DNA of 64,000 bases from Acinetobacter kookii. Its GTDB lineage: Bacteria > Pseudomonadota > Gammaproteobacteria > Pseudomonadales > Moraxellaceae. The notes beneath the pieces are model-generated. The model searched no databases, was not told the origin of the DNA, and saw only the letters and a list, made by a program, of their open reading frames with translations. Position numbers and translations under genes: made by a program. This document shows positions 1-64,000 of this stretch, piece by piece (the stretch's first letter is position 1; every line of letters begins with the position of its first letter). Location: positions 868,001 through 932,000 of the forward strand of contig NZ_FMYO01000001.1 of the NCBI RefSeq assembly GCF_900096895.1. The letters run 5' to 3'.

Positions 1-494
1 TCAGGACGTGGCGGACAGCCCGGGATGTACACATCGACAGGGATGATTTTATCCACACCTTGTACAACCGAATAAATGTCGTACATACCACCCGAGTTTG
101 CACAAGCACCCATTGAAATCACCCATTTAGGCTCTAACATTTGCTCGTATAAACGCTGGATTACAGGTGCCATTTTCACGAAGCAGGTCCCTGCAACGAT
201 CATTAAGTCCGCCTGACGTGGCGAAGCACGAATAACCTCGGCACCGAAACGCGACATATCATGCACACCCGTCAAAGTGGTTGCATATTCTACGTAACAG
301 CATGAAGTACCAAAGTTAAAAGGCCATACAGAGTTTTTACGGCCCCAGTTTACAGCTGTATGCATTACATCCTCTAAACGAGTCATGAACACATTTTTAT
401 TCACTTCTTCTTCAAGCGGATCGGTAACGATTTGACGCTCTTGAAGTGGATATTGATCAGCATCCGGATTCGCACGGGTTAATGTATATTTCAT
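1..494 (-). CDS. nuoB: NADH-quinone oxidoreductase subunit B (partial)
   Basis: Peripheral-arm subunit of respiratory complex I that carries the terminal Fe-S cluster N2, next to the quinone site. Translation from the ATG at 492-494 gives [20 protein letters not shown] and continues open to the window edge, so the C-terminus is missing. The expected cluster cysteines are visible: the CC pair in [20 protein letters not shown] and [10 protein letters not shown] strong Shine-Dalgarno (AAGGAG) precedes the start. It lies 7 bp downstream of nuoA on the same strand, the usual start of a nuo operon, and the rest of the operon should lie beyond position 1. Identity is secure. Confidence 0.95.
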
Positions 495-501
495 TCCCGG
501 G

Positions 502-1047
502 TTACTCCTTACTAGATGATGTAGTCGCAGATTTTTTCACACGACCAGATGATTGAGCTGGAATCTGACCTGTAGGGTCAACAACCAACTCTTCAATAGA
601 ATTGAAGCGTGTAATGTCGGCAAGGTTCATATTCGGTGAACCCACTTTCGATTTCATCACTGCCGCTTTGAGACGATCGGTTGGTGCCCAGTTTAATGCC
701 CCTACAGCAATGGCATAAATCAAAGCAATCAATAAATCGACCACAAAAATCACAACGGTGGTAAAACCGAACCAACCTACTTCACGAACTGATGTAGCCC
801 ATGCGTAGAGATACAGTGCTTCCAGGTCAAATACCACAAAGAAAATAGCAACCAAGTAGAACTTTGCAGACAAGCGGATGCGTGCTCCACCCGCACCTAC
901 TACACCTGACTCAAATTGCTCTTGCTTTGCACGGCCCCATGATTTACCCCCAAGGAGTAAAGGAACTGTGAGCATAAAGACACAAAGAAATGTAACGCCG
1001 ATCACGAAGGCAATAATTGCCCAATCGTATGGAGTAATGGCACTCAT
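502..1047 (-). CDS. nuoA: NADH-quinone oxidoreductase subunit A
   Basis: Membrane subunit of complex I. The 181-residue product has three hydrophobic segments (about residues 10-32, 64-86 and 92-118) and the NuoA signature [20 protein letters not shown] followed by [15 protein letters not shown], whose acidic residues are typical of the family. It is longer than enterobacterial NuoA (about 147) because of a polar C-terminal tail ending in [16 protein letters not shown]; from memory this is normal in Acinetobacter. The start has CAGGAG upstream. It is the first gene of the nuo operon, so the operon promoter should lie in the AT-rich DNA upstream. Confidence 0.95.
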
Positions 1048-1606
1048 GCGGGGATAACTCCTGGCAGGCCTAATTTATTAACAAAGAATGTATGTATTGG
1101 CCTTCAAATACACCAAACACAAAATTAATCCCGCCAATTGTACCTGATTTATGATTTCACTTGCTAGCTTATAAGCCTTAGTCTTTTGGATGATTTTTTC
1201 GGCATTCCTGCTTTTAATTTGCATTTATTCCTTTACAGCACACCTTAATCGTTTTATTTAATAAAAACGTTTATTTTTATTAAATTTTCTCACATTAAGA
1301 TTTTTTGAGGAAATCTTGCCCATTTATTTTTCAATCTAAAAATGCATTATTGCTGAATATTCTATCAATTTTAAAAGCCCAGTTTATTTTGAGTATTTAT
1401 TTAAAAAATGATTGGAACCACGAGAATTGACTAAATTTTATACCGAATTAAAAATAAACTACCCTTCTTTGCTTTATAAGCTACCTCATATTTTTTGCAT
1501 AAGCTGCTTTATTCTTGTGGCTTTTTTGCAACACTTTGACATGCGTTTAACAGTTTGTGATATTTGTATTTAAAACTCAAAAAGTGAATAGACAGGAGAA
1601 ACTATA
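1048..1606. other. AT-rich intergenic region between divergent genes
   Basis: This 559 bp stretch separates nuoA (leftward) from the gene at 1607 (rightward) and has no credible ORF. It must contain both promoters. The one clear structure is a perfect 11-bp inverted repeat, TTTAATAAAAA at 1257-1267 and TTTTTATTAAA at 1274-1284, with a 6-nt loop. It is purely A/T, so it may be only composition. I could not assign a specific operator. Confidence 0.5.
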
Positions 1607-1963
1607 ATGACATTAAAATATGCCCATGAATCTGAATATTTCTTCTTTGCACAACTGTTAGTGCACCATGTGGAAAGATACATTGATAAACACCCAGATG
1701 CACGTGATGCCATTTTTGACCTGCGTGATATTTATGATCTTTTTCGCCAGGACTTTGCCTCCACCACCACCAATCTCGAAGCTATTTTAAACGTTGCCGA
1801 TGAATACAGAGTCGAAACATTAAATGGGGACCAGAAATTGATTAGCCATTATGCAATTGACCCCAAAAACAATTCTTTGCTGCTAGATTTTAATGCCGAT
1901 GCCCTTGCCAGTTTAAAACAGGGAAAAAGCCTGATTGAACCAGATGCCACCAGTCATGAATAA
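1607..1963 (+). CDS. Uncharacterised small cytosolic protein
   Basis: An 118-residue, acidic, soluble-looking protein with no signal peptide or membrane segment and an N-terminal MTLKYAHESEYFFFAQLLVH. I do not recognise a named domain. The start is supported by AGGAGA 8 bp upstream, and the gene ends just before a strong terminator shared with the convergent bfmS. Its composition is ordinary for the window and the length and ribosome binding site look genuine. It is probably a conserved genus-level hypothetical; nothing in the sequence shows a function. Confidence 0.75.
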   Translation: MTLKYAHESEYFFFAQLLVHHVERYIDKHPDARDAIFDLRDIYDLFRQDFASTTTNLEAILNVADEYRVETLNGDQKLISHYAIDPKNNSLLLDFNADALASLKQGKSLIEPDATSHE

Positions 1964-1967
1964 AACT

Positions 1968-1995
1968 AAAAAAGCACCGGATTCGGTGCTTTTTT
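1968..1995. terminator. Bidirectional rho-independent terminator
   Basis: Stem AGCACCG (1973-1979), loop GATT, stem CGGTGCT (1984-1990), with an A-run on the left and a T-run on the right. It can end transcription of both the 1607 gene and the convergent bfmS. Confidence 0.9.
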
Positions 1996-2000
1996 ATGAG

Positions 2001-3668
2001 CTAAAATTCTGTATTTAAGATCCCGTCTTTTACAACATGGGCTTTCTTTTTGGTTTTATTAAAGCGTTGCGCAGGCCATGACATGGTGAAACGTGCCCCG
2101 CCTAAAACCGGGCTTTGATCAACTTCAATTTTCCCGCCAAACCAGTAAGCAATACGGCTCACAATGGACAGGCCCAATCCATACCCTCCAGAAGCACGGG
2201 TACGGCTATCATCCAGACGGGCAAAGGCTTCAAAGATACGCTGACGCTCCTCCTCGGGAATACCGGCACCGTCATCCTCCACCTGGACATAGGCCAGTCC
2301 TGCATCATTGATGCCACCACTGACAATTACTTTATGATCACAATAGCGAACTGCGTTGCCGACCAGATTTTGCACCACACGATGCAAGTAACGCCGCTCG
2401 GCATCCACCACTATACTAATGGGTGGCGCTTTGAGTTCAATTTCTTTTTGAGTTTTCAGTGCTTCGGTTTCAATCACCACCTGATCCAGCACTTCAAACA
2501 GTACGATTTTTTCAAAATCTAAAGATGGTGTGCCCTGCTCCAGTTTTGCATAGGTCATAATTTCATCAATCAAGGTATTGAGCGCTTCAATATCCTTATC
2601 AATCTGTTCGACCTGCTGCAGACGATACTCATAGTCATCTTCTTCGGCCAGCATTTCCATGCCGAAACGAATGCGCGCCACAGGCGTACGCAATTCATGC
2701 GAAACTGCTCGCATCAGCTCGCGCTGCGCTTCAATCAAACGCTGAATATGATCGGACATACTGTTGTAATTGGTCGCCAGGCTAGCCATTTCATCAGTAC
2801 CATCGACCGGCAAACGCAAGGTCATGTCACCCGATTTCATGCGATGCAAGGCGTAATTCACCTCGCGTAAGCGACGCTGCATAGGCACCAGCAAGCCATA
2901 CACCCCAAGGCTTAACACAAACAAACTGAGCAAGGTAATGCCTGCAGCCAACTGGAAAGGCATCCAGTTAAATAATGGGACAGGTCCTAAAACCAGCACC
3001 TCGGAAGGTGAGCTGGGCATAGGCGAAACAATCGAGATGGTGGTACCCCGAACCGAAGCATTGTCACGGTACAGAATAATACTGTGATCCAAGCGAAGCC
3101 GGCCGATTTGTTCGGAATCAAGCGGCAGGTTTTGCACTTTTTCAATGGCAATAGGATAAGAAAAATTCGATTGAATTTTGGCGAGATATTCTTTTTCCTG
3201 CCCAGGGTAATACACCAGATAATCCAGAATAAAAATCGGCAAGGCTTTCATCTGGCGCTCACCTATTTTATTCACTTTCACATACAGCAAATGCCGGGGA
3301 TCATCCTTCAGGCCAAGAATGATATAGGCAATGGAATTTTCTGCATCGTAACGGACGGCTGCTTTACGCTCTTCAATCCGTTTTCTCTCGGTACGGGATA
3401 AATCCACCTTAGCTGCATCAACATAATAAATCGGCAACTCAAGCAAATCAGATGCATCAGAAATCCAGTCTTTTTTCTGCTGTTCATTCGGCTGTCGGGC
3501 AATCCCTTCGCTAATAATATAGGAAATTCCGTCGGTTAAAGATTCACGATACTCTTGCGCACGCTGGTAATTGATGATTTGTACCAACAGATAGCCAAAT
3601 AAGGCGACCAAGGCCACTAAAATCACCAACCCCGCATAAATGCGCAAGAATATACTGTGTTTAAACAC
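2001..3668 (-). CDS. bfmS: Sensor histidine kinase BfmS
   Basis: Membrane sensor kinase of the BfmRS two-component system, known in Acinetobacter baumannii to control envelope, capsule and biofilm genes. The 555 residues show a transmembrane helix at about 10-30, a periplasmic sensor region, a second helix at about 238-262, a HAMP linker, the phospho-acceptor motif SHELRTP (His about 324), and an ATPase domain with an N box (NLVGNAVRYCD), G1 (DDGAGIPEEE) and G2 (GGYGLGLSIV). It lies 31 bp downstream of bfmR, so the two are probably one transcript. The architecture is also RstB-like; BfmS is chosen because of length, partner and genus. Confidence 0.93.
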   Translation of the reverse strand: MFKHSIFLRIYAGLVILVALVALFGYLLVQIINYQRAQEYRESLTDGISYIISEGIARQPNEQQKKDWISDASDLLELPIYYVDAAKVDLSRTERKRIEERKAAVRYDAENSIAYIILGLKDDPRHLLYVKVNKIGERQMKALPIFILDYLVYYPGQEKEYLAKIQSNFSYPIAIEKVQNLPLDSEQIGRLRLDHSIILYRDNASVRGTTISIVSPMPSSPSEVLVLGPVPLFNWMPFQLAAGITLLSLFVLSLGVYGLLVPMQRRLREVNYALHRMKSGDMTLRLPVDGTDEMASLATNYNSMSDHIQRLIEAQRELMRAVSHELRTPVARIRFGMEMLAEEDDYEYRLQQVEQIDKDIEALNTLIDEIMTYAKLEQGTPSLDFEKIVLFEVLDQVVIETEALKTQKEIELKAPPISIVVDAERRYLHRVVQNLVGNAVRYCDHKVIVSGGINDAGLAYVQVEDDGAGIPEEERQRIFEAFARLDDSRTRASGGYGLGLSIVSRIAYWFGGKIEVDQSPVLGGARFTMSWPAQRFNKTKKKAHVVKDGILNTEF

Positions 3669-3699
3669 GAAGCTGTCCTATAAAATTAGCAGGCAGACA

Positions 3700-4413
3700 T
3701 TAAAGACCGGTTTCTTTAACGAACAAATATCCTTTACTACGTACCGTTTTAATACGTTTTGGATTTTCAGGATCATCGCCAATTTTTGGACGTATACGTG
3801 AGATACGTACGTCAATTGAACGGTCCTGACCGTCATATTCAATACCGCGCAAACGCTCAAAAATATCTTCACGGGAAAGAATACGACCCGCATTTGAAGC
3901 CAGCAGCCATAACAGGTCATATTCAGCGCTAGTGAAGTCGACCAATTCGCCATTCAAAGTTACTGATCGACCACCATTATCGATGACAAGATCATCAAAT
4001 TCTATACGTTGAGCCACTTCATCTTCAGGAGCCTTGTCTGTACGGCGCAGCAAGGCACGGATACGGGCAAGCAACACGCGGGGTTGAACAGGTTTGGCGA
4101 CGTAGTCATCCGCACCCATTTCCAGACCCAACACCTGGTCCATGTCTTCAGTACGTGCGGTCAGCATTAGAATTGGCTGATGATAATGTGGACGTACTTC
4201 ACGACAAATGGTTAAACCATCCGCACCCGGTAACATGACATCAAGTACCACCAAATCCGGTTGTTCAGCAATGATACGACGGATTGCACGATTACCATCA
4301 GGTTCTACCCCAACTTCCAATCCATTACGGATAAGGTATTCTTGAGTCAAACGTGCAAGACGTTCATCGTCTTCAACAATTAAAATTTTAGGTAACTTTT
4401 CTTCTTGGCTCAT
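3700..4413 (-). CDS. bfmR: Response regulator BfmR (OmpR family)
   Basis: DNA-binding partner of BfmS. The 237-residue protein has a receiver domain (about 10-125) with acidic pair EDD at 15-17, phospho-acceptor Asp58 in LVVLDVMLP, Thr in MLTARTED and Lys in VAKPV. A C-terminal winged helix (about 140-235) contains FTSAEYDLLWLLASNAG and the recognition region DRSIDVRISRIRPKI. Asp58 matches the position reported for A. baumannii BfmR. It is the first gene of bfmRS. A perfect palindrome about 80 bp upstream of the start could be an autoregulatory site. Confidence 0.95.
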   Translation of the reverse strand: MSQEEKLPKILIVEDDERLARLTQEYLIRNGLEVGVEPDGNRAIRRIIAEQPDLVVLDVMLPGADGLTICREVRPHYHQPILMLTARTEDMDQVLGLEMGADDYVAKPVQPRVLLARIRALLRRTDKAPEDEVAQRIEFDDLVIDNGGRSVTLNGELVDFTSAEYDLLWLLASNAGRILSREDIFERLRGIEYDGQDRSIDVRISRIRPKIGDDPENPKRIKTVRSKGYLFVKETGL

Positions 4414-4492
4414 AAAATGCCCCTTTATATTGGATTAAGGTATCCTTAAAAATCCATTGGATACGCTTTAATATATTCAGCAATATACACAC

Positions 4493-4507
4493 GTTTACAT
4501 TGTAAAC
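4493..4507. promoter_or_regulatory. Palindrome upstream of bfmR, possible operator
   Basis: GTTTAC-ATT-GTAAAC is a perfect 6-bp inverted repeat with a 3-nt centre, about 80 bp upstream of the bfmR start codon. It is a plausible operator, perhaps for BfmR itself, but only its position and symmetry support that. Confidence 0.35.
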
Positions 4508-4700
4508 AAGATACCGTTCACCAAACTGATACATCAAAGTAGCATTTTGTTATATTTTTTTTAAACATTGAATTTATTGAAATTTTCATATTCCAGTGAT
4601 TTTCACACAAATTTAAGAAACATTTAGTTACAAAATGTCTATTTTTTAATCCACGCTGCTATTTGCACAGTTTCTGACTAGTTAGCTCATTTCTTTTAAG

Positions 4701-4721
4701 TTATCCACAATGTTATCTATA
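4701..4721 (+). promoter_or_regulatory. DnaA-box pair upstream of nrdA
   Basis: TTATCCACA at 4701-4709 matches the DnaA-box consensus TTATNCACA exactly. TTATCTATA at 4713-4721 matches 7 of 9 in the same orientation, 12 bp along. In E. coli, DnaA binds upstream of nrdAB and couples dNTP supply to replication. The pair here lies about 290 bp upstream of the nrdA start. Confidence 0.5.
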
Positions 4722-4867
4722 AGCACATTTTTTTAGCTTTGTTATGCTATGCCTTGCCTGATAAGGCTTATAGAAAAATCAATAAAAATAGCAATATTTT
4801 TACAGAGATTAATGCATGTACTAAGAAAAATATTTAGCAAAATGTCAATATTGATCTACCCTAAATT

Positions 4868-4915
4868 TTCCCGTATCTTGTGTTCAATTAATTTTAAAAC
4901 CACTAGGTCTTGTGT
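4868..4915 (+). promoter_or_regulatory. Tandem NrdR boxes upstream of nrdA
   Basis: Two 16-bp elements start at 4868 and 4900, exactly 32 bp apart, about three helical turns. Both share TCTTGTGTT. Against the NrdR consensus ACACWATATATWGWGT the second matches 12 of 16 and the first 10 of 16. NrdR is the general repressor of ribonucleotide reductase genes and binds paired boxes at about this spacing. The downstream box ends 85 bp before the nrdA start. The nrdR gene itself is not in the window. Confidence 0.6.
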
Positions 4916-5000
4916 TTATTCCTCAAATACTGTGGCATAAAATTTGCCCAGTTCAAACGGTCCATAAACATAAAAATAGATGACAATGGAGCTATGCTAA

Positions 5001-7829
5001 ATGAGCGTAATCACTTCAACTCCTGGCCAACTTCAGGTGATTAAACGCACCGGTGATGTTGCCACTTTTGACGCAGAGAAAATTTCTGTAGCGATTGGTA
5101 AAGCTTTTTTGGCTGTAGAGGGCCAGCAAAGTGCTGATTCTAGCCGTATTCATGATCGTATCGAGCAATTGACTGAAATGGTGATGAATACGTTTAACCG
5201 TCGTTTACCGTCAGGCGGCACGATTCATATTGAAGAAATTCAAGACCAGGTTGAACTTGCGCTCATGCGTACAGGTGAACAAAAAGTTGCACGTGCGTAT
5301 GTCATCTACCGCGAACAACGCTCTGAAGCACGCAAACAGACTGGCGCTCATCACCATCCGACTTTACAAGTGACTGCTGCCAATGGTCAGCTTAAACCGC
5401 TTGACCTGGGTGCACTTGAAGCACATGTGGCAAAAGCAGCTGAAGGTCTGGAAGGCATTGACGTTAAAGCCATTGTCGATGAAACCGTAAAAAACCTGTA
5501 TAACGGCGTAAAAGAGTCCGACATCTCTACAACAATGATGATGGCGACGCGTACCCGTATTGAACAAGAACCCAACTATACTTATGTGACTGCTCGCCTG
5601 CTTCGTGACAATCTTGTGGCAACCGGTTTGGAGTTCCTGGGTTTAAGTACTGACACTCTAGAAAATGACGCTTTAGAAACCTTCCTGAAAAAAGGTGTAG
5701 AGCTGGATCTGTTATCAGCAGATCTATTGAATTTTGATCTGGCAAAACTGGCAGCAGCGATTCAGCCAGAACGCTCGAACCAGTTTACCTATTTAGGTCT
5801 GCAAACCTTATTTGACCGTTACTTTATCCACTCTGACGGCATCCGTTTCGAATTACCGCAATTGTTCTTTATGCGTGTGTCGATGGGTCTTGCGTTAAAT
5901 GAAGATGACAAAGAAGCACGTGCCATCGAATTCTATAACTTGCTGTCCAGCTTCGACTACATGGCATCTACACCTACCCTATTCAACTCTGGTACTTTGC
6001 GTCCACAGTTGTCGAGCTGTTACTTAACAACCATTGCCGATGACCTTTATAACATTTATGGTGCAATGCGTGACAACGCGATGCTGTCTAAATGGGCTGG
6101 CGGTTTAGGTAATGACTGGACCCCAGTTCGTGCCTTGAACTCATACATCAAAGGCACTAACGGTAAATCTCAAGGTGTTGTACCGTTCCTGAAAGTTGCC
6201 AACGATACGGCTGTTGCGGTAAACCAGGGTGGTAAGCGTAAAGGTGCAGTGTGTGCATACTTAGAAACCTGGCACCTGGACATCGAAGAATTCCTGGAAC
6301 TGCGTAAGAACACGGGTGATGACCGTCGTCGTACCCATGACATGAACACTGCAAACTGGGTTCCAGACCTGTTCATGCAACGTGTCTTTGAAGATGCTGA
6401 ATGGACATTGTTCACGCCATCTGAAACGCCAGATCTTCACGATTTAACCGGTCAGGCATTTGCTGAACGCTATGCTTATTACGAAAGCATTGCCAAAGAA
6501 GCTGACATGCTGCACAAGAAAGTGCGTGCCAAAGACTTGTGGCGCAAAATGCTGTCTATGCTGTTTGAAACCGGCCATCCTTGGATCACATTCAAAGACG
6601 TATGTAACTTGCGTTCACCGCAACAACACGTAGGCGTGGTGCATTCATCTAACTTGTGTACTGAAATTACCTTAAATACCAACCAAGACGAAATTGCGGT
6701 ATGTAATCTGGGTTCGATTAACCTGGTACAGCACGTTCAAGGTGGTGTATTAGACCGTGAGAAGTTGGCACGTACCGTAAAAACAGCCGTTCGCATGCTC
6801 GACAACGTGATCGACATCAACTACTACGCTGTTCCGCAGGCAAAAAATTCTAACCTGAAACACCGTCCGGTCGGTATGGGTATCATGGGCTTCCAGGATG
6901 CTTTATATGAAATGAAACTGGCTTACGGTTCTGATGCTGCGGTTGATTTCGCTGACGAATCTATGGAAGTCATTTCTTACTACGCGATTCAAACCTCTAG
7001 CGACCTTGCACTTGAACGTGGTGCTTACGAAACATTTAAAGGATCACTTTGGGATCAAGGCATCTTGCCAATCGATTCTTTAGACATCGTGGCGAAATCA
7101 CGTCCAGAACGCATGTTTGAAGTTGACCGTACACAACGTCTGGACTGGGACACTTTACGTGCCAAAGTTCAAAAAGACGGTATGCGTAACTCGAACGTAA
7201 TGGCGATTGCACCAACTGCAACCATTTCAAACATCTGTGGCGTGTCTCAGTCGATCGAACCGACGTTCCAGAACCTGTATGTAAAATCCAACCTTTCTGG
7301 TGAATTCACAGTGATCAACCCGTACCTGGTACGTGCGTTAAAAGATCGCGGTCTTTGGGATTCAGTGATGGTGAACGACCTGAAACACTTCGAAGGTTCT
7401 GTTCAGAAGATTTCACGTATTCCTGAAGAGCTTAAAGCGATTTTCGCAACTGCGTTTGAAGTTGAACCACGCTGGATTGTGGATGCTGCATCACGCCGTC
7501 AAAAATGGATCGACCAGGCTCAGTCGCTTAATCTGTACATCTCTGGTGCAAACGGCAAGAAACTTGACCTGACCTATAAAATGGCATGGTTACGTGGTCT
7601 TAAAACAACGTATTACCTTCGCGCATTGGGTGCAACTTCTGCCGAGAAATCGACTATTAACACCGGCGCATTGAACGCAGTTAAACCTGCCACTATTGCA
7701 GCACCTGTTACTGCTGCGGTAGCACCTGAAGTGAAAGCTGAAGCAACTGTTGAAGAAGATTTCGCTCAAGCAGCACCAGTGCCAATGGCATGTTCAATTG
7801 ACAACCCGGATTGTGAGGCTTGTCAGTAA
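5001..7829 (+). CDS. nrdA: Class Ia ribonucleotide reductase, alpha subunit
   Basis: Catalytic subunit that reduces ribonucleoside diphosphates to deoxyribonucleotides. The 942 residues begin with two ATP-cone-like regulatory domains (about 10-110 and 120-220), as in Pseudomonas NrdA; E. coli has one. The catalytic barrel carries the first redox cysteine in QLSSCYLTT and the radical-site motif SSNLCTEIT (N-x-C-x-E). The C-terminal shuttle cysteines sit in DNPDCEACQ, preceded by an Ala/Pro/Glu-rich flexible linker. GGAG lies 10 bp upstream of the ATG. It probably forms an operon with two mini-ORFs and nrdB. The doubled cone suggests tight dATP/ATP control. Confidence 0.96.
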   Translation: MSVITSTPGQLQVIKRTGDVATFDAEKISVAIGKAFLAVEGQQSADSSRIHDRIEQLTEMVMNTFNRRLPSGGTIHIEEIQDQVELALMRTGEQKVARAYVIYREQRSEARKQTGAHHHPTLQVTAANGQLKPLDLGALEAHVAKAAEGLEGIDVKAIVDETVKNLYNGVKESDISTTMMMATRTRIEQEPNYTYVTARLLRDNLVATGLEFLGLSTDTLENDALETFLKKGVELDLLSADLLNFDLAKLAAAIQPERSNQFTYLGLQTLFDRYFIHSDGIRFELPQLFFMRVSMGLALNEDDKEARAIEFYNLLSSFDYMASTPTLFNSGTLRPQLSSCYLTTIADDLYNIYGAMRDNAMLSKWAGGLGNDWTPVRALNSYIKGTNGKSQGVVPFLKVANDTAVAVNQGGKRKGAVCAYLETWHLDIEEFLELRKNTGDDRRRTHDMNTANWVPDLFMQRVFEDAEWTLFTPSETPDLHDLTGQAFAERYAYYESIAKEADMLHKKVRAKDLWRKMLSMLFETGHPWITFKDVCNLRSPQQHVGVVHSSNLCTEITLNTNQDEIAVCNLGSINLVQHVQGGVLDREKLARTVKTAVRMLDNVIDINYYAVPQAKNSNLKHRPVGMGIMGFQDALYEMKLAYGSDAAVDFADESMEVISYYAIQTSSDLALERGAYETFKGSLWDQGILPIDSLDIVAKSRPERMFEVDRTQRLDWDTLRAKVQKDGMRNSNVMAIAPTATISNICGVSQSIEPTFQNLYVKSNLSGEFTVINPYLVRALKDRGLWDSVMVNDLKHFEGSVQKISRIPEELKAIFATAFEVEPRWIVDAASRRQKWIDQAQSLNLYISGANGKKLDLTYKMAWLRGLKTTYYLRALGATSAEKSTINTGALNAVKPATIAAPVTAAVAPEVKAEATVEEDFAQAAPVPMACSIDNPDCEACQ

Positions 7830-7958
7830 TTTAAGCTTATACAGCTAAATTGAGATAATGATGATTACTAACATGACAACATGTTGTAAGTCAGATATCT
7901 GAATAGTTGTATTGGTTTGGATGTCCTGATTTTCAACATGTTTTCCTAGAGAAAGCAT

Positions 7959-8183
7959 ATGAATAAAACAGCATCAATGATTGGTGCGTGTATTTTAGCT
8001 ATTTTTGGTGGGACTGCTGGTTTGGGGATTTATCTATATAACTCTCAAACCACTAATGTTCAACGTAATGTACTAACACAGAGTAATAATGAAGGTTCTA
8101 ACCTAAATCACTCTTCTGTCCAAAATGTTACATATAACATCCACCACAATCACTATTACACCACTGAACAAAAAGCTAAATAG
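7959..8183 (+). CDS. Small N-terminally anchored protein of unknown function
   Basis: A 74-residue protein with one hydrophobic segment at about residues 7-27 (IGACILAIFGGTAGLGIYLY), followed by a polar tail rich in Asn, Gln, His and Thr ending in YNIHHNHYYTTEQKAK. It could be a signal anchor with a periplasmic tail. A purine-rich AGAGAAAG sits upstream of the start. It lies between nrdA and nrdB on the same strand, 129 bp after nrdA, so it is probably co-transcribed. I know no domain for it; the His/Tyr/Asn-rich tail hints at metal or nucleic-acid contact, but that is speculation. Confidence 0.6.
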   Translation: MNKTASMIGACILAIFGGTAGLGIYLYNSQTTNVQRNVLTQSNNEGSNLNHSSVQNVTYNIHHNHYYTTEQKAK

Positions 8184-8203
8184 AAAAATCAAAGGAACCC
8201 ACC

Positions 8204-8332
8204 ATGCTCCATATGACCCATAACTACCTGTTAGGACTTATTGCCTTGGTGGTTTCCTTTTGTTTTACCTTTTACGTGCCGATTGGTTATTTCTGGTTTA
8301 AAGCACGTCAACAGCGTAATCAAAATAAGTAG
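8204..8332 (+). CDS. 42-residue membrane miniprotein
   Basis: A short ORF starting MLHMTHNYLLGLIALVVSFC and ending FKARQQRNQNK. It has one hydrophobic helix (about residues 8-32) followed by a basic tail, so it is predicted to be a single-pass inner-membrane peptide with the C-terminus inside. AAAGGAACCC lies just upstream as a good ribosome binding site. It starts 20 bp after the preceding small gene and ends 140 bp before nrdB. The clean helix-plus-positive-tail design and the ribosome binding site argue that it is translated. Function unknown. Confidence 0.6.
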   Translation: MLHMTHNYLLGLIALVVSFCFTFYVPIGYFWFKARQQRNQNK

Positions 8333-8472
8333 TGAGGATATTTGCTCTTCCGTACAAAACAAGAGCACTCATCGACAAAACTTAATTTTGCTTACACAGA
8401 ATAAGCGTATAGTAGACATCTTCGTTTGTGAGATGTCAGATAACAGATATAAGCATCGAAGAGAGAATTGAT

Positions 8473-9756
8473 ATGTCTATCCTAAGTTGGGACGATTTCG
8501 AAGATGATTCGCAAAAACCGGCTGCACCTGAACACAAGTCTGCGCCCGTCGAACCGCAAAAAGCGGCTCATACACAAGTGGTATCTGATGCACGCAACGA
8601 ACCGACGCGTGTGGCAGCTGCACAACCCCTTAGAGCCACTCAAAACCGAGGATCAGATCCAACCGATTCATTGGCAAGAGCATCTGCTTCCCTAGACAAC
8701 CTTGACGTTGCTCCGGGTCTGGAAGAGCTTGAAATGGGCGCTCAGCGCGTACAGGTTGACGATAAAGCCATGATCAACTGTCGTGCCGACCTGAACCAGC
8801 TGGTTCCATTCAAATACGAATGGGCTTGGCAAAAATATCTGGATGGTTGTGCCAACCACTGGATGCCACAAGAAGTCAACATGAACCATGACATCGCACT
8901 TTGGAAATCTGAAAATGGCCTGACTGAAGATGAGCGTACCATCGTGATGCGTTCGCTCGGTTTCTTCTCGACTGCAGACTCACTGGTGGCAAACAATCTG
9001 GTCCTGGCGATTTACCGTCACATTACCAACCCGGAATGCCGTCAGTACATCTTGCGTCAAGCCTTTGAAGAAGCGATTCACACTCATGCTTACCAGTACT
9101 GTATCGAGTCGCTAGGTATGGATGAAGGCGAAGTCTTCAACATGTACCGCGAAGTACCGTCAGTGGCACGTAAAGCGGCTTGGGGTCTGAAATATACCCA
9201 GTCTTTAAGTGACCCTACGTTCAAAACCGGTACACCTGAAAATGACCAGATCTTGCTCCGCAACCTGATCGCGTTCTACTGTGTACTTGAAGGCATTTTC
9301 TTCTACTGTGGTTTTAGCCAGATTCTGTCTATGGGCCGTCGTAACAAGATGAACGGTGTTGCCGAGCAATTCCAGTACATTTTACGTGACGAGTCGATGC
9401 ACCTGAACTTCGGTATCGACATGATCAACCAGATCAAGATCGAAAACCCAGGTTTATGGACGACCGAGTTCCAGGAAGAAATCATCCAGATGATTCTTGA
9501 AGGCACCATGCTTGAAATCGAATACGCACGTGACACCATGCCTCGCGGTGTTCTTGGCATGAACGCGGCGATGATGGAAGAATACCTGAAGTTCATCTGT
9601 AACCGTCGTTTAGCTCAATTGGGCTTACCGGAACAGTTTGCTGGTGTGAATAACCCATTCCAGTGGATGTCGGAGATGATGGACTTGCGTAAAGAGAAGA
9701 ATTTCTTTGAAACGCGTGTGACGGATTATCAGACGGGCGGTGCGTTAAGCTGGTAA
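8473..9756 (+). CDS. nrdB: Class Ia ribonucleotide reductase, beta subunit
   Basis: Diiron-tyrosyl radical subunit partnering NrdA. I chose the ATG at 8473 ([14 protein letters not shown], 427 residues) because GAGAG lies 8 bp upstream; an in-frame ATG at 8428 would add 15 residues with no support. A poorly conserved, Ala/Pro/Glu-rich N-terminal stretch (about 1-75) precedes the ferritin-like fold. Metal and radical motifs include [13 protein letters not shown] (Glu, His and the probable radical Tyr) and [10 protein letters not shown]. The C-terminal tail, which docks on NrdA, ends [11 protein letters not shown]. It is the last gene of the nrd operon and a terminator follows. Confidence 0.95.
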
Positions 9757-9770
9757 TTGAAAGATTCTAG

Positions 9771-9797
9771 AAATCCCGCTTCAATAGCGGGATTTTT
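9771..9797 (+). terminator. Terminator after nrdB
   Basis: Perfect 10-bp stem AAATCCCGCT (9771-9780) and AGCGGGATTT (9786-9795) with a 5-nt loop, followed by a T-run. It ends the nrd transcript. Confidence 0.9.
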
Positions 9798-9944
9798 ACT
9801 CAAAACAGAAAAATCTTAATAAAATATTTTATTAATACAGTAACTTAAAAAAACACCAAGTTTAACTTTTAAGCATTTCTGCTAGGATGATATGCAATAA
9901 TCAGGCTAAATTTATAACATATACTATAAAAATAGAGGCTAATA

Positions 9945-10550
9945 ATGAAAGGAACAATTCTGGATTATTCAATCCAAACCAATACAGGCATTATCAGTGG
10001 CGACGACCAAAACCGCTACAACTTTACTGGTGCAGAATGGCGCGGTCAGCGTCCGCCTAATCGTGGTGAACATGTCGATTTTGCTGTCGACAATGCCGGC
10101 AATGCCACTCAAATCTATATTGCCCTCAACCGCAACAGCACCATGCAAACCCTGTCCGAACAACTCGATAAAATTTCCAACCAGAATCAATCTGAAGAAC
10201 AGTTCAATATGATGGACTGGTTTGTAAAATGCCTAAAAAAATATGTGGTCTTTGAAGGGCGTGCACGACGTAAGGAATTCTGGTTCTTTATGCTGGTTTC
10301 TTTCATTTTGGGCATCATCGTTCAAATCATTGATGCAATACTCGGTACAGACAAAATGTTGAATGGATTATTAAATTTGGCATTATTCCTGCCAAGCCTA
10401 GCCGTAGGTGCCCGTCGTCTACATGACACAAACCGGTCTGGATGGTGGCAGCTTCTTGCACTAACTGTTATTGGCATCATTCCTCTCATTATCTGGTGGG
10501 CTTCGGACACCAAACAGGAAAACAATCAGTGGGGACAACCTGCTAAATAA
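9945..10550 (+). CDS. Cold-shock-like domain fused to DUF805 membrane domain
   Basis: A 201-residue two-part protein. Residues 1-60 resemble a cold-shock/OB fold (MKGTILDYSIQTNTGIISGD, then GEHVDFAVDN) but lack the aromatic RNP motifs of true Csp proteins. After a Gln/Asn-rich linker (65-90) comes a DUF805 domain (about 90-195) with FEGRARRKEFWFFMLVSF, membrane helices at about 112-133, 140-158 and 168-187, and the family motif ARRLHDTNRSGWW. DUF805 proteins are inner-membrane and mostly uncharacterised. It converges on the gene at 10589, which has the same N-terminal module on a different membrane domain. Confidence 0.8.
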   Translation: MKGTILDYSIQTNTGIISGDDQNRYNFTGAEWRGQRPPNRGEHVDFAVDNAGNATQIYIALNRNSTMQTLSEQLDKISNQNQSEEQFNMMDWFVKCLKKYVVFEGRARRKEFWFFMLVSFILGIIVQIIDAILGTDKMLNGLLNLALFLPSLAVGARRLHDTNRSGWWQLLALTVIGIIPLIIWWASDTKQENNQWGQPAK

Positions 10551-10557
10551 AGCAGAT

Positions 10558-10580
10558 AAAAGGGCAATCATGCCCTTTTT
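10558..10580. terminator. Bidirectional terminator
   Basis: Stem AAAAGGGCA (10558-10566), loop ATCA, stem TGCCCTTTT (10571-10579), then T. It is shared by the two convergent genes on either side. Confidence 0.9.
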
Positions 10581-10588
10581 CAATAAAA

Positions 10589-11002
10589 TTAGCCGTATTT
10601 TCGAGCAAAATCTTCATCTGAAGTACATAAGTAAATGATGAACTCAATGAAAGCGACAAGTGCAGGAATAAAGGTCCAGCAGAAAATCAGGTAAACAATG
10701 CCCCAACCAATTTGCCCCAAATAAAATTTATGAATACCAAAGCCGCCGAGGAAAAAGGCTAAAATTGCAGCTATAATCCTGTTTTTCTCACCCACTTGAG
10801 TGACAAATGCTGGAGCTGAACTCAGCACATAAATTTCATTGGCCTGACCTGTTCCATCCACAGTAAAATCAACTTTCTGACCTCGGGCAGGTGGCACTTG
10901 TCCACGCCAGCTTGCCCCAGTAAAGTTATAGCGGTTCTGGTCATCGCCACTAATTACACCTGTATTACTTTGAATAGAAAAATCCAATATCTGACCTTTC
11001 AT
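10589..11002 (-). CDS. Cold-shock-like domain fused to TM2 membrane domain
   Basis: A 137-residue protein whose first 60 residues are nearly identical in pattern to the convergent gene at 9945 (MKGQILDFSIQSNTGVISGD, then YNFTGASWRGQ). The C-terminal part is a TM2 domain: two helices (about 75-95 and 97-121) with the motif GGFGIHKFYLGQIGWGI and a DEDFARKYG tail. TM2 proteins are short two-helix membrane proteins of unknown function. An AAGGG ribosome binding site precedes the ATG. The shared module on two unrelated membrane domains points to duplication and shuffling. Confidence 0.8.
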   Translation of the reverse strand: MKGQILDFSIQSNTGVISGDDQNRYNFTGASWRGQVPPARGQKVDFTVDGTGQANEIYVLSSAPAFVTQVGEKNRIIAAILAFFLGGFGIHKFYLGQIGWGIVYLIFCWTFIPALVAFIEFIIYLCTSDEDFARKYG

Positions 11003-11435
11003 ACATACCCTTATTTTTCTTTATATTCGCTTTTAAAGCATACGTTTAATTAGCCACATTTAAAACATGTTTTAATCAAATTTTCCCTAGCCTGTTAGCT
11101 TCGTTTTTTCTTTTGGGTAATTTTTTAACAGATAAAAAGCTCTCTAACCATTTGATATCTTAAAGTGTAAAAATTTGAATTTAAAAAATGCCTAACAAGA
11201 TTTACGTTCCTATTCAAATCTATAACAAAATTAGATAAACCCGAGTAAACTCAAAAACTTAAAATAGATAAATACAAAAAATGACCATATGAAAATAATC
11301 TGTTAAAACAAGCATTAAAAATTTAATGGCAACTTAATTGGAGGAAAATTTAACGCCTGTTTCCGAAAGCAACAATCATTGTGAAAGAAATAGCAATCAT
11401 GCCCTCTTTATATTTTTCTTGAAAGGTGATGATGA
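11003..11435. other. Intergenic region between divergent genes
   Basis: 433 bp of AT-rich DNA separating the TM2 gene (leftward) from the gene at 11436 (rightward). It presumably contains both promoters. I see no ORF with a ribosome binding site, no strong inverted repeat and no RNA gene. Confidence 0.4.
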
Positions 11436-12038
11436 ATGGACATACCTACTGAATATCCTCTATTTCAATGTCGTTATCTTCCCCCCTATTTCATCGGGCT
11501 GATCTTTATTCCTGCCATATTTATTGTCTTAGCTCAGCACTCACTCAGCAGCTACACCAGGGTTCACGATTTCAGCAGCCTGATTCAGTATTTATTGCAT
11601 CAATCCATGCCGGGTTGGCTTGTTCTGACACTGGTCATCATGCTGGCATTGATTGCAATAAATATAAAACTGGTCGTCACCAACCAAAGCATATCCATAC
11701 AAAGTTTTGGAATAAAGCTCAATGACATGGTACAGCGCAACAGGCTCTTAAAGACCCAGCTTTACTCCTCTTATATCTCAAGGTATCGTGCACATAAGCC
11801 ACTTACAGCAAAGGCATTCAGCCAAGAGCAACTGTGGAAAGTGAGTCGTCTCGGCTTTATTCTAAAACCCGAGTTTCGCAAGCAATATAAAATGGCACAT
11901 ATAGATCTGAATATGTTCAATAAAGACAACCGAAAAAAACTGATTCAGATTTTGGCAAAGCATTATGATTTAGACCCTAAATTTTTTTTAGGTAGAGCAC
12001 AACTTGCCAGACAGAAATTACAGCACAAGCTTCGATAA
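11436..12038 (+). CDS. Uncharacterised two-helix membrane protein
   Basis: 200 residues with two hydrophobic helices (about 17-35 and 60-81), separated by a short, probably periplasmic loop. A basic cytoplasmic region of about 115 residues follows, rich in Lys, Arg and Gln (RYRAHKPLTAKAFSQEQLW, KFFLGRAQLARQKLQHKLR). AAAGGTGATG lies upstream of the ATG and a terminator follows directly. No family is recognised. The layout of small loop plus basic cytoplasmic domain would fit a PH-like or signalling protein, but nothing specific is visible. Confidence 0.65.
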   Translation: MDIPTEYPLFQCRYLPPYFIGLIFIPAIFIVLAQHSLSSYTRVHDFSSLIQYLLHQSMPGWLVLTLVIMLALIAINIKLVVTNQSISIQSFGIKLNDMVQRNRLLKTQLYSSYISRYRAHKPLTAKAFSQEQLWKVSRLGFILKPEFRKQYKMAHIDLNMFNKDNRKKLIQILAKHYDLDPKFFLGRAQLARQKLQHKLR

Positions 12039-12059
12039 AAAAGCGCTCTCGGCGCTTTT
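12037..12059. terminator. Bidirectional terminator
   Basis: Stem AAAAGCGC (12039-12046), loop TCTCG, stem GCGCTTTT (12052-12059). It serves the 11436 gene and the convergent LysM gene. Confidence 0.85.
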
Positions 12060-12073
12060 CTATTGAGTTCTAT

Positions 12074-12556
12074 TTAAGCAGGAATACGCAGTACCTGCCC
12101 GGGAAAAATGTCATCCGCATCTTTTAACAAGGGACGGTTAGCCTCGAAGATTTTGTTGTATTGATTGACATCCCCATAATATTCTTTTGCAATTCTGGAC
12201 AAGGTATCGCCCGATTTAACCGTATAGAATTTACTTTCCGGAGCAGGCGTAACCACTGTCATTTGGTCATCGACTTTAGCCACATGATCGATATTCCCTA
12301 CAGCCAGGACAATTTTTTCGCGGTCGGCCTGGCTTTGTACTTGCCCCTTAATGGTCGCCAAATCGCTGCTGCCATTATAAGTCACCGATAAACCGGTCAC
12401 CGGCAAGCCTAAAGCTTTAATATGTCCTAGAAGCTTGTTTGCGATTTCTTGTGCAGAAGGTTCTGCTGGAGTAGTTGATGCGGCCGGAGCTGGCTGCGGT
12501 TCTGCTGATGCCGTATTTTTTTTACCAATACCTTTTACAAAATCGAAAAGACCCAT
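12074..12556 (-). CDS. BON-LysM protein, Kbp/YgaU type
   Basis: 160 residues: an N-terminal MGLFDFVKGIGKK, an Ala/Pro/Glu linker (about 17-37), a BON domain (about 38-102, with VTGLSVTYNGSSDLATIKG) and a C-terminal LysM domain (about 108-158, YTVKSGDTLSRIAKEYYGD). This matches E. coli Kbp (YgaU), a small potassium-binding protein linked to potassium stress. There is no signal peptide, so it is probably cytoplasmic despite the LysM. GGAGAAA lies upstream of the ATG. It appears monocistronic. Family assignment is firm; potassium binding is by analogy only. Confidence 0.85.
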   Translation of the reverse strand: MGLFDFVKGIGKKNTASAEPQPAPAASTTPAEPSAQEIANKLLGHIKALGLPVTGLSVTYNGSSDLATIKGQVQSQADREKIVLAVGNIDHVAKVDDQMTVVTPAPESKFYTVKSGDTLSRIAKEYYGDVNQYNKIFEANRPLLKDADDIFPGQVLRIPA

Positions 12557-12693
12557 TGTATTTCTCCATCATTATTATTCATGCGATTTGAAATAGCGCC
12601 CTTTTTTTATACCTAAAATTTATTCGCTGAAAGGTTGTCTTTGGTCAGGCAACAGTAAAGATATGTAATTATCATTTTGATCATGAATAAAAA

Positions 12694-12718
12694 TAAAAAA
12701 GCCACCAAAAGGTGGCTT
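12694..12718 (-). terminator. Terminator after acpP
   Basis: On the minus strand the stem AGCCACC-TTTT-GGTGGCT is followed by a T-run. It ends the fabD-fabG-acpP transcript. Confidence 0.9.
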
Positions 12719-12747
12719 CTTCATATTCAGCAGAGCTGAAACAACAA

Positions 12748-12984
12748 TTAACCTAGTTTCTTAGAAACATAGTCAATCGCTGATTGAACAGTTGTGATTT
12801 CGTTAGAATCTTCATCAGGGATAGTGATGTCAAAATCATTTTCGAAAGACATAACAAGCTCAACTAAGTCCAAAGAGTCAGCACCTAAGTCATCCATGAA
12901 AGATGCTTCGTTTTTGATTTCTTCAGCTTTAAGACCAAGTTGTTCTGCAACCGCTTGTTTGATACGTAGTTCGATATCGCTCAC
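12748..12984 (-). CDS. acpP: Acyl carrier protein
   Basis: Carries acyl intermediates of fatty-acid synthesis on a phosphopantetheine arm. I take the GTG at 12982-12984 as start, giving [17 protein letters not shown] and 78 residues, the standard length. The ATG five codons upstream is unlikely because the Shine-Dalgarno AGGAGA lies inside that extension. The attachment serine is Ser37 in [14 protein letters not shown]. The protein is acidic and helical as expected. It follows fabG by 83 bp in the fab operon and is ended by a strong terminator. A GTG start on such a highly expressed gene is worth noting. Confidence 0.96.
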
Positions 12985-13067
12985 AGGAATTCTCCTCATT
13001 GCTTGTGGCGTTTTTAATGCCGTTAGTTTAATTGAATATATTATTTTTGCAAAGTTTATACTTGAGC

Positions 13068-13802
13068 TTAGCTCATGTATAGACCACCATTTACATGTAA
13101 AACAGTACCAGTGATATAGCTTGCTTTCTCACTCGCTAAAAAACTCACGGCATTTGCGATATCTTGTGGATCACCTAAACGGTTTAAGGCCACTTGATCA
13201 CTCATTTTTTTACGAATGTCTTCGCTTAATTGATCCGTCATTTCCGTTGCAATAAAACCAGGTGCCACGGCATTCACAGTAATTTGGCGGCTACCCATTT
13301 CTTTTGCAAGACTGCGACCAAACGCCTCTATGCCTGCTTTGGCAGCAGAATAGTTGGCCTGTCCCGGATTTGCAAAATGGGCTACCACAGAGCTGATGTT
13401 AATAATGCGGCCAAAACGTGCTTTGGTCATGCCTTTTAAAACACGTTTAGACAGACGGTATACGGCTTTCAAATGAATGTTGAGAATGTCATCCCAATCA
13501 TCTTCAGACATACGCAGTAACAAATTATCTTTGGTAATGCCGGCATTATTGACCAATACCAGCACAGGACCGTATTTTTGTTCAATATCTGTAACTAATG
13601 CATCAATGGCTGCTGCATCACGCACATCCAGCACTGCACCAGCGCCATTTTCAGTAAAACTGGCAGATAATTTTTCTGCACCTGCTTCTGAAGTGGCGGT
13701 TCCCACTACAAAATAACCGTCTTGAATCAATTGCTGAGCGATGGCTGCGCCAATCCCTCTGCTCGCGCCTGTCACTAATGCGACTTTGCGTTGCTGTGTC
13801 AT
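13068..13802 (-). CDS. fabG: 3-oxoacyl-ACP reductase
   Basis: NADPH-dependent reduction of 3-ketoacyl-ACP in the fatty-acid elongation cycle. The 244-residue short-chain dehydrogenase has a Rossmann motif [12 protein letters not shown] (about 11-22), NNAG at about 89, and the catalytic Ser, Tyr and Lys in [21 protein letters not shown]. The tail [13 protein letters not shown] is typical of FabG. It overlaps fabD by 4 bp, which suggests translational coupling, and acpP follows. plsX and fabH, found beside fabD in many bacteria, are not in this cluster. Confidence 0.96.
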
Positions 13803-14785
13803 GCAATTTTCCCTTCAGCCACTAAAATGGCATTTAGCGCATCCTCCATACGACTTTTACTGTCGAGTGGGAATGCTTTATTGATATTTGGTAAACGCTT
13901 CGCAAGGTTAGCCAACACATTGCCCGGACCACACTCAACCACATACTGCACTCCCTGATCTTGAAGGAACTGCATGGTCTTGGTCCATTGCACAGATTGA
14001 TACAATTGTGCAGTCAATGCCTGACGTAATCCTGCTACATCTGTCGCGATTTCCGCGTTGACATTTTGTATTACAGGAAGGCTAGGCAGCTCAATGGCAG
14101 TTTGTTCCAAAGCTTGCGCAAATTTGTCAGCAGCCGGTTTCATCAGCGAACAATGCGATGGAACAGACACAGGTAAGCTAATCGCTTTCCCTGCATTTTC
14201 TTTTGCCAATTCCATTACCGCTTCCACCAGGGTCTTGTCCCCGGCAATCACTACTTGGCCCTGGGCATTATAGTTGGCAGCTTCTACTGAACCGCGTCCC
14301 TGGATATTGACCTGTTCGCATAGTTCAAGCACTTTGGCATCTTCCAGACCCAAAATTGCCGCCATTGCACCCTGACCTTGAGGTACTGCATCTTGCATGA
14401 GTTTGCCGCGCAAATTCACCAATTTAACGGCATCACCCAGTGAAATCGCTCCGGCAGCAACCAATGCACTGTACTCACCCAGTGAGTGTCCTGCAAGATA
14501 TTTTGGCGCTACCCCACCCAACTCTAGCCACACACGCCAGAGTGCAATACTGGCAGTGAGCAGTACAGGCTGGGTAAATTCAGTCTGATTTAAACCTTCG
14601 CCGCTTTGTGCGATCTGCCAGAGGTCAAAACCTACCGCTGCCGATGCTTCTGCAAAAGTTTCTGTCACGCTACTAAACTGTTCAGCCAATTCTGCAAGCA
14701 TGCCGACTTTTTGTGAGCCTTGACCTGGAAATACAAATGCTGTTTTCGTTGCTTGAGCGATCTGCTCGAGTGGTTTAGCAGACAT
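13799..14785 (-). CDS. fabD: Malonyl-CoA:ACP transacylase
   Basis: Transfers malonyl from CoA to ACP. The 328-residue protein has the nucleophile motif LAGHSLGEYSALVAAGAI, the N-terminal PGQGSQKVGML, the catalytic His in VPSHCSLM and the C-terminal GPGNVLANLAKR. It is about 15 residues longer than E. coli FabD through an N-terminal MSAKPLEQIAQATKT. It is the first gene of fabD-fabG-acpP, and the promoter should lie between it and the rpmF terminator. Confidence 0.96.
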   Translation of the reverse strand: MSAKPLEQIAQATKTAFVFPGQGSQKVGMLAELAEQFSSVTETFAEASAAVGFDLWQIAQSGEGLNQTEFTQPVLLTASIALWRVWLELGGVAPKYLAGHSLGEYSALVAAGAISLGDAVKLVNLRGKLMQDAVPQGQGAMAAILGLEDAKVLELCEQVNIQGRGSVEAANYNAQGQVVIAGDKTLVEAVMELAKENAGKAISLPVSVPSHCSLMKPAADKFAQALEQTAIELPSLPVIQNVNAEIATDVAGLRQALTAQLYQSVQWTKTMQFLQDQGVQYVVECGPGNVLANLAKRLPNINKAFPLDSKSRMEDALNAILVAEGKIA

Positions 14786-14929
14786 AAAAAAATCCTTTAA
14801 TGAAGTGACATTGTTATTCGACGATCGGTTAAATATTCAACATACACTTATGTAAGCTTATTTACGGAACGAAATTTACCACTTAATTTTTGTTTTGGTA
14901 ATTGCCAAATACAACAAAAAGACGGCATA

Positions 14930-14960
14930 AAAAAAGGGAGCTTAACGCTCCCATTTTTTC
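14930..14960 (-). terminator. Terminator after rpmF
   Basis: Stem GGGAGC (14936-14941), loop TTAAC, stem GCTCCC (14947-14952), with an A-run on the plus strand that becomes a T-run on the minus strand. It separates yceD-rpmF from the fab genes. Confidence 0.9.
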
Positions 14961-14990
14961 TACTAAGCTTGACGCTTAATACATCATCAA

Positions 14991-15173
14991 TTATTCAGCA
15001 GATGCTTTAGCGAATAATTGGCGACCACGGTAGATACCATCTTTAGATACGTGGTGACGACGGTGAGTCTCGCCAGTAGCTTGGTCTACAGTTAATGCAT
15101 TCTCGGTTAAAGCGTCATGTGAACGGCGCATGTCACGGCGAGAGCGACTTTTACGGTTTTGCTGAACGGCCAT
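14991..15173 (-). CDS. rpmF: 50S ribosomal protein L32
   Basis: 60-residue basic ribosomal protein beginning [20 protein letters not shown], the conserved L32 N-terminus. The length matches the proteobacterial family. It is downstream of yceD on the same strand (77 bp gap), the classic yceD-rpmF pair, and a strong terminator follows. Confidence 0.97.
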
Positions 15174-15250
15174 GATGGCTCCTTACAAAGATCGAAAAAA
15201 TGGATCAGAACAAATTCAGTTGTCTTATACTTAACAGTATAACACAAAAA

Positions 15251-15808
15251 TTAGTTAAGTTTACCCTTCAAACTTGCCAAAACGTCAAACGGGTTGTCCC
15301 GTTTTTCTTCGACAATGTCATCAGTGGCAGGTTGATGCTTATGCTCACAAGTGTCATGCTTAGGAGACAAAGGCAACAACAATAACAATTCATCCTCTAT
15401 CAGAGAAAGTAAATCAGCCGTCGCAGGCGCATCATAGCTACCTTTTGTCGTTGCTTCACTTTCACCTAAGACGATGAAATCAGCATCCTCATCCAAGCGC
15501 TCTATCAGTGATTCATCATCCACAAGCGCTAAATGAAAGTCTGAAACGAGAGGAATTTCAACGGGATTCAGACAACGCTGACATTCCATTGGCACTTTCG
15601 TTTCAACATGACCATCTAACCATACGATACGATGATACGCATCCATTGATAGCTTACAGTCTATGTTAATCAATTGGTTATCAATTGATCCAACAGCTTC
15701 ACGGGAAATTCGAACAAAGCGAGACAATGGCAGTGTACCTGACCATGTAAAGCCTTGTTCAGCCCATTTAAACGGCTCAATCTGTGCCGGAAAGGTATTT
15801 GCTGACAT
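15251..15808 (-). CDS. yceD: 23S rRNA accumulation protein YceD (DUF177)
   Basis: 185 residues. The family is needed for normal 23S rRNA accumulation in bacteria and plants. The DUF177 signature VPMECQRCLNPVEIPL is at about 95-110, followed by an acidic region and the C-terminal DTCEHKH segment. The first Cys pair, together with the late Cys, could bind metal. The start MSANTFPAQIEPFKWAEQG is a natural family start, though its ribosome binding site is weak. Pairing with rpmF is conserved widely in bacteria and supports the call. Confidence 0.9.
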   Translation of the reverse strand: MSANTFPAQIEPFKWAEQGFTWSGTLPLSRFVRISREAVGSIDNQLINIDCKLSMDAYHRIVWLDGHVETKVPMECQRCLNPVEIPLVSDFHLALVDDESLIERLDEDADFIVLGESEATTKGSYDAPATADLLSLIEDELLLLLPLSPKHDTCEHKHQPATDDIVEEKRDNPFDVLASLKGKLN

Positions 15809-15905
15809 AATTAAGGCGGCAATTCTACAAATTCATCGGTACTCTGTCAAAGATTAAGATACAATTTTGTACTTATTTAGACAGATCAATTGGGTAATAC
15901 AAGTC

Positions 15906-16568
15906 ATGCATCAGTTGCAGCCGCAACCTGAAGTCACCACTTCATTACAGTTAACCACTTATTCAACCTCAAGTTCTGCTTTTTCTATCGACCTTGTGCA
16001 ACGCTCACCCTGGGCTGATTTGCAAACAGAAGCTCAACAAGTAGATTGGCTTATACTACACTTTAATCACTGGTTTTCCCACTTAAATGTGAGTTTAGTC
16101 AAAGGCGATTTTGAACCTGAATATTTCCCGGCGACTGCAGATGCCCCTGCCCGTATCCAATTTGCCCATGGCTTCTTTAATAGTGCCTTGCATGAAATCA
16201 GCCACTGGACCATTGCCGGTGAAAAGCGTCGTTTATTGCCAGATTTAGGCTACTGGTATGCCCCAGATGGCCGAACCAAAGAACAGCAGGCTTTGTTTGA
16301 ACAGGTTGAAATCAAACCGCAGGCCATTGAATGGATGTTTGCCAAAGCCTTTGGCCGCAAGTTCCGCGTGTCTTTGGATAATTTAACCGGTGAAGGTGGT
16401 GACGGCACGACATTTAAAGACAATGTTTTTGCTCAGGTGCAGCGATATTTTAATGGTGAAGCCAATCTGCCACGGGATGCTGCACATTTTATTAACTGTA
16501 TCTGCGCCTGTACCCGGGGTGGCAAAACATTACAAAGTGATGAGTTTCAGCGTGACATGCTGGATTAA
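15906..16568 (+). CDS. epmC: Elongation factor P hydroxylase
   Basis: Hydroxylates the lysine modification on EF-P, the last step after EpmB and EpmA. The family (YfcM) signature HEISHWTIAGEKRRLLPDLG is present, with likely metal ligands in the HExSH pattern, followed by GYWYAPDGRTKEQQALFEQV and the KFRVSLDNLTGE region. I use the ATG at 15906 (220 residues); a TTG at 15867 would add 13 residues of no clear family similarity. The gene stands alone between yceD (divergent) and yciO. epmA and epmB are not in the window. Confidence 0.88.
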   Translation: MHQLQPQPEVTTSLQLTTYSTSSSAFSIDLVQRSPWADLQTEAQQVDWLILHFNHWFSHLNVSLVKGDFEPEYFPATADAPARIQFAHGFFNSALHEISHWTIAGEKRRLLPDLGYWYAPDGRTKEQQALFEQVEIKPQAIEWMFAKAFGRKFRVSLDNLTGEGGDGTTFKDNVFAQVQRYFNGEANLPRDAAHFINCICACTRGGKTLQSDEFQRDMLD

Positions 16569-16651
16569 ATTACACAAAATCATCACAGCCTGATTGCAAG
16601 ACTTTGTAAACTCAACAGATAATCTCTAATAACACGTCGGGGAGAAGAAAT

Positions 16652-17269
16652 ATGCTGCATTTAAGAGTACATCCTGATAATCCTCAGCCGCGTTTGATCA
16701 GTCAGGCGGTCGAACGTATTCGTGCGGGTGATGTAGTGGTTTACCCGACCGATGCCGCTTATGCCATTGGCTGCCAGATTGGGAACAAGAGTGCCATGGA
16801 ACGGATTGCACAGATTCGTGGTCTGGGCCCAAAACATCAATATGCCATTATCTGCTGCGACTTATCCGATATTGCCACTTATGCCAAAGTAGACAATGCC
16901 ATGTATCGTTTGCTTAAAAATAATACGCCGGCAGTAACCACCTTTATTTTACCGGCGACCAGCGAAGTGCCGCGTCGCCTGATGCACCCGAAAAAGAAAA
17001 CCATTGGCCTGCGCATTCCCAGCAACCGTGTTTGCCAGATGTTACTGAAAGAATTGGGTGAACCGCTGCTAACCAGCACCCTGATTCTTCCCGGTCAGGA
17101 CGATCCTTTAGATGACCCTTATGACATCGAACAGCAGCTGGAAAAACGTATTGATGTGTTTATTGATAGCGGCTTGGGCACCTTAAGCACCACCAGTATT
17201 GTAGATTTATCCGGTGAAAATCCTGAAGTGATCCGTCGCGGTATGGGTGATGTCAGTGCGTTTGAGTAA
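16652..17269 (+). CDS. yciO: YciO/Sua5-family threonylcarbamoyl-AMP synthase-like protein
   Basis: 205 residues, matching E. coli YciO (206). The YrdC-like fold covers nearly the whole protein, with VVVYPTDAAYAIGCQIGNK, the nucleotide-binding region KHQYAIICCDLSD, and RRLMHPKKKTIGLRIPSNRV followed by LLTSTLILPGQ. The family is related to TsaC/Sua5, which makes threonylcarbamoyl-AMP for tRNA t6A, but YciO itself is a divergent branch with a less certain cellular role. GGGGAGAAG lies upstream of the ATG. Confidence 0.88.
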   Translation: MLHLRVHPDNPQPRLISQAVERIRAGDVVVYPTDAAYAIGCQIGNKSAMERIAQIRGLGPKHQYAIICCDLSDIATYAKVDNAMYRLLKNNTPAVTTFILPATSEVPRRLMHPKKKTIGLRIPSNRVCQMLLKELGEPLLTSTLILPGQDDPLDDPYDIEQQLEKRIDVFIDSGLGTLSTTSIVDLSGENPEVIRRGMGDVSAFE

Positions 17270-17325
17270 GCACGGTTAAGTTTAGATATTAAAGGGAATG
17301 TTCAGGATCAAGGAGTAGTGCGAGA

Positions 17326-17613
17326 ATGGATCTGTTTTATGTGCTGCTCAACTATCATGATTTTGAGACAAATAGCCGCATTTATGCGGAAATGCCCTGG
17401 ACACTTGAGTCTAAAGTGAAAATTATGAAGGCAGATGCTGAGCAATCCCCTTCTGCGATGATCGACAACACCTATGCATTTTTCCTGGAAGTTGCCGTTA
17501 TTCACAAATTATCCAGCCTCAATCAAACTCAAAATTTATGCATCCGAGACAGTGCGCAACGGATCATCGAATTCGCACTCAAGTTGTCGACATCTACCTC
17601 AACAGATCGTTAA
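17326..17613 (+). CDS. Small protein of unknown function
   Basis: 95 residues beginning MDLFYVLLNYHDFETNSRIY, mixed polar and aromatic, ending in a Ser/Thr-rich tail (KLSTSTSTDR). AAGGAG lies upstream. No membrane segment or recognised motif. It is 56 bp after yciO on the same strand, so co-transcription is possible. The 522-bp empty stretch behind it leaves open that it is the remnant of a longer gene. Function unknown. Confidence 0.5.
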   Translation: MDLFYVLLNYHDFETNSRIYAEMPWTLESKVKIMKADAEQSPSAMIDNTYAFFLEVAVIHKLSSLNQTQNLCIRDSAQRIIEFALKLSTSTSTDR

Positions 17614-18135
17614 ACACAATTGGCAAGGCGTTGATTGGTCAAACTTACCCAACTCACAATTACATGACTGACTTCAAGCAGAGAATGAATTGATTTTTTG
17701 AAATTAAAGTTATGTTCAAGAGCAGTTCGCAATTCCGCTGCATTTTCAAAACCCGTATAAGGTCAATAAGTTCAGCAGCTGCGATCGATTTTACTATTTA
17801 CACGTTGTCAAGCTTGCTTCAGCTGAACTTCGCTCATAGCTGCTGAGCTGGCCCGTTTTTTCATACGTTTTTTTCATAACAATGTAAAATCCATCCAATG
17901 GATCGGGCAAAAAAATAAAACCCTACAACAGCTATGCATTTCACATTATCAAGCCAGTTAAAAAACCTGACTGAATTTCAGGTTTTTTTGTATTTGATGA
18001 CTTAACTAATTTATTTGAAGTCAAATTTCCATTACACTAGCGCTTATTAATTTACGTGCTTTTTCTTTCGATGCGAGATCGAGGCAAAAGCATCTTCCTG
18101 CATGCCTTTGAAAATTCGCGTGGCTTAAAACTGCA
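17614..18135. other. Intergenic region before scpA
   Basis: 522 bp without a supported gene. It holds a strong rightward terminator at 17960-17989 about 150 bp before scpA, and several CAGCTG/AGCTG repeats at about 17773-17850 that might fold. It should contain the scpAB promoter downstream of the terminator. A small RNA ending at that terminator is possible but unproven. Confidence 0.4.
17960..17989 (+). terminator. Rho-independent terminator
   Basis: Stem AAAAACCTGA (17961-17970), 7-nt loop, stem TCAGGTTTTT (17978-17987), then T. It ends a rightward transcript, either yciO plus the 17326 gene or an unannotated RNA. Confidence 0.85.
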
Positions 18136-18930
18136 ATGAATCAACCTGTCCATAATCCTATGGAGCCAAGCTCATCTATCCGCGTTATGGATGAGTGGCA
18201 AGATACGATTCCAGAGGATTTATATATTCCTCCTGCTGCATTTGAAATTCTGCTAGAGCATTTCGAAGGTCCACTCGACTTCCTGATTTACCTGATTCAA
18301 AAAAACGGTTTCGACTTATTACAGCTGGATATCGCTCCCATTGCTGCCCAGTATCTGTCTTATATGGATGCCATGAAGTCGCTGAATATTGAGCTGACTG
18401 CAGATTATATGGTGATGGCCGCCTTATTGGCCGACTTGAAATCACGGCTGCTGTTGCCAAAACCGAGTGCCAGCGTTGTCGTTGAAAAAGACCCCAAACA
18501 GGAACTGATTGACCGGCTGGAAACCTATTTGAGGGTGAAACAGGCGGCTGAACGCCTGGGGCAAATGCCGGTTCTGGAACGTGATACTTTTCCGAGCAAT
18601 GTCAGCTTAGGTCATATTGCAGAAAATCGTGAAGGCTATGAGGCAAGCCAGTTACGTGATGCCCTGTTTTGTATCTTCAACCGCCCAGAACCAATCATCC
18701 ATCAAATCCAGCAAGAACCGGTGCTGCTTGAAGAACGTATTGCCTTTATTGAAAGCCGCTTAGAGTCGGGTGAAATTCTACATTTTGAAGCCCTGCTTAA
18801 ACCCAGCCAGGGGCGCATGGGCATGGTGGTTACATTTATGGCCATTTTAGAACTCACCCGGCAACAGAAAGTGACTATTATTGCCAGCGGTATTGAAGCG
18901 CCACTTGCAATTCAAGGAGTAGCTGCCTAA
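18136..18930 (+). CDS. scpA: Segregation and condensation protein A
   Basis: Kleisin subunit of the SMC condensin complex. The 264 residues show the SMC-binding N-terminal motif FEGPLDFLIYLIQKNGFDLL (about 43-62), then YLSYMDAMKSLNIEL, ADYMVMAALLADLKSRLLLP, and a C-terminal winged-helix region (VTFMAILELTRQQKVTI). About 30 polar residues precede the conserved part, so the true start may be the in-frame ATG at 18160 or 18187. The stop overlaps the scpB start by one base. smc is at 33027-36479 in this window. Confidence 0.93.
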   Translation: MNQPVHNPMEPSSSIRVMDEWQDTIPEDLYIPPAAFEILLEHFEGPLDFLIYLIQKNGFDLLQLDIAPIAAQYLSYMDAMKSLNIELTADYMVMAALLADLKSRLLLPKPSASVVVEKDPKQELIDRLETYLRVKQAAERLGQMPVLERDTFPSNVSLGHIAENREGYEASQLRDALFCIFNRPEPIIHQIQQEPVLLEERIAFIESRLESGEILHFEALLKPSQGRMGMVVTFMAILELTRQQKVTIIASGIEAPLAIQGVAA

Positions 18931-19517
18931 TGGATCATCAGACCACATCTCTCTCTGTTGCCGAGAATCAACATGAAGTGCTGATGCAGCTAGAAGCCAT
19001 TATTTTTGCCAGTGAAACCGCAGTTTCGCTTGCACGTTTGAAAGAAGCATTCCAAAATCAATATAATAAACAGGAATTGCGTCAGTTGTTACAACAGCTC
19101 GCCATGTTACAACATGGCAGATCGATTGAACTGGTAGAAACCGCACAAGGGTTCCGTTTCCAGGTTCGGGCAAAATATCGCAATATCATTACCCAGGTGT
19201 GGCCGGAACGACCAACTCGCTTGTCGCCCACCCTGCTCGAAACCCTTGCTGTGATTGCTTATCATCAACCAGTAACCCGAGCAGATATTGAACAGATTCG
19301 TGGAGTTTCAAACAATAGTCAGATCTTAAGATCATTGTTTGACTGGAACTGGATTAAAGAGTCCGGCTTTAGAGAGCTTCCGGGAAGACCCGCGTTGTTA
19401 GTTACAACGCCACAATTTTTAAATGCTTTTGGCCTGACCTCTTTAGGCCAATTGCCTCCCCTGCAGGATGCCAAGGAAGCTTTTATGGCGCTCGATGCTC
19501 ACGCAGCGAAGTCGTAG
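18930..19517 (+). CDS. scpB: Segregation and condensation protein B
   Basis: Non-kleisin partner of ScpA and SMC. The 195-residue protein has two winged-helix domains: HEVLMQLEAIIFASETAVSL leads the first, and the family hallmark ETLAVIAYHQPVTRADIEQI (about 105-124) and GRPALLVTTPQFLNAFGL are in the second. It is translationally coupled to scpA through TAATG. Confidence 0.95.
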   Translation: MDHQTTSLSVAENQHEVLMQLEAIIFASETAVSLARLKEAFQNQYNKQELRQLLQQLAMLQHGRSIELVETAQGFRFQVRAKYRNIITQVWPERPTRLSPTLLETLAVIAYHQPVTRADIEQIRGVSNNSQILRSLFDWNWIKESGFRELPGRPALLVTTPQFLNAFGLTSLGQLPPLQDAKEAFMALDAHAAKS

Positions 19518-19558
19518 ATAGGTGAACTGTTGATGATAATTTCTAAGGTTATGCTGTC

Positions 19559-20749
19559 ATGAGTGAAAAATTACAAAAAGTGCTTGCACGCGTAGGTTTG
19601 GGTTCTCGCCGTTATATGGAAGAAGTCATTGCCGCTGGTCGTGTAAGCATCAATGGACGCGTTGCCCAAGTGGGTGAACGCATTGAACCGGGTGATGAGC
19701 TTCGCATCGATGGTCGTAAAGTCCAATTTCAGATTGAAGATGAAATTCGTCGTCGTGTTCTGATCTATTACAAACCCGAAGGTGAAATCTGCTCACGCAA
19801 TGATCCTGAACAACGTCCGACCGTATTTGAACAATTGCCTGCAATTGCCAATGATCGCTGGGTGATGGTCGGCCGTCTGGACATTAACTCAACCGGTCTT
19901 TTACTGTTCACAAATGATGGTGAATTGGCCAACCGTCTAATGCACCCATCAAATGAAATTGAACGTGAATATGCCGTTCGTGTAATGGGTGAAGTGACCC
20001 CACAAATCAAAAACAACATGCTTCAGGGCGTGGTTTTAGATGATGGCCCGGCAAAATTTGAATCTTTCGCGGAAATTGGTGGTGATGGTATCAACCGCTG
20101 GTATCAAGTGGTGGTGAAAGAAGGCCGTAACCGTGAAGTGCGCCGTATTTTTGAATCACAAGGCTTGAAAGTCAGCCGCCTGCTGCGTACCCGTTACGGT
20201 ACCGTAATTTTACCGCGCGAACTTCGCACCGGTCGCTGGATGGAGCTGGATAAAGCCGACATCGACAACTTGACCAAATCTGTTGAGTTGAAACCGCGTC
20301 AAGGCACAGGCCTGTTTGGTATGGCAAAACGCCGTACTGAGCGTATGCAAGAAAAACCTATGGCTGCACGTCGTGGCGGTTATTTGCGTCAGCAACGCCG
20401 TGACAGCGAAGAAGGTGAAAATCAAAGCCCAATGGCTTATGCACAGCGCGATCGCCGTGAAAACCAGAATGGGTATGCACAACGTCGTGACAGCAATGGC
20501 AATAGTTATGGCCAACGTGAACGTCGTGACGGCAATAATGGCAACGGTTTTACCCCACGCGGTGAGCGTCGTCAAGACAGCAATTCAAACACTTATGCTC
20601 AGCGTGAATCGCGTCAAGGCAACAGCTATGCACAGCGTGAAAACCGTCCTGACAACTTTGGCAATCAGGCTACATATGGCCAACGCGAACGCCGTGATGA
20701 AAATGCACCACGTAAACCATTTGGCAACAAAAGCTTTAAGAAGTTTTAA
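19559..20749 (+). CDS. rluB: 23S rRNA pseudouridine 2605 synthase with long disordered tail
   Basis: Makes pseudouridine in helix 93 of 23S rRNA. Residues 1-60 form an S4 RNA-binding domain (LQKVLARVGLGSRRYMEEVI), followed by the RsuA/RluB catalytic core with the Asp in VGRLDINSTGLLLFTNDGEL and the GRNREVRRIFESQGL motif. The conserved enzyme ends at about 250. The last ~145 residues are low complexity, with repeated YAQRxxRDxNGN-like units rich in Arg, Gln, Asn and Gly, predicted disordered and RNA-sticky. At 396 residues it is about 100 longer than E. coli RluB. It follows scpB closely, a common neighbourhood. Confidence 0.93.
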   Translation: MSEKLQKVLARVGLGSRRYMEEVIAAGRVSINGRVAQVGERIEPGDELRIDGRKVQFQIEDEIRRRVLIYYKPEGEICSRNDPEQRPTVFEQLPAIANDRWVMVGRLDINSTGLLLFTNDGELANRLMHPSNEIEREYAVRVMGEVTPQIKNNMLQGVVLDDGPAKFESFAEIGGDGINRWYQVVVKEGRNREVRRIFESQGLKVSRLLRTRYGTVILPRELRTGRWMELDKADIDNLTKSVELKPRQGTGLFGMAKRRTERMQEKPMAARRGGYLRQQRRDSEEGENQSPMAYAQRDRRENQNGYAQRRDSNGNSYGQRERRDGNNGNGFTPRGERRQDSNSNTYAQRESRQGNSYAQRENRPDNFGNQATYGQRERRDENAPRKPFGNKSFKKF

Positions 20750-20773
20750 TTTTTAAAGCTTTTCCTTGCAAAT

Positions 20774-20802
20774 AAAAAGCCACTCGATTGAGTGGCTTTT
20801 TT
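20774..20802. terminator. Bidirectional terminator rluB / bioD
   Basis: Stem AAGCCACTC (20777-20785), loop GATT, stem GAGTGGCTT (20790-20798), with A and T runs on both sides. It is shared by convergent rluB and bioD. Confidence 0.92.
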
Positions 20803-20823
20803 ATACCCTTTTTTAGGGGAGAA

Positions 20824-21468
20824 TTAGGATAAAACGGGAATATCAATCCACTGTGCATCTGGGAAATGCATCGCCAGATAGCTTTTCAGATAATTCGAAG
20901 TATCTCTGGAAATCAGCTGGTCCTGTGATTCATCATTCAGGTTATAGGCCAGTGCAAACAATTCCAGACCACGACTTTTCAAGGCTTCCAGACTGAGTAA
21001 AGTATGATTGATACTGCCCAAACGACCGGAACTGACCAGAATCACCGGAAATTTCTGTTCAGCAATATAATCAATGGTTAACAGTTCTGTGGTTAAAGGC
21101 ACCATTAAACCGCCCGCACCTTCCAGCAAAACCGCATCATATTTCTCACAAAGCTGCCGGGTGGCATCGGCGATTTTCTGGAAGTCGATTTCACGCCCAT
21201 CAATTTTAGTCGCCAAATGCGGGGAAGCCGGATAAGTAAAAATTTCCGGCATGGTGAGTTTGCTTTCATCTTCCGGAAACCAGCCCATCTGCATCATTTT
21301 ACGGTGCTGTTCAATATCTTCAGAAATATCGGTATTGCCGGTTTGCACCAGTTTCTGGGTGATGGTTTTCTTGCCCTGTTCATTCCACAACTTCGCCAGA
21401 TAACCTGTGGTATAGGTCTTGCCAATACCAGTATCAATGCCACTGATAAAATAAACGGGTGCTGTCAT
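20824..21468 (-). CDS. bioD: Dethiobiotin synthetase
   Basis: ATP-dependent carboxylation of diaminopelargonate to dethiobiotin. I chose the ATG at 21466-21468 ([20 protein letters not shown], 214 residues), with GGAG upstream; it overlaps bioC by 4 bp (ATGA). The P-loop is [13 protein letters not shown], and [10 protein letters not shown] is the family motif. It is the last gene of the bio operon and ends at a strong terminator. Confidence 0.95.
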
Positions 21469-22235
21469 GGCTTGCTCCGTGCAATGCAATAAATAGGATG
21501 ATAGCTCAGCTGATAATGGCGCTGACCAGATTGATCCAGCCTCGAAAATTGCTGATAGTCCTGATAAAACTGCTGTAAAGACTGTTTAGTCCAACGATGC
21601 TGTACGGCGGTTGCCGTGACCCCGGTGGCCTTTAAATGTTGCAGCACAGCTTTAGGATGGGAAAAATTCAGCGTTTCCAGGCTCTCGGAAAGATGCAGGA
21701 TTTCAAAACCTTGTTTGAGCAGCTTGTTCTGAATCTCATCAAGAGTCAGATAATTCAGCCCCTGACCAGTCAGTGCCTTAATTTCCTGCAAATTCTGCTG
21801 ACCGAAAGTGGAAAAACACAAATAGCCATTTTCGATAAGCGCCGCTGCACTTTTTCTAAAGATCGAATCGATATCGCTCACCCATTGCAAAGCCGAACTG
21901 GAAGCGATCAGGTCAAGGGATTGCGGAAAATCCAGCTGTTCCACATCGCCAATCAGCCATTGCAATTTTGGATCATGCTGAAAATGCTGCTGAACTTCAG
22001 GATATAGGTCATTTAAAAACAACTGCTTTATTTCAAAGTTTTGTATCAGCAAATGGCTTAAATTGCCCGAGCCACAACCGATTTCAACAACACGGTTCAG
22101 GCTGGTACTTGGCAGATAGTGCTGCATCAATTGCAGCAGCTGTTGGCAAATCTGTTTTTGTACGATGGCATGTTTGGCATAGCTTTGCCCTGCCTTGGCA
22201 AAACGCTGTGCAACTTGAGACTTATCAATATTCAC
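21465..22235 (-). CDS. bioC: Malonyl-ACP O-methyltransferase
   Basis: Methylates malonyl-ACP to disguise it for pimeloyl chain synthesis. The 256-residue class I methyltransferase has the SAM motif [15 protein letters not shown] (about 45-59), then [12 protein letters not shown] and [14 protein letters not shown], typical of BioC. It lies between bioF (9 bp gap) and bioD (4 bp overlap), which supports the assignment over a generic methyltransferase. Confidence 0.93.
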
Positions 22236-22244
22236 GGCTACAAC

Positions 22245-23447
22245 TCACAGCAACGCCACCAGCTGCTCAAGGCCAGCCTGATGGACTTGAGACGTCAGTG
22301 AAATACGCAATCTTGAACTGTGTTTCGGTACTGTAGGTGGACGCACCGGCATGATATAAAATCCGGCCTGTTGTAGCTGCCGGGCTTTTTCCACCGTCTT
22401 TTGCGACTCGCCAATAATCACCGGCACAATATGTGAAGTCGAAGGACAGTCAAAACCTTTGGCCTGTACCGACTGTTGCAGATTTTGACTGATCTGTTGC
22501 AGATGCTGACGTTGCTGTTTTAAGCCTAAAACTTTCTGGAAAATAAAATGAGTCCACGCCATACACAGGGGTGGCTGTGCGGTACTGAAAATCAGTGGAC
22601 GCATGGAGTTGATTAGATATTCCCGGATGACGGGATGGCAAATCAGATACCCTCCGACCGATGCCAGTGCTTTCCCGAAAGTTCCAACCAGTAGGTCAAT
22701 CTGATCAATCACCGCATACTGTTCTGCACAGCCCAAGCCTTGCTCGCCGCGCACACCAATGGCATGTGCTTCATCAACATACAGCATCACTTTAGCAAAT
22801 TGTTGTTTGATACGAACCAGTTCAGCCAGATCGGTTTCGTCGCCATCCATGCTGAAAATGGATTCCGTAACCACAATAATGCGCTCAAAAGCCTCATCTG
22901 TATGATATTGCTGTAAAAGCTTTTGCAGGTGCTTCAGGTCATTGTGCCGATAACGTACATATTTTGCAGAGGATAAACGGATACCGTCAATCATGCTGGC
23001 ATGCACCAGTTTGTCGGCCAGAATCAGGGTCTTACTGTCGCTTAAAGCGGGCAGAATCCCGATATTCATGTGATAGCCACTGTTAAATAACAGCACAGCT
23101 CGTCCATGAAATGCCTGACTCAAACTGGCTTCCAGCTGCTCGTATTCAGGAAAGTTTCCGGTTAACAGTCTTGAAGAAGATGAACTCATGATCCGAAGTT
23201 CATTCGGTGTTTCATCAAAAAACTGCTCACGCAGCTGCAGATCCGCTGCCAATCCCAAATAATCATTGGACGACAGGTTAAGCATCTGCTGCCCCTGGAT
23301 TTCAATCATTCGGCCTTGCTGGACATTGGAGGTAAATTGCCGCAGATTGCCCTGCTGTCTGAGTTCATCCAGCTTGCTTGCATAATCATTTAACAAAGGA
23401 CTATTTAACAAAGGGGCATTTGACAGCTGGTCATTTAACAATTTCAT
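22245..23447 (-). CDS. bioF: 8-amino-7-oxononanoate synthase
   Basis: PLP enzyme condensing pimeloyl-ACP with alanine. The 400 residues include the substrate region [24 protein letters not shown], the PLP aspartate region [17 protein letters not shown] and the Schiff-base lysine in [16 protein letters not shown]. The N-terminus carries a short repeat (LLND, LLNS, LLND), encoded by imperfect tandem copies of ATTTAACAAAGG at about 23388-23412 and absent from typical BioF. The start overlaps the bioA stop (ATGA), fixing the start codon. Confidence 0.95.
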
Positions 23448-24739
23448 GCGGATACCTCCTGCATCAGCTCCACCACATTTACCAATTGTTCCAGCAAGGT
23501 ATTCAATTGCTGTTCAGTAATCACATACGGCGGCATCACATAGACCAGCTTGCCGAATGGACGTATCCAGATGCCCCGCTTAACAAACTGTTGTTGCAGG
23601 CTTTTCATATCCACATTAAATGTCAGCTCTACCACACCAATCGCACCCAGCACCCGCACATCCTGCACATAATCCAGCTCTAAGAGGGATTGCAGATGTT
23701 GTTGTAACTGTTTCTCGATGCGCTGGATATTGGCTTGCCAGTCTTGGGCCAATAAAACCTCGGTACTTTTCACAGCCACCGCACAGGCCAGCGGATTGGC
23801 CATAAAGGTGGGACCATGCATAAACACCCCTGCCTCGCCCCGACTGATGGTTTCAGCCACGCGCTTGCTGGTGAGGGTAGCCGAAAGCGTCATATAGCCT
23901 CCAGTCAAGCCCTTGCCGATGCACATGATATCCGGCTCAACGCCGGCATGCTCCCACGCAAACAATTTTCCGGTGCGGCCAAAACCCGTGGCAATTTCAT
24001 CAAAAATCAGCAGCACCTTATATTGTTCACACAGCAATTTGGCCTGACGCAAATATTCAGGATGATAAAAACGCATCCCGCCCGCACCCTGCACAATCGG
24101 TTCCAGAATTAAAGCGGCAATGCTGGAATGATGCTGTTTTAAAACCTGTTCCAGTTCTGCAATATCATCCTGATTCCATTCATCATCAAAGCCAATTTGT
24201 GGCGCTGCCACAAAGAACCGATTTGGCAGGCTGGAACCAAAAATCTGATGCATGCCAGTGACCGGATCGCAAACCGACATGGCATTCCAGGTATCACCAT
24301 GATAGCCAGAACGCGGCGTAACAAAATTGGTTTTCTGACTTTGGCCTTGTGCAGTCCAAAACTGCACCGCCATTTTTAATGCCACTTCTACCGCAACCGA
24401 TCCAGAGTCAGCATAGAAAATTTTGTCCAGACTAGGTGGAGTAATTTTTAATAACAGTCTGCCAAGTTCAATCGCCGGATCATGGGTCAAACCACCAAAC
24501 ATGATATGCGACATCTTGTGCAATTGATCCGTCACGGCCTGATTCAGTTCAGGATGATTATAGCCATGAATGGCACACCACCAGGAAGACATACCATCAA
24601 TCAGTTGCCGTCCATCATCCAGCTCGATGATGGCACCATGCGCCTGCTTTACCTTAAAGGTCGGCAATGGATCGGTCATGGAGGTATAAGGATGCCAGAT
24701 ATGCGCAAGATCAAAGTCCAGGTCGGTTAACTCGGTCAT
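23444..24739 (-). CDS. bioA: Adenosylmethionine-8-amino-7-oxononanoate aminotransferase
   Basis: Converts KAPA to DAPA using SAM as amino donor. I use the ATG at 24737-24739 ([20 protein letters not shown], 431 residues), with GGAG 6 bp upstream; an ATG four codons earlier has no better ribosome binding site. BioA features: [41 protein letters not shown] in the form YADSGS, the PLP Asp in [15 protein letters not shown], and the Schiff-base Lys in [11 protein letters not shown]. It overlaps bioF by 4 bp. Confidence 0.95.
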
Positions 24740-24824
24740 CCAATACTCCATTCAGATGCTTGAAAATCAATTTTTCATGATCTTAAACCTGCATGAACCA
24801 AAAATAAATTGCGAGATAAACCAG

Positions 24825-25556
24825 TTATCCGTTTGTTTGTTCTATTTTCTTTAAAAATTGGCAGATTTTGCCAGTTATCAGTTCAGCTTCAAATAAGGGA
24901 AAGCCATGTGACCCGCTGATCAGCTCTGTTTCTAAAAACTTTGCATTGAATTTCTGAAAATTTCTTTGAACTTTGTAACTAACTAAAAAGTCCTGTTTTG
25001 CAAAGACATGATATTGATGACCCAGGTAATTCCTCAAGATATCAACATTATTTAAGTGCTCAAGGCAAAATAGCCCTTGTCTTAAAGTTTCAATCGATTG
25101 AGCCTGAATCAAACTTTGTAAAGTGATGAAGTCTGCTTTGGTGGTTGCTGTACCTTGACACACCATATAGCCAAACTTTTTTAAGGTGGAAATGGCATCC
25201 TGCTCAAATGACTGTTTGAACTGCTGAAATGTCGGCTGATCCATCGCCATTGGCCAGGTATCATTCGCAACGAAACAGGGATTGGAGCCCAAAGTAATCA
25301 ATACTTTTTCCTGTCCATGCTGCTTTTGAACCTGGTTGGCCAGCACTGTGGCCAACTGCCCCCCCAAAGACCAGCCGGCAATCACATCAAACTGATGCGC
25401 CAATTCCACTTTTTGCTGTAGAACCTGTTCATCTAAAGCGTTAAAGATGTTGCAAAGTTCAACCTCATGTCCTTGCGCTGCCAAAGCCTGTTTTAATGGA
25501 TCAAGCAGTCGGGTTCCACCGCCCCAGCCCGTGATGAGTAAAATACGTTGATTCAA
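24825..25556 (-). CDS. BioH-like alpha/beta hydrolase of the biotin operon
   Basis: 243-residue alpha/beta hydrolase. The nucleophile elbow is AGWSLGGQLATVLA (about 61-74), the acid is probably Asp in VFAKQDFLVS, and the catalytic His is in SGSHGFPLFEAE. GWSLGG is the motif of BioH, the pimeloyl-ACP methyl ester esterase that ends the BioC-dependent pathway. It is the first gene of the biotin run (hydrolase, bioA, bioF, bioC, bioD), 85 bp before bioA. The only start available is TTG at 25554-25556, with a weak ribosome binding site. BioH function is inferred from motif and context; sequence similarity elsewhere is loose. Confidence 0.7.
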   Translation of the reverse strand: MNQRILLITGWGGGTRLLDPLKQALAAQGHEVELCNIFNALDEQVLQQKVELAHQFDVIAGWSLGGQLATVLANQVQKQHGQEKVLITLGSNPCFVANDTWPMAMDQPTFQQFKQSFEQDAISTLKKFGYMVCQGTATTKADFITLQSLIQAQSIETLRQGLFCLEHLNNVDILRNYLGHQYHVFAKQDFLVSYKVQRNFQKFNAKFLETELISGSHGFPLFEAELITGKICQFLKKIEQTNG

Positions 25557-25949
25557 GGTAAGCTCTAAAAAAACTAAATTATTTGAACAGTATAAAACCT
25601 CTCTTTCAATTCACACAGCAGCATTTCAAAATTCATTTAGCCTCCGCTATTACAGGCGAAATGCAACCCTCCACCCCGATCAGCATTTTATGCATCTCCC
25701 TATAACCATACAGGAATCATCTTTTTCCGATTCCCCTTAAACTGTATAGGAAGTTACTTTAAAACATCCGGTTGCAACTTGATCAACCCTGTATAAATAT
25801 CCATAAGTTTTTATTTTTATTACATTTAATCAATAAACCCTTGATCATGGCAGCAATTAAAATAAATACCCATCATTTCTACTCTTCCCTACATTTTAAA
25901 TTTTGTTAAGATCGATACATCTTCTTATCCATTCTAAAAAATATACGAT
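25557..25949. other. Divergent region with interrupted palindrome
   Basis: 393 bp between the biotin operon (leftward) and the peroxiredoxin gene (rightward). An interrupted inverted repeat spans 25699-25750: CCTATA (25699-25704) with TATAGG (25745-25750), an overlapping ATACAG/CTGTAT pair, and inner GGAATC (25713-25718) with GATTCC (25729-25734). It may be an operator or a hairpin. Another weak pair is GGTTG/CAACC at about 25769-25787. No ORF here is credible. Confidence 0.45.
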
Positions 25950-26528
25950 ATGAATGAATCAAAAAAATTAAGCAGCGTTTTACTTACGCTTGGTTGTTTG
26001 CTCTGTTTTAATACAACAATACATGCACATGCAGCAGAAGAATCTATTTTTTTAAAATCAGAAAATACCCATAAACAATGGGTCGGAAAAGCGGCACCTG
26101 CATTTAAATTGCAGGATCAAAATGCTCAATGGCATTCCTTGAGCCAGTATAAAGGCAAATGGGTGGTGTTATATTTCTATCCTAAAGACAACTCTCCCGG
26201 CTGTACCCAGGAAGCCAATCAGTTTAAGGCACTCTATCCACAATTTTTAAAAAGCAATGCCGTGGTTTTGGGGGTGAGTCTGGATGATGTGAAATCCCAT
26301 CAAAAATTTTCAGAAAAATTAGCCTTACCTTTTCCGATATTGGCAGACCACAAGCACCAGTTATCGAATCAATTGGGCATTGTGCGTAATCTGGGCATTA
26401 CTCAAATAGCCAAACGGGAAAGCTTTTTGATCGATCCTCAAGGCAGCATTGTTTATCACTACAATAGTGTGAATACGCAAACCCATGCTGCTCAGGTCTT
26501 GGCGGATATCCGGAAATTTTCTCAATAG
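25950..26528 (+). CDS. Periplasmic peroxiredoxin, Bcp/PrxQ type
   Basis: Thiol peroxidase reducing hydrogen peroxide or organic peroxides. The 192-residue protein has a signal peptide (MNESKKLSSVLLTLGCLLCF, cleavage near HAHAA-E) and an AhpC/TSA-type domain from about 45. The peroxidatic Cys is in YPKDNSPGCTQEANQF. The resolving Cys five residues later in E. coli Bcp is absent, and there is no other Cys in the mature chain, so it is a 1-Cys enzyme needing an outside thiol. Export of a Bcp-type enzyme fits an oxidative envelope role. Confidence 0.85.
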   Translation: MNESKKLSSVLLTLGCLLCFNTTIHAHAAEESIFLKSENTHKQWVGKAAPAFKLQDQNAQWHSLSQYKGKWVVLYFYPKDNSPGCTQEANQFKALYPQFLKSNAVVLGVSLDDVKSHQKFSEKLALPFPILADHKHQLSNQLGIVRNLGITQIAKRESFLIDPQGSIVYHYNSVNTQTHAAQVLADIRKFSQ

Positions 26529-26561
26529 TCTGTCTTTCTACCATCTCAATCATAAATTCAA

Positions 26562-26592
26562 AAAATAAAAAAGCCCGACTCAGGTCAGGCTC
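26562..26592 (-). terminator. Terminator after ferritin gene
   Basis: On the minus strand AGCCTGAC-CTGA-GTCGGGCT (one G-U pair) is followed by a T-rich run. It ends the ftnA transcript. Confidence 0.75.
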
Positions 26593-26611
26593 TATATTTG
26601 AGCATTTAGAC

Positions 26612-27076
26612 TTACATTTGCGATTGAATATAGTTTTGCAAACCAATCAATTCAATCAGACGAATCTGTTTTTCCAGCCAGTAAGTATGATCTTCTTCAG
26701 TATCCGACATTTGCTGACGAAGCATATCACGGCTCACGTAATCGCCTTTTTCTTCGCACAATTTCACGCCTTGTGCCAATTTTTCACGTACATGATATTC
26801 AAGTTTTAAATCCGCTTTTAAACAGCTGACCACATCTTCACCGGTTTCGATGTCATCACGGTTCATATTCGGTGTACCTTCTAAAAACAATACACGGCGA
26901 ATAAGCGCATCGGCATGAGCAGCTTCTTCCTGCATTTCATGGTCGATCCGTTCAAAAATCTTGCTTAAACCCCAATCTTCATACATACGAGAATGAATAA
27001 GATATTGATCACGAGCTGCCAGTTCGCCACCAATCAACATATTTAGATAGTCTACGACCTCTGGATTGCCACGCAT
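26612..27076 (-). CDS. ftnA: Bacterioferritin-like ferritin lacking the heme ligand
   Basis: Iron-storage ferritin. I use the ATG at 27074-27076 ([20 protein letters not shown], 154 residues), with GGAG 8 bp upstream; the in-frame extension of 13 residues is not typical. Ferroxidase ligands are seen in [33 protein letters not shown] and [10 protein letters not shown]. The heme methionine of E. coli Bfr (Met52, in IDEMKHAD) aligns with Ala in EEAAHAD, so no inter-subunit heme is expected. The sequence closely resembles Pseudomonas aeruginosa FtnA, once named BfrA. Annotation as bacterioferritin would be misleading. Confidence 0.88.
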
Positions 27077-27547
27077 TTCAAATACTCCATACTCTTTTTC
27101 TGACATTATGGACAAAACCGGGCATCAATGCAAAATAAAAATTATGTAAGTTTATGATTTTTATAAAATTAAAATGAGAAACATACGCATTTGCAGTTCA
27201 TTTAACAATATTTTCCATATAAAAAATAAACCTTTGCAGAATTAAAGCAATTTCACAAAGGCAAATTTAAACAGTAAAAGTATATTTTTAAGATTTGTAA
27301 CGCTTACATATGGTTCTTATTTTCTTAGCCGATAAATGACCTTATCCCTGATTCCTGTCTGGGCTGAGCGTCGTTCAGCACCTTGTACTTGCTGTTTAAG
27401 CCCATTAACTCCTCGAGTATCGATCAACGGGAAAGAAAGCATCATTACATACACATTTTAGCTAAAGTCAGCATCAATCAGTCAAAGACAGGCCTGAGAT
27501 TTCACTCTAAGATATACGCAAATTTAAAAACAACAATGGTTTAACTC
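27077..27547. other. Intergenic region upstream of ftnA and the SDR gene
   Basis: 471 bp between divergent genes, AT-rich near ftnA and more balanced at 27350-27450. A 42-codon leftward ORF (27317-27445, starting MMLSFPLIDTRGVNG) sits in that segment but has no ribosome binding site. I see no RNA gene or strong inverted repeat. Promoters for both flanking genes are expected. Confidence 0.4.
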
Positions 27548-28615
27548 ATGACGAATCCACAACAGACTGCACCCATTCTTGTAACAGGTGCGACAGGCTA
27601 CATTGCCAGTTGGGTCATTAAAAATTTACTGGAGCAAGGCCATACTGTCCATGCTACTGTCCGCAACCTGAACAAAAAGCCAAGTTTTGCCCATTTAGAG
27701 AAAATTGCCGCTGAAACTACCGGCACACTTAAACTTTTTAAAGCCAATCTCCTTGAGCCCCATTCATTCGATGCAGCTATGCAAGGCTGTGAAATCGTGC
27801 TGCATATGGCATCGCCTTTTGTGGTGAACAATTTTAAAGATGCAGTCAAAGACATTATTGAACCTGCGATTTTAGGCACTGAAAATGTACTGAACAGCGT
27901 CAATAAAACCGAATCGGTTAAACGTGTGATTGTCACTTCAAGCATTGCTGCCACTTATGGCGATGCCATTGACATTCAGCACACTGCAAAGAATGAGTTT
28001 GATGAGTCGCATTGGAATACCACCAGTTCCGAAACACATCAACCGTATTCCTATTCCAAGGTTATGGCAGAACGTAAAGCATGGGAGATGCAACAAGCAC
28101 AGCAACGCTGGGAACTGGTATGCATTAACCCGGCGCTGGTTCTCGGTCCATCGCTCACGCCAAATACCCAGTCAGGCAGTGTCGAAGTGCTACAGCAGTT
28201 TGCTAACGGCATGACCTTGCTCGGTGTACCGCCTATGTGGAATGGGATCGTTGATGTCCGTGATGTCGCAGATGCGCATGTTCAGGCAGCGTTCAACCCT
28301 GATGCCAAAGGTCGCTATATTATTAGTGGCGGTACGCTGAGCCTCTTGGAAATGGGGAAAATTTTACGTCGCAACTTTGGTGCCAAGTTCCCTTTCCCAC
28401 GCAATCTGCTGCCGAAAGCAGCTTTTAAACTGCTTGGGCCTTTGGCCGGTTTTTCCAAGTCATTTGTTGAACTGAATATGGGCTATCCCATCTATTTTAA
28501 TGCCCAGAAGAGCAAGCAAGACCTGGGGATGCAATATCGCAACATTGAGACCAGCCTGGTAGAGCATTTCCAGCAATTACTGGATGATGGGGTCGTGAAA
28601 AAATATATTCCTTAA
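27548..28615 (+). CDS. NAD(P)-dependent extended SDR, dihydroflavonol reductase-like
   Basis: 355 residues. N-terminal nucleotide motif VTGATGYIASWVIKNLLEQG, then VIVTSSIAATYG and the catalytic YSYSKVMAERKAWE (Tyr and Lys of YxxxK). This places it in the extended SDR group of DFR, cinnamoyl-CoA-reductase and aldehyde-reductase-like enzymes. DVRDVADAHVQAAF is also typical. The substrate in bacteria is unknown, probably an aldehyde or ketone. The gene is monocistronic and converges on rlmF, with an interrupted palindrome between. Confidence 0.8.
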   Translation: MTNPQQTAPILVTGATGYIASWVIKNLLEQGHTVHATVRNLNKKPSFAHLEKIAAETTGTLKLFKANLLEPHSFDAAMQGCEIVLHMASPFVVNNFKDAVKDIIEPAILGTENVLNSVNKTESVKRVIVTSSIAATYGDAIDIQHTAKNEFDESHWNTTSSETHQPYSYSKVMAERKAWEMQQAQQRWELVCINPALVLGPSLTPNTQSGSVEVLQQFANGMTLLGVPPMWNGIVDVRDVADAHVQAAFNPDAKGRYIISGGTLSLLEMGKILRRNFGAKFPFPRNLLPKAAFKLLGPLAGFSKSFVELNMGYPIYFNAQKSKQDLGMQYRNIETSLVEHFQQLLDDGVVKKYIP

Positions 28616-28617
28616 TT

Positions 28618-28690
28618 GTACTAGCTCAAACCTGATCTGACAGTTACCCAATTTTTTATTGTGTCTGTCAGATTAAATTTGAGCTACTAC
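28618..28690. repeat. Interrupted long inverted repeat
   Basis: Two nested perfect 9-bp arms: TAGCTCAAA (28622-28630) with TTTGAGCTA (28678-28686), and ATCTGACAG (28635-28643) with CTGTCAGAT (28665-28673). They are separated by a symmetric 4-nt internal loop (CCTG/TAAA) and a 21-nt AT-rich central loop. After one mismatch the arms extend by GTA/TAC. It lies 3 bp after the SDR stop and 46 bp before the rlmF stop, so it may act as a bidirectional terminator, or be a small palindromic element. Confidence 0.7.
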
Positions 28691-28736
28691 ACCGACTTAT
28701 GCGCCCACAAGCTCACTATTTCTGCCTAAAAACAAG

Positions 28737-29711
28737 CTAAGCAGAAGTCCAACGCGCATTTTTCCACGCCTGCTGTTGCTTTGCATCTAGAAAAGTCCAA
28801 GCGACAAAACGACTCTCTTTTTGCCCCTGCGTCATTTTAATGGTTTTCACATCCACTGCTCCGCTCTTACGCAAGGTATTTAAGAGCATTGGCAACGTTG
28901 TTTTCTTAGAAACCAGTGTACTAAACCAAAGGCATTGCTCAGCAAACTGTGTACTTTCTTGTACCATCTGGCAAACAAATCGTTCTTCGCCACCCTCACA
29001 CCATAATTCGTTCTTTTGCCCGCCAAAGTTTAACACCAGCTTCGTCCGATCAACCGGTTTGCCCAGTTTTCTTAATTTTTGCGTTGCTGTGGTATTTGCT
29101 TCATCTTGCGAGGCATGAAATGGTGGGTTACACAGGGTCAAATCAAAACGTTCTGAGGGTTTCATCACACCTTTGAAAATATTGCTTGAGTTCTTCTGTA
29201 ATCGAATCTGAATCCCCTTTCTTAGATTCGGATTTGCCTGCACAATAAATTGAGCACTTTTAACGGATGCAGCATGAATATCTGAGCCGACAAATTTCCA
29301 ACCATAACTACGATGACCAATGATCGGATAAATACAGTTCGCCCCAACCCCAATATCTAATACATGAACTGCGTGTCCTGTCGGAATCTGACCTTTATTG
29401 TTGAGACTCAACAAGTCAGCTAAATAGTGAATATAGTCGGCCCTACCGGGAATAGGTGGGCAAAGATAATCTTGAGGAATATCCCAATATTGAATGCCAT
29501 AAAAATGCTTGAGTAATGCTTTATTGAGCATTTTTACAGCGTATGGATCAGAAAAGTCGACTGAAAGATCGTTATATTGATTTGGGCGGACAAAAGGTGC
29601 AAGTTCCGGACAGCTCTTGATTAACTGGGGAAAATCGTAACGACTGCGATGCAGATTTCGTGCATGTAATTCCGATTTTTGTTGCGGAAAAGATTTCTTT
29701 GCTTGCGCCAT
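28737..29711 (-). CDS. rlmF: 23S rRNA m6A1618 methyltransferase
   Basis: N6-methylates A1618 of 23S rRNA. I use the ATG at 29709-29711 ([19 protein letters not shown], 324 residues); a TTG six codons upstream is possible. RlmF features: [20 protein letters not shown], the [17 protein letters not shown] segment, SAM motif [16 protein letters not shown], and the amino-methyltransferase catalytic motif CNPPFHAS. The motif order and N-terminal basic stretch fit RlmF rather than another methylase. The gene has its own promoter region upstream. Confidence 0.93.
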
Positions 29712-29879
29712 GTGTATGCCAATAATCAACGGGAGAACAGAATAATCTGATAAGTCAGGATCTAGACCTGCAAATGAATCAATATTGTACGTGAATTCAA
29801 CTCACAATGACGACCCTGTGCTTTTATTTGTCTGTCCCCTACCACAGTCACCAACGCTTATCATTTTGAAATCGCTGTA

Positions 29880-29919
29880 AAAAAGACACCTCAAGATTCA
29901 TCATCCTCGGTGTCTTTTT
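29880..29919 (-). terminator. Terminator after ligA
   Basis: 10-bp stem AAAAGACACC (29881-29890) and GGTGTCTTTT (29909-29918) with an 18-nt loop. The A-run on the plus strand becomes a T-run for the ligA transcript; it could also work in the other direction. Confidence 0.8.
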
Positions 29920-29943
29920 CATTTAGGTCATTGTTTAGAAAGA

Positions 29944-32021
<2,078 letters not shown>

Positions 32022-32044
32022 CATAACTATTTGATCTACCCGCT

Positions 32045-32073
32045 ATTATAGAAATCGGGTCACTCAGTTTCAA
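32045..32073 (-). promoter_or_regulatory. Sigma-70 promoter for ligA
   Basis: On the minus strand TTGAAA (-35, 32068-32073) and TATAAT (-10, 32045-32050) are separated by exactly 17 bp, close to the ideal. Predicted start near 32038, giving a leader of about 55 nt that contains the hairpin at 31995-32021. It starts directly after the zipA stop codon. Confidence 0.7.
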
Positions 32074-32074
32074 A

Positions 32075-33025
32075 CTAAACTTCTGCGCTTTGACCTGCAC
32101 GGTAATCAATTGCGAAATGACGCCATTGTTCACGTAATTGCGGCGTAAATTCCTGATTGTTCTGGTCATACACGGTGCCGTCAATTTCACGGGCAATCAG
32201 ACGTGAAATGCTGTCCATGGTATCGAAGGCATTTTGCACATCGCTGTGTGGCAATGCCAGGAAGAAGGCCAAACCTTTTACCTGTTCAGTGGACAGGGTT
32301 TCCAGATCAAAACCGGCTGCACCTTCGTCGGTAATCTGCAATACCGAGAACAGTAACTTGCTGCCATCTTCACTATAACGATGGAAACAGGCCATTTCAC
32401 CAAAACGCAGGCCATATTTCAGCAACACTTTTAAGGTTTTTTCCCCGGAAAGCACCCGACGTTCCGGATAAATATTCAGGGCAATAAATTCGGCTGCGGT
32501 CGACAAGGCACTGGCTTCATCCACACGTTGCTGCTCATGCAAATGCTCATCCAGAATGCTGCTTTCATCGTCAAAGTCTGAAATTTCAGCTTTTTCAATG
32601 CTGCTGTTCAGGTTGAATTCAGCCGCTTTTTTATCTTCACCCTGCTGTGCCGGCTCTGGGCTGGCTGCCGATTTTTCCTCTTCTACAGCTGTAGCATCGG
32701 CTTTCAACTCCGCCTGAGCGGGTGCTGCTGCCTGTTCAGCCTGAGCGGTTTCAGCTTTTTCTGCTTGCGCTTCTGCCTGCTGAGTCGCTGGAAGCTGTTC
32801 AGCCGCCGTTTCAGTTAAAGTCGGTTCAACACGTTCGGCTTCTTTTGCACTTTGTAATTGATCACGCACATGACGTGGAATGACCGGTTGCTGGCTATCA
32901 GAATTGACATGAAGTTCCGAATCTAGTGACGGTGCTGCATCCCCAGGTTTTTTAAACAATAATCTTAAACCGAATAGCATAATGATGATGGCGATAACTA
33001 TGCCAACAATCGTAGTGACTTCCAT
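32075..33025 (-). CDS. zipA: Cell division protein ZipA
   Basis: Inner-membrane anchor for FtsZ at the division ring. I use the ATG at 33023-33025 (MEVTTIVGIVIAIIIMLFGL, 316 residues), one base after the smc stop. Residues 4-26 are the membrane helix; then a long Ala/Glu/Gln-rich linker (about 55-155, low complexity with many AEQ and KAE units); then the C-terminal FtsZ-binding domain (about 180-310), with ALNIYPERRVLSGEKTLKVL and the GLAFFLALPHSDV region. The linker is the most variable part of the family. Confidence 0.92.
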   Translation of the reverse strand: MEVTTIVGIVIAIIIMLFGLRLLFKKPGDAAPSLDSELHVNSDSQQPVIPRHVRDQLQSAKEAERVEPTLTETAAEQLPATQQAEAQAEKAETAQAEQAAAPAQAELKADATAVEEEKSAASPEPAQQGEDKKAAEFNLNSSIEKAEISDFDDESSILDEHLHEQQRVDEASALSTAAEFIALNIYPERRVLSGEKTLKVLLKYGLRFGEMACFHRYSEDGSKLLFSVLQITDEGAAGFDLETLSTEQVKGLAFFLALPHSDVQNAFDTMDSISRLIAREIDGTVYDQNNQEFTPQLREQWRHFAIDYRAGQSAEV

Positions 33026-33026
33026 A

Positions 33027-36000
33027 CTATGACTCCGCAACTAAACCGTATTCTTTTGCCTGTTCCAAATCGACAGTGACTAATTTTGAGGTGCCCGGTT
33101 CTGGCATGGTAACACCTAACAAATCGGTTGCCATCGTCATTGCAACTTTATTATGGGTAATGTAAATGAATTGCACCTGTTCAGAAAGTTCTTTTACCAG
33201 GTTACAAAACCGCCCCACGTTGGCATCGTCCAAAGGTGCATCGACCTCATCCAGTACACAGAACGGTGCCGGATTTAAACGGAAGATGGCAAACACCAAT
33301 GCCAATGCCGTTAATGCTTTTTCCCCCCCAGAGAGTAACGCCAGAGAACTGTTACGTTTACCCGGTGGGCGCGCCATTAGTTTTACACCCGATTGCCAGT
33401 CATCTTCAAGGCTTAAACTGGCTTCTCCGCCATTAAATACTTTAGGGAATAAATCTTGCAGCTCATGATTGACCTGGTCGAAGGTGGTCATAAACAATTT
33501 GCGGGTTTCCTGATCAATACTCTTCATGGCGCCTTGTAATTGATCGACCGTTTTTTCCAGGTCTTCAATCTGATGACTCAGTTCTTCAAAGCGTTTGGAG
33601 ACTTCCTCATATTCTTCAGAAGCTGCCAGATTGACCGCACCCAGTTTTTCAAAGCGCTGCTGTGCCTGTTCCAGCTGTTTTTGATGGGCAACCAGATCAA
33701 TATTCAGGCCGCCAATCACCTCGCTATTCAATGCAGCCAATTGCTCTGAATAATGCTGAAAGTCCGATTTGGCCACTTGCCAGGCCAGACGCTTCTCTTC
33801 TAGCTGGCCACGCAATTTCTCGTCTTGCTGCTGGTGCTGATGACGCTGTTCGGTCAGGTGCTGCTGTTTTTCCTGAACACTGTTCAGCTCAACCTGCCAT
33901 TCATTCCAGGTCTTTTGCAACTTTTCGGTCATTTGCGCCTGCTCGTTGAATTGCGATTGCAGCGCTGGCAGTTCCAGTTGCACCGGATCGACAAACTTTT
34001 TCGCCTGTTCCATTTGCGCAATAATCTGCTGATACTGTGCTTTTGAGAATGAAGCATCTTTTTCCAGCAATTCAATTTGCTGCCGGGTTTGCGTGACCTG
34101 ACGACGTAGCAGCTCCAATTCCTGTTGCGCCTGCTGCCAGGTGTGCTGGGTGTTTTCCAGCTGTTCGGTCAGTTCCTCAACCTGGAATTGCAGGGTCTTA
34201 TAATTCGGTAAAGCCTGTTCCAGTTTCAGGTTTAAGGCATGCAGGTCGATTTCCAGATCATCTTTCTGCATGGCATCTTCTTCCAGCTGCTCATCCAGCT
34301 GTTGAAGCTGACTGGCCAGTTGCTGTTTCTGAAGCGAAAAAGCCTGAGCCGTACTTTGTACTTTGGCCATGTTGACATCCAGCTGCTGCAACGCTTTTTG
34401 CTGCAGCTTTAACTGGTCTTGCTGATCTTGAATGCCTTTTTGCAGCGTTTGAATCTGTTTTAGCAGTTCCGGCAATTGCTGTTCCGCGGCTTCAAGCTGT
34501 GGCAACTGCTGTGCCAATGCTGTTTCAATTTCTTCCAAACGGATACGATGAATCAGTGCCCCTTGTCCTGCCTGACTGGCTTCATCATAAAACAGGCCAA
34601 TCACCCAGTCCTGAGCCACCTGATAACCATCCAGCGTCAAGATGGACTGACCAACGCCCAATTGCGACTGTAAAGCCAAAGCCTGATGAAGATGATCTGC
34701 AACTGCCACCTGCTGCCAGATGGAATGCTGCGGCGATTCAATCCATTCGGCCAGACAAGGCAAACCGGCCAGTTGAATCTGCCCTTGTACAAGCTGAACC
34801 TTCAGCTGACGGGCAATACTTTCCGTGAAATCTGCATTGGCATCCAGTACTTGTGCAGAGAGCCATTTGGCCAAAAACTTTTCAATCAGATTGGCATGCT
34901 CTTTGGCCTGATCTTTGAGCTTCAACACCTGCATCAACTGCACGGCATTGTTCTGGACTTTAGGGCTGTTCTTGATCAGCAACTGATGGAGGTTTTTCTG
35001 TTCCGACTGCAACACCTGAATAGCAGACTTCAAACTTGAAACATTATTTTTTTGCTGCGCATACTGGGTCTGTGCCCATTCTAATGTCTGTTTCTGCGTT
35101 TGAATGGCTTGTTCCAGCTGTTCAATCTGCTGAGAGAGTTGAACTTTTTCACTTTCCAGCTGTTCAATATCCTCCAGCTGGTCCTGATTTTGAATCTGTG
35201 CGGCTTGCTGTTGCAGGGTCTGCTTTTGCTGTTCAATCCGGGCAATATTTTTAGCGAGCTGCTCACTTTGCGCCAACATCTGCATTTTTTGCTGCTGCTG
35301 TTTTTCAACCTGGGCTTTGACCAGTTCAAATTGCTGTTGCACCTGTTGCTGCTGCGCTTTCAAATCCCCCAGAGTTTGGCTCTGGTCCTGTCCCTGACTT
35401 TCTTGCTGCTGTAATTGTTCAGCCTGCTGCTCATGCTGAGCTTGCAAAGTTTCAATTTGCAATTCAATTAGTTGCAGCCGTTCTTTGGTCTGTAGTTTTT
35501 GCTGTTCCAGCTGACTCAAAGTTGTCGTATTTTGCTGGAACAAGGACTGCTTCTGTTCCAGTGTCACTTTCAGTTCAGACAGTTTCTTTTCTGCCTGTTG
35601 CCATTCATTTTGCAACGGTGTGGACTGCTGAATCAGGCGCTGGAATAACTCGCTGGTCGCGGTCAGGTCATGTTCCAGGGTAATAAGTTCCGAACGCACC
35701 AGCTTGAAGGTTTCGCCCAGCTCATTCATCTGCACCGTATATTCTTGCTGTAAACGGCTGCTTTGTTCACATTGAAACGACAGCACTTCCACTTTAATGG
35801 TACGAATCCGGGTTTCCAGTTCTTTATATTGAATGGCCGTTTCGGATTGACGTTTCAGGGTTTTCAGCTGGGATTTCAGTTCCGCGGCAATATCTTCAAG
35901 GCGGGATAAATTCTGCGTGGTGTGATCCAGATGCAACAGGGTTTCACGACGGCGTGCCTGATAACGTGAAACACCGGCAGCCTCTTCAATAAATACCCGC

Positions 36001-36479
36001 ATTTCTTCAGGTTTGGCATCCACCAGACGGTTAATCATGCCCTGTTCAATAATCGCGTAGGAACGCGGACCCAAACCGGTTCCCAGGAAAATATTGGTAA
36101 TGTCACGACGACGGCATTTGGTGCCATTTAAAAAATATTCGGACTTGCCATCACGGTTGACCTGACGACGCACCGCCAGTTCATTATAGGCATTATAAGC
36201 GCCACCGAGCTTGCCATAGGTATTGTCAAAACGCAGTTCGACACTGGCTACACCGACAGGTTTTCGTTTCGCAGTTCCGGTAAAAATCACATCCTGCATG
36301 CTGCCGCCACGCAGCTGGCGCGCACTGGATTCCCCCATCACCCAACGTATGGCATCGATCACATTGGATTTACCACAACCGTTAGGCCCAACCACAGCGG
36401 TACGATTCGCCTTGAAATGTAAAGTGGTACTATCGGCAAAAGATTTAAAGCCGGAAAGTTTTAAGCTGCTTAAACGCAT
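33027..36479 (-). CDS. smc: Chromosome segregation protein SMC
   Basis: ATPase of the SMC-ScpAB condensin. I use the ATG at 36477-36479 (MRLSSLKLSGFKSFADSTTL, 1150 residues); the extension upstream is non-homologous. Walker A is GPNGCGKSNVIDAIRW, the signature LLSGGEKALTALALVF is near the C-terminus, and Walker B FCVLDEVDAPLDDANV follows. Two long, very Gln-rich coiled coils (about 160-480 and 650-990) flank a hinge at about 490-640. It is preceded 10 bp by gntR and followed 1 bp by zipA, so the three are probably one operon. scpA and scpB are in this same window. Confidence 0.96.
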   Translation of the reverse strand: MRLSSLKLSGFKSFADSTTLHFKANRTAVVGPNGCGKSNVIDAIRWVMGESSARQLRGGSMQDVIFTGTAKRKPVGVASVELRFDNTYGKLGGAYNAYNELAVRRQVNRDGKSEYFLNGTKCRRRDITNIFLGTGLGPRSYAIIEQGMINRLVDAKPEEMRVFIEEAAGVSRYQARRRETLLHLDHTTQNLSRLEDIAAELKSQLKTLKRQSETAIQYKELETRIRTIKVEVLSFQCEQSSRLQQEYTVQMNELGETFKLVRSELITLEHDLTATSELFQRLIQQSTPLQNEWQQAEKKLSELKVTLEQKQSLFQQNTTTLSQLEQQKLQTKERLQLIELQIETLQAQHEQQAEQLQQQESQGQDQSQTLGDLKAQQQQVQQQFELVKAQVEKQQQQKMQMLAQSEQLAKNIARIEQQKQTLQQQAAQIQNQDQLEDIEQLESEKVQLSQQIEQLEQAIQTQKQTLEWAQTQYAQQKNNVSSLKSAIQVLQSEQKNLHQLLIKNSPKVQNNAVQLMQVLKLKDQAKEHANLIEKFLAKWLSAQVLDANADFTESIARQLKVQLVQGQIQLAGLPCLAEWIESPQHSIWQQVAVADHLHQALALQSQLGVGQSILTLDGYQVAQDWVIGLFYDEASQAGQGALIHRIRLEEIETALAQQLPQLEAAEQQLPELLKQIQTLQKGIQDQQDQLKLQQKALQQLDVNMAKVQSTAQAFSLQKQQLASQLQQLDEQLEEDAMQKDDLEIDLHALNLKLEQALPNYKTLQFQVEELTEQLENTQHTWQQAQQELELLRRQVTQTRQQIELLEKDASFSKAQYQQIIAQMEQAKKFVDPVQLELPALQSQFNEQAQMTEKLQKTWNEWQVELNSVQEKQQHLTEQRHQHQQQDEKLRGQLEEKRLAWQVAKSDFQHYSEQLAALNSEVIGGLNIDLVAHQKQLEQAQQRFEKLGAVNLAASEEYEEVSKRFEELSHQIEDLEKTVDQLQGAMKSIDQETRKLFMTTFDQVNHELQDLFPKVFNGGEASLSLEDDWQSGVKLMARPPGKRNSSLALLSGGEKALTALALVFAIFRLNPAPFCVLDEVDAPLDDANVGRFCNLVKELSEQVQFIYITHNKVAMTMATDLLGVTMPEPGTSKLVTVDLEQAKEYGLVAES

Positions 36480-36489
36480 AATGTCCTGA

Positions 36490-37185
36490 TCAACGTCGTG
36501 AACGTCTTGCCCATGCAAGTTCGATTTGTTTCATCCGTGTCAGAGATTCCAACACAAGGTTGCGCAAGTGTCGACAAAAATCATCCATAAATAAAGTAGC
36601 TTGTTGTGATTTTCGGATCAAAACTGCATCAGTCACCAACTTGAACAACTCAAATGATTCCTGCAGTTCACGGTTTGAGATATTTAAGGTTAAAAAATAG
36701 CTGCGGCGCAGTGAAGGTAATAGCTCCTGATAGACTTTCATCAAGTAAGGATTGCCGACCATTTCGTGCTGGCGTGACAAGCCCTGAAAGATTAGATCAT
36801 AAAATTTTTCAGTATGGCCGTGACGGGTTTCTTCATGCAACTGTTCAAGCAATGTCTGAATTCTTTCGGCTTCATGCGGACGCCAGGTTTCGGCCATGCG
36901 CTGCACGATTTGGCCACAGAGCAATGCACACATCTCAAACAGGGCACGTACCTGCTGGGCAGACATTTCCGAAACAATCGCCCCACGGCGGGGATAGATT
37001 TCGATCAGCTGCGTACGCTCCAGCAACAGTAATGCTTCACGTACCGAACCACGGCTGACATCCAGTTCAGATGAAATGCGCAACTCCTGAATGCGCTCCC
37101 CCTCAACCAGTTCACCGCGAATGATTTGCTCACTAATATGCCTGGCAATCTGCTCGGACAAACTGTCCTTTTCTTGTTCTTGCAT
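36490..37185 (-). CDS. GntR-family transcriptional regulator (FCD domain)
   Basis: 231-residue regulator: an N-terminal winged helix-turn-helix (about 8-75) with IRGELVEGERIQELRISSEL and SRGSVREALLLLERTQLIEI, and a C-terminal FCD helical domain (about 85-215) with ligand- or metal-type residues such as His in RQHEMVGNPYL. FCD regulators usually sense small organic acids. AGGAAC lies upstream of the ATG. It is first in a run with smc and zipA, 10 bp before smc, an unusual pairing with chromosome genes that appears genus-typical. The target and effector are unknown. Confidence 0.88.
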   Translation of the reverse strand: MQEQEKDSLSEQIARHISEQIIRGELVEGERIQELRISSELDVSRGSVREALLLLERTQLIEIYPRRGAIVSEMSAQQVRALFEMCALLCGQIVQRMAETWRPHEAERIQTLLEQLHEETRHGHTEKFYDLIFQGLSRQHEMVGNPYLMKVYQELLPSLRRSYFLTLNISNRELQESFELFKLVTDAVLIRKSQQATLFMDDFCRHLRNLVLESLTRMKQIELAWARRSRR

Positions 37186-37538
37186 ACTGTTCCTATCTTG
37201 TTTTTATAAGATGCAATCAAAAAAACTTTTGAATAAATCCTGATTGTTACTTGCTTTTTTACTTGATTTTAATTGCAAAAAATATGACATTGTCAGACAA
37301 TTTTCAAGTCGTAAAAGCCAATATCAGGGTGTGATAAGCGGATCGAATACAAGCGTCTATCCCCTTTCAGCTTCTCTCTTTAGCCCTATTCTCCATCATA
37401 AGTAATTCATTTAAAATAAAAAAATAAATTTAGTTTTAATTCTTTCATTTCCAAAAACAACAGAATAAGTGATATTCCGGTGTGTATGTAAAAAACCATA
37501 GCACACCTTCTCATCTCTTTTATATCGTTTTTTCTAAA
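37186..37538. other. Intergenic region between gntR and the tauE-like gene
   Basis: 353 bp of AT-rich DNA between gntR (its start side) and the end of the tauE-like gene. A hairpin at 37479-37507 pairs GGTGTG with CACACC, then TATG with CATA around one bulged G, with a TAAAAAAC loop; no T-run follows on either strand. It may end tauE transcription weakly. The gntR promoter should lie near 37200-37300. No gene seen. Confidence 0.4.
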
Positions 37539-38348
37539 TTAAAAAAAGGTCGAAAAACCTTGATAAATAAAATACGAACCGACAGTTGCCAACAGGCAGG
37601 CAAAACATCTTTTCAGCATGGCTGGCGATAACTTATGCGCCACTTTTGCACCTAATTTCGCTGTCATGAAGCTCATGACACTAATGCCAATAAAGGCATA
37701 GATATGCACATAGCCAATGCTATGCGGTATTTCAGCCTCAGTATTGGAACCAAACCACATAAAGCCCAAAGCACCGGCAATGGCAATCGGCAAGCCGCCT
37801 GCGGCTGAGGTGGCCACCGCTTTCTGGATTACCACGCCATGACGGCTTAAATACGGTACGGTCAGACTGCCACCGCCAATACCGAATATGGCAGAGGCGA
37901 CCCCGATTCCGCCTCCGGCCAGGATTTGCATGGCTCGGGAAGGTAAATGATGACTCGGGTCCACCGCTTTGCTTGCGCCATTAAACATGGTGTAAGCCAC
38001 CCAAAGGGCAAAAAAACCGATCAGCAATTGCAAACCCTGACCCGACAGATAATCCGCAATCCCTGCCCCTAAAAATGCCCCTAAAGCCAGTCCGGGTGCC
38101 AAGTTACGAAATACATCCCACATCACCGCGCCTCTTTTATGGTGCGCTGTGACCGAGCTGATGGAAGTCACAATAATGGTGGCCAGCGACGTGCCTACGG
38201 CCAGATGCATAATCACCGAAGGATCATAATGTAACTGGGTAAATACAATATAAAGAATGGGAACAATAATCAGGCCGCCACCTACACCAAACAGTCCAGC
38301 AGCAAAACCCGCCATTGCACCAATCAATAAATATATGATTAACTCCAT
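37539..38348 (-). CDS. TauE/SafE-family sulfite exporter-like membrane protein
   Basis: 269-residue polytopic inner-membrane protein with about eight helices and the two-fold internal repeat of the family: AGFAAGLFGVGGGLIIVPIL (about 13-32) and GGGIGVASAIFGIGGGSLTV (about 144-163). TauE/SafE proteins move sulfite, sulfoacetate or other organosulfur anions out of the cell; the substrate cannot be told from sequence. It is divergent from birA with 30 bp between start codons, so the two promoters overlap. Confidence 0.85.
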   Translation of the reverse strand: MELIIYLLIGAMAGFAAGLFGVGGGLIIVPILYIVFTQLHYDPSVIMHLAVGTSLATIIVTSISSVTAHHKRGAVMWDVFRNLAPGLALGAFLGAGIADYLSGQGLQLLIGFFALWVAYTMFNGASKAVDPSHHLPSRAMQILAGGGIGVASAIFGIGGGSLTVPYLSRHGVVIQKAVATSAAGGLPIAIAGALGFMWFGSNTEAEIPHSIGYVHIYAFIGISVMSFMTAKLGAKVAHKLSPAMLKRCFACLLATVGSYFIYQGFSTFF

Positions 38349-38378
38349 TATTCACATTCCACAGTTACTTAGATTTAA

Positions 38379-39137
38379 ATGGATTTAGAGACCCGACAGC
38401 TGCAAAAAATCCTGGATGATGCCCATCAGCTTCCTGAAGTTTTGCTACTCAAACCCATCACCACATCGACCAATGACGATGTACGTGAAATTGCACTAAA
38501 AGGCGTACAGAGTGTTCTGGTTTGCAGTACCCGGCAAACTCAAGGTCGTGGACAGCGCCAACGACAGTGGGTATCCCCTAAAGGCAACATCTATTTAAGC
38601 ACATTGCTGAATACGCGAACAGCCATTGATGGCCGGCTTGCGCTTGAAATTGCACTGAATATTTTACAAATGCCGAGTTTGCAAAATTTAGATTTGCAAG
38701 TGAAATGGCCAAACGACCTGTATAGTTGCCAAGGTAAATGGGGCGGCATTCTGGTTGAACCGATTTCCCCGCATCAGGTCATTGTCGGTGTCGGGATTAA
38801 TCTTGAGCCTGTTCCCAAAGCACAGATTGACCAGCATGCGACCTCACTGCGTGAATTAGGATTACAGGATATTTCACGTATTCAACTGATTGCAGAACTG
38901 TTTATGGCCATCCAGCAAGCCAGCGCATGGTTTGATCATGACTGCTATAACCTCGCTGCACGCTTTAATCATTATGCGGCTTTTAAAGATCAGGCCGTTG
39001 AATTTGAGCATCTTTCGGGAGTATGTTCAGGGATCTTCCTGGGCATTCAGGATGATGGTTCGGTCACTATTGAAACCTCTGACGGTTTAAAACAGTTTTA
39101 TCAAGGGCGTTTACGCCGCCTGGAGACCTCTCTTTAG
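38379..39137 (+). CDS. birA: Biotin-protein ligase (no DNA-binding domain)
   Basis: Attaches biotin to acetyl-CoA carboxylase and other carriers. The 252-residue protein has the catalytic signature TRQTQGRGQRQRQWVSPKGN, the lysine motif LQVKWPNDLYSCQGKWGGIL, and a C-terminal SH3-like domain (FLGIQDDGSVTI). The winged helix that makes E. coli BirA a bio operon repressor is missing: the protein begins directly before the catalytic domain. So it should not regulate the bio operon at 20824-25556, and another regulator is expected. coaX follows 9 bp downstream. Confidence 0.93.
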   Translation: MDLETRQLQKILDDAHQLPEVLLLKPITTSTNDDVREIALKGVQSVLVCSTRQTQGRGQRQRQWVSPKGNIYLSTLLNTRTAIDGRLALEIALNILQMPSLQNLDLQVKWPNDLYSCQGKWGGILVEPISPHQVIVGVGINLEPVPKAQIDQHATSLRELGLQDISRIQLIAELFMAIQQASAWFDHDCYNLAARFNHYAAFKDQAVEFEHLSGVCSGIFLGIQDDGSVTIETSDGLKQFYQGRLRRLETSL

Positions 39138-39146
39138 AGAAATGCA

Positions 39147-39884
39147 ATGAAGAATTTATGGCTGGATATCGGCAATACCCGACTCAAATACTGGATTACT
39201 GAAAATGACCAGATTATTGAACATGCGGCAGAATTGCATCTGCAATCTCCTGCCGAACTGCTATTGGGCTTAATCCTGCATTTTAAAAATCTGGATTTAC
39301 AGCAAGTCGGGGTATCTTCCGTTCAGGACAAAAAAAATAATGAACGCATCCAGAAAATTCTCAAGTTTTTAAATGTGCCTGTCACTTTTGCCAAAGTGCA
39401 TGCCGAATATGCCGGCCTGCGCTGTGCTTATGAAGATACCAGCAAGTTCGGGATAGACCGCTGGCTGCAAATGCTGGCTGTGGTAAATAATCCAGCGCAA
39501 AAATACTGTGTGATCAGTTGTGGAACTGCGCTGACCATTGACCTGACCGATGGCCTGCAACACTTGGGCGGTTATATCCTGCCCAATCTGTATTTACAGC
39601 GTGACTCCCTGATTCAAAATACCAAAGGCATCAAGATTCCCGACGCAACATTTGATGAGCTTAGCCCGGGTCGCAATACCATCGATGCCGTTCATCACGG
39701 CATTCTGCTCAGTCTGGTCAGCACCATTGAAAAGGTCCTGCAAAAATACCCCAGCCAACTAATTTTAACCGGGGGCGATGCTTCGCTATTTGCCAAATAT
39801 CTTGCCCAGTATCAGCCTGTTATCGAGCCGGATCTGCTGCTGAAAGGCCTGCAAAATTATATCTATTCCTTGGCCGAGGCCTGA
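39147..39884 (+). CDS. coaX: Type III pantothenate kinase
   Basis: First step of CoA synthesis. The 245-residue ASKHA-fold protein has [14 protein letters not shown] (phosphate motif, residues 4-17), [20 protein letters not shown], and [14 protein letters not shown], with the aspartates that bind ATP and pantothenate. It is 9 bp after birA; the birA-coaX pair is common in gamma-proteobacteria. Its 3' end overlaps the convergent hydrolase gene by 22 bp. Confidence 0.93.
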
Positions 39885-40450
39885 TTTTCAGAAATAAGAT
39901 AAGGCTGTATGACCCGCCAGACTTCGGGCAGTTCGGTACAGCCTTCTGAATCGATAAAATGCCCCTGATGCTTGGCTGCAATCAGTTCGGCATGCAGGCT
40001 TTCCGCCTGTTGAATACTGCATTTGGGCGGTACATGCTCATCCCCTTGCGAATAAATCACCACGCGATGCTCAATCTGGCGTTTTAGCAATTCAAAATCA
40101 ATCCGCGCAGCATCAATAAACGGGTTCACTTCATTCAGACGTCCCAGACGCCCATTAAAACCGGCAATCAAAACCAGCTGTTGAATGCGCTGATGAATTA
40201 AATGTTTGGATAAATAATGCATTGCCGCAATAGTCCCCAAGCTATGCGCAATCACAATACTGTTTTCATCCAGACGACCCACCTGCTGTTCTATCTGCGA
40301 TTCCCAGACTGACAGTCGGGGATGTATTGATGGGTCCAGACGCAAAATGTTCACACTAAAATGCCGTTCAGCAGCAAGCCGTTGCAGCCAGGGATACCAG
40401 TTTTCTTCCGGGCTGGCGGTATAGCCATGTATGACAATCACTTGAGCCAT
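39863..40450 (-). CDS. RBBP9/YdeN-family alpha/beta hydrolase (active site intact)
   Basis: 195 residues from the ATG at 40448-40450 ([20 protein letters not shown]), with GGAA upstream. The serine-hydrolase triad is complete: Ser in [13 protein letters not shown], Asp in [10 protein letters not shown] and His in [12 protein letters not shown]. The family (RBBP9, YdeN) has small proteins with weak esterase activity. The gene at 40592 is a tandem paralogue 141 bp upstream on the same strand. It overlaps coaX on the opposite strand by 22 bp. Substrate unknown. Confidence 0.82.
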
Positions 40451-40591
40451 TGTTGGGGTTCCATTGCAGCAAGTGGCTCTAGTGTGCAATAGGCTCAGCC
40501 GGAATGAAGTGATTCATTTGTTGGTGTTTTTATAAAAAATGCATCACTGAAAATATTTATTCGGCAATTTAAGCCATTACTTGCTAACAGA

Positions 40592-41188
40592 TTACAAGAG
40601 ACTCTGGCTAGATGAATGATGCAGCAAAGGTTTCAGCACATCCCAGACCTGGTTAAATTCATCAAAACCATCGCTGCGCATAAAATGCCCGGCATGGTTT
40701 ACCTCCTGCATCTGGGCATTAATGTAATGCCCGAGTAATACGGCTTTGGGTGGTGACACATAAGGGTCATTGCAGGAAAACAGTAAAAAGCGGGTTGCAA
40801 TCTGTTTCTGCAAAATGGCCATGTCTAATTTTGCCTGACGGATAAAACCGTCCAGTTCAGGCAATGCGGTGAGTTTATCCTTAAAGCCAGCCACTAAAAT
40901 CAGCCCTCTAATCTGGGTCTGGCTCAGTGCCTGGGTTAAAAAATGCAGACTTGCAAGACAACCTAAACCATGCGCGACAATAATGCTTTCTGGATCTAAA
41001 CGGGGTATTTGCAGCTGTATTGCAGCTTGCCAGTTCTGAAAATTGGGCGCACTCGGATCGGGCAAGGTCAGCCGTCTTGCCAGATGTCCTGAATGCTGGA
41101 TTTGCTGGCTGAGCCAGGGGAACCAGTGATCATTGGCGGATGATTGATCACCATGAACGATATAAACTTTCTTTTTAAATTGTGACAT
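40592..41188 (-). CDS. RBBP9-like paralogue without serine nucleophile
   Basis: 198 residues, a clear tandem paralogue of the gene at 39863: HGDQSSANDHWFPWL against [15 protein letters not shown] and VAGFKDKLTALPEL against [14 protein letters not shown]. The nucleophile elbow reads VAHGLGCLASLHF, so the catalytic Ser is Gly (codon GGT), while the Asp (SCNDPYVSP) and His (NHAGHFMRSDG) remain. It should not act as a serine esterase. The frame is intact and motif spacing is kept, so it is more likely a pseudoenzyme, perhaps a partner of its neighbour, than a decaying gene. Confidence 0.8.
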   Translation of the reverse strand: MSQFKKKVYIVHGDQSSANDHWFPWLSQQIQHSGHLARRLTLPDPSAPNFQNWQAAIQLQIPRLDPESIIVAHGLGCLASLHFLTQALSQTQIRGLILVAGFKDKLTALPELDGFIRQAKLDMAILQKQIATRFLLFSCNDPYVSPPKAVLLGHYINAQMQEVNHAGHFMRSDGFDEFNQVWDVLKPLLHHSSSQSLL

Positions 41189-41265
41189 AGGATTTCTTCT
41201 TATTTAAAAGTGTTTATCAGGTCATCTTTTTGGAATTATTTTATTATGATATGCCGCTTAGAATC

Positions 41266-41307
41266 AAAAAATCCAGCCTGTTTGTCACAAAAGTGGCTGG
41301 ATTTTTT
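41266..41307 (-). terminator. Second terminator downstream of ffh
   Basis: Stem ATCCAGCC (41271-41278) and GGCTGGAT (41295-41302), with A and T runs on either side. It is about 30 bp beyond the first ffh terminator and would block read-through into the hydrolase gene. Confidence 0.8.
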
Positions 41308-41338
41308 CAAAGTGTTTCTAGCATAGAAAAAAGGCAAT

Positions 41339-41365
41339 AAAAAAGGCGCATTACGCGCCTTTTTC
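41339..41365 (-). terminator. Terminator after ffh
   Basis: Stem AAAAAGGCGC with GCGCCTTTTT around ATTAC, T-run on the minus strand, immediately after the ffh stop. Confidence 0.88.
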
Positions 41366-41388
41366 TGATCGAACCTCAAGGCTCCATC

Positions 41389-42792
41389 TTATTTCTGATC
41401 TTTATTACCAAAGAGTGGACCCATACCGCCGCCACCGAACTGTTTTTGCATATTGCCCAATGAACGCATCATTTTTGCCATACCTGATGGATTGGCAAAC
41501 TTCTTCATCATTTTCGCCATTTGCGCATGTTGCTTGATCAGTTTATTCACTTCGGCAACATCCATACCGCAGCCGGCAGCAATACGTTTTTTACGGCTCG
41601 GGTTCATCAGGTCCGGGTTACGGCGCTCTTTAATGGTCATCGACTGGATAATCGCTTCCATCTTTTTCACTTGCTTTTCAGGGTTTGCCTGCGCAATTGC
41701 GTCTTGAATACCCGAGTTGCTCATGCCTGGAAGCTTATCCAGGAAGCCCATCATGCCACCCATTTTGTTCATTTGCTCAAATTGCATCAGCATGTCTTCA
41801 AAGTTGAAGCTGCCGCCTTTTTGCAATTTTTTCGCCATTTTTTCGGCTTTTTCTTTGTCGATCTTGCGTTCAACTTCTTCGACCAAAGAAAGCACGTCAC
41901 CCATGCCGAGGATACGCTGTGCGATACGCTCAGGATGGAATGGCTCAAGCGCATCAAGTTTTTCACCCATACCCAGGAACTTGATTGGCTTGCCGGTAAT
42001 CGCACGTACCGAAAGTGCTGCACCACCGCGTGCATCACCATCGGTTTTGGTCAGGATCACACCCGTTAAAGGCAAGGCATCATTAAAGGCTTTAGCTGTA
42101 TTTGCCGCATCCTGACCGGTCATGGCATCGACCACGAACAGGGTTTCGGTTGGCTTGATGGCAGCGTGGAGCTCTTTAATTTCGTCCATCATTTCATCAT
42201 CGACGTGCAGACGACCTGCGGTATCGACAATCAAGACATCAGCGAACTGAATTTTAGCCTGTTCAATTGCACGGTTGGCAATGGTAATCGGTTTTTCGTC
42301 TGCGCTGGATTCAAAGAAAATCGCGCCTACTTCACCTGCTACCGTTTGTAGCTGCTTGATTGCCGCTGGACGGTAAACGTCGGCAGAAACCATGGCCACT
42401 TTTTTCTTTTGACGCTCTTGCAGGAAACGCGCAAGTTTTGCCGCCGTGGTGGTTTTACCCGCACCTTGCAAACCTGCAAGCAGGACAACTACAGGGGGTT
42501 TGGCTGCAAGATCAAGGCTTTGATTGGCCTCGCCCATCATTTTGGTCAGTTCGTCATGTACAATTTTGACGAACGCCTGGCCCGGTGATAACTGAGTCAT
42601 CACTTCTTGGCCCAATGCCTCTTCCTTAACTTTCGCGATGAACTCACGAGTTACAGGTAACGCCACATCGGCTTCAAGAAGTGCCATACGCACTTCACGT
42701 AACGTATCTTTAATATTGTCTTCGGTTAGCTGCCCTGAGCCAGTAACATTTCTTAAACTCTGCGTGAGTCGTTCTGTTAAGGTATCAAACAT
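41389..42792 (-). CDS. ffh: Signal recognition particle protein
   Basis: GTPase that binds signal sequences and 4.5S RNA for co-translational membrane targeting. The 467 residues give an N domain, a G domain with P-loop LLAGLQGAGKTTTAAKLARF (about 104-123), DTAGRLHVDDEMM and TKTDGDARGGAALS, and a Met-rich C-terminal M domain (KLQKGGSFNFEDMLMQFEQM). It is about 14 residues longer than E. coli Ffh through a Gly/Met-rich tail. GGAA lies 8 bp upstream of the start. It diverges from the CcsA-like gene at 42931. Confidence 0.96.
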   Translation of the reverse strand: MFDTLTERLTQSLRNVTGSGQLTEDNIKDTLREVRMALLEADVALPVTREFIAKVKEEALGQEVMTQLSPGQAFVKIVHDELTKMMGEANQSLDLAAKPPVVVLLAGLQGAGKTTTAAKLARFLQERQKKKVAMVSADVYRPAAIKQLQTVAGEVGAIFFESSADEKPITIANRAIEQAKIQFADVLIVDTAGRLHVDDEMMDEIKELHAAIKPTETLFVVDAMTGQDAANTAKAFNDALPLTGVILTKTDGDARGGAALSVRAITGKPIKFLGMGEKLDALEPFHPERIAQRILGMGDVLSLVEEVERKIDKEKAEKMAKKLQKGGSFNFEDMLMQFEQMNKMGGMMGFLDKLPGMSNSGIQDAIAQANPEKQVKKMEAIIQSMTIKERRNPDLMNPSRKKRIAAGCGMDVAEVNKLIKQHAQMAKMMKKFANPSGMAKMMRSLGNMQKQFGGGGMGPLFGNKDQK

Positions 42793-42930
42793 TGCAAATT
42801 CCGCTTAAAATAGCCGTGAGCAAAAAATTGTTTCTTAAAATAGAAAATTTATGCATAGAATGCTATAGGATACTGTAGTTCGCATCGAATTTATATAAAT
42901 GAATATTCATCATCCTGAAAAAGGTTTGAC

Positions 42931-43737
42931 ATGATTAGCCTGCCCCTGGTTTACACGATCTTAGCATTAGTCGCTTATACCTCATCCTTCTGGTATCTGT
43001 TTATTCACTTAATGTCAAAACGTGATCCAAACCATTGGTTTTTAGGGCTTGTTCTCGGTTTAGGGTTGTTGTTGCATGGCGGTGTTCTGTGTAGCGATAT
43101 GCTGACCCCTTCCGGCATTAACTATGATGTTTTTGTGTTAATGTCATTTACCTCCGGTCTGATGCTGCTGCTCAGCCTGCTGTTCAGTACCTTCCGTCCT
43201 ATTCTGGCGCTGAATTTACTCGGCATTCCGGTTGCTGCAACCGGCCTGATTTTAGGTTTTGCCTTAAGCAAATCCAATCAGGTGATTGAGCAGCATTCCT
43301 TAGGTTTAGACATTCATATTATTTTGTCTTTATCGGCCTATGCGGTTCTGCTGATGGCGACCATTCAGGCCGTGATTTTGTGGTTTCAGAACCGTGAATT
43401 AAAGAATAAAACCAAAAGACTCTGGGTCAATTTATTGCCGTCGTTTCAGGCCATGGAATCATTGCTGTTTGATTTAATCATTACCGGTTTTACCTTGCTG
43501 ACTTTAGCGCTTGGTTTTGGTTTCTTTACCATTGAAGACTTCTTTGCCCAGCATTTGGCGCATAAAACGGCGTTTAGTATTATTTCCTGGTTTGTTTATG
43601 GCTTCCTGTTAATTGGCCATTACCAGTTTGGCTGGCGCGGTCAGAAAGCCATTCGCTTTACCCTCATTGGTTTTATGCTATTGGCGATTGGTTTTATTGG
43701 TTCCAAGTTTGTGCTGGAAATGATTTTGGGACGTTAA
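42931..43737 (+). CDS. CcsA/CcmC-like cytochrome c assembly family membrane protein
   Basis: 268-residue integral membrane protein with about eight helices and a CcmC-like core: LHGGVLCSDMLTPSG, SLGLDIHIILSLSAYAVLLM, FDLIITGFTLLTLALGFGFF and FSIISWFVYGFLLIGHYQFGWRGQ. The retained His residues in helices could bind heme. It matches the YpjD/HemX type found next to ffh in many gamma-proteobacteria. That subgroup is not proved to assemble cytochrome c; family-level assignment is safe, function is not. Confidence 0.8.
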   Translation: MISLPLVYTILALVAYTSSFWYLFIHLMSKRDPNHWFLGLVLGLGLLLHGGVLCSDMLTPSGINYDVFVLMSFTSGLMLLLSLLFSTFRPILALNLLGIPVAATGLILGFALSKSNQVIEQHSLGLDIHIILSLSAYAVLLMATIQAVILWFQNRELKNKTKRLWVNLLPSFQAMESLLFDLIITGFTLLTLALGFGFFTIEDFFAQHLAHKTAFSIISWFVYGFLLIGHYQFGWRGQKAIRFTLIGFMLLAIGFIGSKFVLEMILGR

Positions 43738-43979
43738 GAAGATAAGTAAAAGCCCCCTGAGCTGGCAGCTAGATAACGGCAATGCTAAAGCAATGTCTGC
43801 TGTTGAAAAAGAATACTCAAAAAATTACCGTGAATGACAAAGGGGTTGAAGGCAATTTGCAATATGAATCCAATCTCATTCAACCGATCGTCAATGGTGA
43901 TAAAGAAGATCAATATTGCTGTTTATAATTCTGATACAGACCTGGCTTATGCTTGAATCTGCTTAAGCCAAGTATTGGA
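43738..43979. other. Intergenic stretch with possible gene relic
   Basis: 242 bp between the CcsA-like gene and paaY. A short ORF (43782-43928, starting MLKQCLLLKKNTQKITVN) and an overlapping alternative frame (WQLDNGNAKAMSAVEKEYSK, then a stop) both look protein-like but neither has a ribosome binding site or recognised family. This could be a frameshifted remnant of a lost gene, or chance. Confidence 0.25.
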
Positions 43980-44579
43980 TTAACTATTCTGTTTAATTTG
44001 ATATTCTGCATCAAACACCTGATAAGTCAGCCGCTCTGCTGAATCTTCTGATAATGGTTCAACTTCATGCAGAGACCTAAGGCAACGCTGGGTCAGCTGA
44101 ATATATTGCTCGGTGCCTTGGCTTTTCCAGACAATTTCTTTGGCGTCCAGAGGACGCATGACCTTGGCAGGGCTCCCCAGCGCGAGTGAATTTTCAGGAA
44201 TTTTGGCTTTGGCTTTAACCGTGCTATTGGCGCCAATAATGGTATTTTCACCAATTTCTGCCTCATCCAGAATTACGCTGTTAATTCCGACCAGCACATT
44301 CTTGCGAATAATACAGCCATGCAGGATGGCACCATGTCCGATATGCCCATACTCTTCCACCAAAGTGACACTTTGAGGAAAACCGTGAATCGTGCAGGAG
44401 TCCTGCACATTGGCATTTTTCTGAATCCGGATACCGCCAAAATCGGCTCTTAAGGTGGCAAACGGGCCAATATAAGCCCCCGCTTCAATCACCACATCGC
44501 CAATCAGGACCGCAGTCGGATGCACATAAGCTTGGGGGCTGACCACGGGGATCACACCATCAATGGCATAACAAGGCAT
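43980..44579 (-). CDS. paaY: Phenylacetate degradation protein PaaY
   Basis: 199-residue left-handed beta-helix protein of the gamma-carbonic anhydrase group. Hexapeptide repeats run from about 10-165 (VLIGDVVIEAGAYIGPFATL and others). The zinc-type residues are in NVQDSCTIHGFPQ and EYGHIGHGAILHG. PaaY is reported as a thioesterase that protects the pathway from dead-end CoA adducts. It follows paaX by 28 bp on the same strand, so they are likely one transcript. Confidence 0.92.
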   Translation of the reverse strand: MPCYAIDGVIPVVSPQAYVHPTAVLIGDVVIEAGAYIGPFATLRADFGGIRIQKNANVQDSCTIHGFPQSVTLVEEYGHIGHGAILHGCIIRKNVLVGINSVILDEAEIGENTIIGANSTVKAKAKIPENSLALGSPAKVMRPLDAKEIVWKSQGTEQYIQLTQRCLRSLHEVEPLSEDSAERLTYQVFDAEYQIKQNS

Positions 44580-44607
44580 AATTTTATTCCTTTAAAATCG
44601 AATTGAA

Positions 44608-45549
44608 TTAATAGCTGCTTTCTTCCTGACGCAAACCACCAAAACGTTTATAGAACTGTGGATGTACCGGGGGCATCGAACCTTCTGAAGTACGCGCAAA
44701 CTCCATAAAGAATTCTTCACCGGCAGCCACGACAGTCTGATATAGATTAGTACTTAAATTACGCGCATTGATCGATAGCCAGTTGGATGGCAATAATTCA
44801 AATGGCAGATTCGGATCTTTTAATAAAATACGGCGATATTGATGAATCAATAAAATCCGTAGCTGAAAAGCCTGCATCGGATTCAGATCATCTTCATTTT
44901 CGACCAGATGAAAAAATTCTCTAAATACAGTAATGAATTTTTCATAGCGTTGATGCAGCTCCTGAACCGGCCAGTTGGTTTCCACCATCCGTTTTATGGT
45001 TGGATAAGACTCTTGCCACAGCAGTAGCGCTTCTGCCTTAAACACCACCACCTGATCTGTCATTTTTAAATTCAACAGCAGGTTTTGCAGCTTCTGGTGA
45101 TCACAGCCCGGATACGCCATGACATTCGTAGCAATATTGGCAAAGCCGAGCCATTCCAGTTCTTTTTTCAATACCAGCTTATTTTCCAGTTCAACCGAAC
45201 TGAGCAGTACCAGATCCCATTTTTGATCCCATTCCTGATGGCTAAAACTGTAAATCTTTTGATCCGCCATAATAAAACGCTGACGACTGCTTTCAGTCAC
45301 CCGGTAGTAACTGGTACGGCCAATTTTTTCCGACACCAGCCAGCCGTTTTGTACCAGGCGGAAGACCGCTGTACGCACCGATCTTTCATTAAAACCAAAC
45401 ACATCCATCAACTGAATCAAACTGGCCAGACTGATAATGCCACCGTGGTGAAAAATACAATCCCCAAAAATGGTCATAATCAATGAAGTACCACTGAGTG
45501 CTTCATTGTCAATAAAGTCATCGATGATTTGTTTTAATTTCGAATTCAT
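44608..45549 (-). CDS. paaX: Phenylacetate pathway repressor PaaX
   Basis: Represses paa genes until phenylacetyl-CoA binds. The 313-residue protein has an N-terminal winged helix (about 15-90) with LSGTSLIMTIFGDCIFHHGG and GFNERSVRTAVFRLVQNGWL, a central domain (about 95-190) and a C-terminal helical domain of the PaaX family. It sits at the end of the catabolic run, separated from paaK by a strong hairpin. Two GATAC-N27-GTATC repeats and one degenerate copy near the other paa genes are probable binding sites. Confidence 0.94.
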   Translation of the reverse strand: MNSKLKQIIDDFIDNEALSGTSLIMTIFGDCIFHHGGIISLASLIQLMDVFGFNERSVRTAVFRLVQNGWLVSEKIGRTSYYRVTESSRQRFIMADQKIYSFSHQEWDQKWDLVLLSSVELENKLVLKKELEWLGFANIATNVMAYPGCDHQKLQNLLLNLKMTDQVVVFKAEALLLWQESYPTIKRMVETNWPVQELHQRYEKFITVFREFFHLVENEDDLNPMQAFQLRILLIHQYRRILLKDPNLPFELLPSNWLSINARNLSTNLYQTVVAAGEEFFMEFARTSEGSMPPVHPQFYKRFGGLRQEESSY

Positions 45550-45573
45550 GTCGTTTAACTTTACCTTGTAAAC

Positions 45574-45606
45574 ACTGGATGACAGTGCAGATACCTGTCA
45601 TCCAGT
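45574..45606. repeat. Perfect 12-bp hairpin between paaK and paaX
   Basis: ACTGGATGACAG (45574-45585), 9-nt loop TGCAGATAC, CTGTCATCCAGT (45595-45606). No T-run follows on the minus strand, so it is not a classic terminator. It may stabilise the upstream paa mRNA or limit read-through into paaX-paaY. Confidence 0.7.
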
Positions 45607-45611
45607 AGAAG

Positions 45612-46904
45612 TTATGCAGATTTCCGGATATCAAACACACGCTGTGCCTTACCTTCGGAACGTGGCAGACTGCCTTCTGGCAATACCTCCACACTCACAC
45701 TAATACCCACCATGGTTTTAATCTGGCTCTTCAGCTGATTTGCTAACTGATGCGCCATAATATCGCTACTATCTTTACGCATTTCGGTGCGAATATGCAA
45801 CGTATCCATATGTCCATGTTTACAAATATGGATTTGGTAGTTAGGGATCAGTTGATGGATCTGTAAAATCTGCTCTTCAATCTGGGACGGAAACACATTC
45901 ACGCCACGGATAATCATCATGTCATCACTGCGTCCGACAATCTTATCCATACGGCGCATGGTACGCGCTGTACCTGGCAATAAACGGGTTAAGTCACGGG
46001 TACGATAACGAATCACTGGCATGCCTTCTTTGGTAATGGTGGTGAAGACCAGTTCGCCCAATTCACCATCTGGCAGTACTTCACCGGTTTCAGGGTGAAT
46101 GATTTCCGGATAGAAATGATCTTCCCAAATGGTTGGACCATCTTTGGATTCCAGACACTCCATGGCTACACCCGGCCCCATCACTTCGGACAGGCCATAA
46201 ATATCCAGGGCATCAATACCAAGACGCTCTTCAATTTCCTTGCGCATCTCATTGGTCCATGGCTCTGCACCAAATATGCCGGTTTTAATCGAACAGTCTT
46301 TGGCTGTGCCGAATTTTTTCTCCAGTGCCTCAATAATATTCAGGCAATACGATGGCGTCACCATCAGTGCTGTCGGCTTAAAATCATGAATCAATTGGGC
46401 CTGACGTTCCGTTTGGCCACCCGACATCGGGATCACGGTTGCACCCAGGCGTTCCACGCCATAGTGTGCACCCAGACCACCGGTAAACAGACCATAACCA
46501 TAAGAAACCTGAATGGTATCCTTACTGCTCAAACCGGCCGCACGCAGGGAACGTGCCACCACATCCGACCAGGTATTAATATCATTCTGGGTATAACCCA
46601 CGACCGTTGGCTGACCTGTGGTTCCAGAGGAGGCATGTACACGTACAATCTGCTCCTGCGGTACGGCAAACATGCCGAACGGATAGTTATCACGTAAGTC
46701 CTGTTTGGTGGTAAACGGGAATTTGGCCAGGTCTTCTAATGATTTGAAATCATCAGGATGTACGCCAGCTTCATCAAATTTCTTTTTATACACGGCACTG
46801 TTTTGATAAGCGTGCTGGAGTGTCTTTTTCATACGCTGAAGTTGGACACTGCGTAACTCATCTACCGAAACCGTTTCAATCTTTTCCATTGCATTGTTAT
46901 TCAT
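45612..46904 (-). CDS. paaK: Phenylacetate-CoA ligase
   Basis: ATP-dependent activation of phenylacetate to phenylacetyl-CoA, the inducer and first committed metabolite. The 430-residue ANL-type enzyme has the ATP motif VHASSGTTGQPTVVGYTQND, DIYGLSEVMGPGVAMEC, and the C-terminal YRTRDLTRLLPG and GRSDDMMIIRGVNVFPSQIE. AGGAG lies 7 bp upstream of the ATG (MNNNAMEKIETVSVDELR). It is the last structural gene of the paa run. Confidence 0.96.
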   Translation of the reverse strand: MNNNAMEKIETVSVDELRSVQLQRMKKTLQHAYQNSAVYKKKFDEAGVHPDDFKSLEDLAKFPFTTKQDLRDNYPFGMFAVPQEQIVRVHASSGTTGQPTVVGYTQNDINTWSDVVARSLRAAGLSSKDTIQVSYGYGLFTGGLGAHYGVERLGATVIPMSGGQTERQAQLIHDFKPTALMVTPSYCLNIIEALEKKFGTAKDCSIKTGIFGAEPWTNEMRKEIEERLGIDALDIYGLSEVMGPGVAMECLESKDGPTIWEDHFYPEIIHPETGEVLPDGELGELVFTTITKEGMPVIRYRTRDLTRLLPGTARTMRRMDKIVGRSDDMMIIRGVNVFPSQIEEQILQIHQLIPNYQIHICKHGHMDTLHIRTEMRKDSSDIMAHQLANQLKSQIKTMVGISVSVEVLPEGSLPRSEGKAQRVFDIRKSA

Positions 46905-46986
46905 ATTCTTACTCCTGACGCAGTCGTCCTGACCGCGATTTATTGCCTTAATTGAATGACATCCTTCATCTACTTTTCATCGATGT

Positions 46987-48198
46987 TTAATCGATATTTT
47001 CTAAAATCAGTGCAACTCCCTGTCCGACACCAACACACATGGTGCAGAGCGCATATTTGCCTTTACGGCGTTTTAATTCTTTCATTGCGGTGATGACCAG
47101 ACGGGTGCCACTCATGCCCAGCGGATGACCCAAAGCAATTGCACCGCCATTCGGGTTAATTCTTGCGTCATCATCTTGCAGGCCCAGCTCACGAATTACA
47201 GCCAGTGACTGTGCAGCGAACGCTTCATTCAGCTCGATCACATCCATCTGTTCCAGAAGGAGTCCGGTTTGTTTCAAGACTTTCTGTACTGCGGGCACCG
47301 GTCCAATGCCCATATATTTAGCTTCGACACCGGCACTGGCCAGCGCTACAATTTTCGCTTGAGGACGAAGACCATGCTGCTCGGCAAACTGCTGATTGCC
47401 CAGCAGAACACAGGCAGCACCGTCATTGACACCGGAAGCATTGCCGGCAGTGACTGAACCGCCTTCTTTACGAAATGGTGTTTTTAAGGCTGCCAGATTG
47501 TCCAGCGTTGTCTCTGCACGCGGGTGCTCGTCCTGGGAAATGGTGAGCGTGGTTTTCTTCGGACCTTTCACTTCTACCGGCAGGATTTCTGCTGTGAAAA
47601 TACCGTTTTGCTGTGCTGTGGCCGTTTTTTGCTGACTGCGGTAGGCAAACAGGTCTTGGTCTGCACGGCTAATCTGATATTTTTCAGCGACATTTTCAGC
47701 CGTTTCCGGCATGCTATCGACGCCAAACTGCACTTTAAATTTTGGGTTGATAAAACGCCAGCCAATGGTGGTGTCATAAATTTCAGGGGTACGGCTGAAG
47801 GCAGTAGTCGGCTTAGATTGCACATAAGGTGCACGGCTCATGGATTCTACGCCACCGGCCAAAATAAATTGTGCTTCACCCGATTTGATACTGCGAGCAG
47901 CCAGACCAATGGCATCCAGACCTGAGGCACATAAGCGGTTCACGGTGAGGGCTGGAACAGAATCCGGCAGCCCTGCGAGTAAAGCAGCCATACGCGCCAC
48001 GTTACGGTTATCTTCACCGGCCTGATTGGCACAGCCCAAGATCACTTCATCCAGTTCTGCCCATGGCAAGGCCGGATGTTGATCTTTCAGATATTGAATC
48101 GGTAGCGCCGCTAGATCATCACTACGGATACTGCTCAGTCCACCGGCATAGCGTCCGATCGGAGTGCGTATTCCATCAAAAATATAAACCTGTTCCAT
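46987..48198 (-). CDS. paaJ: 3-oxoadipyl-CoA thiolase
   Basis: Final thiolysis to acetyl-CoA and succinyl-CoA. The 403-residue thiolase has the nucleophile Cys in [16 protein letters not shown] (about 90), the His in [19 protein letters not shown] and the second Cys in [24 protein letters not shown] lies upstream of the start. pcaF of the beta-ketoadipate pathway would look nearly identical; position in the paa cluster decides paaJ. Confidence 0.95.
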
Positions 48199-48209
48199 GA
48201 TTGTTCCTT

Positions 48210-49763
48210 TTATCCAGCTACGCGTAATGGGTGCTGCCGAGTTTTATGTGCATATCCCTGCACTGCTTTCTTCGCTAAATATATACTAGTTCTATAGCGG
48301 TCTTCACCATAAATACGATACATATTTTCTAAAATTTGTAAAATTGTGTAATATCCAATTTTATCTGCCCATTCGAATGGACCACAAGGATAATTCACGC
48401 CATATTTCATAGCAGAATCAATATCTTGTTCTGATGCGATATCATGCAGTACCGCTTCACAGGCTTCATTCACCAACATGGCAATACTACGTATAACATA
48501 AAGACCGGGATGATCCTTAGACCAAATAGGTATCATATCCATACCTATGAGGAATAGCTCCACTGCCTGGCGTTGTTCAGCACTACATGCTGGTGATGCA
48601 ACGACTGGAATCGATTGGGCATTTTCCCAATCTGCATGCCAATCCATCAACACCACAGGCTCATGCGGATAAGCCAGTTCAACCGACTCGCCGAGCGATA
48701 ATCGCAGGGAAAGATCACCAATCAGGATTTCATTCTGTTCTGCCGCCTGAAAACTCAGCTCCACATGAGAGGCCTGTTTTAAACGTTCAATCAGTGCTGC
48801 TGAATGCAGCCATTCACCTTTTATCGTGACTTTGAGCTTATTCAGCGACTTGGCATAACACACTGGCAATTCATATACAGGTGCAGGCTGGGACTGCGTA
48901 TAATCATAAAAACCCTGACCGGACTTGCGGCCATAACAGCCGGCATCGACCAGCTCTTTTTGAATCAAGGATGGGCGGTAGCGTGGCTCATAGAAAAATT
49001 CCTGATAGACACTTTGTGTGACCGAGAAATTCACATCCTGACCAATCAGGTCGGTGAGTTCACACGGTCCCATGGCAAAACGGCCACATTCGCGCATGAT
49101 GTAATCGAGCTGTTCGGGTGTGGTGGCATTTTCCTGCAAGGCACGAAAGGCTTCGGCATAATAAGGCCGCGCGACACGATTGACGATAAAACCGGGTGTC
49201 GATTTGGCTCGTACCGGAACCTTGTTCCAGTGCTTCATTAGATCAAATACAGCATCGGCAATGACTGCTGAAGTTTTCAGTCCGCGGATAATCTCGACCA
49301 GTTTCATCACTGGGGCCGGATTAAAAAAATGCAGGCCAATCACTCGCTCGGGATGTGGAATCGCCGAGGCAATTGCGGTAATGGAAATTGAAGAAGTATT
49401 AGACGCAAAAATCGTCTGTTCCGGGCAAATGGCAGCCAGCTGTTGAAACAGGTTTTGCTTCACTTCTTTCTTTTCAACAATGGCTTCAATAATCAAGCCC
49501 GCATCGGCAAGCTGCTGAATGTCCTCTGCCATGATCAGATTGGCGAAGGTGCTTTCCAGCAATTGCTGGGTCATTTTTCCATTCTGTACGCGCTTGCTGA
49601 GCTGCGCCTCTAAAGCAGTTAAGGCACTCTGAACTTTGCTGCTATCGAGATCAAACACATAGGTCGGATGCCCGTGCATGGCGGCCAATTGTGCAATGCC
49701 AATTCCCATGGTTCCCGCACCGACCACAGCAACTTTGACTTGTTCCAAATTGATCTGTTGCAT
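48210..49763 (-). CDS. paaH: 3-hydroxyadipyl-CoA dehydrogenase
   Basis: NAD-dependent oxidation of 3-hydroxyadipyl-CoA. The 517-residue protein has the Rossmann motif VAVVGAGTMGIGIAQLAAMH (about 12-31), ASNTSSISITAIASAIPHPE and GLHFFNPAPVMKLVEIIRGL of 3-hydroxyacyl-CoA dehydrogenases. A second, shorter dehydrogenase C-terminal copy follows (about 400-510, NEACEAVLHDIASEQDIDSA and YPCGPFEWADKIG), giving the long PaaH form. It is between paaG and paaJ, with gaps of only 3 and 11 bp. Confidence 0.95.
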   Translation of the reverse strand: MQQINLEQVKVAVVGAGTMGIGIAQLAAMHGHPTYVFDLDSSKVQSALTALEAQLSKRVQNGKMTQQLLESTFANLIMAEDIQQLADAGLIIEAIVEKKEVKQNLFQQLAAICPEQTIFASNTSSISITAIASAIPHPERVIGLHFFNPAPVMKLVEIIRGLKTSAVIADAVFDLMKHWNKVPVRAKSTPGFIVNRVARPYYAEAFRALQENATTPEQLDYIMRECGRFAMGPCELTDLIGQDVNFSVTQSVYQEFFYEPRYRPSLIQKELVDAGCYGRKSGQGFYDYTQSQPAPVYELPVCYAKSLNKLKVTIKGEWLHSAALIERLKQASHVELSFQAAEQNEILIGDLSLRLSLGESVELAYPHEPVVLMDWHADWENAQSIPVVASPACSAEQRQAVELFLIGMDMIPIWSKDHPGLYVIRSIAMLVNEACEAVLHDIASEQDIDSAMKYGVNYPCGPFEWADKIGYYTILQILENMYRIYGEDRYRTSIYLAKKAVQGYAHKTRQHPLRVAG

Positions 49764-49766
49764 GAT

Positions 49767-50558
49767 TTAGCATCCTTTATATTCAGGGGTACGCTTCTGC
49801 ATAAAGGCTTGTACACCTTCTTTATAATCGCTTGAACGTCCAGCTAAACGTTGCAGGTCACGTTCCAGAATGAGCTGCTCATCCAGATTATTGTCGGCTG
49901 CGGCATGAATGGCCTTTTTGATCAGGGACAGACCATAGGTCGGCTGCTTAGCCAAATGTTCTGCCATTTTGCTGACTTCTGCCTTTAACTGGTCATCTTC
50001 AACTACTTGCCAGATCATGCCGAGTTGTACTGCGCGCTCAGCCGGAATTTTATCGCCGAGCATGGCAAGGCCCATTGCCTGAGCACGCCCAACCAGACGC
50101 GGCAAGAACCAGGTACCGCCTGAATCTGGTACTAAACCTAGACGGCAAAAAGCCTGAATAAAGGAAGCCGATTTTGCTGCCACCACAATGTCACAAGCCA
50201 GGGCAATATTGGCACCTGCCCCTGCTGCCACACCATTCACGGCACAAATCACCGGTTTAGGCATTTCGGTAATCAGCTTGATCAAAGGGTTGTAATATTT
50301 TTCAATTGACAGGCCTAAGTCCGGTGCATCGGCATTCGGATCGACCACGCGGTCATTCAGATCCTGACCGGCACAAAAACCGCGGCCTTCGGCTGAAATC
50401 ACCACGGAACGAATCTGGCTGTCTTTGGCCCAAGCCTTGATGACCTTGGAGACTTCCTGATGCATGGTTTCATTAAAGCTGTTGAGCTGTTTTGGACGGT
50501 TAAAGGTCAGGTAGCCCACTGCATTTTTTTCTTCAACAATAATTGTTTGATAATCCAT
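49767..50558 (-). CDS. paaG: 1,2-epoxyphenylacetyl-CoA isomerase
   Basis: Isomerises the ring epoxide to an oxepin-CoA and also acts on a later dehydroadipyl-CoA. 263-residue crotonase with the CoA/oxyanion motifs AEGRGFCAGQDLNDRVV (about 55-71) and ICAVNGVAAGAGANIALACD, and SASFIQAFCRLGLVPDSGGT, where Asp of PDSGGT is the expected catalytic acid. Its start overlaps the paaF stop by one base (TAATG), so translation is coupled. Confidence 0.94.
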   Translation of the reverse strand: MDYQTIIVEEKNAVGYLTFNRPKQLNSFNETMHQEVSKVIKAWAKDSQIRSVVISAEGRGFCAGQDLNDRVVDPNADAPDLGLSIEKYYNPLIKLITEMPKPVICAVNGVAAGAGANIALACDIVVAAKSASFIQAFCRLGLVPDSGGTWFLPRLVGRAQAMGLAMLGDKIPAERAVQLGMIWQVVEDDQLKAEVSKMAEHLAKQPTYGLSLIKKAIHAAADNNLDEQLILERDLQRLAGRSSDYKEGVQAFMQKRTPEYKGC

Positions 50559-51328
50559 TACACACCTCTAAATTCTGGTTTTCTTTTTTCTAAAAATGCA
50601 TTGATGCCTTCCTGGCGATCTTGGGTTGCAGCCAGCCAGACAAAATGTTGACGCTCGAGCTTCAATCCCTGACTTAAGGTCACTTCATGAATCGACTTTA
50701 AGGATTGCTTGATGGCACGAATGGCGAGCGGTGCCTGCTTGGCAATTTTTGCTGCCAGTTCCAGTGCATATTGCACGGTCAGTCCTGCCGGACAGATCTG
50801 ACTGCTAATGCCATGTTGCAATGCGGTCTGGGCCGAAATCATGTCGCCTGTCATGGCCCAGCGCATGGTCAGTTGCTGCCCGACCAGACGCGCTAAACGC
50901 TGTGTTCCACCGGCACCCGGCAACATGCCCAAGCCAATTTCAGGCAAGGCAAACTGGGCATTGTCACCCGTCAAAATCATGTCACCATGCAAGGCCAACT
51001 CGAAACCTGCGCCCAAGGCATAACCGTTAACCGCCATGATTAAAGGCTTGGAAAACTCATCAATTTTTTTCCAGAGCAGCGGACGATGATCCTGCTGGAT
51101 ACTGACCACATCGAGCTGCGCCAGTTCATTCAGATCGGCACCAGCCGCGAAACATTGTGGATTACCGGTGATGACCACGGCTTTGACTACAGCATCGGCA
51201 TCCAGTGCTTGTAAGCAGGCGGCAATGTCTTGCAAGGTGGCATTATTCAAGGCATTGCGTTTTTCCGGGCGGTTTAGCTCGATCAGGACTACGCCCGGTT
51301 TCGGGGTACTGGTTTTAATATAGATCAT
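50558..51328 (-). CDS. paaF: 2,3-dehydroadipyl-CoA hydratase
   Basis: Hydrates dehydroadipyl-CoA to 3-hydroxyadipyl-CoA. 256-residue crotonase with LIELNRPEKRNALNNATLQD, ITGNPQCFAAGADLNELAQL and both hydratase glutamates in the regions GYALGAGFELALHGDMIL and LPEIGLGMLPGAGGTQRLAR. Ribosome binding site AGGAG 7 bp upstream. It follows paaE by 38 bp. Confidence 0.93.
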   Translation of the reverse strand: MIYIKTSTPKPGVVLIELNRPEKRNALNNATLQDIAACLQALDADAVVKAVVITGNPQCFAAGADLNELAQLDVVSIQQDHRPLLWKKIDEFSKPLIMAVNGYALGAGFELALHGDMILTGDNAQFALPEIGLGMLPGAGGTQRLARLVGQQLTMRWAMTGDMISAQTALQHGISSQICPAGLTVQYALELAAKIAKQAPLAIRAIKQSLKSIHEVTLSQGLKLERQHFVWLAATQDRQEGINAFLEKRKPEFRGV

Positions 51329-51366
51329 CCTTGAACTCCTGCTGTGCTTAGCAATTGATTCCGTAC

Positions 51367-52425
51367 TTACTCATCAAAACTCAGACGGACATTGGCTGTG
51401 GTCGGACGCGCCTGACAGCTCAGCACATAACCTTTCTGGATTTCATCTTCTTCCAGACTGTAGTTGACTGCCATTTCGACCTCACCTTCCAGCACCTTAC
51501 ATTTACAGGTCGCACAGACTCCGCCCTTACATGCATATGGCAAGTCGGCGCCGGCACGCAGTGCCGCATCCAGAATACTGTCATCCTGTTTAGACACTTC
51601 AACAATCAGTTCACGACCATCGAGAATGATATTGACCTTTTCTTCACTGCGTTCCTGAATCTGCTGCGCTGTGGCTTTCGGTACCGTACCGGTATTGAAA
51701 CGTTCGGTATGAATCTTGCCGCGCTGAATACCCCAAGTGGGTAATACGCTTTCTACCGCTGCCATCATCTCTTCCGGACCACAGGCAAAACAGTGGTCGG
51801 TGTCGGCTGAAATCAGATTGGCCTGAAACAGCTGCTGCAACTTGTCTGCATCGATACGACCATTAAAGATTTCACTGTCATTCAGTTCACGAGAGAAAAT
51901 ATTCACCAGTTGCAGACGTTCTTTAAATCGGTCTTTCAAGTCCATGATCTGTTCAGAGAACATGGTCTGCTTCCAGGAACGGTTGCCATATACCAGAGTA
52001 AAATTCGCTTCCGGCTGGCGGTTCAGTACCGACTTTACAATCGATAAGATTGGGGTAATGCCACTGCCTGCGGCAAAGCCTAGATAGTTTTGACCACCGG
52101 CCTTGGCTGCTTTTTGGAAGAACACCCCTTGAGGTGGCATGACTTCCAGTACATCACCGGCTTTTAAATTTGCATTGGCCCAGGTCGAGAACTGGCCCTG
52201 ATCAATTTTTTTAATCGCAATGCTCATATCTTCCTGAGTATCGCTACAAATGGAGTAACAGCGGCGCAGCTCGCCGTCATCGGTTAAATGGCGAATGGTT
52301 AAATGCTGGCCCGGCTGATATTGAAAAGTATCCAACTGTTCTGGTGCGAGATCAAAGGCAATGCAGATTGCCTGCTCGGTTTGTGGCTGCACAGACTTAA
52401 TGGTTAATGGTATAAATTGGCTCAT
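51367..52425 (-). CDS. paaE: Phenylacetyl-CoA epoxidase reductase subunit
   Basis: Transfers electrons from NADPH to the diiron PaaA. The 352 residues form a ferredoxin-reductase module: FAD domain with RCYSICS (about 55-61) and LEVMPPQGVF, NADPH domain with GFAAGSGITPILSIVKSVL, then a C-terminal plant-type 2Fe-2S ferredoxin domain with cysteines in YACKGGVCATCKCKVLEGEV and SCQARP. It sits 64 bp downstream of paaD. Confidence 0.95.
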   Translation of the reverse strand: MSQFIPLTIKSVQPQTEQAICIAFDLAPEQLDTFQYQPGQHLTIRHLTDDGELRRCYSICSDTQEDMSIAIKKIDQGQFSTWANANLKAGDVLEVMPPQGVFFQKAAKAGGQNYLGFAAGSGITPILSIVKSVLNRQPEANFTLVYGNRSWKQTMFSEQIMDLKDRFKERLQLVNIFSRELNDSEIFNGRIDADKLQQLFQANLISADTDHCFACGPEEMMAAVESVLPTWGIQRGKIHTERFNTGTVPKATAQQIQERSEEKVNIILDGRELIVEVSKQDDSILDAALRAGADLPYACKGGVCATCKCKVLEGEVEMAVNYSLEEDEIQKGYVLSCQARPTTANVRLSFDE

Positions 52426-52489
52426 TTGAAAATCCCTCTTTCTTTTTGGCTATTTCTTTCTTGTGTTCACGTGGTCGCTGGACGCAGCC

Positions 52490-52999
52490 TTAAATACATT
52501 TGAAATAGTCAAAAGGTTCTAAGCAGTCCTGACATTGATATAAGGCTTTACACGCTGTAGAACCAAATTCACTTAATAATTTGCTGTTCTGGCTCTGGCA
52601 CTGTGGACAGGTAATGCCATCGGTTAAGGCGACATGTGTACCGCATTGATGTGACTGGCCTTGCGGCGGTGCAATTCCATACTGCTGTAACTTGAGTTTG
52701 CCGGATTCACTCATCCAGTCTGTGGTCCAGGCTTCAGACAGATCGATAATCACCTTGACCGGTGTCAGCCCTTTGGCTGTAAAAGCCTGGGTAATTTCTG
52801 CTTTTAATAAATCGGTGGCCGGACAGCCGCTATAGGTCGGGGTAAGTCGCACCACAATTTCATTCTGTGCATTCAGCTCGACGCCGCGGATCATGCCCAG
52901 ATCCATCACCGATAACACTGGAATTTCCGGATCAGAAACCTGCTGTAAAACATCCCAACATTCATCTTCTACATGTCGAATCAGATTCATGCGACTCAC
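52490..52999 (-). CDS. paaD: Phenylacetyl-CoA epoxidase subunit PaaD
   Basis: Iron-sulfur maturation-type accessory factor of the epoxidase. The 169-residue protein has an N-terminal MIP18/DUF59 domain (about 1-100) with VSDPEIPVLSVMDLGMIRGV and the Cys in PTYSGCPATDLLKAEI, then a C-terminal zinc ribbon with four Cys (CPQCQSQN and CQDCLEPFDYF). That two-domain layout is diagnostic. Confidence 0.94.
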   Translation of the reverse strand: MSRMNLIRHVEDECWDVLQQVSDPEIPVLSVMDLGMIRGVELNAQNEIVVRLTPTYSGCPATDLLKAEITQAFTAKGLTPVKVIIDLSEAWTTDWMSESGKLKLQQYGIAPPQGQSHQCGTHVALTDGITCPQCQSQNSKLLSEFGSTACKALYQCQDCLEPFDYFKCI

Positions 53000-53018
53000 T
53001 CCCTGTGATCTTGCTGAA

Positions 53019-53774
53019 TTACCAGTTCATGTCTGGATATGAGCGCTGCATATATTGCAGTTCCGCCAAGACAAAACCCAAATGTTCCGTATGCAAACCC
53101 TGTTTGGCACCACTACGATAAGCCCCTGTTTCTGGCAGGCTTAATTGCAAGCGGGCCAGTTCGGTGGCAATCGTGTCCAGCCACTGTGCTTTTAAACTTT
53201 CAATATCAGGAATCAGGCCCTGCTCGACCAGCTGCTTTTCATCCGCAGTCAGCACGAACAGTTCTTCACTAAAACGCCACAGTTGATTCAAGCCTTGCTG
53301 GGTTTTTTCATGGGCTTCTGCCGTACCCAGACTTAAGCGTTCCATCCAGGTGGTTGAAAAGCGTAAGTGATATTTCACTTCTTTCAACGACTTCAGCGCG
53401 AAAGCCGCAAGGGCCGCATGCTGGCTGTGGCTTAATGCACCAAACAGCAAGGCATGGTAATGATCCATCAACCACTGGCGCACCATGGTCTGGGCAAAAT
53501 CACCATTCGGCTGTTCGCACAGCAATAAGTTGCGATATTCACGTTCGGTACGGAAATAGGCCAGTTTGTCTTCATCACGGCCCAAGCCTTCCACTTCACC
53601 TGCCAGACTTAGTGCAGTACGGGCCTGCCCTAATAAATCCAGTCCAATATTGGCTAGGGCAATATCCAGTTCCAGCTCAGGCGCGTGTCCGCACCACTCT
53701 GCCAGACGATGCGACAGGATCAGCTGACTGTCACCCACATGTAAAAGAAATTGTGCCAAAACTTGATTCGTCAT
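53019..53774 (-). CDS. paaC: Phenylacetyl-CoA epoxidase structural subunit PaaC
   Basis: Ferritin-like partner that scaffolds PaaA. I use the ATG at 53772-53774 (MTNQVLAQFLLHVGDSQLIL, 251 residues); a GTG three codons upstream is also possible. Helical, with GQARTALSLAGEVEGLGRDE and LAYFRTEREYRNLLLCEQPN, the PaaC-type region with diiron residues partly lost, as usual. It is between paaB (8-17 bp, depending on the start) and paaD. Confidence 0.93.
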   Translation of the reverse strand: MTNQVLAQFLLHVGDSQLILSHRLAEWCGHAPELELDIALANIGLDLLGQARTALSLAGEVEGLGRDEDKLAYFRTEREYRNLLLCEQPNGDFAQTMVRQWLMDHYHALLFGALSHSQHAALAAFALKSLKEVKYHLRFSTTWMERLSLGTAEAHEKTQQGLNQLWRFSEELFVLTADEKQLVEQGLIPDIESLKAQWLDTIATELARLQLSLPETGAYRSGAKQGLHTEHLGFVLAELQYMQRSYPDMNW

Positions 53775-53791
53775 GATGTTCACCCTCTCCC

Positions 53792-54082
53792 TTACATGTG
53801 CTCAATGCCAGCAGGAATGTTATAAAATGTTGGATGGCGGTAAACCTTGTCCAGTGACGGATCAAAAAATTCCGGTTTTTCATCGGGTTGTGAAGAAGTA
53901 ATCAGTTCAGATTTCACCACCCAGATACTGATACCTTCGTTGCGGCGGGTATACACATCACGGGCATTCTGCAAGGCAACTTCATCATCCGGTGCACGCA
54001 GGCTGCCAACATGGCGGTGACTCAAACCCTGCTTACTACGCACGAACACTTCATAAAGTGACCAGTTTTTTTTGTTATTCAT
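53792..54082 (-). CDS. paaB: Phenylacetyl-CoA epoxidase subunit PaaB
   Basis: 96-residue small subunit that stabilises the epoxidase. Family markers WSLYEVFVRSKQGLSHRHVG and LQNARDVYTRRNEGISIWVV are present, and the C-terminus KVYRHPTFYNIPAGIEHM is typical. It follows paaA by 31 bp in the operon. Confidence 0.94.
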   Translation of the reverse strand: MNNKKNWSLYEVFVRSKQGLSHRHVGSLRAPDDEVALQNARDVYTRRNEGISIWVVKSELITSSQPDEKPEFFDPSLDKVYRHPTFYNIPAGIEHM

Positions 54083-54113
54083 GAGCTTATTTCCCTATAC
54101 TGACTAAACTGTT

Positions 54114-55058
54114 TTAAGCAACTTTCTGTGCTTCTGACTGTTGCTGCTGTTTCTGCGCATACACCGCTGCAGAATCACGCACCCATTTTCCACCCTCCCA
54201 GGCTTTGCGACGTGCTTCAATTCTTTCGTGGTTACATGGCCCTTTTCCTGCCAGCACTGCAAAAAATTCGTCCCAGTTCACTGCACCATATTCATAATGA
54301 CCGGTCGCTTCGTTGAACTTGAGGTCTGGATCCGGCACGCTCAAACCAAGCTGCAAAATTTGTGGAATGGTGTTATCGACAAATTTCTGACGTAGCTCAT
54401 CGTTACTGAAACGCTTGATTTTCCACTGCATGCTTTGTGCACTGTTCGGCGAATTATCATCGCTCGGACCAAACATCATCAGGGCCGGCCACCAGAAACG
54501 GTTCACGGCATCCTGTGCCAGCTGCTTTTGTTCCGGCGTACCATTGGCCAGTTCCATCATGGCTTCAAAACCCTGACGCTGATGGAAACTTTCTTCTTTA
54601 CAAATCCGGACCATGGCACGTGCATACGGTCCATATGAGGTACGGCACAGTGCCACCTGATTGACAATCGCAGCACCATCCACCAGCCAGCCAATTGCAG
54701 CCACGTCGGCCCAGCTCAGGGTTGGATAGTTAAAAATTGAAGAATATTTCATGCGTCCGGCAATCAGCTTATCCATCATGTCGTCACGATCTGCACCCAG
54801 CGTTTCTGCGGCGCTATACAGGTACAAGGCATGGCCGGCTTCATCCTGAACCTTGGCCAGCAATACCGCCTTACGTTTCAAGGTCGGAGCCCGGGTAATC
54901 CAGTTGCCTTCCGGCAACATGCCCACCACTTCAGAATGTGCATGCTGACCAATCTGACGAATCAGGGTCTTGCGATAGGCATCTGGCATCCAGTCCTTCG
55001 GCTCAATAGAAATGTCCTTTTCAATATTCTGATCAAATACTTGTTGTTGCTTATTCAT
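54114..55058 (-). CDS. paaA: Phenylacetyl-CoA epoxidase catalytic subunit PaaA
   Basis: Diiron monooxygenase that epoxidises phenylacetyl-CoA. I use the ATG at 55056-55058 ([20 protein letters not shown], 314 residues), with GAGGGA upstream; an ATG 32 codons earlier would run through the promoter and operator. Iron ligands are expected in [20 protein letters not shown] and [20 protein letters not shown] (E-x-x-H pairs). It is the first gene of the leftward paaABCDEFGHJK run and is divergent from paaZ. Confidence 0.95.
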
Positions 55059-55102
55059 TCTTCCCTCACTTGTCCCAAGTGTTGATACACTCAAATTAAA
55101 AC

Positions 55103-55139
55103 GATACATATTTAAAATCAATATATTTTTATTCGTATC
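55103..55139. promoter_or_regulatory. Predicted PaaX operator upstream of paaA
   Basis: GATAC (55103-55107) and GTATC (55135-55139) separated by 27 bp, in the context ACGATACATA and TTCGTATCATT. From memory, E. coli PaaX binds TGATTC-N27-GAATCA; the spacing is identical and the core differs by one base. The same 37-bp layout recurs at 57553-57589. It overlaps the likely paaA promoter. Confidence 0.65.
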
Positions 55140-55264
55140 ATTTAATTTTTTCACTTATTTTTAATAAGATATTGTTTTTAAAATAAATATATTTTTAGTT
55201 TTATTGCTAATTATTTTTAAACACAGATTTGTGATTGACATTTGAGTTTTTTAATCACAAATTA

Positions 55265-55301
55265 TGAAACATCAAAATTAAAATACTTGTCAAAACGTAT
55301 C
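55265..55301. promoter_or_regulatory. Degenerate PaaX operator upstream of paaZ
   Basis: The right arm CGTATCA (55296-55302, 17 bp before the paaZ ATG) matches the motif well; its complement TGATACG sits in a context that fits the extended E. coli PaaX consensus except two bases. The left arm is weak, GAAAC at 55266-55270, with N26 rather than N27 spacing. Confidence 0.5.
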
Positions 55302-55318
55302 ATAAATGGAGTTTTACC

Positions 55319-57433
55319 ATGTTAGAGTTAGATAGCAGCTCAAGCGTAACGGATTATCAGGATACCGGGACACAGCACAATCCTAATTTGATCAAGAGCT
55401 TAAGCTCTCTGGTGTATGGTCAGGAATATACAGCTGAAGCGGATTTACGTACCGTTTATCATGCCATTAGCGGTGAAGCGGTTTACCAGGTCGGCAGTCA
55501 GGGCATCGATACCCAGGCCGTGCTGAACTATGCCAAACAAAAAGGTGCGACTATTGCCAGCTGGACGTTTCATCAACGTGCCAATGCACTGAAACAAGTG
55601 GCACAGTATTTGATGGAACGTAAAGAAGAGTTTTACCAGCTGGCGACCGCAACCGGCTGTACCCGCAAAGATGCCTGGATTGATATTGAAGGCGGCATCG
55701 GCACCTTATACGCCTATTCCAGTCTGGTGCGCCGTGAACTCAGCGATGAAACAGCCTGGGCCGAAGATGCCTGGATTCCACTGTCCAAGCAGGGAACCTT
55801 TGGTGCCAAACATATTCTGAGTCCCAAAGCCGGTGTTGCCCTGCATATCAATGCCTTTAACTTTCCGATCTGGGGCATGCTGGAAAAAATTGCACCATCA
55901 CTGCTGGCGGGCGTGCCCTGTATTGTCAAACCGGCAACTGAAGGTGCCCAGCTAACCCATGCAGTGGTTAAAGCCATTCATGCCAGCGGTTTCCTTCCGG
56001 AAGGCTCATTACAGCTTATCTGCGGTCAGATCTATGATTTATTTTATCATTTAACCCCTCAAGATACCGTGACCTTCACCGGTTCCGCTTCTACCGGACA
56101 AAAACTGCGTGCCCATCCACATTTAAATGCCTACTCGATTCCATTCACCATGGAAGCAGATTCGCTGAACAGTGCGATTTTGACGGCACAAGCCAATGAC
56201 GAAACGATTGATTTATTTGTCCGTGAAGTGTTCCGTGAAATGACCACCAAAGCCGGACAAAAATGTACTGCTATTCGCCGCGCTTTTATTCCGGCTGCAC
56301 TTCTGGACACGGTTCAAGCACGTCTGATTGAAAAGCTGAAAAAAGTGGTGGTGGGCGATCCTTCCAAGGAAGGCGTCAGCATGGGTGCTTTAGCCAGCCT
56401 AAAACAGAAACAGGATGTCGCGGCAAAGGTTGAACAACTGAGTCAGGATGCAGACATTGTGTTTGGTAGCCACCTCCGTCAAGACTTTGTTCTGCAAGTG
56501 GACCATCCTGAAAAATCTGCCTGCTACCCACCCACCGTATTAGTCTGCAACAATCCGACTGAAGCACAGTCTATTCACCAGCTAGAAGCCTTTGGCCCAG
56601 TCGTGACCTTGATGCCATATCAAGATCTGGCTGAACTTGCCAATCTGGTCGCGCGTGGTGAAGGCAGTCTGGTGGCATCGATTGTACGCAATAGCGATGA
56701 AAACATTGAACAACTGCTGAGCAAAATTGCACCTTGGCATGGTCGTGTCCATATTCTGGATGCAGAAAGTGCCAAGGAAAGCACCGGGCATGGTTCTCCC
56801 TTACCCCTGCTGGTGCATGGCGGCCCGGGGCGTGCAGGTGGCGGTGAAGAACTCGGTGGCTTGCGTGCTGTCAAACACTATATGCAACGCACGGCCATTC
56901 AAGGTTCACCCAATGTCATGACCCAAGTCGGACATAGCTGGACGGCAGGTGCACAGGTGTTTGAAGACCGCGTCCATCCATTCAAAAAATCCTTTGATGA
57001 ACTGCGGATTGGTGAGCGTCTGTTGACGGCACGACGAACCGTAACTGAAGCCGATCTGGTCAATTTCGCTTGCCTGAGTGGCGATTATTTCTATGCACAT
57101 ATGGACAAGATCGCTGCTGCCGAATCCCTGTTTGGTGAACGTGTCGCGCATGGTTATTTTGTGGTTTCGGCCGCAGCGGGACTCTTTGTTGAAGCTGCAC
57201 CAGGGCCGGTGATTGCCAACTATGGCATGGATAACTTGCGCTTTGTCGAGCCAGTCAAGATTGGGGATACACTGCAAGTCGAACTGACCTGCAAGCAGAA
57301 AACCCCGAAAATGCTGCGTGATCCGGCGCAAAAGCCACATGGCGTCGTGGTTTGGGACATTAAAGTCAAAAACCAGCGCAATGAACTGGTCGCAACTTAC
57401 GATATTTTGACCCTGGTTGAACGCGAAAGTTAA
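55319..57433 (+). CDS. paaZ: Bifunctional oxepin-CoA hydrolase / semialdehyde dehydrogenase
   Basis: Opens the oxepin-CoA ring and oxidises the resulting aldehyde. The 704 residues are an aldehyde-dehydrogenase domain (about 35-530), with the general base Glu in [11 protein letters not shown] and the nucleophile Cys in [10 protein letters not shown], then a MaoC hotdog hydratase domain (about 555-700) with the Asp and His in [14 protein letters not shown]. It is about 23 residues longer at the N-terminus than E. coli PaaZ. TGGAG lies 7 bp upstream. It is divergent from paaA and shares the regulatory region. Confidence 0.95.
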
Positions 57434-57446
57434 TTTCAAAACCCTC

Positions 57447-57476
57447 AAAAAGGAATCAATACGATTCCTTTTTTTT
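57447..57476 (+). terminator. Terminator after paaZ
   Basis: AAAAAGGAATC (57447-57457), loop AATAC, GATTCCTTTTT (57463-57473), then T-run. Confidence 0.92.
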
Positions 57477-57552
57477 ATTAATAAAAATTATTTATATCTT
57501 TTATTTGAAATTGATTGACGCCATCAGATTTAAACTCTAGATTAGAAAATAC

Positions 57553-57589
57553 GATACATAATAAAAATAATATCAAAATCAAAAGTATC
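57553..57589. promoter_or_regulatory. Predicted PaaX operator upstream of the MFS gene
   Basis: GATAC (57553-57557) and GTATC (57585-57589) separated by 27 bp, with the same flanks as the paaA site (ACGATACATA on the left, GTATCA on the right). It lies 35-71 bp upstream of the MFS transporter start, which joins that gene to the paa regulon. Confidence 0.65.
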
Positions 57590-57623
57590 AAAAAAAACCT
57601 CAAACAATCGCACAGGATGTTGC

Positions 57624-59075
57624 ATGATGAATGATAAATCGCTGGAAATAGACCTGGTTGAAAGAACCCTTCAACCCGAAAACCAAAGTTTTGAACCCAC
57701 ACCTACAGAAACCGTTTCGCCTGCTTCTGAACAGACACAGCCGCCAAAAGAAAGTAGTTCCTATCAATGGTATGTAGTGGTAATTTGTATGCTGGCCTAC
57801 ATTCTTTCATTTGTAGACCGTCAAATCTTATCCTTGATGATTGAGCCGATTAAAGCCGATTTGATGCTCAGTGATACCCAGTTCAGCCTGTTACAGGGTC
57901 TGGCCTTCTCCTTATTTTATGCTTTTATGGGCGTACCGATTGCTGCACTGGCTGATAAAAAATCACGGATTAAAATCATCTCGGTCGGCATTGCCTTCTG
58001 GAGTCTGGCAACTGCCGCTTGTGGTTTAAGTAAGAACTTCATCCAAATGTTTCTGGCGCGCCTCAGTGTCGGCGCAGGTGAAGCAGCCCTGTCTCCTGCC
58101 TTTTACTCGATTGTTGCCGATTTATTCCCGAAAGAAAAAATAGGCCGTGCTCTGGGTGTGTATGCCATTGGTGCCTTTATTGGTTCAGGCCTGGCTTTCC
58201 TGATTGGTGGCTATGTGATTGGACTGTTAAAGGATGTCAGTTTTGTGGCTTTACCGCTTATTGGCGAAATCAAAACCTGGCAGCTGACCTTTATGATTGT
58301 CGGCTTACCCGGTGTGTTACTGGCACTCTTGATGATTCTGACCGTGCGTGAACCTGCTCGTAAAGGTTTAAAAGTCGGTCAGGATGGCAAAGTCATGAAA
58401 GCCTCTTTCAAGAACTCGATTGCCTTTATCAAGATGCATAGAAAAACCTTTTTCTGTCACTTTATCGGTTTTTCCTTCTACACCATGATGCTGTATTCAC
58501 TACTGGGCTGGGCACCGGCCTATTACATGCGTAACTTCGGCCTGGATGCAAGCCAGACCGGTTATATTCTGGGTTTGATTATCCTGATTGCCAACACTTC
58601 GGGTGCTTTATTCTGCGGCTGGCTGATCGACTTCTTTTCCAAGCGTGGTTATAGCGATGCGGCGATCCGTAGCGGTGCAATTGGCTGTGCAGCATTGATT
58701 GTCCCGAGCGTACTGTTTACTCAGGTCGATAATATGCAGCTTTCCTTCGCGCTGATTTTTGTTGCCATGTTCTTCTCAACCTTCCCGATTCCAGCCTCTG
58801 CAGCAGCAACCCAAATGCTGACCCCGAATCAGTTGCGTGCTCAGGTATCGGCAAAATTCTTGTTAATTTCCAACTTGATTGCGCTCGGGATCGGAACCAC
58901 AGCGGTGGCTTTAATTACCGATAAATATTTTCAGAACACGGTGATGGTCGGTAATTCTATTTCCATCGTCAATGCGGTTGCCGGTGTGATTGGGACCTTC
59001 TTATTATATAAAGGCTGTCAATATTACCGCGACAGTATCAAGCTGGAAAAGCAGGCGAATCAACACAATGCTTAA
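57624..59075 (+). CDS. MFS transporter, probable phenylacetate uptake
   Basis: 483-residue major facilitator with 12 predicted helices. The first ~48 residues are a polar Glu/Pro/Thr-rich cytoplasmic tail. Family features: YILSFVDRQILSLMIEPIKA at helix 1, GVPIAALADKKSRIKIISVG in loop 2-3, and ARLSVGAGEAALSPAFYSIV in helix 4, as in spinster-like and organic-anion MFS proteins. It is directly behind paaZ, has its own operator-like repeat, and is followed by a terminator. Uptake of phenylacetate or a related aromatic acid is inferred from context. Confidence 0.82.
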   Translation: MMNDKSLEIDLVERTLQPENQSFEPTPTETVSPASEQTQPPKESSSYQWYVVVICMLAYILSFVDRQILSLMIEPIKADLMLSDTQFSLLQGLAFSLFYAFMGVPIAALADKKSRIKIISVGIAFWSLATAACGLSKNFIQMFLARLSVGAGEAALSPAFYSIVADLFPKEKIGRALGVYAIGAFIGSGLAFLIGGYVIGLLKDVSFVALPLIGEIKTWQLTFMIVGLPGVLLALLMILTVREPARKGLKVGQDGKVMKASFKNSIAFIKMHRKTFFCHFIGFSFYTMMLYSLLGWAPAYYMRNFGLDASQTGYILGLIILIANTSGALFCGWLIDFFSKRGYSDAAIRSGAIGCAALIVPSVLFTQVDNMQLSFALIFVAMFFSTFPIPASAAATQMLTPNQLRAQVSAKFLLISNLIALGIGTTAVALITDKYFQNTVMVGNSISIVNAVAGVIGTFLLYKGCQYYRDSIKLEKQANQHNA

Positions 59076-59106
59076 AGACCGAACCCTGACCTTGAGCTAA
59101 ATTTTT

Positions 59107-59140
59107 AAAAGGCCTTCAAGCAAACGTTTGAAGGTCTTTT
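59107..59140 (+). terminator. Terminator after the MFS gene
   Basis: AAAAG-CCTTCAA arm (59107-59118) pairs with TTGAAGG-CTTTT (59129-59140) with one mismatch; a T-rich tail follows. Confidence 0.8.
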
Positions 59141-59255
59141 ATCTGCAACCCAACCATTCAATAAGGTATGTCCAATCAATCTATTCCCACTCCAGCCTAG
59201 ACAGCATGCCTAAAAAAACGTATAACACCGTTTTTCATTTAACAGGTGTCCGACG

Positions 59256-60191
59256 TTGAAACTTGTGCTTGCACCCATGGAAGGCTTAACAGACCCCATT
59301 ATGCGCGATGTACTTACATCCGTAGGGAGCTTTGACTGGTGTGTAACCGAGTTTATTCGTGTCACCGATTCAGTACTTCCCGATCATGTCTATCATAATT
59401 ACTGCCCGGAACTCCTCAATGATGGTAAAACCGCTGCTGGTACACCTGTGCATGTACAGTTTTTAGGAAATAACCCGGAAATGCTGGCAGCCAATGCCAT
59501 TCGTGCCGTGGAACTCGGGGCTCCTGCGATTGATATGAATTTCGGTTGCCCTGCAAAAACGGTTAATCGTCACCGTGGCGGTTCAGTGCTGCTGGATGAA
59601 CCCGAAGTGGTACATCTGCTGGTCAAAGCGGTTCGGGATGCTGTACCCAGTCATATTCCAGTTTCAGCCAAAATGCGCCTAGGCTATATGGACCGTAACT
59701 ATACCCTGGAAAATGCCCATGCCATTGAAGATGCGGGTGCGGCCTGGGTCACTGTGCATGCCCGCACCAAAGCAGAAGGTTATACTCCACCGGCTTTCTG
59801 GGATCAACTGCAACCGATTCGTGAAGCCTTAAACATCAATGTCATTGCCAATGGTGAAATCTGGACCAATACAGATGCCAAGCAATGCCAGCTTGAGTCT
59901 GGCTGTGAAGACCTGATGATTGGCCGGGCTGCTGTAACCACACCGGATATCACCCAATGTATCCGTCAAAATACTGATGAAGCCTTGATCACCTGGAATG
60001 AATTATTGGCTCTGCAAATTCGCTTCCTGAATGGTCCCTATAAAAAAGAAGTGAATATGATAGGACGCTATAAACAGTGGCTGGGCATGATGTCGAAGCA
60101 TTATCCCGAAGCCAAAGCATTGTGGAATGAGGTCAAACGCATTAAAGCCTTGGCTGAAATCATTGAAAAATTAAATGCGTCCAAGCATTAA
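59256..60191 (+). CDS. dusC: tRNA-dihydrouridine(16) synthase
   Basis: FMN enzyme reducing U16 of tRNA. The 311-residue TIM barrel begins MKLVLAPMEGLTDPIMRDVL; the start codon is TTG at 59256, with AGGTG upstream. The catalytic Cys is in IDMNFGCPAKTVNRHRGGSV, and FMN/RNA residues are in VSAKMRLGYMD and VHARTKAEGYTPPAFWDQ. The KAEGYTPPAFW segment and short length fit DusC rather than DusA or DusB. Monocistronic, with a terminator after it. Confidence 0.92.
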   Translation: MKLVLAPMEGLTDPIMRDVLTSVGSFDWCVTEFIRVTDSVLPDHVYHNYCPELLNDGKTAAGTPVHVQFLGNNPEMLAANAIRAVELGAPAIDMNFGCPAKTVNRHRGGSVLLDEPEVVHLLVKAVRDAVPSHIPVSAKMRLGYMDRNYTLENAHAIEDAGAAWVTVHARTKAEGYTPPAFWDQLQPIREALNINVIANGEIWTNTDAKQCQLESGCEDLMIGRAAVTTPDITQCIRQNTDEALITWNELLALQIRFLNGPYKKEVNMIGRYKQWLGMMSKHYPEAKALWNEVKRIKALAEIIEKLNASKH

Positions 60192-60195
60192 AGTC

Positions 60196-60226
60196 AAAAG
60201 CCTTTGAATGTTCCAAGGCTTTTTTA
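60196..60226. terminator. Bidirectional terminator dusC / NERD gene
   Basis: AAAAGCCTT (60196-60204), 10-nt loop, AAGGCTTTT (60215-60223), T-run. It is shared by two convergent genes. Confidence 0.88.
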
Positions 60227-60227
60227 T

Positions 60228-60884
60228 TCAGCCATTTCCTTTACGCTGTTTTAGATTTTCCACATGCATTCGACTGGTTTTCCAGGACTTCTCTAACACT
60301 TCTTTTTCAATCCGTAATTGAATCCGTTTCAGTTTCATCGCAGGAATGACTTCCTCCTGAAAACCTTTGACATAATCTGTCCACGCAGCACCGCGAAACA
60401 CATTACTTGGCATGGCTGTTTTAAATTCACTTTCTGGCATAAAAACAATCACCGAATGTAAATGCTGCGGTTCAAGAATGTCGGAGAGTACATCTTCGAG
60501 TACTTTCATGTGTTTATAATTCTGATGCAATGGATTTTGAAATTTATAGCTCTTTTTATAAATTTTTTGCGTCCACATTTTTTGACGTTCACCGCCAAAA
60601 ATCCAGCCGGTATAATTTTTGGTTTCAATCACAAAAATCCCAAAAGGACTTAGCAGAATATGATCAATTTGCGTCGTCCCTGCCTGTTCATCTGGCAAAG
60701 TGCAATCATTTAATAAAATGTAACGCGGGTCTTTTAAATAGAGTTTGACGTGTACAGCTACCGCGAGCTCCCCTACTTTGCCTTTAATGAAGGGTTTAAG
60801 GGCTTTGAAAATCCCTATGGCAATAAAAGCAAGAATAATCCACCAAAAGCTTGACCCAAGTTGTACAACTATCTGACTCAACAT
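60228..60884 (-). CDS. Membrane-anchored NERD-domain protein
   Basis: 218 residues: an N-terminal membrane helix (about 10-28, GSSFWWIILAFIAIGIFKAL), then a NERD (nuclease-related) domain (about 35-160). Nuclease-fold residues are in QIDHILLSPFGIFVIETKNY (the Asp and the E-x-K pair). The C-terminus is basic and helical. NERD proteins are thought to be nucleases or nucleic-acid-binding proteins, but no substrate is known. No partner gene suggests a restriction or defence system here. Confidence 0.82.
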   Translation of the reverse strand: MLSQIVVQLGSSFWWIILAFIAIGIFKALKPFIKGKVGELAVAVHVKLYLKDPRYILLNDCTLPDEQAGTTQIDHILLSPFGIFVIETKNYTGWIFGGERQKMWTQKIYKKSYKFQNPLHQNYKHMKVLEDVLSDILEPQHLHSVIVFMPESEFKTAMPSNVFRGAAWTDYVKGFQEEVIPAMKLKRIQLRIEKEVLEKSWKTSRMHVENLKQRKGNG

Positions 60885-60919
60885 TTTATTGATCTTTATT
60901 TTTAATAAGACTTTATAAT

Positions 60920-61402
60920 TTAAACAATTTTCTCTAATTTTAACAGAATTTCTTTATTGTCTAGCCCACCGGCAAAACCGACCAGTTTACCGTTTGCACC
61001 CACCACACGATGACACGGCGCAATAATGGAAATCGGGTTTTTCCCGTTAGCTGCGCCCACTGCACGTACCGCTTTGACGTTACCGACTTGCTCGGCAATA
61101 TCACGGTAACTGCGGGTTTCGCCAAAGGGAATGGTCAGCAAGGCTTGCCAGACTTTCTGCTGAAATTCAGTCCCTTCAAAATCTAGAGGCAAATCAAATT
61201 GCTGCCGTTTTCCAGCAAAATATTCGCTTAACTGTTTTTGGGTTTCCAATAAAATTGGATGATGTGTCTGTTCAATCAGTTCGGCTAAACGTACCCGTTT
61301 GGGATTTTCATTTTCCCAAAGTACCGCCACCAAAGCCGTGTCATTGGCGACCAGTTTTAAGGTACCCACAGGAGAAGCCATTTCCATAAATGCCAGTTTC
61401 AT
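60920..61402 (-). CDS. ogt: Methylated-DNA-[protein]-cysteine S-methyltransferase
   Basis: Suicide repair of O6-alkylguanine. The 160-residue protein has the DNA-binding helix region RSYRDIAEQVGNVKAVRAVG, the arginine finger within it, and the acceptor Cys in IIAPCHRVVGANGKL. It lacks an Ada-type N-terminal domain. It lies between the NERD gene and sugE, all leftward, with gaps of 35 and 49 bp, so some co-transcription is possible. Confidence 0.94.
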   Translation of the reverse strand: MKLAFMEMASPVGTLKLVANDTALVAVLWENENPKRVRLAELIEQTHHPILLETQKQLSEYFAGKRQQFDLPLDFEGTEFQQKVWQALLTIPFGETRSYRDIAEQVGNVKAVRAVGAANGKNPISIIAPCHRVVGANGKLVGFAGGLDNKEILLKLEKIV

Positions 61403-61451
61403 TGTCTTCTCCTATAGTGCATTAAATAAGCGATATAATAAGGAAGAGTGG

Positions 61452-61769
61452 TTATGATGATGATAGTTTCATCAATACCAATCCAGAAATAATCAGTACC
61501 GCGGCGAGCATGCGCATGGCCGATGCAGGCTCACCCAAAATAAATACCCCGACCAGAAAAGAACCCACTGCACCAATTCCGGTCCAAATGGTATAGGCGG
61601 TACCCAACGGCAAGGTTCGCATGGCATAAGCCAGTAAAGCAAAACTTAACACCATAAAAACCAGAGTAATGATACTCGGGGTGAGACGGGTGAAACCTTC
61701 TGACAGTTTCATGGCATAGGCCCAGACAATTTCAAAAATACCCGCTAAAACCAGAACGATCCAAGCCAT
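61452..61769 (-). CDS. sugE: Guanidinium exporter Gdx/SugE (SMR family)
   Basis: Proton-coupled guanidinium exporter. I use the ATG at 61767-61769 (MAWIVLVLAGIFEIVWAYAM, 105 residues). An in-frame ATG at 61835 would run through the riboswitch and is rejected. Four helices; the proton/substrate Glu is Glu13 in GIFEIVWAYAMKLSEGFT, the Gdx signature, which distinguishes it from EmrE-type drug exporters. GGAG lies at 61780-61783. A predicted guanidine-II riboswitch in the leader gives strong functional support. Confidence 0.93.
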   Translation of the reverse strand: MAWIVLVLAGIFEIVWAYAMKLSEGFTRLTPSIITLVFMVLSFALLAYAMRTLPLGTAYTIWTGIGAVGSFLVGVFILGEPASAMRMLAAVLIISGLVLMKLSSS

Positions 61770-61794
61770 GACGACGATGCTCCATTTGATCAGA

Positions 61795-61864
61795 GTCAGG
61801 TCGTCCTGACGAATTTTCTTCCTGCAACAACCCATTTGGTTGCACCAAGGGAGGTCGTTCCTCC
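61795..61864 (-). ncRNA. Guanidine-II (mini-ykkC) riboswitch candidate
   Basis: On the minus strand two hairpins with ACGA loops lie in tandem in the sugE leader. Hairpin 2 (61795-61810) is perfect, GTCAGG-ACGA-CCTGAC. Hairpin 1 (61850-61864) is GGAGG-AACGA-CCTCC, with one extra A in the loop. Spacing is 39 nt, inside the known 7-40 nt range as I remember it. A TATAAT -10 sits at 61880-61885, so transcription should start about 10 nt before hairpin 1. Guanidine-II riboswitches activate Gdx/SugE exporters, which is exactly the gene downstream. Confidence 0.8.
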
Positions 61865-61954
61865 TGTCATTGATCGATAATTATATAAATAATTGAGGGA
61901 ACTGGGTGCATGTTTTACATTTTTTGACCAATTGCTCACTTTAAAAGTGCAAAT

Positions 61955-61988
61955 AAAAATACGACTGGCCTCAACCAGTCGTATTTTT
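61955..61988 (-). terminator. Terminator after copB
   Basis: Perfect 14-bp stem AAAAATACGACTGG (61955-61968) and CCAGTCGTATTTTT (61975-61988), 6-nt loop; T-run on the minus strand. It ends the copAB transcript. Confidence 0.93.
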
Positions 61989-62005
61989 TGGAGCCATGAG
62001 TGGGA

Positions 62006-62920
62006 TTAAAATTTAAAACGTATCCCTGCACCATATAGCCATTCTTGATCAGATGCTGATTCCGCTTGCCAAGCAGTCTGCTCACGCCCCTGTTTGTATC
62101 CATAGGCCACATCAATAAAAGGCATGACCTTTTTATTGATTTCATAACGGGTTTCCAGCCCCAATTGTGCCGTGCTTAAACCGGTTTTTTGCGCATAGCT
62201 GGAGTCATCACTCAACACCACATTCAAGTCCAGATAAGGCTTAACAATCAATTTTTGCGTCAGCAGCACATCGCGTTCGGTTTCCAGGCTCAAAGAAGTT
62301 TGATTATCCTGCCCGACATAGAGATAGGCATTGGTTTCAAAGAAATACGGTGCCAGCCCATGCACCCCAATCACGGCATCGACCTGATCCTGATCGACTT
62401 CCCGATTCTGGTCATTGCGATAGCGTAAACCGGCCTGTACATCCCAAAAATCGGCAACATTACGACTGTACAACACTTTGGCATCATATTCCGCTTGCTC
62501 TGACTCAGCATCATCAGCATGGACTTTGATAAAAATCTTGTTTTCATCTGTCCCGATACGGGTTTCCAGCTCCGACTTGAGAATCCCTTCTCCATCGTTA
62601 TTGCGTAACCAGCGACTTTCAAGCGTGGTTTGCTGATAAATCTGCCCGCCATGCTCCTGGATATGCTCGGCAGATGCAGCATCATTCGAGTTCACATTTT
62701 CATCTTGAACAGCAATTACGGGTTTTGCTTTAACAGGTGTTTGGTCTGTCGTTGACACGACATGATGTTGTGAATGATCCACCGGTATTGCATTTTGTGC
62801 TGACGTCTGCGCTTCCGCCATCGGCATGGTTTGATGACTTGGCTGTGCAAAACTTTGCCCAGATAACAATAAGCATGAGGCACTCAATGTGCCCATTACA
62901 AAGTGATTAATGATGCGCAT
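62006..62920 (-). CDS. copB: Copper resistance protein B
   Basis: Outer-membrane beta-barrel protein of copper resistance. I use the ATG at 62918-62920 (MRIINHFVMGTLSASCLLLS, 304 residues), with AAGGAGA upstream. Signal peptide ends near QSFAQ. A short Met/His/Ala/Gln-rich region (about 28-90, with HSQHHVVSTTDQTP) precedes the barrel, which carries alternating aromatic/hydrophobic strands and ends in Phe (LYGAGIRFKF), as outer-membrane proteins do. The start lies inside the end of copA (14-bp overlap), so translation is coupled. Confidence 0.93.
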   Translation of the reverse strand: MRIINHFVMGTLSASCLLLSGQSFAQPSHQTMPMAEAQTSAQNAIPVDHSQHHVVSTTDQTPVKAKPVIAVQDENVNSNDAASAEHIQEHGGQIYQQTTLESRWLRNNDGEGILKSELETRIGTDENKIFIKVHADDAESEQAEYDAKVLYSRNVADFWDVQAGLRYRNDQNREVDQDQVDAVIGVHGLAPYFFETNAYLYVGQDNQTSLSLETERDVLLTQKLIVKPYLDLNVVLSDDSSYAQKTGLSTAQLGLETRYEINKKVMPFIDVAYGYKQGREQTAWQAESASDQEWLYGAGIRFKF

Positions 62921-64000
62921 GTGAGTCTCCTTGCTCAACTTGAGCCGGTGTAGCAGGTGAAGCGAGCGTTTTATTTCCGTCGACATTGGCCACTACCAGT
63001 TTGCTCATCATACCCGATGACATGTGATAAAGCAGATGGCAATGAATTGCCCATTCTCCTAATTCGTCCGCGGTCAGTAATGCGGTTACCGTTTTACCCG
63101 GCGGCACAATCAGAGTGTGTTTATTCGGCATATTTGCGCTACTTTGCCCATTTTCCAGCTGCATAAACATGCCATGCAGATGCATCGGATGCGCCATCAT
63201 GCTGTCATTGATAAATTTCAGGCGGATACGTTCGCCATATTTCACCTGTAGCGGTTTCACTTCGGTAAATTTCTTGCCATTGATGGTCCAGATATAACGC
63301 TCCATGTTGCCGCCCAAACGCACTTCCAGTTCACGCTCCGCCGGACGGGTATCGGGCTGTGGAGTGAGTGATTTCAAGTCGCCATATTGCAGCGCCTTAT
63401 GCCCTGTGGGTGTGGATGCATTGGCCCAGCCGTAAACCACGGCTGCCTTCTTATCTGAAGCGGGTTGTGCTGTACGATGCGTTGTATGGCTTTGCTCGTG
63501 CTGCTGATCAGACTCAGGCTGTGCGGATGGCTGAGTCGCATGTTGCGAATGCTCCTGCATGGCTGCATGATTCATTTGAGTATGATCCATGCTCTGATGA
63601 TCCAGTGCAGCCATGTCATGTTTCATTGACGAATGATTCATCTTTGAATGATCCATCATTTGATGTTTCATTGCGCCTGGACTATGTGAATCTGCACTGG
63701 CTGGATTTGTACTACTCTGACCATCATCCATCTGGGCATGGTTGGCATGATCACTGGATGCAGAACCGTGCCCCATATCTTCCATGGTCAGTAATGCACG
63801 TGGACGTGGTTTCGGCATGTGAATCGCATGCGTCACTGGAGAATTTTCATTATGCAATGTCCCAATGGCAAACCCGCTCCGGTCAATCGACTCGGCTTCA
63901 ATCTGATAATGATTGGCTTTCGGTTCCACAATCACATCATAGGTTTCTGCAGTGCCTATGCGAAATTCATCTACAGGTACCGGTTGCACGGGCTGGCCAT
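62907..64000 (-). CDS. copA: Copper resistance multicopper oxidase CopA (partial)
   Basis: Periplasmic cuprous oxidase of the CopA family. Only the C-terminal ~364 residues are present; the frame stays open to position 64000, so the true start is beyond the window. The C-terminal cupredoxin has the copper ligands HPMHLHGMFMQL and HCHLLYHMSSGMM. Before it lies a Met/His-rich insertion (about 63430-63790) with many DHxxM and MxHxxM units, probably binding Cu(I). It is followed by copB. Confident on family; the N-terminal Tat signal cannot be checked. Confidence 0.92.
   Translation of the reverse strand, partial: GQPVQPVPVDEFRIGTAETYDVIVEPKANHYQIEAESIDRSGFAIGTLHNENSPVTHAIHMPKPRPRALLTMEDMGHGSASSDHANHAQMDDGQSSTNPASADSHSPGAMKHQMMDHSKMNHSSMKHDMAALDHQSMDHTQMNHAAMQEHSQHATQPSAQPESDQQHEQSHTTHRTAQPASDKKAAVVYGWANASTPTGHKALQYGDLKSLTPQPDTRPAERELEVRLGGNMERYIWTINGKKFTEVKPLQVKYGERIRLKFINDSMMAHPMHLHGMFMQLENGQSSANMPNKHTLIVPPGKTVTALLTADELGEWAIHCHLLYHMSSGMMSKLVVANVDGNKTLASPATPAQVEQGDSHAHH

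Follow-up and report, generated by a model that had tools for sequence, protein, structure and literature searches.

In the window, by which we mean the whole 64,000-nucleotide stretch of Acinetobacter kookii DNA that was analysed, a leader of about 100 bases lies on the minus strand between copB (62986–62006) and sugE (61769–61452). The SugE protein scored 131.6 bits against the equivalog model NF008512 (curated cut-off 126) and matched PF00893, which bears out an earlier reading of the letters alone (hereafter the sequence-only reading) that had placed a Gdx-type exporter behind a pair of hairpins; the remaining SMR family models listed for the protein all scored under their own cut-offs, and its closest SugE relatives were Acinetobacter proteins at 97–98% identity. 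By family model the exporter is of the Gdx subtype of SMR transporters, and its transport function is a prediction from sequence. Its best PDB chains were 8vxu and 6wk5, which we take to be the exporter Gdx-Clo. Read 5′ to 3′, the leader is composed of TATAAT, a first hairpin (P1), a 39-base linker, a second hairpin (P2), GGAG, GTCGTC and the ATG, with 25 bases between the end of P2 and the ATG. The features are as follows:

62006 to 62986, minus strand: copB, identified by a match to PF05275.
61880 to 61885, minus strand: TATAAT, the probable −10 element of the leader promoter, 15 bases before P1.
61850 to 61864, minus strand: P1, GGAGG-AACGA-CCTCC, with a five-base loop in which an extra A stands between the closing G and ACGA.
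61821 to 61849, minus strand: third helix, immediately 3′ of P1 within the linker, CUUG/CAGG plus GCAACC/GGUUGU, drawn from minimum-free-energy (MFE) folds and from covariation in relatives.
61811 to 61820, minus strand: A-rich spacer before P2, of 10 bases if the third helix is closed by CUUG/CAGG and 7 if closed by CUU/AAG.
61795 to 61810, minus strand: P2, GTCAGG-ACGA-CCTGAC, a canonical ACGR hairpin.
61765 to 61810, minus strand: predicted alternative (OFF) hairpin, pairing GUCA with UGGC of codons 1–2, GACGAC with GUCGUC, and CUCU with the Shine-Dalgarno GGAG.
61780 to 61783, minus strand: Shine-Dalgarno sequence GGAG.
61770 to 61775, minus strand: GTCGTC, between the Shine-Dalgarno sequence and the ATG.
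61767 to 61769, minus strand: start codon ATG.
61452 to 61769, minus strand: sugE/gdx, SMR-family exporter gene, 105 aa (NF008512, PF00893).

Both ACGA hairpins of the sequence-only reading are present, at 61864–61850 and 61810–61795, and are kept in relatives; each of the two loops contains CG, fit for two kissing pairs. Hairpin pairs with ACGR or AACGR loops, stems of at least five pairs and a separation of 16–150 bases occurred once in the 64-kb window, whereas first-order Markov sequences yielded 0.05 per 64 kb (maximum 1 in 60), and with stems of at least four pairs the Markov expectation was 0.15. The P1 pattern GRGGAACGRCCTC had a single occurrence in the 3.09-Mb genome, and a search for a plasmid-borne copy of the 131-base leader returned no match. 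The TATAAT noticed upstream of the first hairpin was likewise found, at 61885–61880, and is common to the four leaders of the window's clade (L001–L004) at 11–16 bases before P1; a consensus promoter scan listed no minus-strand promoter at the leader and left TATAAT unreported.

Conservation was surveyed in 61 loci of Acinetobacter and other Moraxellaceae (L001–L061) that were found by the SugE protein alone. P1 carried an AACG loop, the form with the extra A noticed in the window's first loop, in 43 of these, while four (L012, L036, L039, L049) had an ACGA P1 together with a linker hairpin, nine (L050, L052–L057, L059, L060) had canonical ACGA and a short linker without predicted structure, and L061 had canonical loops plus a CCCG hairpin; P1 was damaged in one locus (L010), and both hairpins were missing from three (L042, L043, L045). 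By this survey, homologous leaders do conserve the ACGA loops. In L042 and L045 the matched sugE is apparently the downstream member of a tandem pair of sugE-like genes, and the sequence directly upstream of it resembles the end of another sugE. In L036 and L039 (A. portensis), P1 can also be drawn with the five-base loop ACGAC, the extra base then lying 3′ and not 5′.

The sequence-only reading had looked to the Rfam mini-ykkC model (RF01068) for recognition of the element, and this was not forthcoming: the model scored the window at 14.1 bits against a cut-off of 32, and its alignment set Rfam's P1 on the window's linker hairpin. No family reached gathering in an Rfam search of the whole window, and weak matches to RsaF and SAM-SAH, far under their cut-offs, were judged to be chance. 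RF01068 reached gathering in three of the 61 loci (L054, L057, L060), all canonical with short linkers, in 0 of the 43 AACG loci, and in five of 19 other loci (L062–L080). A new covariance model was built from 21 relatives, with the window and L001–L004 excluded, and scored the window at 71.0 bits (E 3.5e-18); its second-best match reached 11.6 bits. Across 158 genomes of the genus, searched under strict filters by which weak matches are lost, the new model matched 120 at E ≤ 0.001 and gave 107 loci of at least 40 bits, one per genome; RF01068, under the same filters, matched 21 of these genomes at E ≤ 0.001 and exceeded its cut-off in 14, and none of its matches coincided with the 107 new-model loci. 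The blindness of RF01068 to these strong loci is due to the five-base P1 loop and the covarying third helix, and guanidine control of Acinetobacter exporters may go unannotated. Among 252 genomes of the class, the new model matched the window's own and one other (28.6 bits). In G922, G935, G944 and others, RF01068 matched at places other than the new-model sugE-type leader, and these additional places perhaps precede other guanidine genes.

The leader resembles guanidine-II riboswitches (RF01068) in having two G+C-rich ACGR hairpins in a sugE/gdx leader near the ribosome site, in the fully canonical ACGR tetraloop of its P2, and in having a close relative, L012, that combines a canonical ACGA loop with the same architecture; it differs in its P1 loop, AACGA where the class has an ACGR tetraloop closed directly by G–C, in a linker filled by a conserved third helix, and in its Rfam score. 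The guanidine-II identity first proposed from the letters thus holds on homology, gene context and conservation and falls short on two family features, the Rfam cut-off and the P1 tetraloop; the element is therefore a diverged variant and not a typical member, and its descent from guanidine-II is well supported. Guanidine-II linkers are given as 7–40 bases in excerpts of PMC7544219 and PMC7357161 and as mostly at least 13 bases in excerpts of PMC5486947; at 39 bases the window's linker lies inside 7–40, and those of L001–L061 run from 14 to 127 bases, some of them beyond the range.

The E. coli gdx leader (L104) also has canonical P1 and P2 before gdx, but its linker, 17 bases long when the stems are taken as 5 and 4 pairs, is without predicted structure and both of its hairpins bear tetraloops. 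Several sugE leaders from Pseudomonas and Janthinobacterium (L078, L063 and others) share a short CCC..GGG hairpin that abuts P1 on its 3′ side, but L063 and L078 have a four-base P1 loop, and many canonical leaders outside Acinetobacter have a P1-adjacent linker hairpin of just two or three pairs or none; the helix is therefore wider than the genus without being universal. Of the 20 Rfam-found loci of the class, 17 were parsed on both strands (L096, L097 and L101 were unparsed), and 12 of the 17 were without predicted linker structure, the five with some being L088, L090, L091, L100 and L102, of which L100's starts at the first linker base. Excerpts of published accounts describe two tetraloop hairpins joined by a linker that is flexible (PMC7544219) or poorly conserved (PMC9561414), and a conserved linker helix goes unmentioned in the excerpted text of PMC9094411, PMC9300104, PMC7544219, PMC7357161, PMC9561414 and PMC10907184; in the mini-ykkC literature searched, Acinetobacter is named in a reference list only.

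The possible third hairpin that the sequence-only reading had glimpsed between P1 and P2 is conserved, and seven of its eight pairs covary. In the window its outer pairs are weaker than those of relatives, leaving a spacer of 10 and not 7 bases, whereas the inner GCAACC/GGUUGU is strong. The register was tested in 48 leaders with linkers of at least 17 bases (18 to 127 bases long, the window included and L061 left out) by setting the first eight linker bases against the eight that end seven bases before P2. The pairing fraction was 0.815 at spacer 7 and 0.454, 0.420, 0.414 and 0.372 at spacers 5, 6, 8 and 9. Eight pairs fit in 44 of the leaders, and there 287 of 352 cells were paired, a number reached in 0 of 10,000 swap controls (mean 227.5, maximum 253). 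Spacer 7 was the best in 39 of the 48 leaders, spacer 8 in four, spacer 10 in three, and spacers 9 and 11 in a single leader each. A helix of at least three base pairs placed exactly 0 bases after P1 and 7 before P2 was present in 37 of the 43 protein-found AACG loci, compared with a mean of 2.3 and a maximum of 8 over 1000 rounds of linker shuffling and a mean of 3.5 and a maximum of 8 when the linker core alone was shuffled; at least four pairs at any nearby register were found in 40 of the 43, compared with 13.7 for shuffled linkers.

Covariation pointed to the same register. In alignment A1, made of 21 sequences picked for linkers of about 33–42 bases, seven of the eight third-helix pairs had changed on both sides, and the covariation of the helix was 0.278, compared with at most 0.079 when slid; all five P1 pairs were kept in 21 of 21 sequences. 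Taken over the whole structure of A1, two of five measures were not exceptional, the count of pairs changed on both sides being reached by 22 of 500 shuffles and that of further pair types by 140 of 500, and the other three were reached by 0 of 500. On the sugE tree, counted over 50 rows with linkers of at least 25 bases, the paired columns had 41 co-changes, off-register pairs averaging 2.84 each, and 41 was reached by 1 of 40,320 column permutations. The 107 model-found loci agree, although they are not independent proof of the helix because they were found using the structure: of the 104 parsed (L217, L237 and L238 were unparsed), 84 carried the helix precisely in the 0 and 7 register, and all 104 had at least three pairs within 0–1 base of P1, which says little alone. 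The third helix thus starts at the base after P1, and what separates its end from P2 is in most leaders an A-rich strand of seven bases; among 79 distinct linkers of the model-found loci, 78 had A as the third base of this strand. The outer helix and seven-base spacer are retained even in the 127-base linker of L040, a metagenome-assembled genome (MAG) of Candidatus Acinetobacter avistercoris. On the plus strand, the complement of P2 and the spacer is an intrinsic-terminator-like site (61795–61810; 1 found, 0.7 expected), which might stop antisense transcripts and explain part of the A-richness of the spacer.

The sequence-only reading had further supposed that P2 could open and pair with GTCGTC, hiding the start site. 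The supposition stands as a principle, and GTCGTC is one of several solutions to it. By local folding, the OFF hairpin of the window was predicted to be favoured over the P2 form by 5.9 kcal/mol; it also appeared in the MFE structure of the whole leader, where holding P2 cost about 2.1 kcal/mol by the ensemble. The OFF hairpin was predicted to be more stable than P2 in 40 of the 48 leaders and P2 the more stable in eight, and at least two Shine-Dalgarno bases were paired in the OFF hairpin of all 48; its mean of −16.27 kcal/mol compares with −10.41 for shuffled tails (sd 0.33, 30 rounds). As the sole conserved competitor GTCGTC was rejected as too narrow, being present in nine of the 48, and a six-base run matching P2 was reached by 308 of 5000 shuffled tails, so that the GTCGTC match alone is near chance. 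Covariation of the ACGA/ACGG choice with the tail was likewise unsupported, since on exchange of P2 forms a leader's own was better in 27 cases and the other in 21. In whole-leader ensembles, which fold without kissing, the start became slightly more accessible when P2 was held, 0.23 rising to 0.35 for the window and 0.329 to 0.435 across 45 leaders (L012, L036 and L039 left out), the rise being seen in 38 of the 45 and exceeding 0.2 in only 11. A P2/start competitor is therefore plausible as a folding prediction. The idea is not new, since a hairpin that overlaps P2 and the ribosome site and is exclusive with the folded riboswitch was proposed in 2017 for Gloeobacter violaceus, according to excerpts of PMC5486947; both loops of that leader are ACGA tetraloops, and the competitor was proposed there for one leader, whereas here it was compared over 48.

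Together, these features make it highly probable that the leader is a translational ON switch for a guanidinium exporter and a diverged guanidine-II variant, its response to ligand being predicted from sequence and folding. Without ligand, P2 would open and its strands would pair with the Shine-Dalgarno sequence, the bases before the AUG and the first codons, and the start would therefore be hidden. With guanidine, P2 would close and its ACGA would kiss that of P1 through two C–G pairs, as in published structures of the class, thereby freeing the start; a review groups guanidine-II with switches whose ribosome site is freed by ligand (PMC10907184, excerpts). Alternatively, the Shine-Dalgarno sequence might be sequestered in the OFF state by an anti-Shine-Dalgarno located in P1 or in the linker, on the model of the P0 helix of Pseudomonas aeruginosa, whose mutants behave as predicted (PMC9561414, excerpts). 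The 3′ strand of P1, CCUCC, is complementary to a Shine-Dalgarno sequence, and the published class has been assigned a putative anti-Shine-Dalgarno in its linker (PMC9094411, excerpts), but Acinetobacter linkers vary in sequence and are bound up in the helix, and the predicted fold of the window alters P2 while keeping P1 and the linker helix, which makes this version of the OFF state unlikely.

In the P2/start switch that we favour, the third helix would stack on P1, so that linkers of varied length become one short tether. If the helix does stack on P1, the seven free bases beyond it would equal the shortest linker given for the class. A different role, with the helix outside the ON state, serving transcription or RNA stability, and its spacing a product of common descent, would be compatible with the terminator-like site that the A-rich spacer and P2 form on the opposite strand, and also with the sugE tree, where the five changes of loop state are too few to test coupling of loop and helix; the spacer of 7, however, is mostly kept despite many changes of helix sequence and of linker length (16 to 127 bases in linkers carrying the helix), and we regard this role as quite unlikely. 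Strict coupling of the five-base loop to the third helix was itself rejected, as L012 and some other ACGA leaders carry the helix. Over the 82 tree rows the sign test of coupling was without power, and the presence of the helix was read by eye in six AACGA rows (L001, L006, L018, L025, L029, L035), where the best helix skips the first base or, for L006, the parse had shortened P1.

The loop state changed five times on the same tree of 82 rows. The sister rows L012 (ACGA) and L033 (AACGA), joined with support 83, have the same helix and spacer, and the ACGA and AACGA loops therefore belong to one homologous element. Searches by an AACGR pattern, whose gap limit misses long linkers, including the window's own, found it in 29 of 199 family genomes, all within the window's genus, and in three of 398 phylum genomes, all of one other genus of the class. 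All 32 of these loci lie before an SMR gene with a helix 0 bases from P1, the spacer being 7 in 27 of the 29 within the genus and 9 in the three of the other genus, where the linker hairpin is CCC..GGG. AACGR was also present in L076, a MAG labelled as Afipia, and in 98 of the 104 parsed model-found loci.

In the guanidine-II dimer structure, as excerpted from PMC5486947, the stem is closed by G6–C11 and followed by a sharp turn, A7, C8 and G9 are stacked in contact with the loop of the partner, and the guanidinium ion lies stacked on G6, bonded to backbone phosphates at the turn. Set against this geometry, AACGA amounts to a base inserted at the turn: the extra A would separate the first A of the loop from the closing G that forms the floor of the published guanidine pocket, and would thus lie, by analogy, where the excerpted structures place the pocket. 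We tentatively consider, as a possibility that falls short of being likely, that the Acinetobacter leaders form a guanidine-II subclass of their own, with a P1 pocket rebuilt by an A inserted at its cation–π floor and a helix stacked under P1 that meets some of the docking cost beforehand. P1 of such a subclass would bind guanidine differently, prefer another guanidino compound or only kiss, and the leader would have either one working pocket with little cooperativity or a new ligand. With a five-base loop and, mostly, a seven-base tether in the majority of its leaders, Acinetobacter offers a natural experiment on loop–loop docking in relation to tether and pocket. That the five-base loop has inactivated P1, leaving a riboswitch in decay whose only responsive part, if any, is P2, would suit an insertion in the published ligand pocket (PMC5486947, excerpts) and an element unrecognised by Rfam, but is improbable given that P1 is nearly invariant while the linker varies and that AACGR prevails in the model-found loci and recurs in three genomes of another genus.

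No tRNA or tmRNA genes were found within positions 58000–64000. A methylated-DNA–protein-cysteine methyltransferase gene (60920–61402, minus strand) lies 49 bases downstream of sugE. Because the gap between them contains no listed terminator-like site on the minus strand, and because a PCHR motif occurs within 600 bases 3′ of sugE in 42 of the 61 Acinetobacter and Moraxellaceae loci, the transcript of the leader may be common to the genes of the exporter and the DNA repair enzyme.
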